This document shows positions 1 to 64,000 of a stretch of DNA of 64,000 nucleotides, in pieces (within the stretch, counting starts at the first letter, position 1; each line of letters begins with the position of its first letter). The notes beneath the pieces are model-generated. The model was not told the origin of the DNA. It did no database searches and saw only the letters and a list, made by a program, of their open reading frames with translations. The stretch is taken from contig CM067317.1 of the NCBI GenBank assembly GCA_034231615.1, positions 43,312,531 through 43,376,530 of the forward strand. The letters run 5' to 3'. Source of the stretch: Meghimatium bilineatum. Lineage: Eukaryota > Mollusca > Gastropoda > Stylommatophora > Philomycidae. The position numbers were made by a program, and so were the translations under genes.

Positions 1-320
1 GGCATCACTTTTGTCTTCTAATTGTTTATTTAGTGTCCATGTTTCTGAGCCATACATTAATATGGAATAGATGTAGCATTTTATAATTCTCATTTTTAAC
101 GTGTTTGTAATTTGTTTAGATATTAATAATTTCCTCATGTCATTGAAGGTACTTTTAGCCATTCCTATTCTCCTTTTAACTTCTGTTTCACATCTGCCAT
201 CATTTGTGACTATGTGTCCAAGATATTGATAATGTTTTACTTGTTGTAGTTTCTCTCCATGTATGTTTATGTTTAGCTCTTGTTCTTCTGTGTCTTTGCT
301 GATTATCATGGTTTTATAAT
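1..320 (-). mobile_element. RTE-A non-LTR retrotransposon fragment (RT C-terminal part)
   Basis: Nearly the same sequence as positions 25950-26270, where it encodes the region just after the RT active site and the start of the C-terminal domain of RTE-A. No open frame of useful length survives. The left edge is cut by the window. It is an old, non-functional piece of a LINE. Confidence 0.85.
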
Positions 321-324
321 ACTC

Positions 325-480
325 TTATGAGCTTTTATTTCATATCGAATGCCGGTATTTTCTGTTCAATTGCGGATGTTATTGTCTACGTCTCGCAGCC
401 ATATATTGCCACTGGAAAAATATAACTTCTTAATAGTTGTAACTTTTATTTTTCAATTTGCTCCTTTCCATATATTTTTT
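325..480 (-). mobile_element. RTE-E fragment (post-RT region)
   Basis: The minus strand reads a degraded version of the common RTE post-RT segment (pattern YIFPVAIYGCET), closest within the window to 31395-31540. It directly abuts two RTE-A pieces in opposite orientations, so the first 655 bases are a mosaic of three insertions or a rearrangement. Only about 150 bases are recognisable. Confidence 0.6.
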
Positions 481-484
481 TAAA

Positions 485-655
485 TCTGGGAACTACACGA
501 ACTAATAGACTAAATCAATAAATCAAGCAGAAATGATGGACTAAATATCGGCATCCATAAAACACAAACCCTGATAATCAGCAAAGTCACAGATAAGTAA
601 AATCTAAACATAAAAATATATTGAAAGATACTAAAACAAGTAGACCATTACATGA
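485..655 (+). mobile_element. RTE-A fragment in opposite orientation
   Basis: The plus strand matches the RTE-A stretch downstream of the RT YxDD motif (pattern LIDxINKSS..GLNI, then LIISK), which is encoded on the minus strand at about 26200-26340. Frames are broken by stops. It is about 60-70% similar by eye, more decayed than the piece at 1-320. Confidence 0.6.
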
Positions 656-1065
656 ATATTCATGTAACTTTGACTTGTGTTTATGGTATAGTTATTGACG
701 TTTGTTTAATCAAGTATCAGTCTTGTGTTTTTGATGTGGATGTTGTTTTGGTCTGTTATTATGTTGTTGTATCTGTTGTGTTCTACTGTTTCCGCGTCCG
801 TTAGCTCAATCTTGAAACCATGACTGACATGTTACCCTATTATATTGTGTCTCGTTCTCATGTGTGTGATTAGATATTATCCTGGTTCCTTGTTTTAGTA
901 TTCTATATCTCTTCACGGCGCTCAATATCTATACAGTGCAAACAATTTTATTCTTTGGCGTATAGCACAAAGTGTGTCCAAAAGGTCATGATTCTTCCGT
1001 CCTTCGCCAGGCTGTTATACGGACTGTTTATTTATTTCTTTAAAAGAAGGTTTTAAATCATTTTT
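656..1065. other. Unassigned AT-rich sequence
   Basis: T-rich sequence with no open frame of note and no match to other parts of the window that I can see. A short palindrome, catgaatattcatg, lies at about 653-666. Confidence 0.5.
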
Positions 1066-1076
1066 GGTGTAGCACT

Positions 1077-1287
1077 TCTTCTTCTTCGTTCATTCTCAAA
1101 CTCCTGCAGAATAGCAGGATGTAGTGTGGAGAACGGAATGCGTTTTGTCATAGTTTACAGCATTGCTGCGATATCTGCGCCTTTCAGCCTGACACATCCG
1201 ACTTCAGCATGGCTTTGGATCACTGACCCTATAAGGGATGGGGCAGCAAACTCCATCCCATAACCTCCTTAGTCTACTTTTACGACA
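1077..1287 (-). mobile_element. SINE-A copy 1 (5'-truncated)
   Basis: About 210 bases matching the 3' two thirds of SINE-A (see 10258-10539), ending in a cttcttcttc tract that is the reverse complement of the family's (GAA)n tail. It is flanked by an exact 11-bp duplication, ggtgtagcact, at 1066-1076 and 1288-1298. A 5' truncation, a simple-sequence tail and a target-site duplication together indicate target-primed reverse transcription by a LINE. Confidence 0.8.
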
Positions 1288-2440
1288 GGTGTAGCACTGA
1301 AAGTTGTGAATAGATTCATATACTTAGGTAGTATGTTATAACAATATGTCAACGTTAATGATGAAGTGTATACAAGGGTCGCTAAGGCAAGCAACACTTT
1401 CGGCAGATTGCATGCAAATGTTTGGAGTAGAAATGGCATTAACCTACAGACTAAGCTGAAAGTTTACAGAGCAGTGGTACCCCCAGTGCTGTTATACGCT
1501 AGTGAAACATGGACCGTGTGTATACATCATGTGAAGAAACTCAATCACTTTCACATAACTTGTCTCAGAAAAGCTATGAACATCAGATGGCAAGACAAGA
1601 TTCCAGATACCACTGTCTTTGACATATCTGGTATCCCCAGCATTGACACTATCCTGATGCAGACACAGATTCGTTGGACAGGTCATTTGGTAAGTATGCG
1701 AGACCATCGCCTGCTAAAGATACTTCTCTATGGTGAGCTGGAGAAGGGTAAACGACCTAAAGGTGGCCAAAACAAGCACTACAAGGATTCGTTAAAGACC
1801 AATAAAAAAATTCGTTATTGAAAGCATTTAGAATAGACTAAGACACATGGGTAGAACTTGCACAAAATAGATCTAAATGGCGCTGTACAGTAAAAATGGC
1901 TCATCATCTTATGAAAAGAGGAGAGATGCTGCAGCTAAATAGCGGAGAGTAGCTAGAATGTCACGGATAGACCAAAATCCATCTACAGTAGTCATTTCAT
2001 GTCCGAACTGTTCAAGGACATTTACAACTCGAATAGGGCTCATTAGCCATCTACAAACTATTAGGCATTTAGGCATGGTCATAACTCTAATTGAATTTTC
2101 AAAATTAGATGTAACAACGCCAGTGTGTAGACGAGGCCCGAAAGGGGAGCAAAGAATAGCAACACTGTTTACCTTCAACGCATGTCGTAAAAGGCGACTG
2201 AGGAGGTTATGGGATGGAGTTGGCTGTGCCATCCCATACAGGGTAAGTGACCCAAAGTCATGCCGAAGTCGGATGTGTCAGGCCGAAAGGCGCAGATATC
2301 GCAGCAATGCTGTAAGCCATGACACAACGCATTCCGTATTCCGGACTACATCCTGCTAATCTGCAGGAGTTTGAGAATGAACGCAGAAGAAGAAGAAGAA
2401 GGTGTAACAAATGGTCATCATCACGTGTGATGGACTAATA
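1288..2440 (+). mobile_element. RTE-C 3' portion: RT thumb, C-terminal domain and zinc-finger tail
   Basis: The frame at 1366-1821 reads the post-RT part of an RTE/CFDP2-like LINE (YRAVVPPVLLYASETWTV, then IRWTGHLV and GKRPKGG). After a frameshift, the frame from 1958 ends in a single C2H2-like finger (CPNC, about 12 residues, then HLQTIRH), which is the usual end of this kind of LINE. The YxDD motif and everything upstream are missing. SINE-A copies have hit the element twice: one ends at its left edge and one lies within its tail at 2118-2402, after which the element resumes for about 30 bases. Confidence 0.75.
2118..2402 (+). mobile_element. SINE-A copy 2 (full length)
   Basis: About 285 bases aligning end to end with the copy at 10258-10539: starts near gccagtgtgt, contains the block gcatgtcgtaaaaggcgact, and ends in a (GAA)n tail. 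A probable duplication of 8 exact bases, tgtaacaa, flanks it at 2110-2117 and 2403-2410 (10 bases with one mismatch). It has landed in the zinc-finger tail of RTE-C. The 133-codon frame at 1958-2359 is a read-through from RTE-C into the SINE, not a gene. Confidence 0.8.
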
Positions 2441-2574
2441 CACACCATTTCAAATTAAGTAATCAATAAACCAACGCAGACATTTCTAAAATTGTATTTA
2501 ATCATTTTCAGTATTTATATCAACACAAGGATGGTTCCGATCGAAAGTAAAATATGCCCATATTATTTCTGTAT

Positions 2575-3255
2575 GATTGGTATGTGATGGTATGTGATGG
2601 TATGTGATGGTATGTGAGTGAGATGAACGTGAGTGGTATGTGATGGTATGTGAGTGAGATGAACGTGAGTGGTATGTGATGGTATGTGAGTGAGATGAAC
2701 GTGAGTGGTATGTGATGGTATGTGAGTGAGATGAAAGTGAGTGGTATGTCATGGTGTGTGAGTGAGATGAACGTGAGTGGTATGTGATGGTATGTGAGTG
2801 AGATGAAAGTGAGTGGTATGTCATGGTGTGTGAATGAGATGAACGTGAGTGGTATGTGATGGTGTGTGAGTGAGATGAACGTGAGTGGTATGTGATGGTA
2901 TGTGAGTGAGATGAAAGTGAGTGGTATGTCATGGTGTGTGAGTGAGATGAACGTGAGTGGTATGTGATGGTATGTGAGTGAGATGAACGTGAGTGGTATG
3001 TGATGGTATGTGATGGTATGTGAGTGAGTGGTATGTGATGGTATGTGAGTGAGATGAAAGTGAGTGGTATGTCATGGTGTGTGAGTGCGATGAACGTGAG
3101 TGGTATGTGATGGTATGTGAGTGAGATGAACGTGAGTGGTATGTGATGGTATGTGAGTGAGATGAACGTGAGTGGTATGTGATGGATGTGAGTTAGGTGA
3201 ATGTGAGTGGTATGTGATGTGTGTGAGTGAGATGAACGTGAGTGGTATATGATGG
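2575..3255. repeat. 36-bp minisatellite
   Basis: Array of gtatgtgatg-gtatgtgagtgagatgaac-gtgagtg units, about 19 copies, with a few shortened units and a recurrent variant (gaaagtgagtggtatgtcatgg). A 36-base unit keeps frame, so the minus strand has a 144-codon frame of Thr-Tyr-His-Ser repeats; this is a by-product of the repeat. Confidence 0.95.
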
Positions 3256-4085
3256 AAATTTTCCCTATATATTATATATTATATATATTCAAGCGCACTT
3301 ATGTTTCGAGCAAGTGCAACTATTCTATTTACCTTGGTCGCATTAATTATTGAAATCCAACCTGGTATATACTACAACATACCCGATCCGGGCTGTGAAG
3401 ATTTAAAAGTACAACACTCTTTTCTCTGATAAATATCGATCAAAATTCTAGTCCTACTTTGAAATCTCAAAAGAACCAGGATCGAAATTTTATTAATAAC
3501 AAACCTAATTGAAGAACTATGCCCATACTATATGCTTTTGTATTCATAATAGGATTATTTATAAAACTGATACAGATTGAGTGAAGTTATTGATTAGGAT
3601 GTTTGGTAAGTTCACATTTTACGTCCAAAATTATGTAAATATTTAATTTATAGATAAATATTTTATTTTTAAAATTAATTTTCCAATAACACAAGTAACG
3701 TTCTTCAAAATAAACTTACAATAACCACATTTTCTGTCCATTTATGTTTCAAAAAATATAAATTTCATTACAATTTAAATATATTTATAACTACCATTTC
3801 TTATTCACGTGATGAATGTACAAAAAATAAATAAATTCCGCTCAAGCACTAAAAATACTCCGTAGCGAATATTAAGCAAAGGGGGGGGGGGGGGGGGAAG
3901 GGGGGATCGAGTACTTGGATTGTTAACGTTTTTTTCAGTTCCAGGAAATCGTAAAAATGTTCAAGAAAAAAAAAAAACCTTGACAGCATCTATTGACAGC
4001 TCCTTCGATGTTTGTTCTGACGAATATCATAGATCTAAACGTCAACCAATTTCGTCCTTATTAATTTTATTATTGTTTTTAATTG
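3256..4085. other. Unassigned AT-rich stretch with (TA)n and a poly-G run
   Basis: Contains a short tatat tract at 3266-3292 and a run of about 20 G at 3882-3906 (interrupted by AA). No recognisable coding or repeat homology. The 98-codon frame at 3920-4216 crosses from this stretch into a tRNA-like SINE and is unlikely to be a gene. Confidence 0.5.
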
Positions 4086-4235
4086 GACTTCGTGGCGGCA
4101 AGGTACAGTGTGCATCTGTAGCGATAATGGTACCAGGTTCGAATCCCGCAAACAATTGTGCACCCGGACCATTCAGAAAGCATAGGCAACATACTGGACG
4201 TATTTATATTGCCTAGAAAATTCATTACAGCTTAA
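4086..4235 (+). mobile_element. SINE-C: tRNA-like head plus body
   Basis: The head at about 4090-4150 has an exact Pol III B-box-like sequence (ggttcgaatccc) and a weak A-box about 35 bases upstream, so it looks tRNA-derived. The body at 4152-4235 (starts acaattgtgcac, contains gtatttatattgcctag) recurs at 5930-6020 without the head. A tRNA-like head joined to a repeated body is the classic SINE plan. No tail or target duplication was seen. Confidence 0.55.
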
Positions 4236-5929
4236 AACGATGGGTTGATGGTTACGTTCTGAAGAGGATACGCTACGCATGTTATATATATATATATATA
4301 TATTTAAGCATCTTTTCATTAGTACCGTTATTTGTAGGTTTCTCTAACACATTTACTTTTTCACTATAGTTTCAAGACAATAGACAGAAGATGTTGAAAG
4401 TCCGTTGCAGGTAACCTTCGATGCGGAGGCGGCACTATGATGACGACGTATCAGATGTGTTATATATCAGACACATCTAATAATTCCTCCATCACTTCTC
4501 ACCAACATACGACATTATAGCTTAAGACACTAGCTGTTCACCAACCATTGTTGTGTGCCACTCACAACGCAGTCGTCTGCACGTGAAACAATAAATCCAA
4601 TTCACAAAGAAACGCTTGTCTGCTTCCGTCGTGAATTAGCTATCAGGAACCTCGACGAACCTTATGCACGGATTGGTACGAGAACAATGTGTTGTATTAG
4701 TGTGTAACGAAACTACACATTTCTCGCCATTCCGTATCACCTTTGTTTTAAAATAAATTTGCCGCCAAATTGTAGAACTAACATCACGATTTTAAATTGT
4801 TCATTGTATTTGTTAATTTGAAAATAATCACGATTCAAATTAACGCAAACTCAGTAAATAAACAGATGAAAACAGTATAGCCTATGGCTGTATATTATAT
4901 GCAAGGACACACTTGAATGATGGGAAATTATTTACTGTATCACTTAAAAAATTGTGTACAGAGCTTTACAAACTTGTCCCACTTTTCGTTTTCAAAATGT
5001 CGACTTGCACCCGTCTGGTTTTATGCGCATGTTATTGCATATAATAATGACTACATGACGGATGTAATGTCAAACCGATTGGTTTAGACGCAGCCTGTGT
5101 AGTTAGTTCCTGTGACGCGTCAGTTTTGTAAAAGGAAAGTTGCATACATTCAGAATTGCTTCGCAGCACGGCATGGAGTGTAATTAAAGTTCGGAATGGA
5201 AGCTGTAGTAAACTTAGACTATGAAAGTTATACGATTTTAGGAAGTTGTATTCAGTGATGGAATTCGGTAATTAAAGTTTTGATTATCTGTAAAAGTGCT
5301 AAAAGTTGACATTTCATGTTATAATTTCCAGTTATACATAGATGATAGGCCTATATATAGTTTTAAATGCACGTCGTAAGAGGCGATTAAGGAAAGTTGA
5401 GGAGATAAGCTGTCACCAGTGATCGTCTGCATGTCGTGTCCTAATTTCTTACTTGTCTTCTGTCTTATTTATTCACACCCCCCCCCACCGACTAACGAGT
5501 TAGCATGGGAGTAACTTAGATTATGGGAGTAAACATCTACAGAAAATCCGGCGGGGAACCCTAATGCGGTCAAAGATGTATTAAACAATCTTTTGACATC
5601 TGCAGTTCCGATCGTTTCCAAACGTATGTCTTTCATTTGGAATCAACAAAGAGACAAGATGAGGGTTAGTACAAATCGGCAATAACATTTCTCCATAGTA
5701 TTTGTCTGGGCAAACAATCATGCGGGAAAAGTTAGGACTATTTGTTTCGTAAAATTAACACATTTATGTCCTCATAATCAGGTAGATATTTAACACTGGC
5801 TTGCTTCCTGAGCGTATATAAAAACGCAAAATAATATCTATATATATTTAGTTTTAAAGATAACATTAACTGTTTATTTACCTACTGTACTAATTGTTGT
5901 GACTTTTAAGTATATTATATCTCGTTGCA
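4236..5929. other. Unassigned sequence; small (AT)n and a possible SINE-A scrap
   Basis: An (AT)n tract lies at 4281-4302. A 55-base segment at 5366-5420 (atgcacgtcgtaagaggcga and following) resembles the middle of SINE-A and may be a relic. A C-run lies at 5467-5478. Otherwise I see no genes, no long frames and no internal repeats. Confidence 0.45.
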
Positions 5930-6020
5930 GACAATTGTGCATTCTGACTATACAGAAAGCAATGGCAAACTAGTTAATGTATTTATATTGCCTAGAGAAT
6001 CACTACATCCACAAAATACT
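5930..6020 (+). mobile_element. SINE-C body, second copy
   Basis: Matches 4152-4235 over about 80 bases, including acaattgtgca and gtatttatattgcctag. The tRNA-like head is absent, which would be expected of a 5'-truncated copy. The 85-codon frame 5925-6182 overlaps it by chance. Confidence 0.5.
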
Positions 6021-6177
6021 GGCTATGATACCAATGTATATGTATATTCTACAACAATTAATAATACAATTCATATTGTGATAAAGTTACAATGTAGCAT
6101 TTCAGTGGGTAGAATTTTTTGTTGGTGTCGCCCAACTACTCTCCAAAACATTGTAACCTGTCCATCTCGTGATGTTT

Positions 6178-8826
6178 GTTAGTTAGTTAGTCGTTGAATC
6201 ATCATCACTGCAAACTGGACACGTCCATAGTTGCTCCGATCTCTCATTGAGTGTATCCGCCATTACACTTACAGTACTGGTCCTCTGCTGGTTGACCATC
6301 ATTCTTCTGCGCCCTTCAAAATGTTCCGTTCTAGCAACACCGCTTTTTAAACACTGATCTTTAATCCTGGCTATTAAAAAGGAATCATCATCCACATTAG
6401 TCTCGCGTGCTATATCTCTTAAGGAGTTCAAAAGTCAGTTCGATCCATTGCCCCATCGCCATGTGCCAAAATCGCGCATGACGCCAGTTGATCTATCTGC
6501 TCTATCAATGTCTCGAACACCCACATGTCCTGGCACGAAAATAAATGGAACCACTTTCAGCCTCGCCTTTCTCAAGGCCTCAATCCACTGTTCCCGAACG
6601 AGACCAACTTGTACCTTCCTAATCAAACTTATAGAGTCACTGAAGATGCAGACCTGCGTTACCTTCTGTGTGTATACCCACTCAAATTCCCTAGTCACCG
6701 CCATTGTCCCCATGGTCATGCTACTCATAGTAACCGCAAAGGGACCACTCTCATTCGTGATCATTTTACCTGCGCACTGAAATGTGAAGGCCCAAGTACT
6801 GCGAACATGTCTAATACCAGAACCATCAGTGTATATAATCACATCCCCTTCTTTGGTATTCTCATTGACCAAAGCCTGCACATGTTTCTCCACAGCTGTG
6901 GGACACCATTCTCTGCATTCCCTGCTAAGTGATATTACTACTCTCAAACAAGTTTCGAAATATGTGGGTATATTTATCCATTCCGCACCTGCTGCCACAT
7001 CTTGCAATATGCATACGCTGTGTATGACATCCTCAGCACGTCACATCCACGACTTCCCTGTGTTAAGTCTGCTGTCTTTAACTTTCTGTATTTCAGAATG
7101 TAACAGGTGCTCCTTATCTGCATGTATTTGAAGGTGAACGGCAATACTGTAATTCTGTGCTCTGCTGTTGGACAGTCAAGTAGGTACCGCTCTTGTCGAT
7201 GTGTCTCTTGTGCACCCAAGTATGATATGCATTGCTGCATTCTGGAATCTATCAAGTCTTTGGATCTGAGTATGACTAAGAGTCAGAATTGCCAGTGCAT
7301 ATTCCATCACAGCCACCACCAAACCTTGGTACAATAGAAATAACAATCTCTGCTCACACTGTGCAGCAGCCATAACCTTCATTCCCGCTAAGCCTTTTCC
7401 TGCCTTTATGATAACGTGATCAACATGTTCCCTGAAACTCAGACTCCTGTAAAAAAACACACCCAGATATTTCATCGTGGTTGCGCTTTTTGAACTTTTC
7501 CTGTACAACGAAACATGTTGCATGGGATTCGTTACCATGTGATTGTTCAAGGAAATTCACGGCAAAAATGCCTTAGAAGGATGTACCACTGCTCCCGTGT
7601 CTCTAGACCAATTCGTCAGTCTGTCCAGCTCCTTTTGCAGTTTCACAACGCACTCTTCTCGATTTTTGCCTTGCCTATACACCAGGGTGTCATCGGCGAA
7701 CGACATCGTTCTGTCAGCACCTGTGATGTGACTGCTAGTGATATGTACTGTGTATACATTGAAAAGCACAGGAGATAGAGGCGGTTCCTGGTGCAGACCG
7801 GGGCTAATAACCGTTAGTGCCGATACCCAGTTACCACACTTAAGAACTACTATCCTGTGCATCATGGCAACACCAACCCACCGCACGACAAAAGATTTAA
7901 TGCAAGATATAAAAGTTGTTCCATCAAGTTATCCAAGGACACCCTATTGTAAGCATCCTCAAGATCTATTGTGACCGCACATGTTTTCATGCGCGAATCG
8001 AACCCCTCAAAAACATCCTGCGCAAATATGGCTGCATTCTACCATGTCTTCTTTCCTGGGCGATACCCTCCTAACAACGTTGGTAAACACTTATTTCTTT
8101 CAAGATAACACGATACCTTCCAGGCAACAATTTTTTCCAAAAGCTTGCCTATCGTATTCTGCATTGTTATTATTCTGTAGCCTTGTATCCTGGTGTGATC
8201 CTTCCAAGGTTTGGGTAGTGGAACTAAATAGCCGAACAACCAGTCTTCTTTTACTGTGCCCTTTACAAGACTAGTATTGAACATGTCCACCAACTCTCAC
8301 AACTCCTCATCCGTTCTCCGACTAATGTCATCGTATGTAACACCATCTGGTCCAGGTGCTGTGTTTTTTTGTACTTTTCAGCGATGTCCTAATGTCTTCA
8401 ACTTTGATTATCATATGTTTTTCCATGCTCAAGTTCTTACACGTGTCTATAATCTTTTTCCCGATTTCTTGATATGCCTCCGCATTTTTCGGACCAATTT
8501 GTGTGGTATAATGTGCCAGCAAAGCCGCACTTTTTTTCTCGTCCGTCTTCTGCCAGACCATATCAGCGATCTGGAAATCTGCAATAGTCGTGCGTTTTGT
8601 GAGACCATTTATGGATGTGTGTAAACTCCAGAACAATTTTTAGTGACTTTTCACGTGTAATCTCCTGGCAAAATTGTTCCCATTTTGACGCCTTTGCTGA
8701 CTTTTGAATCTCTTTGAATGGTTGAACTAAGTTATCTTTCTTCCGTCTCCATGAGCTGAGTCGCCACACATTTCTTTTTCTCTGCCATAGTGCTACTGCT
8801 TTCCGTTTCTCGCTCCATTCCCTTTG
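6178..8826 (-). mobile_element. LINE-I1: RT and RNase H of an I-superfamily LINE, 5'-truncated
   Basis: Minus-strand frames cover, in order, a pre-RT linker (8850-8328), RT fingers (8293-8039, pattern LVPLPKPWKDHTRIQGYR), RT palm with SPVLFN and the active site FADD at 7689-7700, the thumb (7550-7176) and an RNase H domain (7007-6435) whose first catalytic Asp is in IYTDGS at about 6825-6840, followed by FSDS and PGHVGVRDIDRAD. The endonuclease half is missing. Frames change five or more times, so it cannot be active. The 3' tail is a short (CTAA)n on the minus strand at 6178-6190. RNase H places it among I-type rather than RTE-type LINEs. A related direct repeat (ccatctcgtgatgttt at 6162-6177, cacatcatgatgttt at 8827-8841) is a decayed target-site duplication. 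Confidence 0.85.
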
Positions 8827-9205
8827 CACATCATGATGTTTCTCTCCCACTTGTATCTCTGCCTACCTCTTACTCGCCTCCCCTCAACTTTATCCTCAAG
8901 TAAGGTCTTCAACGAGGTATCATGTCTTTTAATATGTCTACAATACACAATAATTTATTTGTTTGACCTTTATTTCATTTAATAGTTTTTTTTCTTTCTA
9001 CGAAGTGATGTTAGAACCATGTTGTTCGTTTTCTTCTCTTTCCGTGAAGTTCTTCCTATTCTTCTATATATCCCCACATGTCAAAGACATCAATTCTGTC
9101 TTCTAGTTATTTATTCATTGTCCATGTTTCTGAGCCATACATTAATATAGAATAGATGCAGTATTTTATCATTCTCATTTTTAGCTTGTTTGTAATATGT
9201 TTATC

Positions 9206-9380
9206 TGTTATATATTGTCTGTCCCAGGTGAATGATGATTGATAGTATTCACACTTGCCGTTAGGTGTAGGAATGAGAGCCTCAGTTTTCGTTTCAATGC
9301 CATATGTGTCGCCTTGGTTGTATTTAGTCCATGTTTGGTCAAGGCTATTTGATGTTTTATATCCACTGTTTTCTTGGTAT
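9206..9380. repeat. R9 interspersed repeat, copy 1
   Basis: About 140 bases (cacttgccgttaggtgtagg, then cctcagttttcgtt) resemble 49405-49545. It sits just beyond the 3' end of the RTE-B fragment. I cannot assign it to a known class. Confidence 0.45.
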
Positions 9381-10155
9381 CATCATCATCGGGTGCCATG
9401 TCATGCCGGCAGGCGTAGGCAATCATGGCTCTCCACAGCTCTCTATCTCCGGTATTATGTCTCAAGATCTTTCTTGTTTCCTCGCTGTGCCAGGTTGTTA
9501 AACTGTCAAATATTTTCTCACCATGTCGCCGTCTGTTTCTGTTGCCTTCAATCTTGCCAGTTGTGACTATGTTCTCCAAACCTTCTTGTCTCATAAAGTG
9601 GCCAAAAATGCATTTTGTCCTTTTCTTATAATATTGATTACGGTCCGTTTCGTATTTGACTCTTCGGCGCCACCAACTAAAATTCCTCATTAGTTTTCCT
9701 GGCAGTCCATGCTATTCTCAGTATTCTTCTGTAGAACGAAACCTCTATTACCTCTAATTTCCCACTGTCCTATTTGTTTATTATCCAAGACTCGCATCCA
9801 TACCGAACCATTTTACTTACCTTTTTTTCTACATGATATTATACCATTTTTCTAATTTATTCATTTCTCATTTCATCAAGTTTAGTAACCATTGCAACTT
9901 TTCTGAAACACCTCATTTCACATCTAAATATTTTCCTTTGCTGCGAGGCTGTTACAACCATGTTTGACATATTAGCAGAATAATCATATATAACAAAATT
10001 TAGATGTTTTCTGTCTTTTGATTTTCATTATTATCTTTGGGTGAAGAAGTACTGGTTAAAGTTGGTTAGGTCATTGTGTTTGTTTTCTCGTACATTTTTT
10101 TTCTATTTGTGATTAGTCTTCCATTTTTGGAAAAAATACTGCCTGAAAAAAATGT
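9381..10155 (-). mobile_element. RTE-B fragment: post-RT and C-terminal domain
   Basis: The minus strand reads the C-terminal half of an RTE-like LINE: YGCESWII, then SFYRRILRIAWTARKTNEE, CIFGHFMRQEGLENIVTTGKIEG, DRELWRAMIAYACRHD, and a final run of Asp codons at about 9385-9395 encoded by (GAT)n, a common 3' end for RTE elements. Frames shift between 9690 and 9830. Relatives lie at 36955-37170 and 46850-47270. Confidence 0.8.
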
Positions 10156-10257
10156 ATTTGTAATTTTTTTTTTAAATGCCAGTATATTCCTCATGTCATT
10201 GACATAACTTTTAGCAATTCCTATACTCCTTTTAACGTCTGTTTCACATCTACCATT

Positions 10258-10539
10258 TGCCCGTGTGTTGCCGGGGTCCGAAAGCGGAGCAAAGAATAGC
10301 AACACTGTTTACCTTCCATGCATGTCGTAAAAGGTGACTAAGGAAGTTTTGGGATGGAGTTAGCTGTCCTATCCCATATAGGGTCAGTGACCCAAAGCCA
10401 TGCTGAAGTCGGATGTGTCCGGCCGAAATGCGCAGATATCTCAGCAATGCTGTAAACCATGATGACAAAACGCATTCCATTCTCCAGACTACATTCGGCT
10501 AATCTGCAGGAGTTTGAGAACGAACGCAGAAGAAGAAGA
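10258..10539 (+). mobile_element. SINE-A copy 3 (reference copy, full length)
   Basis: A 282-base element bounded by an exact 12-bp duplication, acatctaccatt, at 10246-10257 and 10540-10551. The flanks rejoin to uninterrupted RTE-A sequence, so both boundaries are certain to within a base or two. It starts near gcccgtgtgttgcc, contains catgtcgtaaaagg, and ends in cagaagaagaa. No clear Pol III boxes were found, so the source of its promoter is unknown. Confidence 0.9.
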
Positions 10540-10575
10540 ACATCTACCATTATGTGTGATTATGTGTTTTAAATT

Positions 10576-10920
10576 GTTTCACATCTGCCGTTATTATCAT
10601 CATCATATTATTGTCATCGTAATAGTTCTCTTCCTCTTTCAGCTCCTTGCGGAGTAGGTGTCCTAAAAATTAAGATCTTTTATATCACCTATCCTGATAT
10701 ATGGACATTACTGAGGACTGTAGGTTACGTTAACCATAAGGGTCGGGTTTTACCTAAATAAAATACAAAATAAATAAAAAGAAATAGCCATTCCTGCGTA
10801 TTTTGTATATATTTAGCTATTTTATGAAAGATTAGATGACCGTCTTGTGAAACATCGATTGGAGTCGGGGGAGGGGGGTATGGCTGGTTCTGGTACTAAA
10901 AGTCATGTTCTGATTTACTA
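10576..10920. other. Unassigned spacer
   Basis: Short (ATC)n-like run at 10595-10615, then AT-rich sequence. Nothing recognisable. Confidence 0.5.
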
Positions 10921-11742
10921 AGGAGTGGTGGGGGAGATTGAACACACCAATCTCCTGGTGGGGGAGATTGAACATGCCAACCTCCTGGTGGGGAAGATTG
11001 AACATGCCAACCTCCTGGTGGGGGAGATTGAACACACCAATCTCCTGGTGGGGGGAGATTGAACATGCCAATCTCCTGGTGGGGGAGATTGAACACACCA
11101 TCCTCCTGGTGGGGGAAATTGAACACACCATCCTCCTGGTGGGGGAGATTGAACACACCATCCTCCTGGTGGGGGAAATTGAACACACCAACCTCCTGGT
11201 GGGGGAGATTGAACACACCATCGACCTGGTAGGGGAGATTGAACATGCCAACCTCCTGGTGGGGGGAGATTGAACACGCCAACCTCCTGGTGGGGAAGAT
11301 TGAACATGCCAACCTCCTGGTGGGGGAGATTGAACACACCATCCTCCTGGTAGGGGAGATTGAATACACCAACGTCCTGGTGGGGGAGATTGAACATGCC
11401 AACCTCCTTGTCAGGGGAGATTAAACATGCCAATCTCCTGGTGGGGGAGATTGAACACACCATCCTCCTGGTGGGGGAAATTGAACACACCATCCTCCTG
11501 GTGGGGGAGATTGAACACACCATCCTCCTGGTGGGGGAAATTGAACACACCAACCTCCTGGTGGGGGAGATTGAACACACCATCCTCCTGGTAGGGGAGA
11601 TTGAACACACCAACGTCCTGGTGGGGGAGATTGAACACACCATCCTCCTGGTGGGGGAAATTGAACACACCATCCTCCTGGTGGGGGAAATTGAACACAC
11701 CAACCTCCTGGTGAGGGAAATTGAACACACCAACCTCCTTAT
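10921..11742. repeat. 30-bp minisatellite
   Basis: About 27 units of 30 bases (ggtgggggagattgaacaca followed by ccaacctcct), with variants atg/aca and atc/acc at fixed positions and length changes in the G run at several units. G-run slippage shifts frame, which is why several overlapping repetitive frames of 111-271 codons appear on both strands. One strand is G-rich. Confidence 0.95.
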
Positions 11743-12107
11743 CTAGTACTTGACCGTGGATTTCTTGACAGACCACTACATGCCTTCTAAAAGAATGATT
11801 GAGGCCTTACATTCGTTACTTTTCTAGATTATTCCCATGGTTTCCGTTGGTCAATATTTCTATAGTTGAATTCACATGCTAAAATTATCCAAGGCTAATC
11901 CAAGCATATAAATAGTAACCATTATAAAACGTGACACTAATAAAAAACGTGCTGAATGAAGGACTGTTTACGTTTAGCAGTTAGATCTTCTATTATCTTC
12001 TTACCCTGACGGCTTGGCAGTTCTGATAGTGAAAACATTGTGTTTTTTTTGGTAACCTTTGAGAAAAAACTGGGTAAACATAATCCATTAAATCTTTCAC
12101 GACAATC
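11743..12107. other. Unassigned spacer
   Basis: AT-rich, no long frames or matches within the window. Confidence 0.5.
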
Positions 12108-12227
12108 AATCATGTGTGAAACGTTGGGACTATGTGTAATCATGTGTGAAAGGTAGGGACTATGTGTAATCATGTGTGAAACGTTGGGACTATGTGTAAT
12201 CATGTGTGAAACGTTGGGACTATGTGT
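12108..12227. repeat. 30-bp minisatellite, four units
   Basis: Four tandem copies of a unit beginning aatcatgtgtgaaacgttgg and ending gactatgtgt; the second differs by two bases (aggta for cgttg region). Confidence 0.9.
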
Positions 12228-12339
12228 CTCGGCAAACTAATGAATTTGATTGTCTCATAGTCCATTTGAAATTTCACACTAAAATTCTTTCACCACGCCC
12301 CCCCCCTCCCCAAACATTTATGCCCAATAATTTTATTTC

Positions 12340-12575
12340 GGCTATGGCACTTAGGGTACTTAACCACCAATCTCTTGAATGGATACCTACAGGCAAAAGA
12401 GCAAGGGGTAGACCAAAAGAAACACTCAGAAGAACAATACTTAGAGAAAGTAAAACAAACAATATTCATACTATTCAAGAACTGCACATAATAACTTTGA
12501 ACAGACAGAATTGGAGAGATCTGACCTCTGCCCTATGCGCTGACTTCAGCGCTAAAGGAAATTGATGATGTGATG
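12340..12575 (+). mobile_element. RTE-D 3' end
   Basis: The frame ending at 12565 reads LEWIPTGKRARGRPKETLRR and then NIHTIQELH and FSAKGN, the C-terminus of an RTE-like LINE. Two other copies end the same way (20018 minus, 60944 plus). All stop near the phrase ending in Ser-Ala-Lys-Gly, followed by a short ATGA-type tail. Truncated at its 5' end here. Confidence 0.8.
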
Positions 12576-12819
12576 ACTTAGGGTACTACTTTTCTGCGGA
12601 TTCGTCCTAACGTCGACATAGTCTAGATCTGACACTTTCGTGGCAGATCTGCACTTTCGTGGCATAATCTGGACATAAGAATAGAAGGCAAGATCTCAGA
12701 GTGTGGTAGACAATTCCAGGCATGCATGGAACTCAGTAATCACAGTCGGGCACACCGTAAACATCATCATCTCAGTTGAGCTGAATGGTTATCGTCTACT
12801 TCGAGGGACGAACAACATC

Positions 12820-12955
12820 TTTCAGGGTCGTAGGTGTGGCACACTGGATGCATCATCATAAAAAGCTCTCCAAACAATTCTATCCTAAGGCATTCGGAAG
12901 AGTGTAAAAACTACGCCCAAACCGTTCCTTGATGTTATAAATACAGGATTATCAC
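12820..12955 (-). mobile_element. RTE-H 3' end fragment
   Basis: Resembles 37505-37615 (gggtcgtagg and, further on, ccgttccttgatgtt), which encodes the last part of RTE-H on the minus strand. No open frame. Low-complexity atcatcat follows the putative terminus. Confidence 0.5.
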
Positions 12956-13679
12956 CTCTCCTCTGCTCATCCCCCCCCCCTCTGTTCTTTTCAAAATAAT
13001 GTTAGAAATTGAGTCTTGCTTTGTTACACGTCTCGTTACACGTCTCGTTACACGTCTCGTTATCTAAATATGAAAGTCCCACTGAAGACGGAACATGTCA
13101 GCCTAGACAGGAAGGTATACCTGGTAAGGGAAGTGGGGCATGTACGTACTATACAAATGGTGACTATACTCGGATTCGTTACACGATATTGGACTGTCTT
13201 TATGGTTCATCGACATACATCATGAGATCAAGACCCCCCCCCCCTCCAGTCTCGAATGGGTCCACCGAAAACTACCGCTAATGACTCTGTGTATCAGGTA
13301 CCCGGGATTAAACAGAGTAGAGAAACCAGCCACACAAATCAAGTAAATAAAATGTATGCAGTGAAACAGTGAGTGTGTAGTTAAGAGAAACGTTTGAGCT
13401 ACAGAACTTCATCGAAAGAGACAAAAAATAATGGCATGTGCATCCAGGAGAATCGTTTTGTCTCTGAATGATTCTCTATTAGAGGTTTAAATGCTTCAGA
13501 CAAGACATACTAGGAAACAGAGGAGGAAGCATCACTATGGTACTGAACAGCATACACGGTGCATATAGAGAGAAACTGCACGGACCTCATATGACTCTGA
13601 ACATCTCACCATAAAACTGCACACAACTCCAGAGCCTCTGTTAGTGACAAATGTCTACTACCCAAACAACAATAAACTA
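12956..13679. other. Mostly unassigned; small 12-bp repeat and C-runs
   Basis: Units ttacacgtctcg repeat three to four times at 13022-13062. C-runs lie at 12970-12980 and 13232-13243. The two overlapping frames at 13009-13281 owe their length to the repeat and I do not recognise them. Confidence 0.5.
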
Positions 13680-13892
13680 CACCTCAGGACAATACCCCTC
13701 TCAACATCAAACCATACCTCAGGACAATACCCCTCTCAACATCAAACCATACCTCAGGACAATACCCCTCTCAACATCAAACCATAACTCAGGACAATAC
13801 CCCTCTCAACATCAAACCATACCTCAGGACAATACCCCTCTCAACATCAAACCATACCTCAGGACAATACCCCTCTCAACATCAAACCATAT
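13680..13892. repeat. 35-bp minisatellite
   Basis: Six units of 35 bases (accatacctcaggacaatac followed by ccctctcaacatcaa), nearly identical, with one acc/aac variant. Confidence 0.95.
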
Positions 13893-14384
13893 TATATTGG
13901 AAGATTTCAAGTCATTCTCTGGACTGGTGGTACCTAACTATAGACTATGGCAACTTTACCAGAGAGAAGAAATAGAAACTGGATGATAGAAAATAGACTA
14001 ATTCTTATATTTAACATCTATCAGAGCCAACCTGTTACTCAAGATGATGGAAATCTCAGAGCACCCCAGATCTTGCTATTGCAACAGCAAATATCTAGAT
14101 AGAACTACAAAAGAGAGGGGGAAGGGTGGATGTGGACAAAAGTAATGTCAACAAATATTTCTTTATATATCAATTAAATTGTTTAAATAAATATTTTGTA
14201 TTCTCTCTCGATAAATCTAAAAACATCATGCAGTTTTTTTGGGTACTTTTTCGAGAACAAGTTTTTTTTTAGTTCAGGTGGGGATTGTTTTTGGCATAAT
14301 TCATCAGTAGGGGGGGGTGGAGGAGGTATTCCTCAATTTTTAACAGGTTATTAACATGGGTGAGTTGGTAAAAAATTTGAAGTT
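13893..14384. other. Unassigned spacer
   Basis: AT-rich, with a G-run at 14311-14319. Nothing recognisable. Confidence 0.5.
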
Positions 14385-15290
14385 ATTTATGTGCATTAAG
14401 ACATAAAGTTATTTATGGGCAGTCATCAAGACAAAGTTATTTATTGACAGCCATCAAGATCTAAAGTTATTATGGGCAGTCATCAAGACAAAGTTATTTA
14501 TTGACAGCCATCAAGACATAAAGTGTGACATAAAGTTATTATGGGCAGCCATCAAGAGATAAAGTTAATTATAAAAAACCATCAAGACATAAAGTTATTT
14601 ATGGACAGCCATCAAGAGATAAAGTTATTTATGAGCAGCCATCAAGAGATAAAGTTATTTATGAGCAGCGATCAAGACATAAAGTTATTTATGAACAGCC
14701 ATCAAGAGATAAAGTTATTTATGAGCAGCCATCAAGAGATAAAGTTATTTATACACAGCCATCAAGAGATACAGTTTTTTATGAACAGCTATAAAAAAAT
14801 AAAGTTATTTATGAACAGCCATCAAGAGATAAAGTTATTTATGAACAGCCATCAAGACATAAAGTTATTTATGAGCAACCATCAAGACATAAAGTTATTT
14901 ATGAACAGCCATCAAAAGATAAAGTTATTTATGAGCAGCGATCAAGAGATAAAGTTATTTATGAGCAGCGATCAAGACATAAAGTTATTTATGAGCAGCC
15001 ATCAAGAGATAAAGTTATTTATACACAGCCATCAAGAGATACAGTTTTTTATGAACAGCTATAAAAAAATAAAGTTATTTATGAACAGCCATCAAGAGAT
15101 AAAGTTATTTATGAACAGCCATCAAGACATAAAGTTATTTATGAGCAACCATCAAGACATAAAGTTATTTATGAACAGCCATCAAAAGATAAAGTTATTT
15201 ATGATCAGCCATCAAGAGATAAAGTTATTTATGAGCAGCCATCAAGAGATAAAGTTATTTATGAGCAGCGATCAAGACATAAAGTATGAC
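14385..15290. repeat. 30-bp minisatellite with a 270-bp higher-order repeat
   Basis: Units of 30 bases (ataaagttatttatgagcag then ccatcaagag). The left part (14385-14540) is irregular. From about 14711 to 15202 a block of nine units is present twice with the same variants in the same order: the marked variants acagttttttatgaacagct and the following ataaaaaaat recur at 14771 and 15041, exactly 270 bases apart. The 256-codon frame 14541-15311 results from the 30-base period. Confidence 0.95.
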
Positions 15291-15380
15291 CAGCAGAATC
15301 ACTACCAATAACAAGTGTGTGTTATACTATTAGTGAAAGACTGACCGGATTTTGATTTCCTGTTTAGAACTCAACAAGTT

Positions 15381-15402
15381 TTCAATCAATCAATCAATCA
15401 AT
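15381..15402. repeat. (AATC)n microsatellite
   Basis: Five tandem caat/tcaa units between the 30-bp array and the RTE-F tail. Confidence 0.85.
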
Positions 15403-15419
15403 CGTGTCATGCCGAGTGA

Positions 15420-15860
15420 AGTATGCGATCCTGCTTCTCCATAACTATCTGCTTTTTGTGTTGGTAACAAGTTCAGTTTGTGACTTCTTTTTTGTGTCAC
15501 AGTGACAACCAATCCAGAATCTCTCTGTTATGTTCATCAGTCTCGTCTCCCCCTGATCTTTCCGGTGGTTACTAAATGTTCAAGTTTTACTTTCCTCATC
15601 ACATGACCTAACAATTTGCATCGTCTTCTTCTAATTTTTGCTTCAATTTGTCGTTTTACTCCAGCATCGATATTTTCTACATTATTTTTCTTTGCTGTTC
15701 ATGCCATTTTCATAATTCGTCTTAAAAATCGCATCTCAGTTGCCTCTAGCTTATCTTGAGCACTTTTGTTTCCTGTCCATGCTTCTCTTCCATAAATAAG
15801 GATTTGCTCAATATAACATCCTATCACTTGAACTCGCGTAAAGAAGTTTTAGTAGATCTT
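15420..15860 (-). mobile_element. RTE-F fragment (relative of RTE-B)
   Basis: The minus strand reads an RTE post-RT and C-terminal region: LIYGREAWTGN, KLEATEMRFLRRIMKMA, then RCKLLGHVMRKVKLEHLVTT. It contains stops and ends inside the C-terminal domain. The same subfamily is seen on the plus strand at 58089-58475. Confidence 0.75.
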
Positions 15861-16006
15861 AACATGAGCATTTCGAATGGCTCTAAGAATGTCGAGACAT
15901 CATTCTATCTTGCCTTTACTTTGTGCCTGAAACAATCTTGTAGATGTCTCTTGCGCTTTTCCACTTAATCGTTGTATAAAACGTTTGCCTGCGCTTACTC
16001 ATCAGT

Positions 16007-16172
16007 TTCGATCCTTGAGGCGATTATATAGGGATTTGATGTCTGTCTCAGTGTAGTTAGTGTTAGACTCACTATGACGAACTTCATCAGTAGGTTCAAT
16101 CCTTGAGTCGATTATATAGGGATGTGATGTATGTCTCAGTGTAGTTAGTGTTAGACTCACTATGACGAACTT
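16007..16172. repeat. 88-bp direct duplication
   Basis: Two tandem copies starting ttcgatccttgag (16007) and ttcaatccttgag (16095), each containing gtgtagttagtgttagactc. They differ at a handful of sites. The 28-bp array begins immediately after. Confidence 0.9.
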
Positions 16173-16650
16173 CAGCAACCATCAATATCTTGCCCTACTG
16201 CAGCAGCCTTCAATAGTTTGCCCTACTGCATCATCCATCAATAGCTTGCCCTACTGCAGCAGCCTTCAATAGTTTGCCCTACTGCATCATCCATCAATAG
16301 CTTGCCCTACTGCAGCAGCCTTCAATAGTTTGCCCTACTGCATCATCCATCAATAGCTTGCCCTACTGCAGCAGCCTTCAATAGTTTGCTCTACTGCATC
16401 ATCCATCAATAGCTTGCCCTACTGCAGCAGCCTTCAATAGTTTGCCCTACTGCATCATCCATCAATAGATTGCCCTACTTCAGCAGCCTTCAATAGTTTG
16501 CCCTACTGCAGCAGCCTTCAATAGTTTGCCCTACTGCAGCATCCTTCAGTAGCTTGCCCTACTGCAGCATCCTTCAGTAGCTTGCCCTACTACAGCAGCC
16601 TTCAGTAGTTTGCCCTACTGCAGCAGCCTTCAGTAGTTTGCCCTACTGTA
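16173..16650. repeat. 28-bp minisatellite arranged as dimers
   Basis: About 17 units of 28 bases (cagcagccttcaatagtttg then ccctactg). In the left half two variants alternate strictly: cagcagcc-ttcaatag-ttt and catcatcc-atcaatag-ctt. This gives a 56-base dimer; the right half is monomeric. Confidence 0.95.
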
Positions 16651-17267
16651 TTGCCATCTAATTATCTTTAAAAAATTGTATTGAATTTGTTCAATTACAT
16701 TTATGGCATAAATTATGTCAACTTTTAGACGGAAGTGTGCTCTATAGAAGTTAGGCAGTTGTTGACAAGGGGTGGGGAGAGGGGGTGGGGGTGTTGGCAA
16801 AAGTTGACGTCACCAAAAGTTTTTGGGTTCTTGTTCGCAATTAGTGCCTACTACGTATTTTATGGTTAATTAATATAAATATTCTATCAATAATTAATCA
16901 ATAATTAATTTAAATATTCATTTTTGAGGGTTAGTGTTAGGATTACTTATGTTTTACAGAACTAATCCTAACTATAACCCTAATGTATTTATATTTAAAT
17001 TAATTAATGACAAACATAAACTGATATAGCAAAGGGAAATAATCAAATATGTAGACATCAATTCCATACCAGTTCCACATTTTTAATATGCCAATTGTAT
17101 TTTTTGAATGTGAATTTTTGTGTCGAAAATAAGTGTCTGGCTTCTTGGACAATTTGTTGACAGGTGGGGAGGGAGTCTAACTTTGATCACAGAAAAATAA
17201 TTGTTGACACAATTTATGGACAGCTCGTTTTGTGATCACCCCAATCATGTAAATAACACGATTATTC
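16651..17267. other. AT-rich stretch with a palindromic core
   Basis: At 16927-16980 a near-palindrome pairs agggttagtgttaggatta with a later taatcctaactataaccct (17 of 19 pairs), around a loop of about 17 bases, flanked on both sides by ttaattaat-type sequence. A similar core occurs at 20858-20889. It may be a small foldback or MITE-like element. No coding sequence. Confidence 0.55.
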
Positions 17268-17415
17268 TTAATTCTCAAACTCCCGCTGGATCTCGTAGCA
17301 GGACAATGTTCCTACTAGATTTTTAACAAGATGCAGTATAGAAAACGGAAATGAGTTATATCGCTGTTGTATTTGTGCAAATGTCCCAAAACATCAGTCT
17401 TCGGCGTTAACAAGA
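17268..17415 (-). mobile_element. SINE-B copy (decayed)
   Basis: Reverse complement resembles SINE-B at 57913-58076: the 3' block ttgagaattaagaat, the internal cctgctacgag region and the 5' start cgccgaagactg. The tail is degenerate and no target duplication is visible. Confidence 0.65.
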
Positions 17416-18347
17416 ATATAAAAACATTATTCAGGATTATTTCGAGAATGAAGTGGGTGTTTTACTTTCATCATTTATAAGATTTGGAATATTATCATAA
17501 ATGAAAATTGTTACATTCAACAGCAACATACTTTTTACGCACATTTTGTAACGCTAGAAACGTGAAGCAAATGAACACACAGGAAACAATCTTGTACCAT
17601 ATTTGACAATGTTTTATTGAATATTCCCGGACTCTGTGTAATATATGAAATCATCTCTGTACAACGTCTCCTTGAAGCTGGGATACATTAAGGTAATTAT
17701 GCTTAAGATTATTCTACTTTTTAATCTTATAATTATCATGGTTTATATCTTCAATGTTCGTACTTAATTATTGTTCCCGTCTTTGTGATAATGATCATCA
17801 TTAGAGGTCCTCCTTCAATTTTACATCAATACTTCTTTGTAAATTATTTTACACCCCGCTCGCCCCACCGTGTCAAGAGTTCACTTAATTCAACTGCTTA
17901 ATTATGACAAAAGTTTGTGTAGCTATCCACCTCCTAAGGATCTGTTCTTACATTATGTCAACATTATTTCACCCCCTCCCCCACTTATCAAGAATCTAAA
18001 GATCCACCTGCTTAATTATGACAAAAAAAAGGGACTTCCGTCACTTCTTATTTTTTTTAAACAGAAAAAGTAGAAAAAAACTACATAGTTTGTTTCACAA
18101 TTGGAAAATGAATGTTTAAAAATCAAGTTTTGTAAATTGCTGTAAATATATCAGGTGCCTTATTCGTTCCAGAACGTTGACTTCTTTATGAATGTTCTAA
18201 ATTCTCCATTATTCTTGTCGAGTTGACCTGTCACAGCCTGGGGGGCATTTTTTAAACACCATATTGGTGGTGTATATAAAAACAATATTGTGACGTCAAC
18301 CATTGGCAGCAACTGTCAAGTTTTTTTCTGAAAATTATTTGACCCTT
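17416..18347. other. Unassigned AT-rich stretch
   Basis: One diverged duplication: tgcttaattatgacaaaa occurs at about 17896 and 18008 within segments that share roughly 55 bases. No genes recognised. Confidence 0.5.
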
Positions 18348-18416
18348 ACAAGTAAATATTGCTCCCTAGGACACCTAAAACATTTTTAGGTGTCCGAGGG
18401 AGGAATATTTACTTGT
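18348..18416. repeat. Near-perfect 33-bp hairpin
   Basis: Arm 18348-18380 (begins acaagtaaatatt, ends acacctaaaa) and arm 18384-18416 are reverse complements at 31 of 33 positions, with a 3-base loop (cat). The downstream degenerate repeat carries similar acaagtaaat phrases at 18738 and 18833-18842, so the hairpin may be an inverted pair of that repeat's units. Confidence 0.9.
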
Positions 18417-18598
18417 TATTTACATAGAGATATATTAGAGATGGAAATATATTTATCTCTACGATCAGTTACAGATATACTCGTATATTTCTCTATAAGA
18501 TCCCATAAACATATATATTTCTCTCGACAACCCATTAAAGAAGTATATTTCACTGTATGGCACCTTACATATGTATATTTCTTACTATGATGTCTCTT

Positions 18599-18635
<37 letters not shown>

Positions 18636-18920
18636 TTGCAGAACCCCCAACAGGTATACATTTCTCTCTAAGACCCCATATTTATAGTTCTTTATAAAAC
18701 ACCATATAAATATGTAAAAATCTATCTCTATGACCCTTACAAGTAAATGTTTCTTCTGCAGACCAGTTAGAATTATATATTTCTTCATCCAAACACTAAC
18801 AAATATATGCCTATATTCCATTCTACGATCCTTTACAAGTATATACTTCTCTTCACGACCCCTTATATATATATATATTTCTCCGATCCTTTACAAGTAT
18901 ACGTTTCCTCCGCAAACCCA
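18417..18920. repeat. Degenerate 45-60 bp repeat with (TA)n
   Basis: Loosely repeated phrases of the type gatccctta-caagtatat-atttctctacg, with variable spacing, around a pure (TA)n tract at 18608-18635 and a shorter one near 18865. Short frames of 66-78 codons here are low-complexity. Confidence 0.7.
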
Positions 18921-19960
18921 CCCACATACGTGTGAGAAAGTGTGAAAGCACTATTCTCATTCCCTCATTCTGCACACGTTCTAAACGCTCCTATTGCAAA
19001 CGTGAGAGCGTGAGGATTTCTAATTCATAGTCGACCACAGACATGACCAGCTGATGAAGAAGGATGATCAATAGTCACTACCAAAGTATCGCACCAATCA
19101 TATTTTTAAGTGTTGCAATCCTTCCCTTCTTCCATTTTTAATACAAGAAAAGGACTAAAAGCCACCAAAGGACATAATAATTTGTATACATTTTTTTTTA
19201 AAACGACCATTTTCAGAATTATTACACCAAAAACTGATTACAAAAATCACTAAAGTTAGATCGAAACGCAGTACTGCCATTGTAATCTTCAAAGTCATCT
19301 CTTGTAATCACAACGAAATTGTGGGCTCTTCACAACGTTCTATCGTATAACTCATTAATTTCGAAGAATTGGCAAAGATGGTGCTCACTGTTTCACACTA
19401 GAAATATTGCCATTTTTTTGGCCATCAAGCTGGTACTTAAAATGGTGAGAAGATTACTTTTTACGCTTGGTTAAGTGAGCACAATGTGAACATCAATAAA
19501 AACGTATTTGAATTGAAATACACAAACAAATATTTTATCTGAGAGTTAATTAATATTTTGAAATTAGAAACATTTTTGCTTGTAAACTGCTAGAAGAGAT
19601 CATTGTTTTTTTTGTTTGTTTGCTCCTGGTTTTTGTTTGTTTGTTTCTTTGCTCTAGCGATGAGACCTGGTTTCCATGACCAAATTTTGTTTAGGGGTGG
19701 GAGTATTTTTGAGAGGGTTCTTTCGCATCCTGACGAATTCAATCTTTGTAAGATATGCCATGCTTTCACATCAGACATTTTTGTACTAAAACACATTTAG
19801 AAATAAAGTGAACCCTCAGTTTTCGTTGACATAGGTTATGGTCTTTTTCGATTTTCGTCTCTTTTGTGTGAGAAAAATTTGTCTCGAGAAAGATTTCGTC
19901 GGTTACTTCAGATTTTGAGCATTTTCTAGTACCAAAAGACCCATAACGGAAGTGATTACA
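18921..19960. other. Unassigned sequence
   Basis: No recognisable coding or repeat content. T-rich with tttgttt tracts at 19603-19650. Frames of 65-68 codons here have no features I recognise. Confidence 0.45.
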
Positions 19961-20390
19961 GATTTCATTCATTCATTCATTTTCTTTTTGCGCTGAAGTT
20001 AGCGCATAGGGCAGAGGTCAGATCTCTCTATTTCTGTCCGAAGCTATTCTGTGCAGTTCTTGAATAGTATGGATATTGATTGTTTTACTTTTTCTCTGTA
20101 TTGTTCTTCTGAGTGTTTCTTTTGGTCTACCCCTGGCTCTTTTGGCTGTAGGTATCCATTCAAGAGATTGATGGTGTATTCTGTCGATGTCTGCGGGTAG
20201 AACATGACCGATGTAGGACCAACGGCGTTTTCTGATAACTTCTGTGATGAAATTTTGTGGCGTCTCTTCTCTGATTTTATCATTCGATTTTAATTTACTG
20301 AATGGATCACACTTAGCGCCTTTATATTTAAGAACCTTACGGAAGGCGATCCCCTTTCCAAATAATAAAATTCCCCCCTTTTCGCTGTCT
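19961..20390 (-). mobile_element. RTE-D 3' end
   Basis: The minus-strand frame 20395-20018 reads FITEVIRKRRWSYIGHVL, then LEWIPTAKRARGRPKETLRR and NIHTIQELHRIA. It ends next to a (CATT)n tract at 19969-19983, the reverse complement of the family's (ATGA)n tail. The copy at 60633-60944 is about 85% similar by eye. Confidence 0.85.
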
Positions 20391-20905
20391 TCCATATGTC
20401 AATATGAGTCGCCGTAAAAGTAAATGCAATGTTAACTATTTATTCTTTACTTTAGTCTTTTATATTCATTTTCTATTAATTTCTTACTGTTTTTAATATT
20501 AAACATTATATTTATTCTCTATAAAATGTGTTTTTTGTATGTATTTTGGAGTGTCTAAAACGAATTAATTGGACTTACATTGATTAATATGTAAATAATT
20601 TCCCCAGTTTACGTCTGCGTCGGATTTCGCCGATTATTCTCGCACGGATTATTTACGAAAACCGAGGTTTCACTGTACAAGGCAGGCCTAACTAGGTCGT
20701 CGTAGTATGGGGCGGTTCTCAGCACTTATTGCAGGGATCTCCCGTACAGTAATAAATTCGGTTCTTGTTTGGAGCCCATGTCCACCTATGAGATTATTTC
20801 CCTTGGCTATGTTTATCAGTTTATGTTTATCATTTATTAATTTAAATTAAAAATTTTTAGGGTTAGTTATGTTTTACATAACTAGCCCTAACCCCTAACA
20901 CTTCT
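20391..20905. other. AT-rich spacer with a short palindrome
   Basis: At 20858-20889 the arms agggttagttatgt and acataactagccct pair at 13 of 14 positions. Flanks are AT-rich (tttattaatttaaatt). Core and flanks resemble 16860-17010. Confidence 0.55.
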
Positions 20906-21303
20906 TTTTTTTTTCGCCTGGAACATGCCTATATCTGAAGTTGTGTTTCTATATACGATCTACTCAGTTCTGTAACTTGTACAGAGGTATGTAGAGTTTT
21001 TCTTCCATTGATGTTGTTTCTCTGAGCCAATGTATTTGATTCAGCATTTCATATTCTTGGCATTCTTGAAGAATATATTCTGTTGTCTGTGGGACCTTTC
21101 CACATGTACACATGGCCGTATATCCAATCTTGAACTTTGAATAAACAGGTCTGCCGAGTCGGTTGTGTCCTGTTCTGAGGCGCAGAATGATAACTTGGTC
21201 TGGTCTGTTTATAATTTGGTAGTCATCCTGAGTTGGGGTTAACTTTCTAATTGCCGTGATCATCTGTTTTCTTGATGGTACTTTATTTGCATATCTGGTT
21301 GAT
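20906..21303 (-). mobile_element. LINE-I2 3' end (after RNase H)
   Basis: The minus-strand frame 21263-20964 matches the last part of LINE-I2 (copy at 49690-50100): VIILRLRTGHNRLG, FKIGYTAMCTCG, then YILQECQEYE and LYKLQN. The cysteine pair in CTCG is conserved across all three copies in the window. The element ends in an A-rich tail (read as a T-run at 20906-20916). Similarity stops abruptly at about 21303. Confidence 0.85.
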
Positions 21304-21555
21304 CATCATCAGTTCCCTCTAGACGATATGCTTTCTCGTGTCCGTGTAATCCACAATGTGATGGATTTTAGTTCTGAAAAATTGGCGCTGTACAGTGTTT
21401 TGCTTCATGAGGTTCATTCTGGCAAGAAAAACTACAATGTTACCAAGTTTTTATACAATTCAGATTATCACACTGTAATTGCAAATTAACCTAATTAAAT
21501 TTAATTTTAAAAAATCAGATAAATAAGGAATGTCGGGTTTTCATTTGATTAAATT
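21304..21555. other. Unassigned; 77-codon frame
   Basis: The plus-strand frame 21256-21489 starts in LINE-I2 and continues through sequence I do not recognise. No further evidence of coding. Confidence 0.35.
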
Positions 21556-22907
21556 TTCTTTCAAAATGGGATCTTTAGCATACAAAACATTAAAACGGTC
21601 TCAAAACGTGAATAATTTTGTCAAACATAAGCATTTCAAGAGTCTTAGCACTTCATTGTGAAGGAGTTATTGATGAAATGCATTGCATCTTCACGCAACA
21701 ATGCAAGTAACCTAGAATTTGACGCACTGATACAAATCTTGTTTACTGCGTTTATGGCGAATTAAAGAGATTTATGCAGCCTGGCACTCAGATTCTTAGC
21801 TATTGAATGTTGTCCTTGAATGACGCAGTGATTGTAAACACGTTGTTTGCCTTTTGGGTAAATTTTGTTTTAAATGGCTTAAGCCCACAATAGCACACAA
21901 TCATGGATGGTGCTCCATCTGCTGTTGTCGATATTATATTTGATAAAGGGATCGCTTTTTCAATTAAATAATCTGTCAAAACATTGAATATTTATTCACC
22001 TTCAGTGTCTATTGTTTAAGTTCTCAAAAAAAGAGCAGTTCCTCATGGATTTCTTGGTCCATAATGAAACGAACATATACCAATAGTAGTGCTTCACTAC
22101 AATCAACATTGACTCGTCCAGTTGCATTAAGAAATTGTTCGTTTGCAGATAATTACACAAGAAGCTGTCAACACCATTCATTTCATCAATATTTCTTTGA
22201 ACTGTGTTGTTGCTCAAATGATATCTTTTGAGTATATCATATGCAGACTTGTGTATACCTGTTTTAATCCTCTTCCACGGCTAGCACAATAAGCTGTTCC
22301 CCAATAGTATGAGACTTTCCTTTTTTTTGCTTTGAACAATGAGGTATTGTAAGACGCCTGGATCATCATCTCTATTTGAAATTGAAGCAAGCATACTGTC
22401 TACCGTGTTTATATTCTGAGTTTTTAAAATGTCGAGTGATAACTATGTTACACGCCTGAACAGGTGCTATGCGCATGATACGTTGCTGCTTATATGAAAA
22501 CTTGTAAAAACTTGCACATGAACGTAGCACACCTCGAAACAGAAAGGTACTTGATACATTTTATGAAATATAATATATATATATATATATATATTCTTCT
22601 TCTTATCGAACACCGGTAATTGCGAGAGATTAACTCTTACTTCATATGTGCAGTGAGGAGGTTTCATACCCAGGAGGTAATTTCTATGTGTACTATACGT
22701 ATTATGTACACACTATCTGTGTTATATGTAATAAGACATTTAAGGTGCTGATAAATGTTGATGATAAACTGCTTAAATGGGATCCGCTCATGTGAACCCC
22801 CATTTAATTCTCGTGCACCCCCAATTTTTGATCTTGCAGACATTGACCCCATTAAAATCGAAATCGACTCCTGGGGCCCATATAGACTACTCTGGGAAAC
22901 ACTTCAG
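21556..22907 (-). mobile_element. hAT transposon remnant (ZBED5/FAM200-like transposase)
   Basis: The minus strand encodes degraded pieces typical of ZBED5/FAM200-type hAT transposases: HTIGEQLIV (about 22310-22285), LSNNTVQRNIDEMN then FLCNYL and MQLDES (22217-22090), and downstream a TADGAPSM-like phrase followed by a region resembling CVIQGQHSIAKNL and LHKSL (21910-21760). Stops and shifts occur throughout. The 5' terminus at about 22891-22907 reads tgggaaacacttcag, the reverse complement of a hAT-type end (cagtgtttccca), and the sequence inside it resembles the MITE at 49200. The other end was not found. Confidence 0.75.
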
Positions 22908-22984
22908 TAGACAGAGTAAAATAATAGTAATACTCACGTGGGAGACAGGTAATGACGTTCTACTGGTAAACAACTAACACACTA

Positions 22985-24886
22985 TCACTGTCGGATGCCT
23001 ACATGAATTAATATATTATACACAACAAAACACAGAATATAATCATACAATACACAGGACATAATCGACGTTTCGGGCCTTAGGGTCTTTGTCAGGATAC
23101 GCACATAACATACAAACATAAAAATAACACAAGTAGAAATGAATACACAAGAAGCTTGTCTGAGTGAAATATGGTAGTGATATACCGGAAGGATACGAAC
23201 AGGAAGTACACAAAGACGATAATATAGATAATGGAACGAGAGAAACAAAACGATGACATAAATGACGGCAGAAAATGAATATAAAGACAAAGACCAATCC
23301 GACTGGGAACTAAGCAAAATAGTGGTCGGAATTGAGTCCAAATGGCATGATGGTACCCAACTCAAAAATGAGACGATTTTCAAGGGCGTACCTAGATCTA
23401 TCATCGGTGGTGCATGATCTGATGGCAGTGACCTGAATGTCAAGGACACCCCGGTGGCCATCGCCGTTGAAGTGATTGGCCACAGGAGTGAGTGTTCTGT
23501 GCTTAATGGCATGCAGGTGTTTACAGAAGCGGTCGCTCAATCTAAGGCCAGTCTCACCGATATATTGCTTACCGCAGCGTTTACATATGATCACGTAAAT
23601 AACATTACGGTATTCACATGTAAAGGCCTCATCGATGGAGTAAATAGCCTTGGGAAATGAGATGGAGCGCATATGGACCACATAAGGGCATATGTAGCAA
23701 CCACCGCGTGAGCAACGAACAGTACCGAAATAGTCAGGTGCAGAAGACCTGAGGTGGCTGTGGACCAAGACATCCTTCAGATTTTTGTTGCGCATATAGG
23801 CCACCAGAGGTAAGTGGTGGAAAGCTGCACGGATGTCAGAATCAGACTGGAGAAGAGAATAATGTTTAAGCAGGATGCGACAGACAGTCGAGTTATGGGG
23901 ATGGAAGATAAGAACCAGTTTAACCCTATCAGAGGAGGAGGAAGAACACTGGGAATTATTCAAGGTATCAAGGCGAGATAGCTGGCGTACACGGAGCCAA
24001 GCCAATGAAAGAATGCTGTCAGGGAACGAACGTCTGCGGTAGAACTCGATTAGCTCAGAGGATTTGTCGAGAAAATCATCGTCATCGCTACACAAGCGAC
24101 GAAGGCGAAGAAGCTGTGAGTAGGGAAGAGAGTTGCGACAGGCGGGAGGATGAGAAGAAGTGTAGAGCAGAAAACCATGTGCATCAGTGGGTTTGTAGTA
24201 GACTGATGTGCTGAGATAAGGGGGATGAATGGTGACAATGATGTCCAGGAAATGGACAGAGGTAGTGGAAATGTTAGATGTGAATTTAATAGAGGGGTTG
24301 AAATTGTTGATGAAGTTGATGAACCGGGACAGTTCTGTTTCTGTCATGTCAGTAATACCTATCCCATCATCAATGTATCGGTGGAAAAGAGATGGAAATA
24401 GGCATCGTAGGTCGACCAAATTAGATGTTCTAGATGTCCCATGAAAAGACAAGCATAGCTAGGTCCCATCTTGGTGCCCATATCAACCCCACTGATCTGA
24501 TCGAAAAAATGACCATCGAATTCAAGAGTTGAGTGTGAGCACCAGTTGAGCAAGGTGGATAAGAGTGGGAGTAGATACATAAGGATATGGACTCTTGTCC
24601 AGAAAGAACTGCAAAGCCCTGAGACCGTCGGCATGGGGTATAGAAGTGTACAGAGAGCAAACATCAAGCAAAAACAGACGATAGGTGCGGTCAGAAGACA
24701 AATGCACAGAAGAAAAAATGGTCAGGGCATGTTTGGTGTCTTTCAAGAATGAAGGCAGTTGTTCGACTAAGGGCTGGAAAATGCTGTCAAGGAATTCAGA
24801 GTGGCGCTCAGTCGGACAGGAGCAAGCTGAGACAATAGGACTGCCTGGATTCAATTCCTTGTGGATTTTAGGCAGCATATAGATAC
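22985..24886 (-). mobile_element. Penelope-like element copy 1 (RT plus GIY-YIG endonuclease)
   Basis: Three overlapping minus-strand frames form one PLE. 24944-24522 holds MLPKIHK and [11 protein letters not shown] (RT); 24667-24359 holds [11 protein letters not shown], where the PLE copy 2 has Ala in place of Asp; and 24452-23310 (380 codons) starts just before the RT active site RYIDDG at 24363-24380. That last frame also has a Cys-rich segment (RCSRGGCYIC, residues 246-255) and a GIY-YIG endonuclease (VIYVI at 284-288, YIG at 297-299) with the usual RFCKHLHA and NHFNGDGH downstream. PLE proteins copy RNA into DNA at a break made by the endonuclease. It is 5'-truncated at 24886 against LINE-I2 and has two frameshifts in RT. 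Residues after the endonuclease to the stop are intact. Confidence 0.9.
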
Positions 24887-25543
24887 CTTTTATTGATAGA
24901 CAGAGTAACTGCCTTTCGTTGTACACTATTATTGTCATTCTCACTTAAAATTCCTTTCACCTCAGTTTGGGTATGAATAGGTAATCTACTATCCTCTCTC
25001 CAAAGGTTTGTTCTGGTACAGACTTTAGGGGGCTCTCAACTTCCGGCAAATATGCGATGTTTCTACGGAGTCGGCCTAATGGATACGGGGCTGACCTAAT
25101 GGAAAAAGCTATTTCTTTTCAGCCCACATTGCTAAGGTTTGAAATCTTTCTTTCATTGGAAGACTTGACAAGGTGACACTTTTCTAATGTATTAACACTT
25201 TTGTGTCTCTACGTTCACTCAGTATTTTACTTTCCCCATTTTCTCCATCTCTGCTATGGGTATTGATTTTATTGCTCCAATGATGATCTTAAGGGCCTGG
25301 TTGTCCACCTTATCTAGCTCATGTAACGTAGTATTTGATGCTGGACAGATCCAGTGAACTCATATTCCAGGTGTATACCTGAATGCCCCGCTGGTAAACT
25401 TTACTAAGTATTTTCCCATTTGCTCTCCATGTGGTTCCACTTAGTTTTCTCAGGATCACTAAATGGCTTCTGGTCTTTGTTGTTGTTTTGCTGATGTGTT
25501 CACTCCATATGAAATATGATTCCAAGATATGTTGGTTGTTTGT
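24887..25543 (-). mobile_element. LINE-I2 fragment (RT thumb to RNase H linker)
   Basis: Collinear with 50478-51125 of the longer LINE-I2. The minus-strand frame from 25555 includes LRKLSGTTWRANGKIL, matching LRKLSGNTWEASGYIL in the other copy. It begins exactly where PLE copy 1 stops and may be the other half of the LINE-I2 piece at 20906-21303. Confidence 0.8.
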
Positions 25544-25589
25544 CTTCCTTAACACTAACGCTAACCATAAACAATTTATATTTAAATTA

Positions 25590-28500
25590 ATTATTGATCA
25601 TCATCAAGTGCCGTCTCCGCAACGAAGGTAGGCTGCATGGATCTCCAACATCCACTGTCTCTTGTCTTGGTGGTGCTATCAGCTAGACTGTAACCTGTCC
25701 ATCGTGTGATGTTACTCTCCCAGTTGTATCTCTGCCTACCACTTGCTCTCTTCCCTTTGACATTACCTTCAAGTAAGGTCTTCAATAAGCTGTCATGCAT
25801 TTTAATGTGTCCAAAATATTGTATTTGCCTGATCTTTATTTCTCTTAGTAGTTATTTCTCAATATTAAGTGTCTTTAGCACATCTTTATCTGTTTTCTTC
25901 TCTTTCCATGATGTTCTCCCTATTCTCCTATATACCCACGTCTCAAAGGCATCAATTCGGTCTTCTAATTATTTATTTAGTGTCCATGTTTCTGAGCCAT
26001 ACATTAATATAGAATAATTGTAGCATTTTGTTTAAATTATCATTTTTAACTTGTTTGTAATTTGTTTAGATGTTAATATTTTCTTCATGTCATTTAAAGT
26101 ACTTTTAGCCATTCCTATTCTCCTTTTAACTTCTGTTTCAAATCTGCCATCATTTGTGACTATGTGTCCAAGATATTGATAATGTTTTACTTGTTGTAGT
26201 TTCTCTCCATGTATGTTTATGTTTAGCTCTTGTTCTTCTGTGTCTTTGCTGATTATCATAGTTTGTGTTTGTTGGATATTTATATCCAGTCCATATTCAT
26301 TACTTGATTTATTGACTTGATCTATTAGTCTTTGTAGTTCATGTTCACTTTCCGCCAAATGAACTGTGTCATCTGTATATCTAAAGTTGTTTATTATTTT
26401 CCTATTGATCTTGAGTCCTGGCATTACTTCTATATTTTTTATTCTCTGTGTAGATATTAAATTGACTTGGTGCACCCAAGTCTATTGCACCCTTGTCTTA
26501 CCCCTCTTCTTATTTCTATGTATGGTGAGCAGCTGTTTTCACACATTATTGGTGCAGATTGTTTCCAATATATATTTCTAATCACTCTGATATCTTTTCC
26601 ATCTATGCCTATTTCTTGAAGACATTTGATTAATTTTCGTTGTTGGACAACGTCAAAGGCCTTGCTGTAGTCTATGAAGCAAATATAGAAACTTTTTTGG
26701 ACTTCTATATATTTATTTATCACTAGCCGGATACTCAGTATAGCTTCTCCGGTTCCTTTGTTGTTCCTAAAACCGAATTGTTCTTCACCGACCTCCGTGT
26801 CTATTTCGTTCTTAATTCTTTCATGTATTATATTGAGGAGTAATTTAGCTAAATGACTCATTAGACTTATTGTTCTATATATTCTGTACAGTCCACAGCC
26901 CTGGGCTTCTTAGATAGTGATATGAATATTGATGATGTTAGGTCTTTAGGTATGTGGCCTGTTTCATATATGTCATTACAAAGTTCTGTGATAGTATCCA
27001 CACCAAAATCATTTAGAGTTTTTATTATGTTTTATGTTATGTTGTCGGAGCTTGCAGCCTTTCCATATTTATTGCATTTTCTACTTCTGCTTTCAGTATT
27101 GCTGGTCCATCATTGTTGGTTTTTTTGTTCCGTTGGTCGTCAAACAATTCTGTCACATAATCTGCCCAGCTTGTATTTTTGTTTTATCAAATATTATTTT
27201 TCCATTTTTATCTTTAATGCAGCCACTCCCATTTATAGGATTTTTCTTATTTGTGATCAGCCTTATCTCCTTGTGCATTAATTTTGTGTTCTGTTGTATG
27301 GACATCTCCTCTATTTCACTGCATTTTGTTTCTAGCCATTGTTTTTTCGCTGTTCTGCACATGTTACGTATCTCCTTGTCTATACTTGAGTATTTTGGAG
27401 TATTTTTAACTTTATTTCTTTCTGACATTTTCTCTAATATTTTATCATAACGTTTGTTTGTGCTTGGCTTCTCTTATTGGTAAATTTTCATTTGATGTTT
27501 GAATACTGTTCCATAGGCTGTCCCATTTATTGTCTATTTTCTCTTCTGGATTTTCACTTCTGTATTGTTCAATGCACTCTATCATTAGATGTTCATATCT
27601 ATTCCTTACATCTACCAGGTATTTTTGTTGTATGTCTGGTTGTTTTAGTGCTGATGCGTCTATCTGTGGTTCTTGAACTCTTCTGTGTACGATCTTTTTA
27701 AGTTTGAAATGTATTGTGCACAGCACTGGATTATGGTCAGAGTTGATATCTGCACCTGGATTTGTTTTAGTGTTCTGGACACTATTTCTAAATCTATTGT
27801 TGATCATAATATAGTCTATATGTTTCCTCTTTCTGTCTCCAGGGCTTTTCCATGTATATAATCTTTTATTTTCATGTTCAAAGAATGTATTACATATGAT
27901 CATGTTGTTCTCCTCACAGAACTGTATACGTTTCTCATCTGTCATTTCTTGTCCCTAGTCCAAATTGACCTACAATGTTCTTATGTCTTCCTTTCCCTAT
28001 TTTTACATTCATGTCTCCCATGACTATTAAAATGTCTGTTGATTTTACTTGTTTGAGTAATTGTTGTAGGGCTTCGTAATAATGTTCTATTTCTTCTTCA
28101 GTGTAATCTGTAGTTGGTGCATATGTTTGTATAATGGTCAAATCAAAAGGTTTTGCTTTGATCTTTAGCATCATCATTCTGTCATTATATGTCCAGTACA
28201 CGCTGATATATTTTTTTCTATTTCTTTCCTGATCGGTATTCCTACCCTTCGTTCATGAAAATCTCCTCCTGAATGTATAAAACTAAAAGTTTCCTTTCTA
28301 GTGTACCCAGCATCTTTCCATCTTGTCTCTGCTATTCCTAGAATATCTACATCTAATGCTTCTGCCTCCAATATTAAGTTTTCTAGCTTCCCTGACTGGT
28401 GTAGTGTTCTAACATTCCATGTTCCTATTCTAATATGCTGTTTCCTAATCTTTAGATGTTGTTGATCCGTTGCTTGCCTATGGGGTGTATGTGGTAAGTT

Positions 28501-28660
28501 TCCAGTCTTTTCCACTGTTGCAAGCCAATATTCATTCTTATTCCCAGAACTTGCCTCTTGTACGCCCTACACTTTGCTGTTTCGCTGTCTGAGCCGTTGA
28601 TCCATTTAGATTCCTCCGTTTCGCGCGCCGTCACACCTTTCTTTCTAGGGATGGACATTC
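25590..28660 (-). mobile_element. RTE-A, longest copy: endonuclease, RT and C-terminal domain
   Basis: Read from right to left this is a nearly complete RTE/CFDP2-like LINE. The APE-type endonuclease has GTWNVRTL (28402-28425), AETRW (about 28318-28332), QTYAPT, GDMN (28007-28018) and SDHNPV (27724-27741). A linker follows, then RT with FIDYSKAFD (26652-26678), RRGVRQGC (about 26487-26510) and YTDD (26368-26379; most LINEs have YADD). The C-terminal domain has a YLGHI segment and ends near 25600 in Asp codons (atcatcatc). Frames change at about 28190, 27940, 27440, 26470 and 26030, so there is no single long protein and it is inactive. Pieces of the same family occur at 1-655 and 6148-10575. 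Confidence 0.9.
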
Positions 28661-28753
28661 CCTATTGTTGCCTTTTGGCTGCCTCTTTTCGAAGAAATTC
28701 TACGCTGTGAAATTAACCATTAACTGGAATAGTAGAGACGACATTTTCTGTCT

Positions 28754-29307
28754 GTATCGAAGATTCAGACGTATCGAAGATTCAGACGTATCGAAGATTC
28801 AGACGTATCGAAGATTCAGACGTATCGAAGATTCAGACGTATCGAAGATTCAGACGTATCGAAGATTCAGACGTATCGAAGATTCAGACGTATCGAAGAT
28901 TCAGACGTATCGAAGATTCAGACGTATCGAAGATTCAGACGTATCGAAGAAACAGACGTATCGAAGATTCAGACGTATCGAAGATTCAGACGTATCGAAG
29001 ATTCAGACGTATCGAAGATTCAGACGTATCGAAGATTCAGACGTATCGAAGATTCAGACGTATCGAAGATTCAGACGTATCGAAGATTCAGACGTATCGA
29101 AGATTCAGACGTATCGAAGATTCAGACGTATCGAAGATTCAGACGTATCGAAGATTCAGACGTATCGAAGATTCAGACGTATCGAAGATTCAGACGTATC
29201 GAAGATTCAGACGTATCGAAGATTCAGACGTATCGAAGATTCAGACGTATCGAAGATTCAGACGTATCGAAGATTCAGACGTATCGAAGATTCAGACGTA
29301 TCGAAGA
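28754..29307. repeat. 17-bp minisatellite, 32 uninterrupted units
   Basis: Unit gtatcgaagattcagac repeated 32 times with no length change over 544 bases; only one unit differs (gaaac for gattc near 28948). Since 17 is not a multiple of three and the unit has no plus-strand stop in any frame, all three plus frames stay open and give the same 17-residue repeat; the 225-codon frame 28665-29342 is this artefact. It starts about 90 bases from the 5' edge of RTE-A. Confidence 0.97.
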
Positions 29308-30632
29308 GTTCGCGAATCGGAAAAAAAAACTTGAATAATTAACACTTCACCTATAATCGACTAAGAACAAAAATAACAGATCCAACAGGTTGGAACTAAA
29401 TTTGGCATCACACTGCCACCAGCAATACGCTAACCACACCATTGAAACCGCGTAATCCAGAAAACACATATGGAAACACGTCGTCACATTACGGCGAAGG
29501 AAAGTAAAAATAAAATTATTGATAAATAATTTATGTAATATTTAGATGAATTAATCCTAAAAAAAGCAGAGAGATATGGGTTCCAAACAATAAATCCAAA
29601 TCCTTCTATAGAACAAGACTTGCATGCTGATCTCATACGGTATCACATATTCTGACTAATACAACTGACAATTTATTGCTTTGCGCATACTTTGTTTTAC
29701 CAGCAAATGAAAAAAAAAAAAGAGAGACTGAGATAAGCCAAGATAATTTACATTGCGTGAGATCAGCGTGCAAAAGTATCCTAGAGTTGAACATGTTGTT
29801 TGTCTATACTAGTGAAAATTGGTTCAATATGGGAAATCCCGAAGGTAAGGGTAATGTTTATTGACAATCGTCTCTTAGAATGACGCGTTCATAAGTCCTG
29901 CTAGTATTTCTAGATGTTTGTGAAGGGACCTATAGTCGGTGAGTTGACAATAAATAAAAGAGACGTGTTGAAACTGCTTGAAGCACCCCAGCAATATAAT
30001 GCCATGTTAATGGTATTGGATCAAAGAGCATAAGTCCATGGACCGCTGGATCAGCAACCAACCAAACCAAGCTAGCTAGGTAGGTAGTTAACGAGTTTGC
30101 CTCTCTTTTGGAAAGGCATGCTCCTTTCAACCAGCAGAAAACAAAGTCCAATTAGGTTATATCAGGAAACACTACCATAAAATATTAGAGGTGACAAAGA
30201 CCCCAATTTAAATTTATATCCACCAACCAATCTTCTTAAAGAACCACTGTTAGAAGTGGGGACTGTGATTGATGTCGAATCCAGTCAGCGATTGGAGGAC
30301 GGGGATAACAGGGGAGGGTGGTTCCCAGCGTATAAGACGTGTACTGAAAAAAAAGGTAAACATGATCTGAAAGGCACATTTGAGTTCCGTGCGTTTCGGT
30401 GGTCAGCCTTGGTCATTTTTTCTTTGGCAAGAGACTCCAAGAATATAAATAGTGGCCAACGAAAAAGACAACAATAATAATTTTTAAAAACCTAATGAAT
30501 GAAGTCTTGATTAATTCTGGACAGATGTCATTTACTGCCGAATGTCTCGGATTGAGAGTTCAAACTTAGGTACACCCCCTCCTTTAGAAAATAAAGACAT
30601 AACATTTAGTACTAGGGTAAAAGTATATATCC

Positions 30633-30669
<37 letters not shown>

Positions 30670-31261
30670 CATATATTTTTTTTAAAAAACACCACCATTA
30701 TTAACGGGCTTGTACCAAAAACAAATATGTAAAAATCTCCTAGAATTGCAGGAATTGTGAATGAAAAGTAGAAAATTGCCTTTTTTAATTAACTACAATC
30801 CCTACAGATGATGTGTCCATGGCCCTGAACGTGGCACAAATAAGATTGGATGATGGTGCAATGCAGCAAGGAATGTTTTTTAACCTCATATCTCCAATAA
30901 TCCGTTAAAACAGTTAGTTAGGCAGACCCCTTGTATCAGTAACCCACTAAAACCTGCATTTTATAGTAACATCTAAATACTAATCGGGAAGGCAGAACCC
31001 TTATGGAGATAAAGAGTTAACAAGCGAGCCAGAGGAACTATAAGTATGCATACCCATCTTGTGCTATATGGAAGTGAGCACCTATAAATTTGCCCATAGC
31101 ACAATAGCGTCGGCTCCAAAACATTAACTTGTGCTCTGAGTATGACTATTTCTGTGCGTATGTTTGTGTGAATTAATGTGTAGATAACGTGATCCGCCAT
31201 CTTGTATGCTGACATCAAATCTCAAATCTTTGTAACACATCACGGCATATTGCGAACCACT
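29308..31261. other. Unassigned 2-kb stretch
   Basis: AT-rich single-copy-looking sequence with an (AT)n tract at 30636-30665. Several frames of 60-80 codons exist on both strands but none has a recognised domain. I see no repeats shared with the rest of the window. Confidence 0.45.
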
Positions 31262-31265
31262 AACC

Positions 31266-31320
<55 letters not shown>

Positions 31321-31395
31321 GTCGACACAGACACACACAGAGACACAGACAAACACACACACACACACATATGTACATACACACACACACTGTCT
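31262..31395. repeat. (TA)n and (CA)n microsatellites
   Basis: About 25 TA units at 31268-31317, then imperfect (CA)n with cagaga variants to 31391. Confidence 0.95.
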
Positions 31396-32015
31396 TTATA
31401 GACCTTGAAGTTACAATTATTAAGACGCTATATCTTTCCAGTGGCAACATATGGTTGTGAGATGTGGGCAATAACATATGTAATGGAAAAGGTTATATTA
31501 GTATTCGAAATGAAATGTTATAGTAAGGTCCTAAGAATATCATAGACAAATAAACGCAGACGTCTGCGAAGACCTGAATATAGAAGACCACCGAAGACGG
31601 ATGTGTTGGGCCATTGGCGCAAATAAAACGGCAACACAACGGATTTCCAATCTCTGGACTACATTCAACTGGAAAATTTGTAGAACCAGTGTCCTGTTAC
31701 AAGAGAAATCCAGCAGGAGTTTGAGAACGAACGCTGAAGAAGAAGAAGAACATAGAAGAACACCGGCTCCTCAAAACTATCCAAAAAAACGCACAAGGTA
31801 ATATTTTTGGGAGATATAGAGATACATAATGGTTTAGAAAGATTGATCATGGAGGGGAAAGTTCCAGGGAAGAGAAGAAGAGGAAGATCAAGACTACGAT
31901 GGGCACATGCAATTGAAGACATTCTGAACATGCCACTATAAGAAAAAAACTGGACAGTTTGCACAGAACCGAGAGGCAGTGAGGACAACGTTCTGTAAAA
32001 GACATCACATGTAGA
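31396..32015 (+). mobile_element. RTE-E 3' part, interrupted by SINE-B
   Basis: Left piece 31396-31593 reads a degraded post-RT segment (FPVATYGCE, AFEMKCYSKVLRIS-like). The right piece 31752-32015 reads the C-terminal domain (LIMEGKVPGKRRRG, then RLRWAHAIEDILNM). The same family at 46370-46830 lacks the SINE, which confirms that the two pieces belong together. Stops are present, so it is inactive. Confidence 0.8.
31594..31751 (+). mobile_element. SINE-B copy inside RTE-E
   Basis: About 158 bases beginning aagacggatgtgttggg and ending in a (GAA)n tail. Flanked by atagaagaccaccg (31580-31593) and atagaagaacaccg (31752-31765), a 14-bp duplication with one mismatch. The paralogous RTE-E at about 46513 has this site once and no SINE. 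Confidence 0.85.
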
Positions 32016-32263
32016 TAGAGTTGATATTCACGCATTGAATTTGTTGAAAGGAATATATCTATTCAATATGGCCTCATTGCCAATTGTGTATTTCCGTGAT
32101 TCAATGTCTATTGTGACTCAGCACATTAGTGTTAACAGATCAGTGTTAACAGACCGAATCGTGCTAAAAGATGAACACAGCGTATTTGTGGTTGAAGGGG
32201 GTGTCTAATGGAAGCAAATATGTTGTAAATGTTATAATAATAGTACTTATGTAAAACACATTT
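32016..32263. other. Unassigned spacer
   Basis: No coding or repeat content recognised; a small internal duplication of cagtgttaacag/agtgttaacag occurs at 32128-32152. Confidence 0.4.
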
Positions 32264-32805
32264 CAATGATTTTTACAATTAGGACACATACTATCAGACT
32301 GTAGGGTATTGGTATGAAAATACATATAACAGTATACACGGCAGTTTAATCGTTTCAACCTTAAGGTCTTTTTCAAGAAAACACAAGAGAGTGAACAAAA
32401 AGTAAAAAACATTTTAAAAAATGAAGGCACTATCACAAAATCATTAAACGGCAAATATTTAAGCAGCAGAGACATCTAATGTAACAATGATGTACGTATA
32501 CACAAGCATTGTCATGCAGTTCGCGAATTAACAATATGGGGAATGTTCTTATGTTTCAATGATCGAAATAAAAACAACTATGACCGAAGACAACATGAGC
32601 GACAACACAACGACATCACCACCAAAATCTAAATAAAAGAGTGGTCTGTATTAATACCAAATGGCTTAAATTGAAATATATAGCGATTGTAAATGGAGTA
32701 TCTAGGACTATCATCTGTGGTGCAAGATCTTATTGCAGTGACCTGAATGTCATTCACACCATGATGACCAGAAGCATTGAGATGCACCGCCAAATGAGAA
32801 AGCGA
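32264..32805 (-). mobile_element. Penelope-like element 3' end (copy 3)
   Basis: The minus strand from about 32800 reads a degraded end of the PLE protein (HHGVNDIQVTAIRSCTTDD-like, then NRYIFQF) and continues into the 3' UTR with the family's phrase aaggtctttttcaaga at about 32363. Compare 23310-23460 and 40700-40860. It faces copy 4, which lies in the opposite orientation 120 bases away. Confidence 0.75.
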
Positions 32806-32924
32806 TTTATCAACGACCTATAACGATATGACATGAAATATAATGATGAAACTGGAAAATGATTGGGTGGCCGTCTCTGCGCAACTTATGTGTGCCATTA
32901 ACACGCGATTGCTTGTTCTTACCG

Positions 32925-33425
32925 CTGTGCATTTCAGTGACGTTAGTCATCGTAGTTTCCGTGACATTCACGTCATTGTAATAAGACCTTACACCACAGG
33001 CGATAGAGCTCGATACGCTCTTGAAAATCGCTACATATTTCAGTTTGGTACCCTACAGCCATTTTGTCTTAATACAGAAAATTCATTAATTTAGATTTGG
33101 GTGGTCGGGCCTTTGTTGTATTGGAGTTCATGTTGTTTTCGTGCATAGTTGTTTATATTTTTCTCATTTCCCATATTTTTAATGTATTTCTCGTTAAGAA
33201 TACTTGTATACAGGCACATCAATGTTACCTTAGATACCTATGCTGTTAAATATCTGCTATATAATACTTTTGTGATATTTCCTTTATATTTACTGTTTTT
33301 ACTGTTTGTTCACTGTTTGTCTTTTATTTTGTTGAAAAGTCCAGTTGTAAATGTCTTGTATATTGTTGTCTGTATTGATTCATACCTATAGTCTGATAGT
33401 ATATGTGTTTATTGTAAAGCTGATT
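32925..33425 (+). mobile_element. Penelope-like element 3' end (copy 4, inverted)
   Basis: The plus-strand frame 32843-33094 ends in DIHVIVIRPYTTGDRARYAL and then ENRYIFQFGTL, the last 60 residues of the PLE protein, followed by a 3' UTR whose end (tagtctgatagtatatgtg, about 33389) is the inverse of 32286-32304. Together with copy 3 it forms a diverged inverted repeat with arms of about 500 bases. Confidence 0.75.
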
Positions 33426-34919
33426 GACCTTGTGCTCCACGTAAATATTGTTGTTATACACCTTTACAGCAGTCACTTATTATCGATACATGATGTGACG
33501 TCAAAGTTGAGGCGGTTTAGAGACTTTGAGAGACCTTGAAGAGTTTATTCTGCCCACCGACCAGCTGCTTTCTCCTGAGAAGATCATCATACATCAGATG
33601 TTGTCGGATGCATTTGTTAGGCTTGCGGGCAACATATCAGCATGGCAATCATGCATATATTTGTGTTGCTTGCTAACGCCGACTCGTGAAATGCCAGAAA
33701 ATAACCGAAAACATTACCATTGTAGGCCTGTTTTTATCTACTCATAGGCATTTATGTCGATAGCCATAATTTATTAACGGTATTTTCATTATTAATTACT
33801 ATACTTTTACCGTAATATTATGTCTGGTGTTTAACAACTAATACCCCTGCAGATTTATAATTTCTTTGCCAAAACGTAGATATGAAAAGTTCAGTTTTGT
33901 ATAAACTAAAATTAAGCATAAGACATACACGAAAGCTTAAATTTGGCAGGATATCAATCCGGTTAACAAAGCAATATTAAAGGCTGTTTTGTGATTTCAA
34001 AAAGTGTGAGCAGTTGATACTACTTTTGTATGACGTGTGTGTCTCTGTGTCTCTGTGTGTCTGTGTGTGTGTATGGGGGGAGGGGGGCGTGTTCCTTAAA
34101 AAAGGCTTTATACTTCGTTTTGATTAGCTGTCTTTTGGAAAACCAGTGCAAAAAGGACACGTCTCACCATATTTTAATCTTGATTTATGGTTATGAATCT
34201 AATGTTATATTTTCTTATTGAGGGATGGTTTGAACAATGACATTCTATTTTTTAGAATTTCTGTACAGGTTTGAAAACAGTTCATAGTTATAGGACACAA
34301 AGGCAACAAGTGCAGTGTTGTTGTGTTCTCTCTGTTTGATTCTTCTTCGATTTTTAATTATTGTTTCGATATTAATTATTGAAATGTATTTAGCTTTATT
34401 GTATTTGTTTCGTGTATAACAGGGTTCTTCAAAGTGGGAAATAATGTTACCTGGGATGGAGGGTGTGGGTGGGGTGGGAGTGAGGTCGCAGACTTAAAGG
34501 GGAAACGCATAGTCACAAATTATAAACAAAACACAACAAATTACACAATAAATACAGTAATCACTGAATACATTTTTATACACAATAAGACCAGAAAGAA
34601 GTGCAATTCTGTTGATATCAACCAAAGTCTATCGGAAAGCTGGCCGAATTAAGATTATTGAGAACAGTGATAAGCTTCTGCTGAGAACAGGCTGCTTTTT
34701 AAATGCATTGCTATGGAAACATTCTAACAGTTTTCAATAGCAGAAAACATTGGCTTGCAGAAGCAATGAAACCTAGAAATTCATTTTGCAAACTTTATGT
34801 AGAAAGTGTTCTAGCGTGTTCTCAACTTGTGTTTGTTATTGTTTGTATCCATAGAAATTTCTCCTGTTGAAGAACTAACTACATTAAGTTTAAAAAATGA
34901 ATTTCCAGAGTACCTATTT
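33426..34919. other. Unassigned 1.5-kb stretch
   Basis: AT-rich, with a GT-rich run at 34034-34070. A possible hAT-type end (cagggttcttcaaagtggg) occurs at 34421-34439 without a matching partner. Frames of 62-73 codons are unrecognised. Confidence 0.4.
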
Positions 34920-35815
34920 TTAGCGAGTCAGGTAGTCTGGCAGGAGTTTTCGCAAATCATAATGCTGTTATTATAATAGCGAGTCGGGCAATCTGGAAAA
35001 AAAACTTTCGTAAACCATGTTGTTGTATGTATAGTAGCGTGTCGGACACTCTGGCAGGTAGTTTTCGTAAATCATACTGTTGTTTGTATAATAGTTAATC
35101 ATATAATCTGGAAGGAATTTTCATAAATAATATTGTTTATATAATAGCTAGTCGGAAAATCTGGCAGGTAGGTTTCATAAATAATATTGTTGTTTGTATA
35201 ATAGCTAGTCGGACAATCTAGCAGGTAGGTTTCATAAATCATATTGTTGTTTGTATAATAGCTAGTCGGACAATCTAGCAGGTAGTATTCATAAATCATA
35301 TTGTTGTTTGTATAATAGCTAGTCGGACAATCTAGCAGGTAGTTTTCATAAATCATATTGTTGTTTGTATAATAGCTAGTCGGACAATCTAGCAGGTAGT
35401 TTTCATAAATCATATTGTTGTTTGTATAATAGCTAGTCGGACAATCTAGCAGGTAGTTTTCATAAATCATATTGTTGTTTGTATAATAGCTAGTCGGACA
35501 ATCTAGCAGGTAGTTTTCATAAATCATATTGTTGTTTGTATAATAGCTAGTCGGACAATCTAGCAGGTAGTTTTCATAAATCATATTGTTGTTTGTATAA
35601 TAGCTAGTCGGACAATCTAGCAGGTAGTTTTCATAAATCATATTGTTGTTTGTATAATAGCTAGTCGGACAATCTAGCAGGTAGTTTTCATAAATCATAT
35701 TGTTGTTTGTATAATAGCTAGTCGGACAATCTAGCAGGTAGTTTTCATAAATCATATTGTTGTTTGTATAATAGCTAGTCGGACAATCTAGCAGGTAGTT
35801 TTCATAAATCATATT
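34920..35815. repeat. 57-bp minisatellite with a divergence gradient
   Basis: About 15 units of 57 bases (phrases gctagtcggacaatctagca and ttttcataaatcatattg). Units left of 35150 are strongly diverged, those from 35150 to 35290 differ by a few bases, and from 35290 to 35815 they are almost identical. 57 is a multiple of three, so the minus strand has a 237-codon frame with a 19-residue repeat, which is an artefact of the array. Confidence 0.95.
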
Positions 35816-36300
35816 GTTATTTCTAAAATATATTTGCTCAACCCGAGAATGAACTGCCCAAACAGAAGTAGAAGTGTCGTTAGTGCAATGTTGAATACTT
35901 TAAAAATGGATTCATTACTTTTCCTTATATGGAGAACTACTGCTATTGTGCTTGATGTGTGAACAGTATTTTGCCAATGAGACTATGAAGCTATCGAGAT
36001 GAAGTGAACATTTGTAAAAAAATTAATAAAAATAAAATAGAAATATCTGTTTTATAGATATAATTCCTCTAGACTTATTTACGGCCCTAGTTGGTGGCAT
36101 CTATGCGAAAGGAGCCGGTGTGCGGGGAGAATTTTAGAATCACTGATTCATAAGGATATACGGTAAAGACATTGAAGCCATCGGTAAAGTATTTAAATAT
36201 GCTCTTTGGCAAATACCAGGGACGAGTTCTTAGGCAAAAGTAAATACAGTCTTACTTATTTTTGTATGGAGAATACATAAAAAAAATTACGTATATTACG
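35816..36300. other. Unassigned spacer
   Basis: AT-rich; nothing recognised. Confidence 0.45.
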
Positions 36301-36681
36301 TCATTTCAAAATGTGATCCACATTCCACTGTGAAGGAATATGCACTGAATAGCTGTTGTCTGCTGGAGTAATTCTTTGCTCGCAAAACAGAATGACTTTA
36401 TCAACCGAAGAAAGAGTTTTTGTTTTTTTAAATCGAACAAATGTTTCGAAATGGCGGTCGATGCACATGAATATGACGAGGCGTGTGCAGTCATGCAGTA
36501 GAGCCTGTGGTGGACATTTCCAAAACCTCTTATAATGAAATATCCATTGGTACTTACCAGTTTTCCAAAACAGCGCTGGACCATAACAGTAAGTCAAGCA
36601 AAATGAATTAAACAGGTTACTAAAACACTTACCTTGCCTATTAATAAAAATATATTTAAAAAAGTATAGATAAAAATACAT
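36301..36681 (-). other. Unrecognised 126-codon reading frame
   Basis: This is the longest non-repetitive frame in the window without a transposon match that I can name. The last 90 residues (from about YGPALFWKTG, through VIFMCIDRHFE, to WNVDHILK) have ordinary protein-like composition, whereas the first 30 are hydrophobic and low-complexity. Two splice-donor-like sites (aaggtaagtg near 36634 and ctggtaagta near 36556, minus strand) lie within the frame. It could be an exon, a decayed transposase, or chance. I cannot assign a function. Confidence 0.25.
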
Positions 36682-36954
36682 ACAATAAAACTAAACAGGA
36701 CAATTCTCCACGTGTCGGCTCAAATTGAACTTTTTTCAAGAGACAAACAACAGAAAACAACAAAATAAAAACAAAATAGATGACTAGATTTCATCAAGCC
36801 CCGTCTCCATAGCGCAGGGATGGCAACGCATCTAGTAAAAGAGAAAATGCGTGCATTCATTATAAACAAACCGAAAGTGGGAAATTAGAGGCACTATAGA
36901 TGAGTGCAAGAATAACAAAAGAAAAAGATAAGAAAAATACCCCTTTTGTCACTT
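36682..36954. other. Spacer with possible RTE-A terminus
   Basis: 36789-36835 (catcaagccccgtctcc) resembles the extreme 3' end of RTE-A at 25601-25640 on the minus strand. Too short to be certain. Confidence 0.35.
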
Positions 36955-37170
36955 TATCAGACAGGCAGGTTTTAAGAACATAGTCACAACAGGCAAGACT
37001 GAAGGGAACAGAGACAGATGGGGACGTGAGAGAATATTCATGTGACAACCTAGCAAGGCTTGGAAACAACGATCCTGATAACAATACTGTGAACAGAGAA
37101 CCATGGTCACCTACGCCAACCAGAATGGCATATGATAATGATAGATGAGTAATGATGAGGTTGTGTGGTG
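36955..37170 (+). mobile_element. RTE-B C-terminal fragment
   Basis: Matches the RTE-B segments at 47050-47250 (plus) and 9400-9600 (minus): agacaggcaggttt, agaacatagtcacaacaggc, then cctacgcca. No frame is open for more than about 20 codons. Confidence 0.7.
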
Positions 37171-37489
37171 GTGGGGTGAGTGGGTTTGAAGAAGGAAGGA
37201 TACAAGAAGAATCAACATTTGAAAACGCATGGAATGAATGTGAAACCAAATATAGACATAAACATATATATAAAACCAAACCTAAACATACATAGAAATG
37301 TATACACACACCAAGAGTTATATAACAGTAACTATTGTAACTATAGTAATGAGTTGTTTTTTGGTGCATTCTCTGGTAACGTCATGTGACGTCATTTTAA
37401 AAATGTGTTCTACTTAGTAAAGTGTAGGGAGACTTTACAAACACATTGTATCTAGAGGTGAAAAGCTTGAGGACAGTCTGTCTTACAAT

Positions 37490-37690
37490 CAATGAACCTG
37501 TAACCTTTTAGGGTCGCAGGGGAACCACATTTTAATGTTTAAGCACCTCCAGCGAATTCTATCCACAGCGATGCGGATGAGTGTGGAAATAGCTTGTCCT
37601 GTCCATTCCTTGATGTTGGCTGTCCATGTCTTTATTTTCCCTCGTCTGCTTCTTCCTTCTTCGACAGTTCCGTGCAGTATTGTTTTTGAC
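37490..37690 (-). mobile_element. RTE-H 3' end
   Basis: The non-repetitive end of the minus-strand frame 37947-37489 reads LSKTILHGTVEEGRSRRGKI, then TANIKEWTGQ and IRWRCLNIK, the C-terminus of a common invertebrate RTE-like LINE. Its 5' side runs directly into a trinucleotide array. A second relic lies at 12820-12955. Confidence 0.75.
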
Positions 37691-37853
37691 AAAGACTCAT
37701 GTTTTGTAGTAGCTGCAGCTAATACTACTGTTGCTGCTATTACTGCTGCTGCTGCTACTACTACTACTACTACCACTACCACTACGACTGCTACTACTAC
37801 TACTACTACTACTACTGCTACTACTACTACTACTACTACTACCACTACGACTG

Positions 37854-37912
<59 letters not shown>

Positions 37913-37913
37913 G

Positions 37914-37944
<31 letters not shown>

Positions 37945-37994
37945 CACTACGACTGCTACTACTACTACTACTACTACTGCTACTGCTACTACTA

Positions 37995-38026
<32 letters not shown>

Positions 38027-38060
38027 AATACTACTAATGCTGCTGCTGCTGCTGCTGCTG

Positions 38061-38104
<44 letters not shown>

Positions 38105-38160
38105 GCTACTACTACTTCTACAACAACAACAACTACTAGTAGTGTGTACTACTATTAATA
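37691..38160. repeat. (ACT)n/(GCT)n trinucleotide array
   Basis: About 470 bases of act, tgc, acc and acg triplets in phase, joined directly to the 5' edge of the RTE-H tail. It yields poly-Thr/Ala, poly-Leu and poly-Val frames of 150-207 codons, none of which is likely to be translated. Confidence 0.97.
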
Positions 38161-38778
38161 CTGTTGCTACTATTACTACAACTACTGACGAGTATTATTA
38201 TTGCTACTAATATTGCTTCTGATAACTATTACTGATGATACTACTTTTACTTCTAGAATTATCACCTTAATAACTACAGCTAACGACTATTATTATTATT
38301 ACAAGAATTAAAGACATGGGCTGTAAAAAACTATATCAAAATTACACGTTAGTATACAGTGGAGGTGATCCAGTTTCCAGAGGAAAGCATGTACTGGACT
38401 TTTTGGTAGATCCAATACTCGCTACGAACATTGTTCAAGTGACACATCAGAATAAAGATCAATATCAGGCACAATTACAATAGACCATGTAAACACCACA
38501 TTCATACAGGTCTATGCTCTACGTAACACACCAAACAACGAAACCAAAAGAGAGGAAATTTTTGAGGATGTAAACAGATTAATAAATAACAGCAACAATG
38601 ATGAAGACCTATGTATTTTGCCATATTTTAACGCACATCTTGGCGCAAATAGAAAAGGAATAGAAGAATATATAGGACCACTAAGCGACATAAGAAACAA
38701 GATTAACGATGACGTATATAAACTAATAGATACATGGATCCAGCACAACCTCTTTATAACGAACACCTTCTTTAAACA

Positions 38779-39065
38779 TCAGGCAGATAAACAAAACAAT
38801 ACCAGTATTGGAACACATCAAAAGACAACAGATCAAGTGGTTTTCACACGCTTTCAGATTACCAACAGATAGCATGCAACAAATGGCCATGACACATAGA
38901 CATAACGGTTATAAAACCAGAGGCAGACTATGTAAAAGATGGATCACAGAAATCAAAGAAGCCACAGGAACAAGCTTACAAACAGCGCACAAGAAGGCCA
39001 TCTCCAGAGAACTTCTCCACCCCTGACGCCGCAAGGCAAACAAGGGACACAGCGTATAGATAGAT
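38779..39065 (+). mobile_element. 5'-truncated RTE-G inserted in RTE-G
   Basis: A 287-base piece coding the C-terminal end of RTE-G (IPVLEHIKRQQIKWFSHAF, then GRLCKRWITEIKEATG and RELLHP) followed by an untranslated end and a (GATA)n-like tail at 39055-39065. It is flanked by an exact 15-bp duplication, accttctttaaacat, at 38764-38778 and 39066-39080. The host is the endonuclease region of an older RTE-G. The frame 38808-39026 belongs to this insert. Confidence 0.92.
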
Positions 39066-40313
39066 AAATAGATAGACCTTCTTTAAACATAGACAGTTAC
39101 AAGTGTACACATGGAATAAATGGAACTTGGAATGCAAGAGCCAGAAAGACTTTATACTCACTATAAGAAACAATAGACGAAAAATAACAGTTGCACGAGT
39201 AATACCTAACGTGTGTGCAGACACGGACCATAAGGCAGTAATATAACAGTTAAAACAGACAGAGCGAAAAATAACAAGCACATGAAAAGCACAAGGCACC
39301 AAGGGCAACTAGATATACAGAAATTAGAAGAACCAAACATGCGAGAAAAATATATACAGGAGGTTAATGAAGAATTCGCAAAGATAACACCCAGCACATA
39401 GAAGAAGAATTGAAATATTTCAAAAATGCCATCATACAAACAGTTAGAAGCATATGCGGATATAAAAACAATAAATTTACGGAACCAAAAATAACAGCTT
39501 GGTGGACAGAAGAAATAAAGAACGCAATGAAAGATAAAAAGCAAAAATATAAGACATGGGCAACAAGTAATACGCATGAAAATTACTTAGCATACAACAA
39601 AGAATAATACCTAGAAAATCATTAAATACGCACAAATTAAGTCTTGGCAAGAATACGGAGAAACGCTTAACAAAGATAGACAAATCGCACCGAAGATGTT
39701 CTACAAGAAAGTATAAACCGTGAGAAGTAAAAGAGACATGTAATGAACCAACAGAAATAATTAACAATGAACACGACAACATACTAAATAGGCCCCAAGA
39801 ATTCATGAAAGAATGGAAAAATTCATTCAGCGGTTAAAATTTAAAGAAAGAAAAAGTAATAACAACAATAAATACAATAGAAGAAGACCTGGAACCATAC
39901 ATCTATGACATCCGTAATTAAAGATGCAATTAAACATGCACCAAATAACAAAGCATCAGGAATAGAACTGTTTCCTGCGGTACGCCATCATAAACATTGT
40001 GTGAATGCTCACAGAAGATAAATATAGACAAGACCGAAGTAATAAGGAAGAACGAAACCTATAGAACTAATAAAAATGCTAACAGTGACAGATATAAAGT
40101 GATTACATAGACTGTTTAATGTAATTCGGAAGACACAAAAGACACAAAAGGAGTGGAATACAGCAGTGATTGTATCCATCTGGAAGAATAAATGCAGTAA
40201 GAGGGACTGCACTAAGTATAGAGGCATATCACTCTTAAGACAAATAGGAAAAATCTTCAGCAAAAACATAGATAGATGAATGAGCGCATATATAGAACTA
40301 CAGTTCAACAATA

Positions 40314-43200
40314 TGACAATCAAAACAAGGTAACTGCGTGAAACTAACAACAACTAGACTTAGGTAAAACACAGGTTTATATATCGTTTCAATGGGACAC
40401 AACAGACTATAGCTAAAACTGGTAGGTAATGATGGGCAATGATGAGCACACAAGAAATCATAAAAATTATAATACGCAAATCACAGTCAACGTTTCAACC
40501 AAAACGTCTTTATCAAGACACAAACAAAACATCAAAAGACGACGACTGGAAAAATTATCACAACATCCAACGGAAATATGGAAATGAGATGCCGCAAGGT
40601 TAGAAAGTACATACAAAACGTAAATATATGTGGAAATGAAACGAACGAAAAGATGAGTAAAAGATGAGATCACGGAACAAAAAGAATAAAGACAAAGACC
40701 ACACTAAACCCAGTACTAGACATAAGAATGATCGGAATTGAGTCCAAAAGGCTTGAGTGTACCCAATTAAAAAATGAGGCGATTTTCTAGAGCATACCTA
40801 GATCTATCATCGGTGGTGCAAGATCTGATGGCGGTGACCTGAATATTAAAAGCACCATGATGACCATCGCCGTTGAAGTGTGTGGCCACAGGAGTGGGTG
40901 TTCGCTCAAAAGCGATCGCTCAATCTTAGGCCGGTTTCCCATATGCACTGTTTGCCACAGCGTTTACATATGATCACGAAAATGACATTACGGGATTCAC
41001 ATGTAAAAGCCTCATCGATGGAGAAAGTGGCCTTCGGAAATGAAATGGAGCGTATCTGAACTACGTAAGGACATGTATAGCAATGGACACGTGAGCAACG
41101 AACAGTGCCAAAATGGTCACGAAGACTTAAGGTGGCTATGAACCAAGATGCCCTTAAAATTGCTATCACGCCTATAAGCCACCAGAGATAAGTCATAGAA
41201 AGTGTCACGGGTGTCAGGATCAGACTGGAGAAGAGAATAATGTTTGAGCATGATGCGTCGAACAGAAGAGTTATGGGGATGAAAGGTAAGAACAAATTTA
41301 ACCCTATCAGAGGAGGAGGAAAAACCCTGAGAGTTAGTCAAGGTATCGAGGCGAGACAAATGGCGCACATGGAACCAAGCGGATGAAAGAATTATGTCAG
41401 GGAACGATCGTCTACGGAAAAACTCAATCATCTCAGAGAACTTGTCGAGAAAATCGTCGTAATCGCTACATAAGCGATGCTGGCGAAGAAGCAGGGAGTA
41501 CGGTAGAGAGTTGCGACAAGCAGGAGAATGAGAAGAAGTGTAGAGAAGAAAGCCATGTGCATCAGTAGGTTTATAGTAAACGGATGTGAAAGGTAAGGAG
41601 GATGAATGGTGACAATGATGTCAAGGAAGTTGACAGAAGTAGTGGAGATATTAGATGTAAATTGAATAGCAGAGTTGAAACTGCTGATGAAGTTGATGAA
41701 ATGAGACAATTACACTTCGGACATGTCGGTGATACCCATTCCATCGTCAATGTATATATGGAAAAGAGATGGGAACGGACCATCATAGGTAGACCAAACT
41801 AAATTTTCAAGATGTCACATGAAGAGACACGCATAGCTAGGTCCCATTTTGGTTCCCATGGCAACACCACTGATCTGATCGAAAAGGTGCCCATAAAATT
41901 CAAAAGAGTTGAGCGTAAGCACCAGTTCAGCAAGGCGGATAAGAGTAGAAGTGGACACAGAGGGGTGAGGACTCTTGTCAAGAAAGAACTGTAGAGCCCT
42001 GAGACCATCTGCATGGGGTATAGAAGTGTACAAAGAACAGACATCAAGCAAGAACAGACGATAGGTACAGTCAGAAAACAACTGGAGGGAAGAAAAAATG
42101 GTAGTGCATGCTTAGTGTCTTTCAAAAATGAAGGCAGTTGTTCGACTAACGGCTGAAAAATGCTGTCAAGGAAGTCGGAGATGCGCTCAGTGGGACAAGA
42201 GCAAGCAGAGACAATAGGTCTACCCGGATTCGATGCCTTATGGATTTTAGGCAGCATATAGAAAACAGGTTTGCCTAAATAGCTTTGATCGATGCAAAGA
42301 GACTTGGCAGTGGTAGGAAGGTCGTTGTTAAGGATAAGGGTTGTAACAGTTATTAACAACCTTCTGGTTAGTTACAGTCGAATAAGATGTACGTGCAGTG
42401 TAGAAAGGATTGGAGAGTTGTTGGTGGCCCTCCTGGAGGTAAAGGTCATTACGCCAAACCACAACGGCCCCACCCTTATCTGCTGGTTTGAGGAGAATAT
42501 CATCACGGCGACGAAGATGTGCCAAAACGCGAGATTCTTCAGGGGTGATGTTTGACCGACGAATGCGGTTGTGATGAAGTGACTTAATGTCATGTAGGGT
42601 ATTATTCATGTAAAGATCAAGAGCTTGAGATGCACCAGGCTTTGGAGTTCAGGGATATTTCTTCTGTTCATATCTAGACAACAAATCGTCAGTACAAGAT
42701 GAAACTTTGCTAAAGAAATGATAATGAAGCCGAAGACGACGATGGTAGCGGTGGATATCCTGAAAAAGAGAGTATTGATCGCATGCAGGACGGAGAGGGA
42801 CGAACTTGAGGCCCTTGCTGAGAACAGAAATTTCACTATCAGAGAGACTGAGGGCAGGAGGAATGCGAACCACCAGAATGACCAGGAAGATGAACATCAG
42901 CATTAGTGGGCAGGTGAGAAGTGGGAATGTCAGAGGGATTAGTGAGACAAGGTAGTTGAGAATTAGCTACAGCAGGATTAGAACGGGGGAAAACAACGTG
43001 AGATGTGGATTGAAGAGAATTGAGTTTATTGTTGTGATGAGTGCACATAAAATGGTACAATTGACCGTTTAGAACGTAGATAATACCCCGAAGGAGGGAG
43101 TACAGTAGAATGTTGTTGTAAGTAAGGAACTGTAAACGTTTTAAAAGTAAGACTTTAGAAGAGTCTAGATCAGATAAAAATAAAGAACGATACACAATAC
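40314..43200 (-). mobile_element. Penelope-like element copy 2, nearly full length
   Basis: Bounded by an exact 14-bp duplication, acagttcaacaata, at 40300-40313 and 43201-43214. On the minus strand: an N-terminal region (43273-42839), a SEISVLSKGLKFVPLRP motif (about 42850-42790), DDILLKPADKGGAVVVW at about 42500, MLPKIHKA and [24 protein letters not shown], the RT active site YIDDG at about 41735-41750, then the Cys-rich segment (RCSRVHCYTC) and the GIY-YIG endonuclease (from 41000). About 45 bases are missing in the endonuclease after RLSDRF relative to copy 1. Several frameshifts. It is the only copy with both ends present. Confidence 0.92.
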
Positions 43201-43480
43201 ACAGTTCAACAATACACAATTGGGCTTTTGGAGAAATAAAAGCTGTACAGATGCAATCTTCGCTCTCAAACAACTATCGGAAAGAGCGACAGAACATAAC
43301 CAAGACTTATATTTAGCTTTCGTGGACCAAGAAAAAGGTTTCGACGGAGTGGATATAGCACAGCCATTGATAACATCATAGACTGATAGCGTTCCTCAAC
43401 GTCTAATAAACCCTTTGTCAGAGCATATACGCCCAGAGCATTACGCCCAGAGCATATACGCCAATAAAATTGTGTTTAAA

Positions 43481-43880
43481 GTGTGGCGGAATAGCGCCAT
43501 TCGTCGACAGCACTCTCTCTTCCACACTCTGATTCAACAGTGCTCCAGTGCCAACATAAATCAAGGCGACTGGGGATGTACCAGGATACAGTGGATGACC
43601 AGAGTGTCCTACGTGTATCACAGAGCACTGTGCATTCCATAACGCTCTGATAGCAAGTGCCATTTAGCTGTTTCATCTGAGCTGTCCACGATATCCAGAT
43701 GTCGCATGGTTGGGCAGATATATCCTTTGTTTATCTCCATGTCAGAGCCCCTCTGTTACCCACACCTGGTCTGGCCGGCCTGTCAAAGCCGTCACCGGGA
43801 TGTGGCCGCTACCGCATGCAGGCAGCTACTGGAAGCCACCGGTGAGAGGTGAGTGCCAGGAGGGGACCAAGGATGTGAGA
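43481..43880. other. GC-rich island of unknown origin
   Basis: Much richer in G and C than its surroundings (for example tggccggcctgtcaaagcc near 43770). Frames of 61-81 codons exist on both strands; none is recognised. It starts where RTE-G similarity ends and stops before the trinucleotide array. Candidates are an LTR, a fragment of an unrelated element, or a rare exon. Confidence 0.4.
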
Positions 43881-43937
43881 ATTAATTCAAAGTAGTATGA
43901 TAGCCTCAGCATCAGAGGTTCTTGAAACCACATACAC

Positions 43938-44295
43938 CCAAAACTACTACTACTACTACTACTACAACTACTATTACTACTACTACTACAACTACTACTA
44001 TTACTACTGATGCCGCTACTGCTACTACAACAGCAACTACTACTTCTACTGCTACTACTATTACAAATATTGCAACATCAACAACTACTAATACGTCTAC
44101 TACTATTACAACTATTGCAACAATAAACACAACTACTATTATTAATGCTATTACTACTACCACTATTGCTACAATTACTACTATTACTTCTAATACTATT
44201 ACTGCAACTATTATTGCTACAACAGCAACACCAACAACTACTACTGCTACTACTATTGCTAGAACTACCACTACTACAACTGGGCTGCTATTGTT
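43938..44295. repeat. Degenerate trinucleotide array (ACT/ATT/ACA)n
   Basis: About 350 bases, mostly in-phase triplets. It produces a poly-Thr/Ile frame on one strand and a poly-Val frame on the other. More diverged than 37691-38160. Confidence 0.92.
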
Positions 44296-45360
44296 GCTAC
44301 TACATAAAAGTGTTTCAGTAGCAGGAAAGCTGAAACAAGTGTAGACAATCACACAACAAACGTGAACACTCCGCTAATCTGTAATAAGTCTACTTTCTCT
44401 TACATATTTCTCCCACACGTTTCTCCCACACTCATAAGATCTGTTTTCCCTTGCCTATGATGTCAATGTACGTCTATGATTCCACTTAGACGTATGTTGA
44501 CATTAGCGTGATCTGTCTACGTTTTTAAGATTACCAATTCAAAACATCGCTCTAAACAATGGAGATATGTGTTCCTTATTTTTCAAAGCCTTGAAAATAA
44601 TGGAGCTCTTCGGAAACAGGTATATTTTCTAAAATTAAGTACAACATTCAAAAAGGTATAAGCTTTGCTCGACTCGTTGCATTGAAAACAATAGACAGTG
44701 CCAGATATGTGATGGGTGCTAATCAATAATTTTATCTCGGTGTATACTATTACCTGTAATAGGGAACATTTACCTGTGTCAGGTAACATACAGGGCATAT
44801 AATCTCGCCGCAGCTGTGTCTGAGACTAAGCCTTATAATTGTAAATTGAGGTGTTAGCTGATTCGTTTATGCTTGTACTCTCCCCTACACCCAGCTATGT
44901 GTATCAAACACACTCTCTATATAGTGTTATAACAACCTGGTTCCGTCCGAGGTAATATGTGTGTAATAGCAGAAATTCGCTATACACAGTACAAACAGTA
45001 ACGAATAAATATAATTGGGGTAAATAGTTGGTAAATTGGGGGTGGGGTGTGGGAAATTTCGTTACTATGTGTTTACCTGTGCAGGAGTGAAGGGAGGCTT
45101 TCTAGGGGCTGTGGAAATGAAGGCGGCCTTGCTATAGGCCTAGCAGTCGCCGCGACACGAACAAGAATAATTTTGTTGTACCTTTTTATTGAAATTGGGA
45201 AATGTGTTATAAAAGGATGCGTCATAGAGGGATTTCAATATATAGGGCATATATATATATATATAATTTTTGTTAGCTCAACGAGCTTGATATACGTTCT
45301 CTGAACACTATGAACTTCCACAGAAGTTGTATGTGTCGGAGCATTGCGCTAAATAAAACC
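44296..45360. other. Unassigned 1-kb stretch
   Basis: No recognisable elements apart from an (AT)n tract at 45248-45266. Frames of 71 and 85 codons have no recognised domain. Confidence 0.45.
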
Positions 45361-45725
45361 AACGGTACAACGGAAGACACAAAAGAAATGACATGTCTAC
45401 CTAGAATTCTCGGAGTAACAATAAAAGATAGAATCATAAATTAAATCATCATAAGACTAAGAAACACAAAGCCAATCCTGGATTACATTAGAAGACAACA
45501 GATTAAGCGTTTTTCGCATGCTTTCAGACTACCATCAGACAGGTCTCATCAAAAGCCATACAGACACGATGGATACAAAGCCAGAGGCAGACCATGCAAA
45601 CGATGGATTACAGAAATAAAAGAGCGAAAACAAACATATATGAAGCACACAAAAAGCTTTCTCCAAAGAACTCTTCTACCCCTGACACTGCAAGGCCTAA
45701 TCATATATAAAGCGAAAATAGACAA
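45361..45725 (+). mobile_element. RTE-G 3' end
   Basis: The plus strand reads the same C-terminal end as 38779-39065 (RRQQIKRFSHAFRLPSD, then YKARGRPCKRWITEIKER), with a downstream shift and the family's 3' sequence (ctgacactgcaaggcc). 5'-truncated, frames broken. Confidence 0.8.
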
Positions 45726-45759
45726 CGTATTTCCGTTCAATAGACGAAATCCTTTTTAA

Positions 45760-45840
45760 AAAATCTAGTAGGATCATTGTCCTGCTACAAGAGAGAACCA
45801 ACAGAAGTTTGAAAATTTACCACGAGGAAGAAGATGAACT
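45760..45840 (+). mobile_element. SINE-B 3' end
   Basis: Resembles the last 80 bases of SINE-B (aatctagtaggatcattgtc, ctgctacaagaga, then gaggaagaagatgaa). 5'-truncated; lies directly after the RTE-G tail. Confidence 0.65.
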
Positions 45841-45859
45841 ACTGATTCTATAAGTCTAT

Positions 45860-46200
45860 AAGTTTCCCAGTGAGATCTTTCTATACATTTTGCTAACTCA
45901 GCAAACCCTCTATACTTTTTTCGTAACTCTGTCAAGTCTCTATGTTTCCACAACTTAGCGAACTCTCTATACATTTTCTAACTGATAACTCTCTATGCTT
46001 TTCCTCCACCCTGATAACTCTCTCTCTATATATACATTTCCTATGATAACTCTCTATGCTTTTCCTCAACCTTCATAACTCTCTATCTCTATACTTCTCC
46101 TGAACTCTGATAACTCTTTATACCTTTCCTCAGCTCTGATAGCTATCTATACTTTTCCTTAATTAGTTCAACACTCTATAAATTTTCCATAACTCAGCGA
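45860..46200. repeat. Degenerate 28-32 bp repeat
   Basis: Loosely repeated phrases such as gataactctctatgcttttcc and ctcagcaaaccctctatac. Variable unit length; clearly old. Confidence 0.7.
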
Positions 46201-46369
46201 TCTCAATAGACAGTATATATTATACTCCCATAGTGTGCTGTGCAATATAGAAGATAAAAGTTGGACACTTTTAAGCAACACACAGAGTTTCACATGAAAC
46301 AATGTCAAAATCAACTACAAGAACTTATCATCATAATTTTAGCAAAAAAGCAAATAGAGAAACCTTTTC
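46201..46369. other. Unassigned spacer
   Basis: No coding or repeat content recognised. Confidence 0.4.
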
Positions 46370-46830
46370 TTAAATAACAAGAAGTCAGAAGTGATGGTTG
46401 TTTGCAATAAACAAAATCTCCCATCGTGCATGACCACAGTGAATGACTCAATACTCAAACATGCCCTCCAATTCAAATATTTAGGAATAATGATGTCAAA
46501 TGTCGACAGCAAATACCTGAACATAGAAGACAACTAGATCCTCAAATTTCGCACAAAAAAAACGAAAGTGAACATATTTCGGACTTTCAAAAAAAAATAA
46601 AAAATTTGGTTTAGAAAGAATAATCATGGAGGTTAAAGGTCCAGGTAAGAGAACAAGAGGCAAACCAAGATTACGATGGACACATGATATCGAAGACCTT
46701 CTGAACATGACACTGGACGAAGTCGAGCAGCGTGCACAGAACCTAGAGGATTACAGAATATCAGTGAGGGCAACCTTCTGTAAAGGAAGCGTTACAGAGA
46801 GAGAGAGAGAGAGAGAATTACATCAGATGG
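46370..46830 (+). mobile_element. RTE-E 3' part without SINE
   Basis: Reads KSEVMVVCNKQN and LQFKYLGIMMS (after the RT active site), a shifted segment, then IIMEVKGPGKRTRGKPRLR with RWTHDIEDLLNMTLDEVEQR and VRATFCKG, ending in a (GA)n tract at 46797-46816. It is the uninterrupted counterpart of 31396-32015 at the point where that copy received a SINE-B. Confidence 0.82.
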
Positions 46831-46849
46831 AAGAAGTTAAACAGAGGTA

Positions 46850-47275
46850 ATAAACAGAATACGGCAGACAAATGCAGCATTCCTTAAAATGAAGAATATA
46901 CTGGGTAATAAGTCCCTTTGGTTCTACAGAAGAATGCTGAGAATACCATGGACTGCCAGAAAAACTAATGTAGAGGTGTTGAAAGAGTTAAATGCGAAAC
47001 GGACCTAAATCAACAATATAAGAAAAAGGCAATCTTCTTTTTTTTGGCCACTTCATGAGACAGGCAGGTTTAGAGAACATAGTCACAACAGGCACGATTG
47101 AATGCACCAGAGACAGAGGGCGACAACGTGAGAAAATATTAGACAGTTTGACAACCTGGCACGGCAAGGAAACAACAACGACTCTGATACATAATACTGT
47201 GGACAGAGAACTGTGGAAAGACCGCCTACGCCACCCGGCAAGGCACCTGATGATGATGACGTCCCTGTCATTAGA
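46850..47275 (+). mobile_element. RTE-B 3' part
   Basis: Reads FYRRMLRIPWTARKTNVEVL, a shift, then MRQAGLENIVTTGTIE, ILDSLTTWHGKE and DRELWKDRLRHPARHL, ending with (GAT)n-type sequence at 47248-47260. Inactive. Confidence 0.82.
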
Positions 47276-47554
47276 AGTGAGGAGGAGAGTTCTTCATAGA
47301 TACATAACATCGTTTCTTATATATGTGAGTCTTCGACAATAAATAAACAGGATAGTGGAAACTTTGGAGGCAACAGAGATGTGTTTCTATAGAAGAATGA
47401 TGACAACATCACGGACAGATAGAAAGACGAACAAATGAGTCATCAAAAAGTCAAAGGTGAGACGCGGATTACGTAATATTTTAATCTTTATTACTTGGAC
47501 ACTTTGATATATTCAGTAATCAGTACTCAATATTCAATTAATATCATGCCAATA
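47276..47554. other. Short RTE-like relics and spacer
   Basis: 47365-47430 (gaagaatgatgacaacatca) may be another post-RT scrap. Nothing else is recognised. Confidence 0.35.
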
Positions 47555-47790
47555 GTGCCCTAAACCAGATGAACACTTTTCTAATAGTGGTCTACACAAT
47601 CTAATAAACACTTTTCTAATAGTGGTCTACACAATCTAATAAACACTTTTCTAATAGTGGTCTACACAATCTAATAAACACTTTTCTAATAGTGGTCTAC
47701 ACAATCTAATAAACACTTTTCTAATAGTGGTCTACACAATCTAATAAACACTTTTCTAATAGTGGTCTACACAATCTAATAAACACGATT
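47555..47790. repeat. 35-bp minisatellite
   Basis: About 6.5 nearly identical units of 35 bases (aataaacacttttctaatag then tggtctacacaatct). Confidence 0.95.
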
Positions 47791-47814
47791 TTAACATCTA
47801 CTACATGTGTTATA

Positions 47815-48355
47815 TATTCAATAATCTTTATGTCAGCAACGTTACACGCCCAATAAAAATAATATCAACAATGTCAGACGCCCAAGGAATAACATGCCAA
47901 CAATGTCATACGCCCAATAGACGTCATGTCATACGCGTCATACGACCAATAAACATCAAGTCAACTCATGATATACACAATAAACATCAAGTCAACTCAT
48001 CATATGCACAATAAACATCAAGTCAACTCATCATATGCACAATAAACATCAAGTCAACTCATGATATAAACAATAAACATCAAGTCAACTCATCATATGC
48101 ACAATAAACATCGAGTCAACTCATGATATACACAATAAACATCAAGTCAACTCATCATATGCACAATAAACATCGAGTCAACTCATGATATACACAATAA
48201 ACATCAAGTCAACTCATCATATACACAATAAACATTATGTCAACTCATCATATGCCCCATAAAAAACATGTCAACCAAGTCATGCGCCCAATAAGCATCA
48301 TGTCAACCGATTCATACGCCTAATATACATCATGTCAACAGTGCCCTACATCCAG
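47815..48355. repeat. 31-bp minisatellite, core homogeneous, edges degenerate
   Basis: Core 47945-48240 has about nine units of 31 bases (aataaacatcaagtcaactc then atcatatgcac), with alternating atgatataca and atcatatgca variants. Outside the core, looser related phrases (cccaataaacatc, atgtcaac) extend in both directions, to about 48540 on the right. Confidence 0.9.
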
Positions 48356-48954
48356 TAAACATGTAAAGTAGAAAATGTACACCCAACCATCATCACATCA
48401 ATAGTGCGACATATTCAATCAGTATGACAGCAATAGTGAACACATAGAAAATCAACATTAGATGACACCTACAGCGCATCCAATCAATATCAGACTAGCA
48501 ACGTTACATGTCCAATCAGCATAAAGTTAACAGTGCATCGCTGTCAATCATCAACGTCTAGTTCAACTGATAAATCATTTGATTGGTCGCCCTGCTTAGA
48601 AGTAAAACAGTATCTAATCCGTTTTTTTTTCCTGTTCCTGATTCGTACAAAGTTTGAACGTGTCAGCGTTCCAAAAAGTTATTTATAAAATATGCACAAA
48701 ATCACGAAGGTAAATAGTCAACAGAGATAAGTGAAAGTGCATACAAACAACAGTAATAGTCAATCTATAAACAATGAGAAGAATAAAGCAGAAAGTGTTT
48801 AAAAAAACACACAAACACGCAAAATAGGGCGAGAATAATTTTTTATACTCTAAACAGGGAGCAACAATGGTAACGCGAAAAGTGCAAACAGGTCAATCGA
48901 GAAAAAAAAGCAGTGTTGCCACTTTGGATGATTTATATTTGGGGTCTAGATGTG
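48356..48954. other. Degenerate repeat edge and spacer
   Basis: To about 48540 the sequence keeps traces of the 31-bp repeat; beyond that nothing is recognised. Confidence 0.45.
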
Positions 48955-49060
48955 TTAGGGGGCCGCGTACCGCAGTGGTTATAACACTGACTTCGCGTAT
49001 GAGTGGTCCTGGGTTCATTCCCAAAAGACTGCGAGCGAGAAGATACCGTAATCATATAGC
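48955..49060 (+). mobile_element. tRNA-like sequence, probable SINE head
   Basis: Has an A-box-like segment (taccgcagtggttataac) and a B-box-like segment (gggttcattcc) about 35 bases apart, in a tRNA-like arrangement, but acceptor-stem pairing is poor. A decayed tRNA gene or SINE head; a functional tRNA is unlikely. Confidence 0.45.
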
Positions 49061-49199
49061 AGAGCCTCAGAAATGTGAGATTGCTAACATTTCACACCCT
49101 TAGACAGTTAAACATTATGGATTACATTTACTTTTTACTTTCCTAGATATTTTTTGGTGCGTCTAAATGTGCTATCTAGATGGTATATTTAATCTAGAT

Positions 49200-49384
49200 C
49201 AGTGTTTGCAAACGTGGGGCCCAGGACCCACAGGGGGGCAATTTGATTGTTCAGGGGGAAAATTCATAGAGGAATAATACAATTTTTTAATATTAAAAAA
49301 ATATGTATATGTTATATAAAGGGCATCAGAATTTTAGAAAGACTTAGGTGGGGGCCTGGTAAAAAAACAGGTTGGGAAACACTG
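49200..49384. mobile_element. hAT-type MITE
   Basis: 185 bases with imperfect terminal inverted repeats (cagtgtttgcaaac at the left end, gttgggaaacactg at the right end), the signature of short hAT derivatives. Flanking octamers atctagat and gcctatat agree at five of eight positions. The left terminus and the following ggggcccagga resemble the 5' end of the hAT remnant at 22860-22907, so it may be its non-autonomous derivative. Confidence 0.7.
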
Positions 49385-49399
49385 GCCTATATAGTTTAT

Positions 49400-49560
49400 T
49401 GCCTTTCCTCAGGTGAATACTGGTTTATATTATCCACACTTGCCGTTAAGCGTAGGGGGTGCGAGTCTCAGTTTTCGTTCCAAAGCCAAATATGTCGACC
49501 TGGTTGCTTTGAGTCCCTGTCTGTTCAAGGTTATATTGATGCTTTCTATTCTGTGTTTTT
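49400..49560. repeat. R9 interspersed repeat, copy 2
   Basis: Resembles 9212-9350 over about 140 bases (cacttgccgttaagcgtagg, then ctcagttttcgtt). The 140-codon frame 49247-49669 crosses the MITE and this repeat and is not a credible gene. Confidence 0.45.
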
Positions 49561-49684
49561 GTCGCTGTGGCTTTATGTCGGGATTCCCCTTTGTTATATA
49601 TTATTATTGGTATTTGGTTTAGCTTCATTCTCATACGTTTATCGAACCATTTTACATGTTGTCTTTTGATATGTTCAATACATG

Positions 49685-52660
49685 ATTCTTCTTCTTCTTC
49701 TTTCGTCCACTTGAAACATGTCTATATCTGTAATTCTGTCTCCTTAATAAATCTCACTGTCTTTTGTAGTTCATACAGTGTCCCATAGAGTTTTGATTCC
49801 AGTGTTGTTTCCTCTGGCCAATATGTCTGCCTCAACGTTTCATGCTCAGAACAATCTTGAAGTATATGCTTGGTACTCAGCACTGCCTGTCCACATGTAC
49901 ACATGGCCGTGTTGCCTATCTGGAACTTTGTATACATGTGACTGCGGAGTCGGTTGTGTCCTGTTCTGAGGCGTAGAATAACAACTTGTTCTGATCTATT
50001 CATAATGTGATAGTCATCTTGTGATGTTGTTTGTGGCTTTCTTATTGACTTGATCATCTGCTTTTTCTGATGGTAGGTGATTGATACATCTGGTTGGTCT
50101 TTGGCAGCACCTTCCTTAGCCAGTTGGTCTGCTTTTTCATTTCCTGGTATTCCACAGTAAGAGGGTATCCACGGCATGGTTACCCTATACTCGTAAGAAA
50201 GTGCATTAAGTAGTGTTTTCAAGTCTGTTAGTTTTCCAGACTGGAGAGCTTGAAGCACTGACCGTGCACCTGTCAGAAATACCACGGGCTGATGGCCAGG
50301 ATTGGAGTTCAGCAGTTTTTCAGTTGCTACCCTAATTGCCTGATTTTCGGCATAATAATTATTGCAGAATTTCCTTGTTAGTGTTCTGATCGTATCTCTA
50401 GGCTTGTGTGGATATTCTGTGCTGACCCATCTGTGTATACTCTAACCATATATTTTGTGAATATTCCTCATCCATGAAACTGAGGGTGACTGTTCTTCGC
50501 TGCACACTGTTCTGTTCGTCCTCGCTTTGTATTCCTTTCACGTGGGTCTGAATATATATTGGCATTCCATGCCTTTCACTCCAAGGGGTTTGTTCCGGTA
50601 CAGAGCTTGAGGGGCTGTCAACTTCAGGTAACTCTGTAAGTTGTCTATAGAGTCGTTAAGCTTGGTGGATAAAGCTGCTTCTTTTCAGTCGCCCCATTGC
50701 TAGATTTTGGAATCTTTCCTTTATTGATGATTTGGCATACACTCAAACTGTTCTGCTTTTAATAACACATTTGTGTCTCTGCGTTCGCCAAGAGTTTGCA
50801 TTCTTCCCTTTTTCTGCATCTCTACTACGGGTGTTGATTTCATTTTTCCCAACATTAACTTGAGTACCTGAATATGTACTTTATCTAGTTCTTGTAATGT
50901 GGTGCTTGACGCAGGACACCACGCAGGTGAACCATATTCCAGGTGTGGTCTTATGCCTTGCTAGTACATTTTACGGAGTATATACCCACTGGCTTCCCAT
51001 GTGTTTCCACTTAGTTTTCTCAGGATAGCTAACTTCCTCCTGGCTTTTGTTGTTGCTTTGGTTATGTACTGCTTCCACATCAGCGTATCATCAAAAGTAA
51101 CTCCGAGGTATGTGGGTTGTTTGTCTTCTTTCAAAGGCTCTCCGTCTATTTTGATAACACCGGCTTTTTGTTTTGTTGGGAGGGTAATTTTGAGTGTAGT
51201 GCTGGACTTATCTGTGTTAACGCTGATTCACCATCTATTTGCCCATAAGGTTAAGGCATCAATAGGGATTTGTATTTGTTTAGTGGCGACTGTCGCATGT
51301 TCTTCCGTGCACCATATCATCTGGTCGTCAGCATACATTGTCACTTTGATCCCGTGTGGTAGTTCGGCAACTAGGTCATTGATGTAAAACAAGAAAAGTG
51401 TGGGTGACAGGACTCCTCCCTGGGGAACTCCATGATACAGTAGGACTTTCTTGCTCTTGCGACTTATCCAAATGCACCCTGGCTCTTCTATTATGCAGGT
51501 ATGCTTTTACCCATTTTTACATTTTTGAGCTAACACTGCAATTTCGCAATTTCTTTAAGAGTCCTTCTTTTTAAACCTTGTCAAATGCTTTCCTGCGATG
51601 TATCCTTGCTGCTAGTACCAGTTTCTTTTCTTGGAAGGCGTCCTCTCTTGAGAGAGGTAGGTTGCTTGATCTTCAGTAGAGTAGCAATGTCTGAAGCTGC
51701 TTGCTCTGATACCAGAAGATTTCAACTTTCAAGGTACCACTGCATCCTTAGATTGATAATGCGTTCCCATATTTTGCATAAACAGCTTGTAAGGCTGATG
51801 GGCCTGTAGTTGGAGACTGTGTTGCCATATTTTCTTTATTTGAGGAGTTGTGTCATTATTGCTTCTCTCCACGCCTGTGGTACATTACCTGTGGACCAGC
51901 TTGTGTTAAAGATCTGCAGTAGCTTTGCTCTTGCTGCAATTCCCAGGTTTCTAATCATTTCATTGGACACACCATCAGTTCCAGAGGACTTTTTTATTTT
52001 TAATATGGATATTGCATACTCCAGTTCTTTCATTGTGATTGGTGCCTCCATGACTTCTGGTATAGGTTCGCCTTGTCCAATGTTTTGCTGGTTCTCTCAC
52101 ACTTTCCGTTGTTTGTCTGGGCTAACTTTGACGTTATTGTCTTTTGCAAAGAAATCTGTAAAGTAATCAGCTGCATGTTTACCTGTTAAAATGTTGAAGA
52201 TGGAATTCTGGTCTGTCTGTTATTAGGTGGAGCATCTGGTATTCTGCTCCATCCATATACACTTCCAGCTGACATGCATTGATATTGTTTTTAACAAGTG
52301 TCAGAATTCCACCCATTCGTCTGTCCTTAGGTCTGATCGGTAGCACTGGTAGCTTCTGATTGTAAAGGCTATATCACTGCTGAGGTGTGTTTCTTTGATA
52401 CAGAATACATTAACTTGTTCTTCACACAGGATATTTTCAAGCTCCAAGTTTTTACTGTATCCATCTCTTTTGCTGTTGACACCCTCAGCATTCCAGTGCA
52501 ATATTTTAATTGGTCATTGGTTTGTTTGGCCATTAGCTCTATTTCCTTGCCTCCTGGCTCCCCGGGGCAATTGAGGACTTCTAGTAATTGAAGTATAAGA
52601 CCCGGCACATCCCCTGCCTGAACGTTCGCCACAGGACAGGCACCATGACTATTAATAGAT
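49685..52660 (-). mobile_element. LINE-I2: RT and RNase H of an I-superfamily LINE, internally deleted
   Basis: From right to left: ORF2 start (52632, MANVQAGDVPG) and first part of the endonuclease (HWNAEGVNSKRDGYS, NVFCIKETHLSS). An abrupt jump at about 52190 removes the rest of the endonuclease. RT begins at 52051 (SSGTDGVSNEMIRNLG), with the active site YADD at 51325-51336 and LRKLSGNTWEASGYIL downstream. RNase H ends at about 50100 with WIPSYCGIPGNEKAD, where the usual His of PSHC is Tyr. The C-terminal region has MCTCG and ends LYELQKTVRFIKETELQI. The 3' UTR finishes in a (GAA)n tail (49687-49702 as cttcttcttcttt). Many frame breaks. Other copies: 20906-21303, 24887-25543 and 53560-55860. 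Confidence 0.88.
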
Positions 52661-53104
52661 ATAAAAATGTTCCCATTGTGTTTTATGCGTGGCTTCCTGA
52701 TTAATTGTCCGCCTTTTGGCTGGTTGCCTCAGTCTTCAGCGCATTGCTTACTTGGGCATGACTGTGGTCCTACTCAAGTGGGACTGCCCGACCAGTTTTA
52801 GTTTCCAGCCCCTGATTGCTGAACTAAGCCCCATCACCACTTCAAAGTGCTGGCCTCGATGTGGTCAATACATGATATTATACCTATTTTTTTTACTGAT
52901 TTCTTTATTATCTAGATGGCTGTATTAAAGGTTGAGAAGGTGTAGAGGATTAAATTCTTTGTACAATGTTCACCGCATATGTACTCCGTCCCTTTCAGTA
53001 CAGCTGCATGCTACATGTCGAAAGTACCATTCACAGCACGTAACTCTGTAGTTTCATACGATGATCACTTTAAATGATCACCAAAAAAATCACTTTATAA
53101 ACAA
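52661..53104. other. Probable LINE-I2 5' region and spacer
   Basis: 52660-52860 lies just upstream of the LINE-I2 ORF2 and may be its 5' UTR. Parts (gttcccattg, gcgtggcttcctgatt) weakly resemble 53380-53425, upstream of the second LINE-I2 fragment. Confidence 0.4.
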
Positions 53105-53190
53105 GGCGTTAAGCGAAATACAAACCCGAGACCTCTTGATCGTGAAGCGAATGGCTTGATTACTATGCCAGGGAAATCCCCGGGCGGTTA
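53105..53190 (-). mobile_element. tRNA-like sequence, minus strand
   Basis: Reverse complement shows an A-box-like ggcatagtaatcaagcc and a B-box-like gggtttgtatttc at tRNA spacing. The B-box has lost the consensus TCGA. A tRNA pseudogene or SINE head. Confidence 0.4.
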
Positions 53191-53559
53191 ATAAAAAGTG
53201 TACTAATTGCTATAGATTTGTTTTAAATATAGTTTATGTAAATCTGAAAATAGAACTAGCAACACTACAACAAATAAAAGTCTACTCTTCTCACCATATA
53301 AACGGTATGGCAACTATCAACAACCGTGTAATATTTTGTCTAGTAGAGCTGTGCCATTTAAAAAAAAAATATACATGTTCCCATTGCTCGGGTTGATGCG
53401 CGGTATCCTGATTGCTGATGTTGTGTGTCGTTTAACAGATTGCTTCCCACTTCTGCCGCTGTACTTGTTAGGGTAGACTGTAGTCTTGCTCGATTTTACT
53501 TGAATCTATTCAGTCTTAGTATTGAAGCATCTTTTGGTTGAACTCTCATCTCCGTGATA
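53191..53559. other. Unassigned; weak LINE-I2 similarity
   Basis: See 52661-53104. No coding evidence. Confidence 0.35.
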
Positions 53560-53945
53560 AGGATTTGGCATATATGGAACCAGGCAGCATGGCAACTACA
53601 AAGCAGAATGTCTGGCTAAAGAAAGAGCTGCTGCTGATCAACCCGATGTGTAAATAGCGTTCCATTAAGAAGTAGATGATTAAAGAAATTAGACAGCCAA
53701 CTCCAACACAAAATGATTACTAAAATTATGAACATACCAGACCAAGCTATCATTCTGCGCCTCAGAACAGAACACAATCGACTCCACAGCCTCATGTATA
53801 CAAAGTTCAAGATAGGCAACACGACCATGTGTACTTGTGGACAGGCACATCAGACAGCAGATTCTTCAGGAATGTCGTGCATATTAAATGCTGAGACAAA
53901 TGCACGGGCCCAGAGAAAGAACAATGGAAGAAAAACTCTACAGGC

Positions 53946-54995
53946 CTCTGTACGCTGTCTCTGTACGCTCTCTCTGTACGCTCTGTACGCTCTCTACGCT
54001 CTCTCTGTATGCTCTCTATGTACACACTCTCTGTACGCTCTCTCTGTACGCTCTCTCTGTACGCTCTATCTGTACGCTTTCTCTGTACGCTCTGTACGCT
54101 CTATCTGTACGCTCTATCTGTACGCTCTCTCTGTACGCTCTCTCTGTACGCTCTATCTGTACGCTCTCTCTGTACGCTCTCTCTGTACGCTCTCTGTACG
54201 CTCTATCTGTACGCTCTATCTGTACGCTCTGTACGCTCTCTCTGTACGCTCTGTACGCTCTCTCTGTACGCTCTCTCTGTTCGCTCTGTACGTTCTCTCT
54301 GTACGCTCTCTCTGTACACTCTTTACGCTCTCGCCGTACGCTCTGTACGCTCTCTCTGCACGCTCTCTCTGTACGCTCTCTCTGTACACTCTTTATGCTC
54401 TCTCTGTACGCTCTCTACGTACGCTCTGTACGCTCTCTCTGTACGCTCTTTACGCTCTCTCTGTACGCTTTCTCTGTACACTCTTTACGCTCTCTCTGTA
54501 CGCTCTCGCCGTACGCTCTGTACGCTCTCTCTGTACGCTCTCTCTGTACGCTCTCGCCGTACGCTCTCGCCGTACGCTCTCGCCGTACGATCTGTACGCT
54601 CTCTCTGTACGCTCTCGCCGTACGCTCTCGCCGTACGATCTGTACGCTCTCTCTGTACGCTCTCTGTGTACGCTCTGTACGCTCTCTCTGTACGCTCTGT
54701 ACGCTCTCTCTGTACGCTCTCTCTGTACGCTCTCTGTGTACGCTCTCTGTGTACGCTCTCTGTACGCTCTCTGTACGCTCTCTCTGTACGCTCTCTCTGT
54801 ACTCTCTGTACGCTCTCTCTGTACGCTCTCTCTGTACGCTCTCTCTGTACGCTTTCTCTGTACGCTCTGTCTGTACGCTCTCTCTGTTCGCTCTGTACGC
54901 TCTCTCTGTACGCTCTCTCTGTACGCTCTGTCTGTACGCTCTCTCTGTACGCTCTGTCTGTACGCTCTGTACGCTCTGTCTGTACGCTCTGTACG
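53946..54995. repeat. 9/11/13-bp minisatellite inside LINE-I2 coding sequence
   Basis: About 1,050 bases built of ctctgtacg and longer forms (ctctctgtacg, ctctctctgtacg), with rarer variants (ctatctgtacg, ctcgccgtacg). The pure phrase ctctgtacg starts (53946-53954) and ends (54987-54995) the array; in the element it codes the Leu-Tyr before Glu-Leu-Gln. Pyrimidine-rich on the plus strand. Confidence 0.95.
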
Positions 54996-55033
54996 AGTTA
55001 CAAAAATCAATCAAGTTTATAGAAGAAAGAAAT

Positions 55034-55844
55034 CTTCAGATGTATTCACATTCCAGGCATACTTCAGATGTATTCCAGCCAAACTTCAGATGTATTCACA
55101 TTCCAGGCAAACTTCAGATGTATTCACATTCCAGGCAAACTTCAGATGTATTCCAGCCAAACTTAAGATGTATTCACATTCCAGCCAAACTTCAGATGTA
55201 TTCACATTCCAGGCAAACTTCAGATGTATTCCAGCCAAACTTCAGATATATTCACATTCCAGCCAAACTTCATATGTATTCACATTCCAGGCAAACTTCA
55301 GATGTATTCACATTCCAGGCAAACTTCAGATGTATTCACATTCCAGGCAAACTTCAGATGTATTCACATTCCAGCCAAACTTCAGATGTATTCACATTCC
55401 AGGCAAACTTCAGATGTATTCCAGCCAAACTTCAGATGTATTCACATTCCAGCCAAACTTCAGATGTATTCACATTCCAGGCAAACTTCAGATGTATTCA
55501 CATTCCAGGCAAACTTCAGATGTATTCACATTCCAGGCAAACTTCAGATGTATTCACATTCCAGGCAAACTTCAGATGTATTCACATTCCAGCCAAACTT
55601 CAGATGTATTCACATTCCAGGCAAACTTCAGATGTATTCCAGCCAAACTTCAGATGTATTCACAATCCAGGCAAACTTCAGATGTATTCACATTCCAGGC
55701 AAACTTCAGATGTATTCACATTCCAGGCAAACTTCAGATGTATTCACATTCCAGGCAAACTTCAGATGTATTCACATTCCAGGCAAACTTCAGATGTATT
55801 CACATTCCAGGCAAACTTCAGATGTATTCACATTCCAGGCAAAC
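55034..55844. repeat. 28-bp minisatellite inside LINE-I2 3' end
   Basis: About 30 units of 28 bases (cttcagatgtattcac then attccaggcaaa) mixed with a 22-base short form (cttcagatgtattcc then agccaaa) at several places. The right edge runs straight into gaaagaagaatgg, the LINE-I2 tail. Confidence 0.95.
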
Positions 55845-55941
55845 GAAAGAAGAATGGACTAAAGTAAACACGTTTTTTATTTGTAAAATTGTATTAAACT
55901 GTTTAGTGACAACTGACCTATAGATAAATAAAGTTGATGTC

Positions 55942-56440
55942 AACACACCTGTACGTGTTGACCTACAACACACCTGTAAGTGTTGACCTACAACACACCT
56001 GTACGTGTTGACCTACAACACACCTGTACGTGTTGACCTACAACACACCTGTACGTGTTGACCTACAACACACCTGTACGTGTTGACCTACAACACACCT
56101 GTACGTGTTGACCTACAACACACCTGTACGTGTTGACCTACAACACACCTGTACGTGTTGACTTACAACACACATGTACGTGTTGAACTGCAACACACCT
56201 GTACGTGTTGACCTACAACACACCTGTACGTGTTGACCTACAACACACCTGTACGTGTTGACCTACAACACACCTGTACGTGTTGACCTACAACACACCT
56301 GTACGTGTTGACCTACAACACACCTGTACGTGTTGAACTGCAACACACCTGTACGTGTTGACCTACAACACACCTGTAGATGTTGACCTGCAGCACACCT
56401 GTTCGTGTAGACCTGCAGCACACCTGTATGTGTTGATATG
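55942..56440. repeat. 25-bp minisatellite
   Basis: About 20 units of 25 bases (cacctgtacgtgttgaccta plus caaca), nearly identical except a gaactgcaac variant at two places and decayed units at the right end. Confidence 0.95.
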
Positions 56441-56462
56441 CATAGAGCGTTACTGTGGTGCG

Positions 56463-56890
56463 GATTCTTCTTCTTCATTCTCAAATTCCTGCAGATTAGC
56501 ATGTTATAGACCAGAGAACAGAATGTGTCATGTTTTACAGTGTAGCTGAGATATCTACGCCTTTCGGCCCGACACATCCAACTTAAGCATGACTTCTGGG
56601 TCACTGAGATCCTGTGTAGGATGGGGTAGCTAAACGTACCAACCTACTTCAAAGTCTTGGTGACTGGAATACTATAATCGTGACTTCCACTATTTTTATC
56701 GTTAAAAGCTCTGATGTAACCAAATTTGACTAACATCGGCGATTGAAATGGGCATTTCTCTCTATAAGGATGCATTTTTTTGCTATTTTTTTATGGACCA
56801 ACTCCGCTTTAAAAACAATATCCGTTATCGTTTTTAAGACATGCATGGCAAGTAATTGTGACATTTGTTGCTCCCCTCTCGTGCCTCGAC
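56463..56890 (-). mobile_element. SINE-A copy 4 (diverged, possibly interrupted)
   Basis: 56463-56660 is the reverse complement of the SINE-A 3' two thirds, ending in ttcttcttctt at the left. The 5' part (cgaggcacgagaggggagca on the minus strand) appears at about 56860-56885, leaving about 170 unmatched bases in between. Either the middle has been interrupted or two copies lie side by side. Confidence 0.65.
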
Positions 56891-57289
56891 AACAAATGGG
56901 CTGCGTGTTGTCGTAGTGAGCATAGGCATTCTGATAAAAGCACATGCTCAATAAAATAACCAAGGTGACGCACATATTGTTTAGTTTATTGTCTCGACGG
57001 TATGGTTCTGTTTAAGGAGGAGTGAGGTTTATGGATGCAAGTGTGGTCCCCGAAGGGAGATTTTCCAATAACGGCAGTATTGCAGGATTGCCACATCCTG
57101 CTAGAATCATAACATATACTTCTGGACCAACTAGTTCAACATTTTTCCATAAGCTTTCCTGACCAATGTGCAGTGATGCTACATCTAGCATTCTCTGTCA
57201 CAATAGAAGAATTGTACAATTTCCACTTGCCGGTATGTCTGCGTCTTGGGGATTATGTGCTAGAAAAGAAAAGTAAGAAATTAAGACAA
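56891..57289. other. Unassigned spacer
   Basis: No recognisable content. Confidence 0.45.
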
Positions 57290-57515
57290 AAAATACATTA
57301 ACTCATGGGTAGGGAACACCAGAACTTGAGGCGAAACATACATTAACCCATGGGTAGGGGACATCAGAACTTGAGGCGAAACATACATTAACCCATGGGT
57401 AGGGGACATCAGAACGTGAGGCGAAACATACATTAACCCATGGGTAGGGGACATCAGAACGTGAGGCGAAACATACATTAACCCATGGGTAGGGGACACC
57501 AGAACATACAACATG
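57290..57515. repeat. 45-bp minisatellite
   Basis: About five units of 45 bases (acatacattaacccatgggt, then aggggacatcagaac and ttgaggcgaa). In-frame on the minus strand (15-residue repeat within the 134-codon frame 57281-57685). Confidence 0.95.
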
Positions 57516-57900
57516 AAACATTTATAAATGTAATGATGAATATTGGAGAAAAACCCACGGACAGAAAAGAGTTGCTTTGTAGACCTGTTATCTACAAAAT
57601 ATATACTGTTGTATTCTGCTTTGTAATGGTTGGGCATGGATAAAGCCCGCATACTTATATAATGAGTTGTATGAAAGGAAGACACCTACTTATAAAATGC
57701 TAGCTGTACATTCACGTCTTTTCAGAAGATGCGGGTTGCCTGTCAATAGTGTTCGTCCTTATTACTTTCATTATAGTTGTTTTTATTATATTTTAATTAG
57801 TAGTAGTAGGTATTTGTAATATATTTACTTATTCCCTATAACTACTTTGGTATTTTTGTTGCTACGCCCCTAGCGAGTACGAGTGTTTGGATGTTATATT
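57516..57900. other. Unassigned spacer
   Basis: Nothing recognised. Confidence 0.45.
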
Positions 57901-57912
57901 GAACCAATCATT

Positions 57913-58076
57913 CCCCGCCGAAGACGGATGTGTCGGACCATTGGCGCAAATAAAACGGCGACACAACGCATTTCCATTCTCTGGATTACATCCTGCTGGA
58001 AATCTAATAGGACCATCGTCCTGCTACAAGAGAGATTCAGTGGGAGTTTAGAATGAACGCTGAAGAAGAATTAGAA
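57913..58076 (+). mobile_element. SINE-B, reference copy
   Basis: 164 bases flanked by an exact 12-bp duplication, gaaccaatcatt, at 57901-57912 and 58077-58088. Starts ccccgccgaagacggatgtg and ends in tgaagaagaattagaa. The start (cggatgtgtc) and end (gagtttgaatgaacg-type phrase plus GAA tail) are shared with SINE-A, while the middle differs, so the two families are related. Confidence 0.88.
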
Positions 58077-58088
58077 GAACCAATCATT

Positions 58089-58475
58089 CTTCATGGATGC
58101 GAAGCATGGAGGTAAACAAAGCTGCTCAAGATAAGCTGGAGAGAACTGAGATGTGGTTTTTGAGAAGAATAATTAAAATTTCATGGACAGCCAAGAAAAT
58201 TAATGTAGAAGTTCTCAGAGATGCTGAAGTAAAAGGATCAATTAGACCAAAAATTAGCAGATAGCCAAGATTTTTAGGGCATGTGATAGAACATCATAAC
58301 TTGAACATTTAGTAACAACTAAAAAAGATTATAGGGAAAAGAAACATAGGAAGACAAAGAGAGAAATGGATGAAGTGTCACTACTGCACAAAAAGAAGTC
58401 ACCAACTGAACCTATTAACAATACAAGAGACAGAGAGTTGTGGGGGAAACATGATCGCCTACGCCACTAGTCATG
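58089..58475 (+). mobile_element. RTE-F fragment
   Basis: Reads KLERTEMWFLRRIIKISWTA, then KINVEVLRDAEVKGS, RFLGHVIEHHNLEHL and RDRELWGKHDRLRH across several frames. Same subfamily as 15420-15860. It ends close to the usual RTE terminus. Confidence 0.75.
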
Positions 58476-58609
58476 ACACTTGATTGATTAAATCACATAC
58501 ATGATCGGTGAATCTTCTCTAGCTATTGTTGGTAATTATATATTACCAGACGATACTATTATTGATAATCTGAAATATAAGCTGATAACGATGGTGGATG
58601 TGACTCACA

Positions 58610-58757
58610 AGATCTACCTGAACAAACAACGAGTCTGCCAAAGTGTAATAGGTATTACTATCACCTGTGTCACCGTGTTCTTCAGATCTACCTGAACAAA
58701 CAACGAGTCTGCCAAACTGTAATAGGTATTACTATTACTTGTGTCACCATGTGTTTC
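58610..58757. repeat. 74-bp tandem duplication
   Basis: Two copies starting agatctacctgaacaaacaa at 58610 and 58684; they differ at about four sites. Recent. Confidence 0.92.
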
Positions 58758-58989
58758 AGGGTGTCTTTTCAAACGTACAGCCATAAGTAAAGAAAAAGTT
58801 TTTTGAAAGGAACAGTTGAGGGGAAAAGGAGAAGAGTTGGTGAAAACAAAATTTAGGAATGACAACACCAGCATATGATCCAAACATGATTTTTCTACAT
58901 TAATCCGAGTCGCTGAGGACAGTGTTTTTTTTTGGAGAGGAGGGGGCTTCCTGTGCTGAAGTCTCCAATGACGGTTACGACCTTGAGGA
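58758..58989. other. Unassigned spacer
   Basis: Nothing recognised. Confidence 0.4.
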
Positions 58990-59053
58990 TTAAGGGTATT
59001 ATTATCATAATTATCGTTGTAATTATTATTATCCTTATAATAATAATAATAAT

Positions 59054-59084
<31 letters not shown>

Positions 59085-59280
59085 ATAATAATAATAAATT
59101 ATTATTATTATCATCAGCTGCATCATCATTATCAACAACTGCATTGTAATTATTATTATCATTATTATTATCTTAATTCTCATCATAATCTTCATCATCA
59201 TCAACATTGTCACTGTTATTAGGGTCATCAACATTATTATTATTATTATCATCATTACTATTATTTATTATTATTTTGAT
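58990..59280. repeat. (ATT/ATC)n trinucleotide array
   Basis: About 290 bases of att, ata, atc triplets, imperfect, with a change of strand bias at about 59100 (aataataat to attattatt) that could form hairpins. Confidence 0.93.
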
Positions 59281-60629
59281 AAGAAAAGTACATGAAAAAA
59301 ATACAGCGAATTCCAAGAGATCGACTAAAAAAAGGACTGATGGACAATCAGAATATATATAATAAAAACAAGGGTACAATACAAAATAATAATTGTAACT
59401 TTTTTATGCGAAAAGCGAAACGAAATGTAGCCAATTTTTTTCAGCAAACTATTTCCCATGTTTATATTTACCGATCAGTGGTTGAAGGTTAAGATATTTT
59501 ATTTAGGTGAGTTGGAGGAGTGGTCCTCTCATTTGATGGAGCGCAACAGGGGGGGGGGGTGGAGGGGTGGCTCTCAGTCGGTGACTCAGAGTACCATAAT
59601 TTCTTAATTTTTAACAAACTTACAATTACTTTAGCCATTTTGTATCCAGGAATGGGTTAGCAGTAAGCGAAGACACCAAATTTCTGATCAGCACTGATTT
59701 TATAAAAAGTGTCAAAGTGGACCCCCTTATTTGGTATTGTTACAAAACAAGAAACAGAGATGTATAGAAACAAAATGTGATTACATACTCTACAGCAGCA
59801 AGCGTTCGCAGCTAATCACACTAAACTGGATGTGAGTCTAACACGTTTTTTGTGTGTTGAGATCAGCAGTTGTAGATAACAGTGTCATTATGAGAAATAT
59901 AATATGGTAAATATGAAAGGCATTGAAGAATCATTACAGTTCTGTATTGGTGTGTTCTAAAAGCAAATAATACAACAAATTGTGCGAATGTTTTTTTTCA
60001 ACGTTTCCGGCAAATTCTGATAACCGGAAGCAGAAAACTAATACACATGACCGACATTTTCAACTAGTGATGTTCAGATCGATTTTTTAAGCTGAAAAAG
60101 ATCGAATTCTTTCCAAATATTTTGTAAAAAGGCTAAGAAATCCAAGCTCAGAGATCGATCGCTAGGTTTAAATGGAGTGTGTGGGTATAAAACAATTTGG
60201 AAAATAACGAGATTCAATATCGTTCAAAATGGAAATGACGTTACTAATAGATAATTACTCAAATGTAAAAGACATTATACAGTTTTTAATTTGTAAAATA
60301 CAAAACAAAAAAAAAAGGAAAAAGGTTGTTAAGTAGGAATTAAAGATAAACAACAATTATCTCATTATCAAGTTGTGAAATATTTATCTAGATAAACTGT
60401 GGCACGTGTGCTGTTAGGTGTGTTTACAGTTGAGAATGTTTAATGTTGAGCTACGTTGACTAATGTGCTATGTTTACTGTTGAGTTATGTTTACTGTTGT
60501 GTTATGTTTACTGTTTAGCTACGTTGGCTTCCGGTAGTGACGTCCGTTGATGGAGGGTGTTTCTCTAATCAAGTCTGGGTCCTTCCGTCGATCGTTGGAT
60601 TAAACAACTAACATCGTAAAGTCCAGAAC
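59281..60629. other. Unassigned; T/G-rich low complexity at right
   Basis: 59281-60415 holds no recognisable element. From about 60420 to 60540 loosely repeated phrases (gttatgtttactgttgagtt) begin, and they resume after the RTE-D insert at 60961. Confidence 0.45.
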
Positions 60630-60960
60630 GATTTGTGTAACAGAAGTCAGTTCATTCCTCATAATTTCATCACATATGTTATCAGAAAACGCTGTTGGTC
60701 CTACATCGGGCATGTCCTACGCGCAGACACCAACAGAATACACCACACATCTCTTGAATGGATTCCTACAGGCAAAAGAGCAAGGGGTAGACCAAAAGAA
60801 ACGCTCAGAAGAACAATACTTAGAGAAAATAAAACAACCAATATTCATACTATTCAAGAACTGCACAGATTAGCTGTGAACAGACAGAATTGTAGAAATC
60901 TGACCTCTGCCCTATGCACTAACTTCAGCGCAAAAGGAAAATGAATGAACGTTGACTATT
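60630..60960 (+). mobile_element. RTE-D 3' end
   Basis: The plus-strand frame 60633-60944 reads ITYVIRKRCWSYIGHVLRAD, LEWIPTGKRARGRPKETLRR, NIHTIQELHRLAVNRQN and TSALCTNFSAKGK, then stops at the same place as the other two copies and ends in atgaatgaa. It is the longest open copy. It interrupts the T/G-rich repeat: gttgactaatgtgctatgtt lies upstream (60454) and a near copy downstream (60951). Confidence 0.85.
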
Positions 60961-61600
60961 GTGCTATGTTTACTGTTGAGTTATGCTTACTGTTGTGTTA
61001 TGTTTGCTAATTAGTTATGCTTACTGGCGATGTTCTATGTCTAGTTATGTTTAGTGATGTTGCATTATTAGTTATTTTGTGTGTTTATTTATGCTGTATG
61101 TTTAGTTACGTTGTATGATTAATTATGTTTAGTTATATTGCCTGTTTAATTATTTTGCATGTTTGGTAATGTTGTATATTTAGTTTTGTTGACTGTTTAG
61201 TTATGTTTTATGTTTATTTATTTTGTATGTTTAATTATGTTGTATCTTTATTTATATTGATTGTCTAGTGGTGCTATATGTTTAGTTATGGATATGCAGT
61301 ATGTTTAGTATGTTGTATATTTAGTTATGTTTTTTTTCTTCAGTTATGTTGTTGTATATTTAGTTATGTTTTTTTTTCTTCAGTTATGTTTTTTCTTCAT
61401 CACATATGTTCTTCATCACATATGTTGTATGTTTAGTTATGTTTTTTTCCAGTTATGTTGTTGTATGTTTAGTTATGTTGTATGTTTAGTTATGTTGTAA
61501 GTTCAGTTATATTGTATGCTCATGTATTTTATATGTTCAGCTGTTTTATGTTGAGTTATGTTGACTGTTTCGTTATGTTGACGTATTAGTTATAACAATC
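60961..61600. repeat. T/G-rich degenerate repeat
   Basis: Phrases of the type gttatgttgtatgtttagtt with variable spacing over about 640 bases, with a few tighter duplications (61320-61440). No coding potential. Confidence 0.75.
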
Positions 61601-61682
61601 CGCTAACCGCTGAGCATCAATATAACAATAACATTGCTCCGATGTGATTAACTTGGCACTTAGCTCTGCAGTCTTGATGTGA

Positions 61683-62491
61683 TAACATGCCATAGTCTGG
61701 GTAACATGCCATAGTCTGGGTAACATGCCATAGTCTGGATAACATGCCATAGTCTGGGTAACATGCCATAGTCTGGGTAACATGCCATAGTCTGGATAAC
61801 ATGCCATAGTCTGGGTAACATGCCATAGTCTGGGTAACATGCCATAGTCTGGGTAACATGCCATAGTCTGGGTAACATGCCATAGTCTGGGTAACATGCA
61901 ATAGTCTGGGTAACATGCCATAGTCTGGGTAACATGAAATAGTCTGGGTAACATGCAATAGTCTGGGTAACATGCAATAGTCTGGGTAACATGCAATAGT
62001 CTGGATAACATGCAATAGTCTGGGTAACATGCCATAGTCTGGGTAACATGCCATAGTCAGGATAACATGCCATAGTCTGGATAACATGCCATAGTCTGGG
62101 TAACATGCCATAGTCTGGATAACATGCCATAGTCTGGGTAACATGCCATAGTCTGGATAACATGCCATAGTCTGGGTAACATGCCATAGTCTGGATAACA
62201 TGCCATAGTCTGGATAACATGCCAAAGTCTGGGTAACATGCCATAGTCTGGATAATATGCCATAGTCTGGGTAACATGCCATAGTCTGGATAACATGCCA
62301 TAGTCTGGGTAACATGCCATAGTCTGGATAACATGCCATAGTCTGGATAACATGCCATAGTCTGGGTAACATGCCATAGTCTGGATAACATGCCATAGTC
62401 TGGGTAACATGCCATAGTCTGGATAACATGCCATAGTCTGGATAACATGCCATAGTCTGGATAACATGCCATAGTCTGGGTAACATGCCAT
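61683..62491. repeat. 19-bp minisatellite, about 42 units
   Basis: Unit taacatgccatagtctggg (20 bases shown start to start with the next t; the period is 19) with g/a at the last position and c/a in the centre. Units never change length over most of the array. As 19 is not a multiple of three, all minus frames stay open and give the same 19-residue repeat (149-303 codons); these are not genes. Confidence 0.96.
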
Positions 62492-62699
62492 ATTTCGAAG
62501 TCATAAAGTAATACAGACTTTACATTTGTGTTAAACAATCTAACTCTGTACAGTATAGAAGAATCGTACATCTAAAACACGGGAAACTGAACACCTTACA
62601 TATTTCACGATAAAAGGAAGATTTAAGAATGAAATGGCTTGGTGGTAGAGAATTTAATAGGACATTCAAACTAGACATTAATAATGCTAGTGTATTAGT
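62492..62699. other. Unassigned spacer
   Basis: Nothing recognised. Confidence 0.4.
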
Positions 62700-62775
62700 A
62701 GAGCACGAGGCCGACTGGTTAGATCGCTGGTCTCAGAACCATGAGGTCTCGGGTCCTATTCAAAGCAGGGGCAAA
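62700..62775 (+). mobile_element. tRNA-like sequence
   Basis: A-box-like gaggccgactggttagatcg and B-box-like gggtcctattc at tRNA spacing, with a plausible anticodon arm between. The acceptor stem does not pair well. Probable SINE head or tRNA pseudogene; its second half resembles 53105-53190 in reverse. Confidence 0.45.
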
Positions 62776-62964
62776 ATTATTGTCTTAAGAAGGTAACACG
62801 ATAAATCCAGTCTGTACACGTTGTAGCGACTGTGATGACAAATCGGCCCTTATCTACATCAGAAAAACTAACGAAAAATATGGTAGAAAATAATTGTTAG
62901 TTTTTGGTTGGGAAATACATACTCAAGAGTTTCATTCTGCAAACCTTGACAGGGATAGAGATCA

Positions 62965-62982
62965 AGATATATATATATATAT
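62965..62982. repeat. (AT)n microsatellite
   Basis: Nine AT units adjoining the (GATA)-type tail of the RTE-G copy. Confidence 0.85.
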
Positions 62983-63004
62983 AGATGGAGAGAAGCAGAG
63001 AGGT

Positions 63005-64000
63005 ATAGAGACAGTCTATCTATTTATCTATACGCTGTGGTCCTTGTTTGCCTTGCGGCGTCAGGGGTGGAAAAGTTCTCTGGAGATGGCCTTCTTGTGG
63101 GATGTTTGTAAGCTTGTTCCTGTGGCTTCTTTGATTTATGTGATCCATCTTTTACATAGTCTGCCTCTGGCTTTATAACGGTTATGTCTATGTGTCATGG
63201 CCATTTGTGGCATGCTATATGTTGGTAATCTGGAAGCGTGTGAGAACCACTTGATCTGTTGTCTTTTGATGTGTTCCAATACTGGTATTGTTTCTGTTAT
63301 CTGTCTGATGTTATCGTTTCTAATTCTATCTCTTAATGACACTCAAATTATTATTCAAAGACATGTCATTTCTGCTGTCACTATTTTTTCTTTTCTCTTG
63401 AGCTGTCATTGTCCAGGTTTGGCACTGGTAGCACAGTGATAGAATAATAATAGTCTTGTATAATGCAACTTTAGTGCCTATTTTTACATTTTTGTTCTTG
63501 AAAATACGTGTCATCTGTCCTAGGATCTGGTATGTTTTGTTGCATTTATTTTGTACCTCTTTACTGGTTTTCCCTTCACTCGATAAATGCTTCCTAAGTA
63601 AGTGAACTCATTTACTTGTTTAAGGTGTTTATCATTGATGGAGATAGTGATAGTTCTTTCTTTCTTTGCTATTGCCATTATTTCTGTCTTTTCAATATTA
63701 ATCTTCATGTTGAATTTTTGACATGTTGTGTGGAGTCTGTTCATGTGTCCTTGTAATTGTTCTTCTTATGTCGCTATTAGTACTTGGTCGTCTGCAAAGA
63801 GTAGTTCGCTCAATTTGTCTTTTATGTTATCTTCTTTGGTACTTGTTATTTTACAGATGTGGTCGATATATGTTATAAAAAGTTGGGGGGATAGGACACA
63901 CCCTTGGCGAACTCCTGATCGAATTTGAAACTCAGTGGACACTCCTACATTTGTTCTTACTTCACATTGGCTATTAGCATAAATGCTCTTGCATATGTTG
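63005..64000 (-). mobile_element. RTE-G RT and C-terminal domain, cut by the window edge
   Basis: Reading leftwards from 64000: a SIYANSQCEVRTN-like segment, RSGVRQGCVLSP, the active site FADD at 63787-63798, KFNMKINIEKTEIM, VNEFTYLGSIY, then a shift and LEHIKRQQIKWFSHASRL with GRLCKRWIT at the left. The 3' UTR ends at about 63035 in a (CTAT)n tract (63016-63036), the reverse complement of the (GATA)n tail at 39055-39065. Stops and shifts throughout; the upstream half is outside the window. Confidence 0.88.

What the first reader, a model, noticed from the sequence alone, without database searches (positions are those of the whole stretch)
53930..55005. A 1-kb minisatellite that grew from nine bases of LINE-I2 coding sequence
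The last LINE-I2 codons read ...LYELQK... in the copy at 49690-50180. In the plus-strand copy the element reads EEKLYRPLY up to 53954 and resumes with ELQKSIKFIEE at 54996, with no residue lost or gained apart from the array. The array begins and ends on the phrase ctctgtacg, which is exactly the element's Leu-Tyr codon context. So the array appears to be an in-place expansion of a dated, identifiable seed and not an insertion. Cases where the pre-expansion sequence of a minisatellite is known from a paralogous repeat are useful for studying how arrays are born.
Basis: partly seen in the sequence, partly recalled or inferred. Interest (0 to 1): 0.8.

Follow-up and report, generated by a model that had tools for sequence, protein, structure and literature searches.

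The report
Minisatellite born inside a dead retrotransposon
A 1-kb run of short repeats appears to have grown in place from nine letters inside an old dead jumping gene; this kind of event is known, but other copies of the same jumping gene carry their own, different repeat runs, which makes the births comparable.

Summary
The array (53946-54995, 88 units, mainly 13 and 9 bp) lies inside a degenerate plus-strand LINE copy and begins and ends on CTCTGTACG. None of 31 other old-subfamily tails held here carries it: 21 have one exact CTCTGTACG at the point, 9 a one- or two-base variant, and one (L022) a different 73-bp array. A genome scan for a two-unit motif (up to 1 mismatch) gave 43 hits in 1.61 Gb, all in this array, so a near-identical donor is not in the assembly. 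Net gain 1,041 bp.

The neighbouring 28-bp array (55034-55844) is also in place in the same LINE tail; the element's GAAAGAAGAA end follows it.

Other tails carry other in-place arrays: 29-bp units at three loci, 22 and 34 bp at one each, 73 bp at two, 28 bp at one segmentally duplicated locus.

That the tail is a hotspot is not shown: arrays cover 15.8% of the window and 11.8% of sampled 3' flanks, and the control counts did not complete by a busy machine. Minisatellites grown from transposable elements are in print, so the kind is known.

The parts
53591..53945 (+). degenerate LINE copy, part before the array (3' end of the coding region)
   Evidence: tblastx to young LINE L030 from 53591; blastn 73.9% over 53600-53952; 68-87% to other old-subfamily copies
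53946..54995 (+). array 1: 88 units, mainly CTCTCTCTGTACG (13 bp) and CTCTGTACG (9 bp)
   Evidence: two-unit motif found only here
53946..53954 (+). left terminal 9-mer CTCTGTACG (seed)
54987..54995 (+). right terminal 9-mer CTCTGTACG; LINE resumes with AGTTACAAAA
54996..55033 (+). LINE tail between the two arrays
   Evidence: aligned with paralogues
55034..55844 (+). array 2: 28-bp unit CTTCAGATGTATTCACATTCCAGGCAAA, about 30 copies, grown from the next segment of the same LINE tail
   Evidence: TRF; the matching segment (CTTCAGATATAAGCACATTCCAGGC and variants) is single copy in the 15 array-free tails aligned
55845..55854 (+). 3' end of the LINE (GAAAGAAGAA), resuming after array 2
   Evidence: young copies end in (GAA)n
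49690..50200 (-). LINE copy of a younger family, without arrays, used as comparison (LYELQK)
   Evidence: 40 places scored, all at 95% identity or more, of 4395 candidates

Best explanation
An old LINE copy inserted here and decayed. Later a 9-bp stretch of its last codons (CTCTGTACG, Leu-Tyr plus one base) was tandemly duplicated in place by a slippage or microhomology-type error. A CTCT addition gave the 13-bp variant, and slippage or unequal exchange grew the set to 88 units. A second duplication of the next segment of the same tail gave the 28-bp array. Shown: single-seed sites in paralogues, in-place position, absence of the two-unit motif elsewhere, clustering of variants. Inferred: the molecular step, the order 9-mer before 13-mer, growth after and not during insertion, and the independence of the two arrays.
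For: 31 other old-subfamily tails: 21 with one exact CTCTGTACG, 8 with a one-base and 1 with a two-base variant, 1 (L022) with a different 73-bp array; none has two adjacent 9- or 13-bp units (rows). L010/L011 and L026/L027 are near-identical pairs, so not all 31 are independent. 40 of 40 scored places of an array-free query cross the seed with a genome span within -10 to +9 bases of the query span. Two-unit motif: 43 of 43 hits in this array, control 0. The LINE continues on both sides of both arrays. Variants clustered, 0 of 5000 shuffles. Units less diverged (0.056 and 0.048 edits per base for 13- and 9-mers) than this LINE copy's end branch (0.14).
Against: No few-unit intermediate with the 9/13-bp unit was found. 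In a hand-read majority tail the longest exact direct repeat at spacing 9 is 2 bp and at 13 is 3 bp, so no 5-10 bp flanking-repeat signature. Arrays of partly similar CT-rich units exist elsewhere: L005 (C2) has a 13-bp unit that agrees at 11 of 13 bases by my reading, L003/L004/L006/L007 (one C7 locus) contain CTCTCTCTGTATG inside a 40-bp unit, L002 holds CTCTGTACG 5 times; none of the seven has the two-unit motif within 3 mismatches or a LINE-tail match. Low unit divergence may reflect homogenisation. One search's places are top-scoring hits (40 of 6384 candidates), which favours array-free copies; one is the query itself and at least two are loci already counted.
Confidence: 0.92

Rival explanations
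1. A pre-existing array was inserted into the LINE and made a 9-bp target-site duplication of CTCTGTACG.
For: A one-9-mer empty site and two flanking 9-mers is also what a 9-bp duplication would leave. Similar CT-rich arrays exist elsewhere, such as the 13-bp array of L005.
Against: The flanking 9-mer is the repeat unit itself; the two-unit motif was found nowhere else, and not within 3 mismatches in the seven look-alike loci.
Confidence: 0.04
2. The array was made during reverse transcription (slippage or template jumping) and was there when the LINE inserted.
For: Some tail repeats were present at insertion: L022 starts inside a 73-bp unit, so later expansion alone cannot explain it; young copy L052 has a doubled tail, each copy with its own GAA end. 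In L092 and L096 the LINE begins close to the array.
Against: The window copy has about 355 bp of LINE before the array and no GAA tract between units; units are less diverged than the host copy; several array-free copies are 5'-truncated near the tail too.
Confidence: 0.1
3. The LINE family was amplified with this array already in it.
For: The 73-bp unit shows the same junction in L012 and L022, which could be inherited.
Against: For the window unit no second locus was found.
Confidence: 0.01

Closest known systems
TE-derived tandem repeats of the human genome (Ahmed and Liang 2012, PMC3389668; passages and sections 3 and 13 seen)
   Same: Tandem arrays grown from part of a transposable element; 7,276 in human; two initiation models discussed
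   Different: Human elements; the unexplained majority have mostly two units; here a LINE 3' coding end with 88 units
Alu-derived minisatellites (Jurka and Gentles 2006; not seen itself, only as described in PMC3389668)
   Same: Other copies show the pre-expansion sequence; short direct repeats flank the unit
   Different: The 29-bp arrays here have such a repeat (AAAAC); the 9-bp array does not
Minisatellites within mouse LTRs and SINE B1 (Kelly 1994, Bois et al.; seen only as citations and table rows in PMC6947457)
   Same: Arrays originating inside dispersed elements
   Different: Other element class and host
Initiation models of Haber and Louis 1998 and Taylor and Breden 2000 (seen only as described or cited in PMC3389668, PMC6947457, PMC2820488)
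   Same: First duplication by slippage involving short repeats, then growth
   Different: Array 1 lacks the 5-10 bp flanking repeat

Membership tests
TE-derived minisatellite | tandem array with a unit of about minisatellite length | tested here: met
   (13 and 9 bp; 28 bp for array 2)
TE-derived minisatellite | unit is part of the TE, present once in other copies | tested here: met
   9-mer; 28-bp segment:
TE-derived minisatellite | TE continues on both sides without loss | tested here: met
Haber-Louis type origin | 5-10 bp direct repeats flank the single-copy unit | tested here: not met
   Array 1: longest exact run 2 bp at spacing 9, 3 bp at spacing 13 in a hand-read majority tail. Array 2: spacing 28 gives 1-5 bp in 25 real copies, no better than other spacings; a 7-bp run at spacing 28 in the majority tail lies in another segment. 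The 29-bp arrays of other loci do fit (AAAAC, 5 bp), but runs of 5-7 bp also occur at spacings 23, 42, 45, 48, 57
Taylor-Breden type origin | incomplete terminal unit | tested here: inconclusive
   last unit is a complete 9-mer, but shorter than the common 13-mer
hypervariable minisatellite (VNTR) | length differs between individuals | not testable with these tools
   one assembly only; segmental duplicates at C7:16.2M differ (about 34 against 9.1 units of 28 bp)
I-group LINE | RT and RNase H domains in one ORF | tested here: met
   young relative L031: RVT_1 1.9e-27, RNase_H 3.9e-16; that this marks the I group is recalled
I-group LINE | endonuclease domain and tree position | not tested

The most novel reading that the evidence does not exclude
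The 3' end of one LINE family is a recurrent cradle of minisatellites: about 100 bp of the same tail started tandem arrays independently at many loci, with at least six unit lengths (9/13, 22, 28, 29, 34, 73 bp). That would be a replicated natural experiment in which the starting sequence is known and unit length and copy number differ.
Probability: 0.45. Interest if true: 0.6.

Novelty: new member of a known kind. Interest (0 to 1): 0.45.

Why it matters
How minisatellites start is harder to study than how they grow, because the starting sequence is usually gone. Here it is preserved in many paralogues, and the same 100 bp carries arrays of different unit length at several loci, with copy numbers from about 2 to 88 and one comparison between segmental duplicates. 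That allows initiation to be tested against flanking repeats, age and position. The phenomenon itself is known from Alu, B1 and LTR elements.

Tried and rejected
Insertion from a donor array: made unlikely. Look-alike loci L002-L008 (best matches after the window, 66-71%): CT-rich arrays with 12-, 40-, 13- and 14-bp units (TRF on L002, L003, L005, L008). They do share pieces: L002 holds CTCTGTACG 5 times, L003/L004/L006/L007 hold CTCTCTCTGTATG many times, L005 has a similar 13-bp unit. None has the two-unit motif within 3 mismatches nor a LINE-tail match.

Idea that 28-bp arrays are set by an AAAC repeat 28 bp apart: not supported. Idea that the tail is a hotspot: not settled. In 30 old-subfamily loci (L010-L028, L069-L079) 7 have an array inside or touching the element (L012, L014, L022, L023, L026, L027, L073), four or five independent events in 8,749 bases; the window has 20 arrays in 64 kb. 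Those loci came from a query that held both arrays, which favours tails and 28-bp units. Young family: of 30 copies aligned (L029-L058) one, L052, has a tail doubling; the L051 and L057 arrays lie outside the aligned LINE, and that of L034 starts at its GAA end. One script pattern missed L055. Tree of left flanks: 17 of 35 loci were long enough to enter, with the window and one young copy; no supported fork, so it shows neither common nor separate descent. Control counts (ACGAGTTACAAAAC alone; ATGAAATGCTGAGG in tandem) were asked many times and never answered; no Pfam family for the LINE C-terminal piece or for the array read as protein.

Full report
The window lies on contig C20 of a 1.61-Gb genome in 32 contigs; the species was not identified. 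The array in question is at 53946-54995. It has 88 units, 62 of 13 bp and 21 of 9 bp, and starts and ends on the exact 9-mer CTCTGTACG. The plus strand of the array has no stop in any of its three frames, and the gain over a single 9-mer is 1,041 bp.

The host is a LINE copy. A young relative encodes RT and RNase H; its ORF ends in LYELQKTVSFIKETELQI and a stop, followed by about 20 bases and a (GAA)n tail. The window's plus-strand copy belongs to an older, more diverged subfamily (68-87% identity to the held relatives over the left flank). Its end branch is about 0.14 substitutions per site in a tree without supported forks.

Empty sites. Of 31 other old-subfamily tails held (20, 11), 21 have one exact CTCTGTACG at the point, 8 a one-base variant (L012, L013, L018, L020, L072, L073, L076, L079), 1 a two-base variant (L024), and L022 a 73-bp array that includes the 9-mer; none has two adjacent 9- or 13-bp units. 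Some of the 31 have other arrays (L012, L014, L022, L026, L027) and two pairs are near-identical duplicates. In 40 of 40 scored places (of 6384 candidates) of a search with an array-free copy, the match crosses the seed with a genome span within -10 to +9 bases of the query span; that ranking favours uninterrupted copies, and the query's own place is one of the 40.

Uniqueness. The motif CTCTGTACGCTCTCTCTGTACGCTCT with up to one mismatch has 43 hits in the genome, all in this array; the backwards control has none. So no near-identical donor is in the assembly. Partly similar CT-rich arrays do exist: the seven look-alike loci share short pieces of the unit, and L005 has a 13-bp unit close to it, but none has the two-unit motif within 3 mismatches or any LINE-tail match. 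Variants of the unit cluster along the array (ATCT type at units 10-22, CGCC type at 32-57, GTCT type at 77-86, counted from 0; 0 of 5000 shuffles as clustered), as expected of stepwise local growth.

The second array. At 55034-55844 lies an array of a 28-bp unit. Its seed is the next stretch of the same LINE tail (CTTCAGATATAAGCACATTCCAGGC in relatives), and after it the element's end GAAAGAAGAA resumes. One dead LINE copy thus carries two in-place arrays within roughly its last 100 original bases.

Other arrays at the same tail. 29-bp units at C7:42.17M (3.2 copies), C9:48.93M (10.2) and C22:3.686M (18.2). 34-bp unit at C25:6.208M (10.8), whose LINE copy also has a 38-bp array (16 copies) in its coding part. 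22-bp unit at C24:2.551M (13.7) (one search had 19 hits, its backwards control 2). 73-bp unit at C13:0.42M (4.5) and about two copies at C18:8.53M. 28-bp unit at C7:16.24M, 16.31M and 16.32M, segmental duplicates with about 34, 9.1 and 9.1 copies. The single-copy form of the 29-bp unit lies between two AAAAC repeats, 5 bp, as in the Haber-Louis model; the 9-bp unit has no such repeat, and runs of 5 bp or more also occur at other spacings. Whether the three 29-bp loci are separate births or share an ancestor with two copies is open. These loci were found by patterns that demand tandem seeds or by a query with arrays, so their number is no rate.

Not every tail array is a later growth. L022 begins inside a 73-bp unit, so more than one copy was there when it inserted. 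Young copy L052 has two tails, each with its own GAA end, which looks like template jumping during insertion (inference).

Is the tail special? Not shown. Arrays of period 7 or more and score 100 or more cover 10,117 of 64,000 bases in 20 places in the window, one of them an ATA run, and 5,040 of 42,713 bases in the 3' flanks of the 29 young copies L030-L058. In 30 old copies four or five independent arrays lie in 8,749 bases of element, perhaps about twice the window's density, but from a sample chosen by the tail. Arrays also occur at the body of the element (L023, L073, L095). The control counts planned to settle this did not complete.

Known kind. Ahmed and Liang 2012 (PMC3389668; passages and sections 3 and 13) count 7,276 TE-derived tandem repeats in human and describe two initiation models. 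PMC6947457 (passages) lists minisatellites from Alu, B1 and MaLR. PMC9659126 and PMC2820488 were seen in passages. The literature searches were on minisatellite origin and mollusc genomes (mollusc was my guess); none was made for this LINE by name, so I claim nothing about its absence from print. Verdict: real, in place, a new member of a known kind, worth more as one of a comparable set than alone.

Noticed in passing
window 1-64000: 20 tandem arrays (period 7 or more, score 100 or more; one is an ATA run) cover 10,117 bp, 15.8% of the window.
   Followed up: partly
window 55941-56436: A third array (25-bp unit CAACACACCTGTACGTGTTGACCTA, about 20 copies) starts 86 bp after the LINE ends; its seed was not sought.
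   Followed up: no
L095 27-635 (reverse complement): 38-bp array (16 copies) in place in the coding part of a LINE copy that also has a 34-bp array in its tail.
   Followed up: partly
L023 290-500, L073 734-935: 30-bp and 62-bp arrays at the body region of old LINE copies, near the same codons as the 38-bp array of L095 by my reading; a second possible recurrent spot.
   Followed up: no
L052 tail: Young LINE copy with a doubled 3' tail of about 60 bp, each copy with its own (GAA)n end; looks like template jumping at insertion.
   Followed up: partly
L022 343-826: 5'-truncated LINE tail repeat (73 bp, 4.5 copies) lying directly beside a 30-bp minisatellite.
   Followed up: no
L014, L026, L027 (C7:16.24-16.32M): Segmental duplicates of one LINE tail whose 28-bp arrays differ in length, about 34 against 9.1 units.
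   Followed up: partly
L005 (C2:103.5M): A degenerate 13-bp CT-rich array whose unit resembles array 1's 13-mer (11 of 13 by my reading) but without LINE context.
   Followed up: partly
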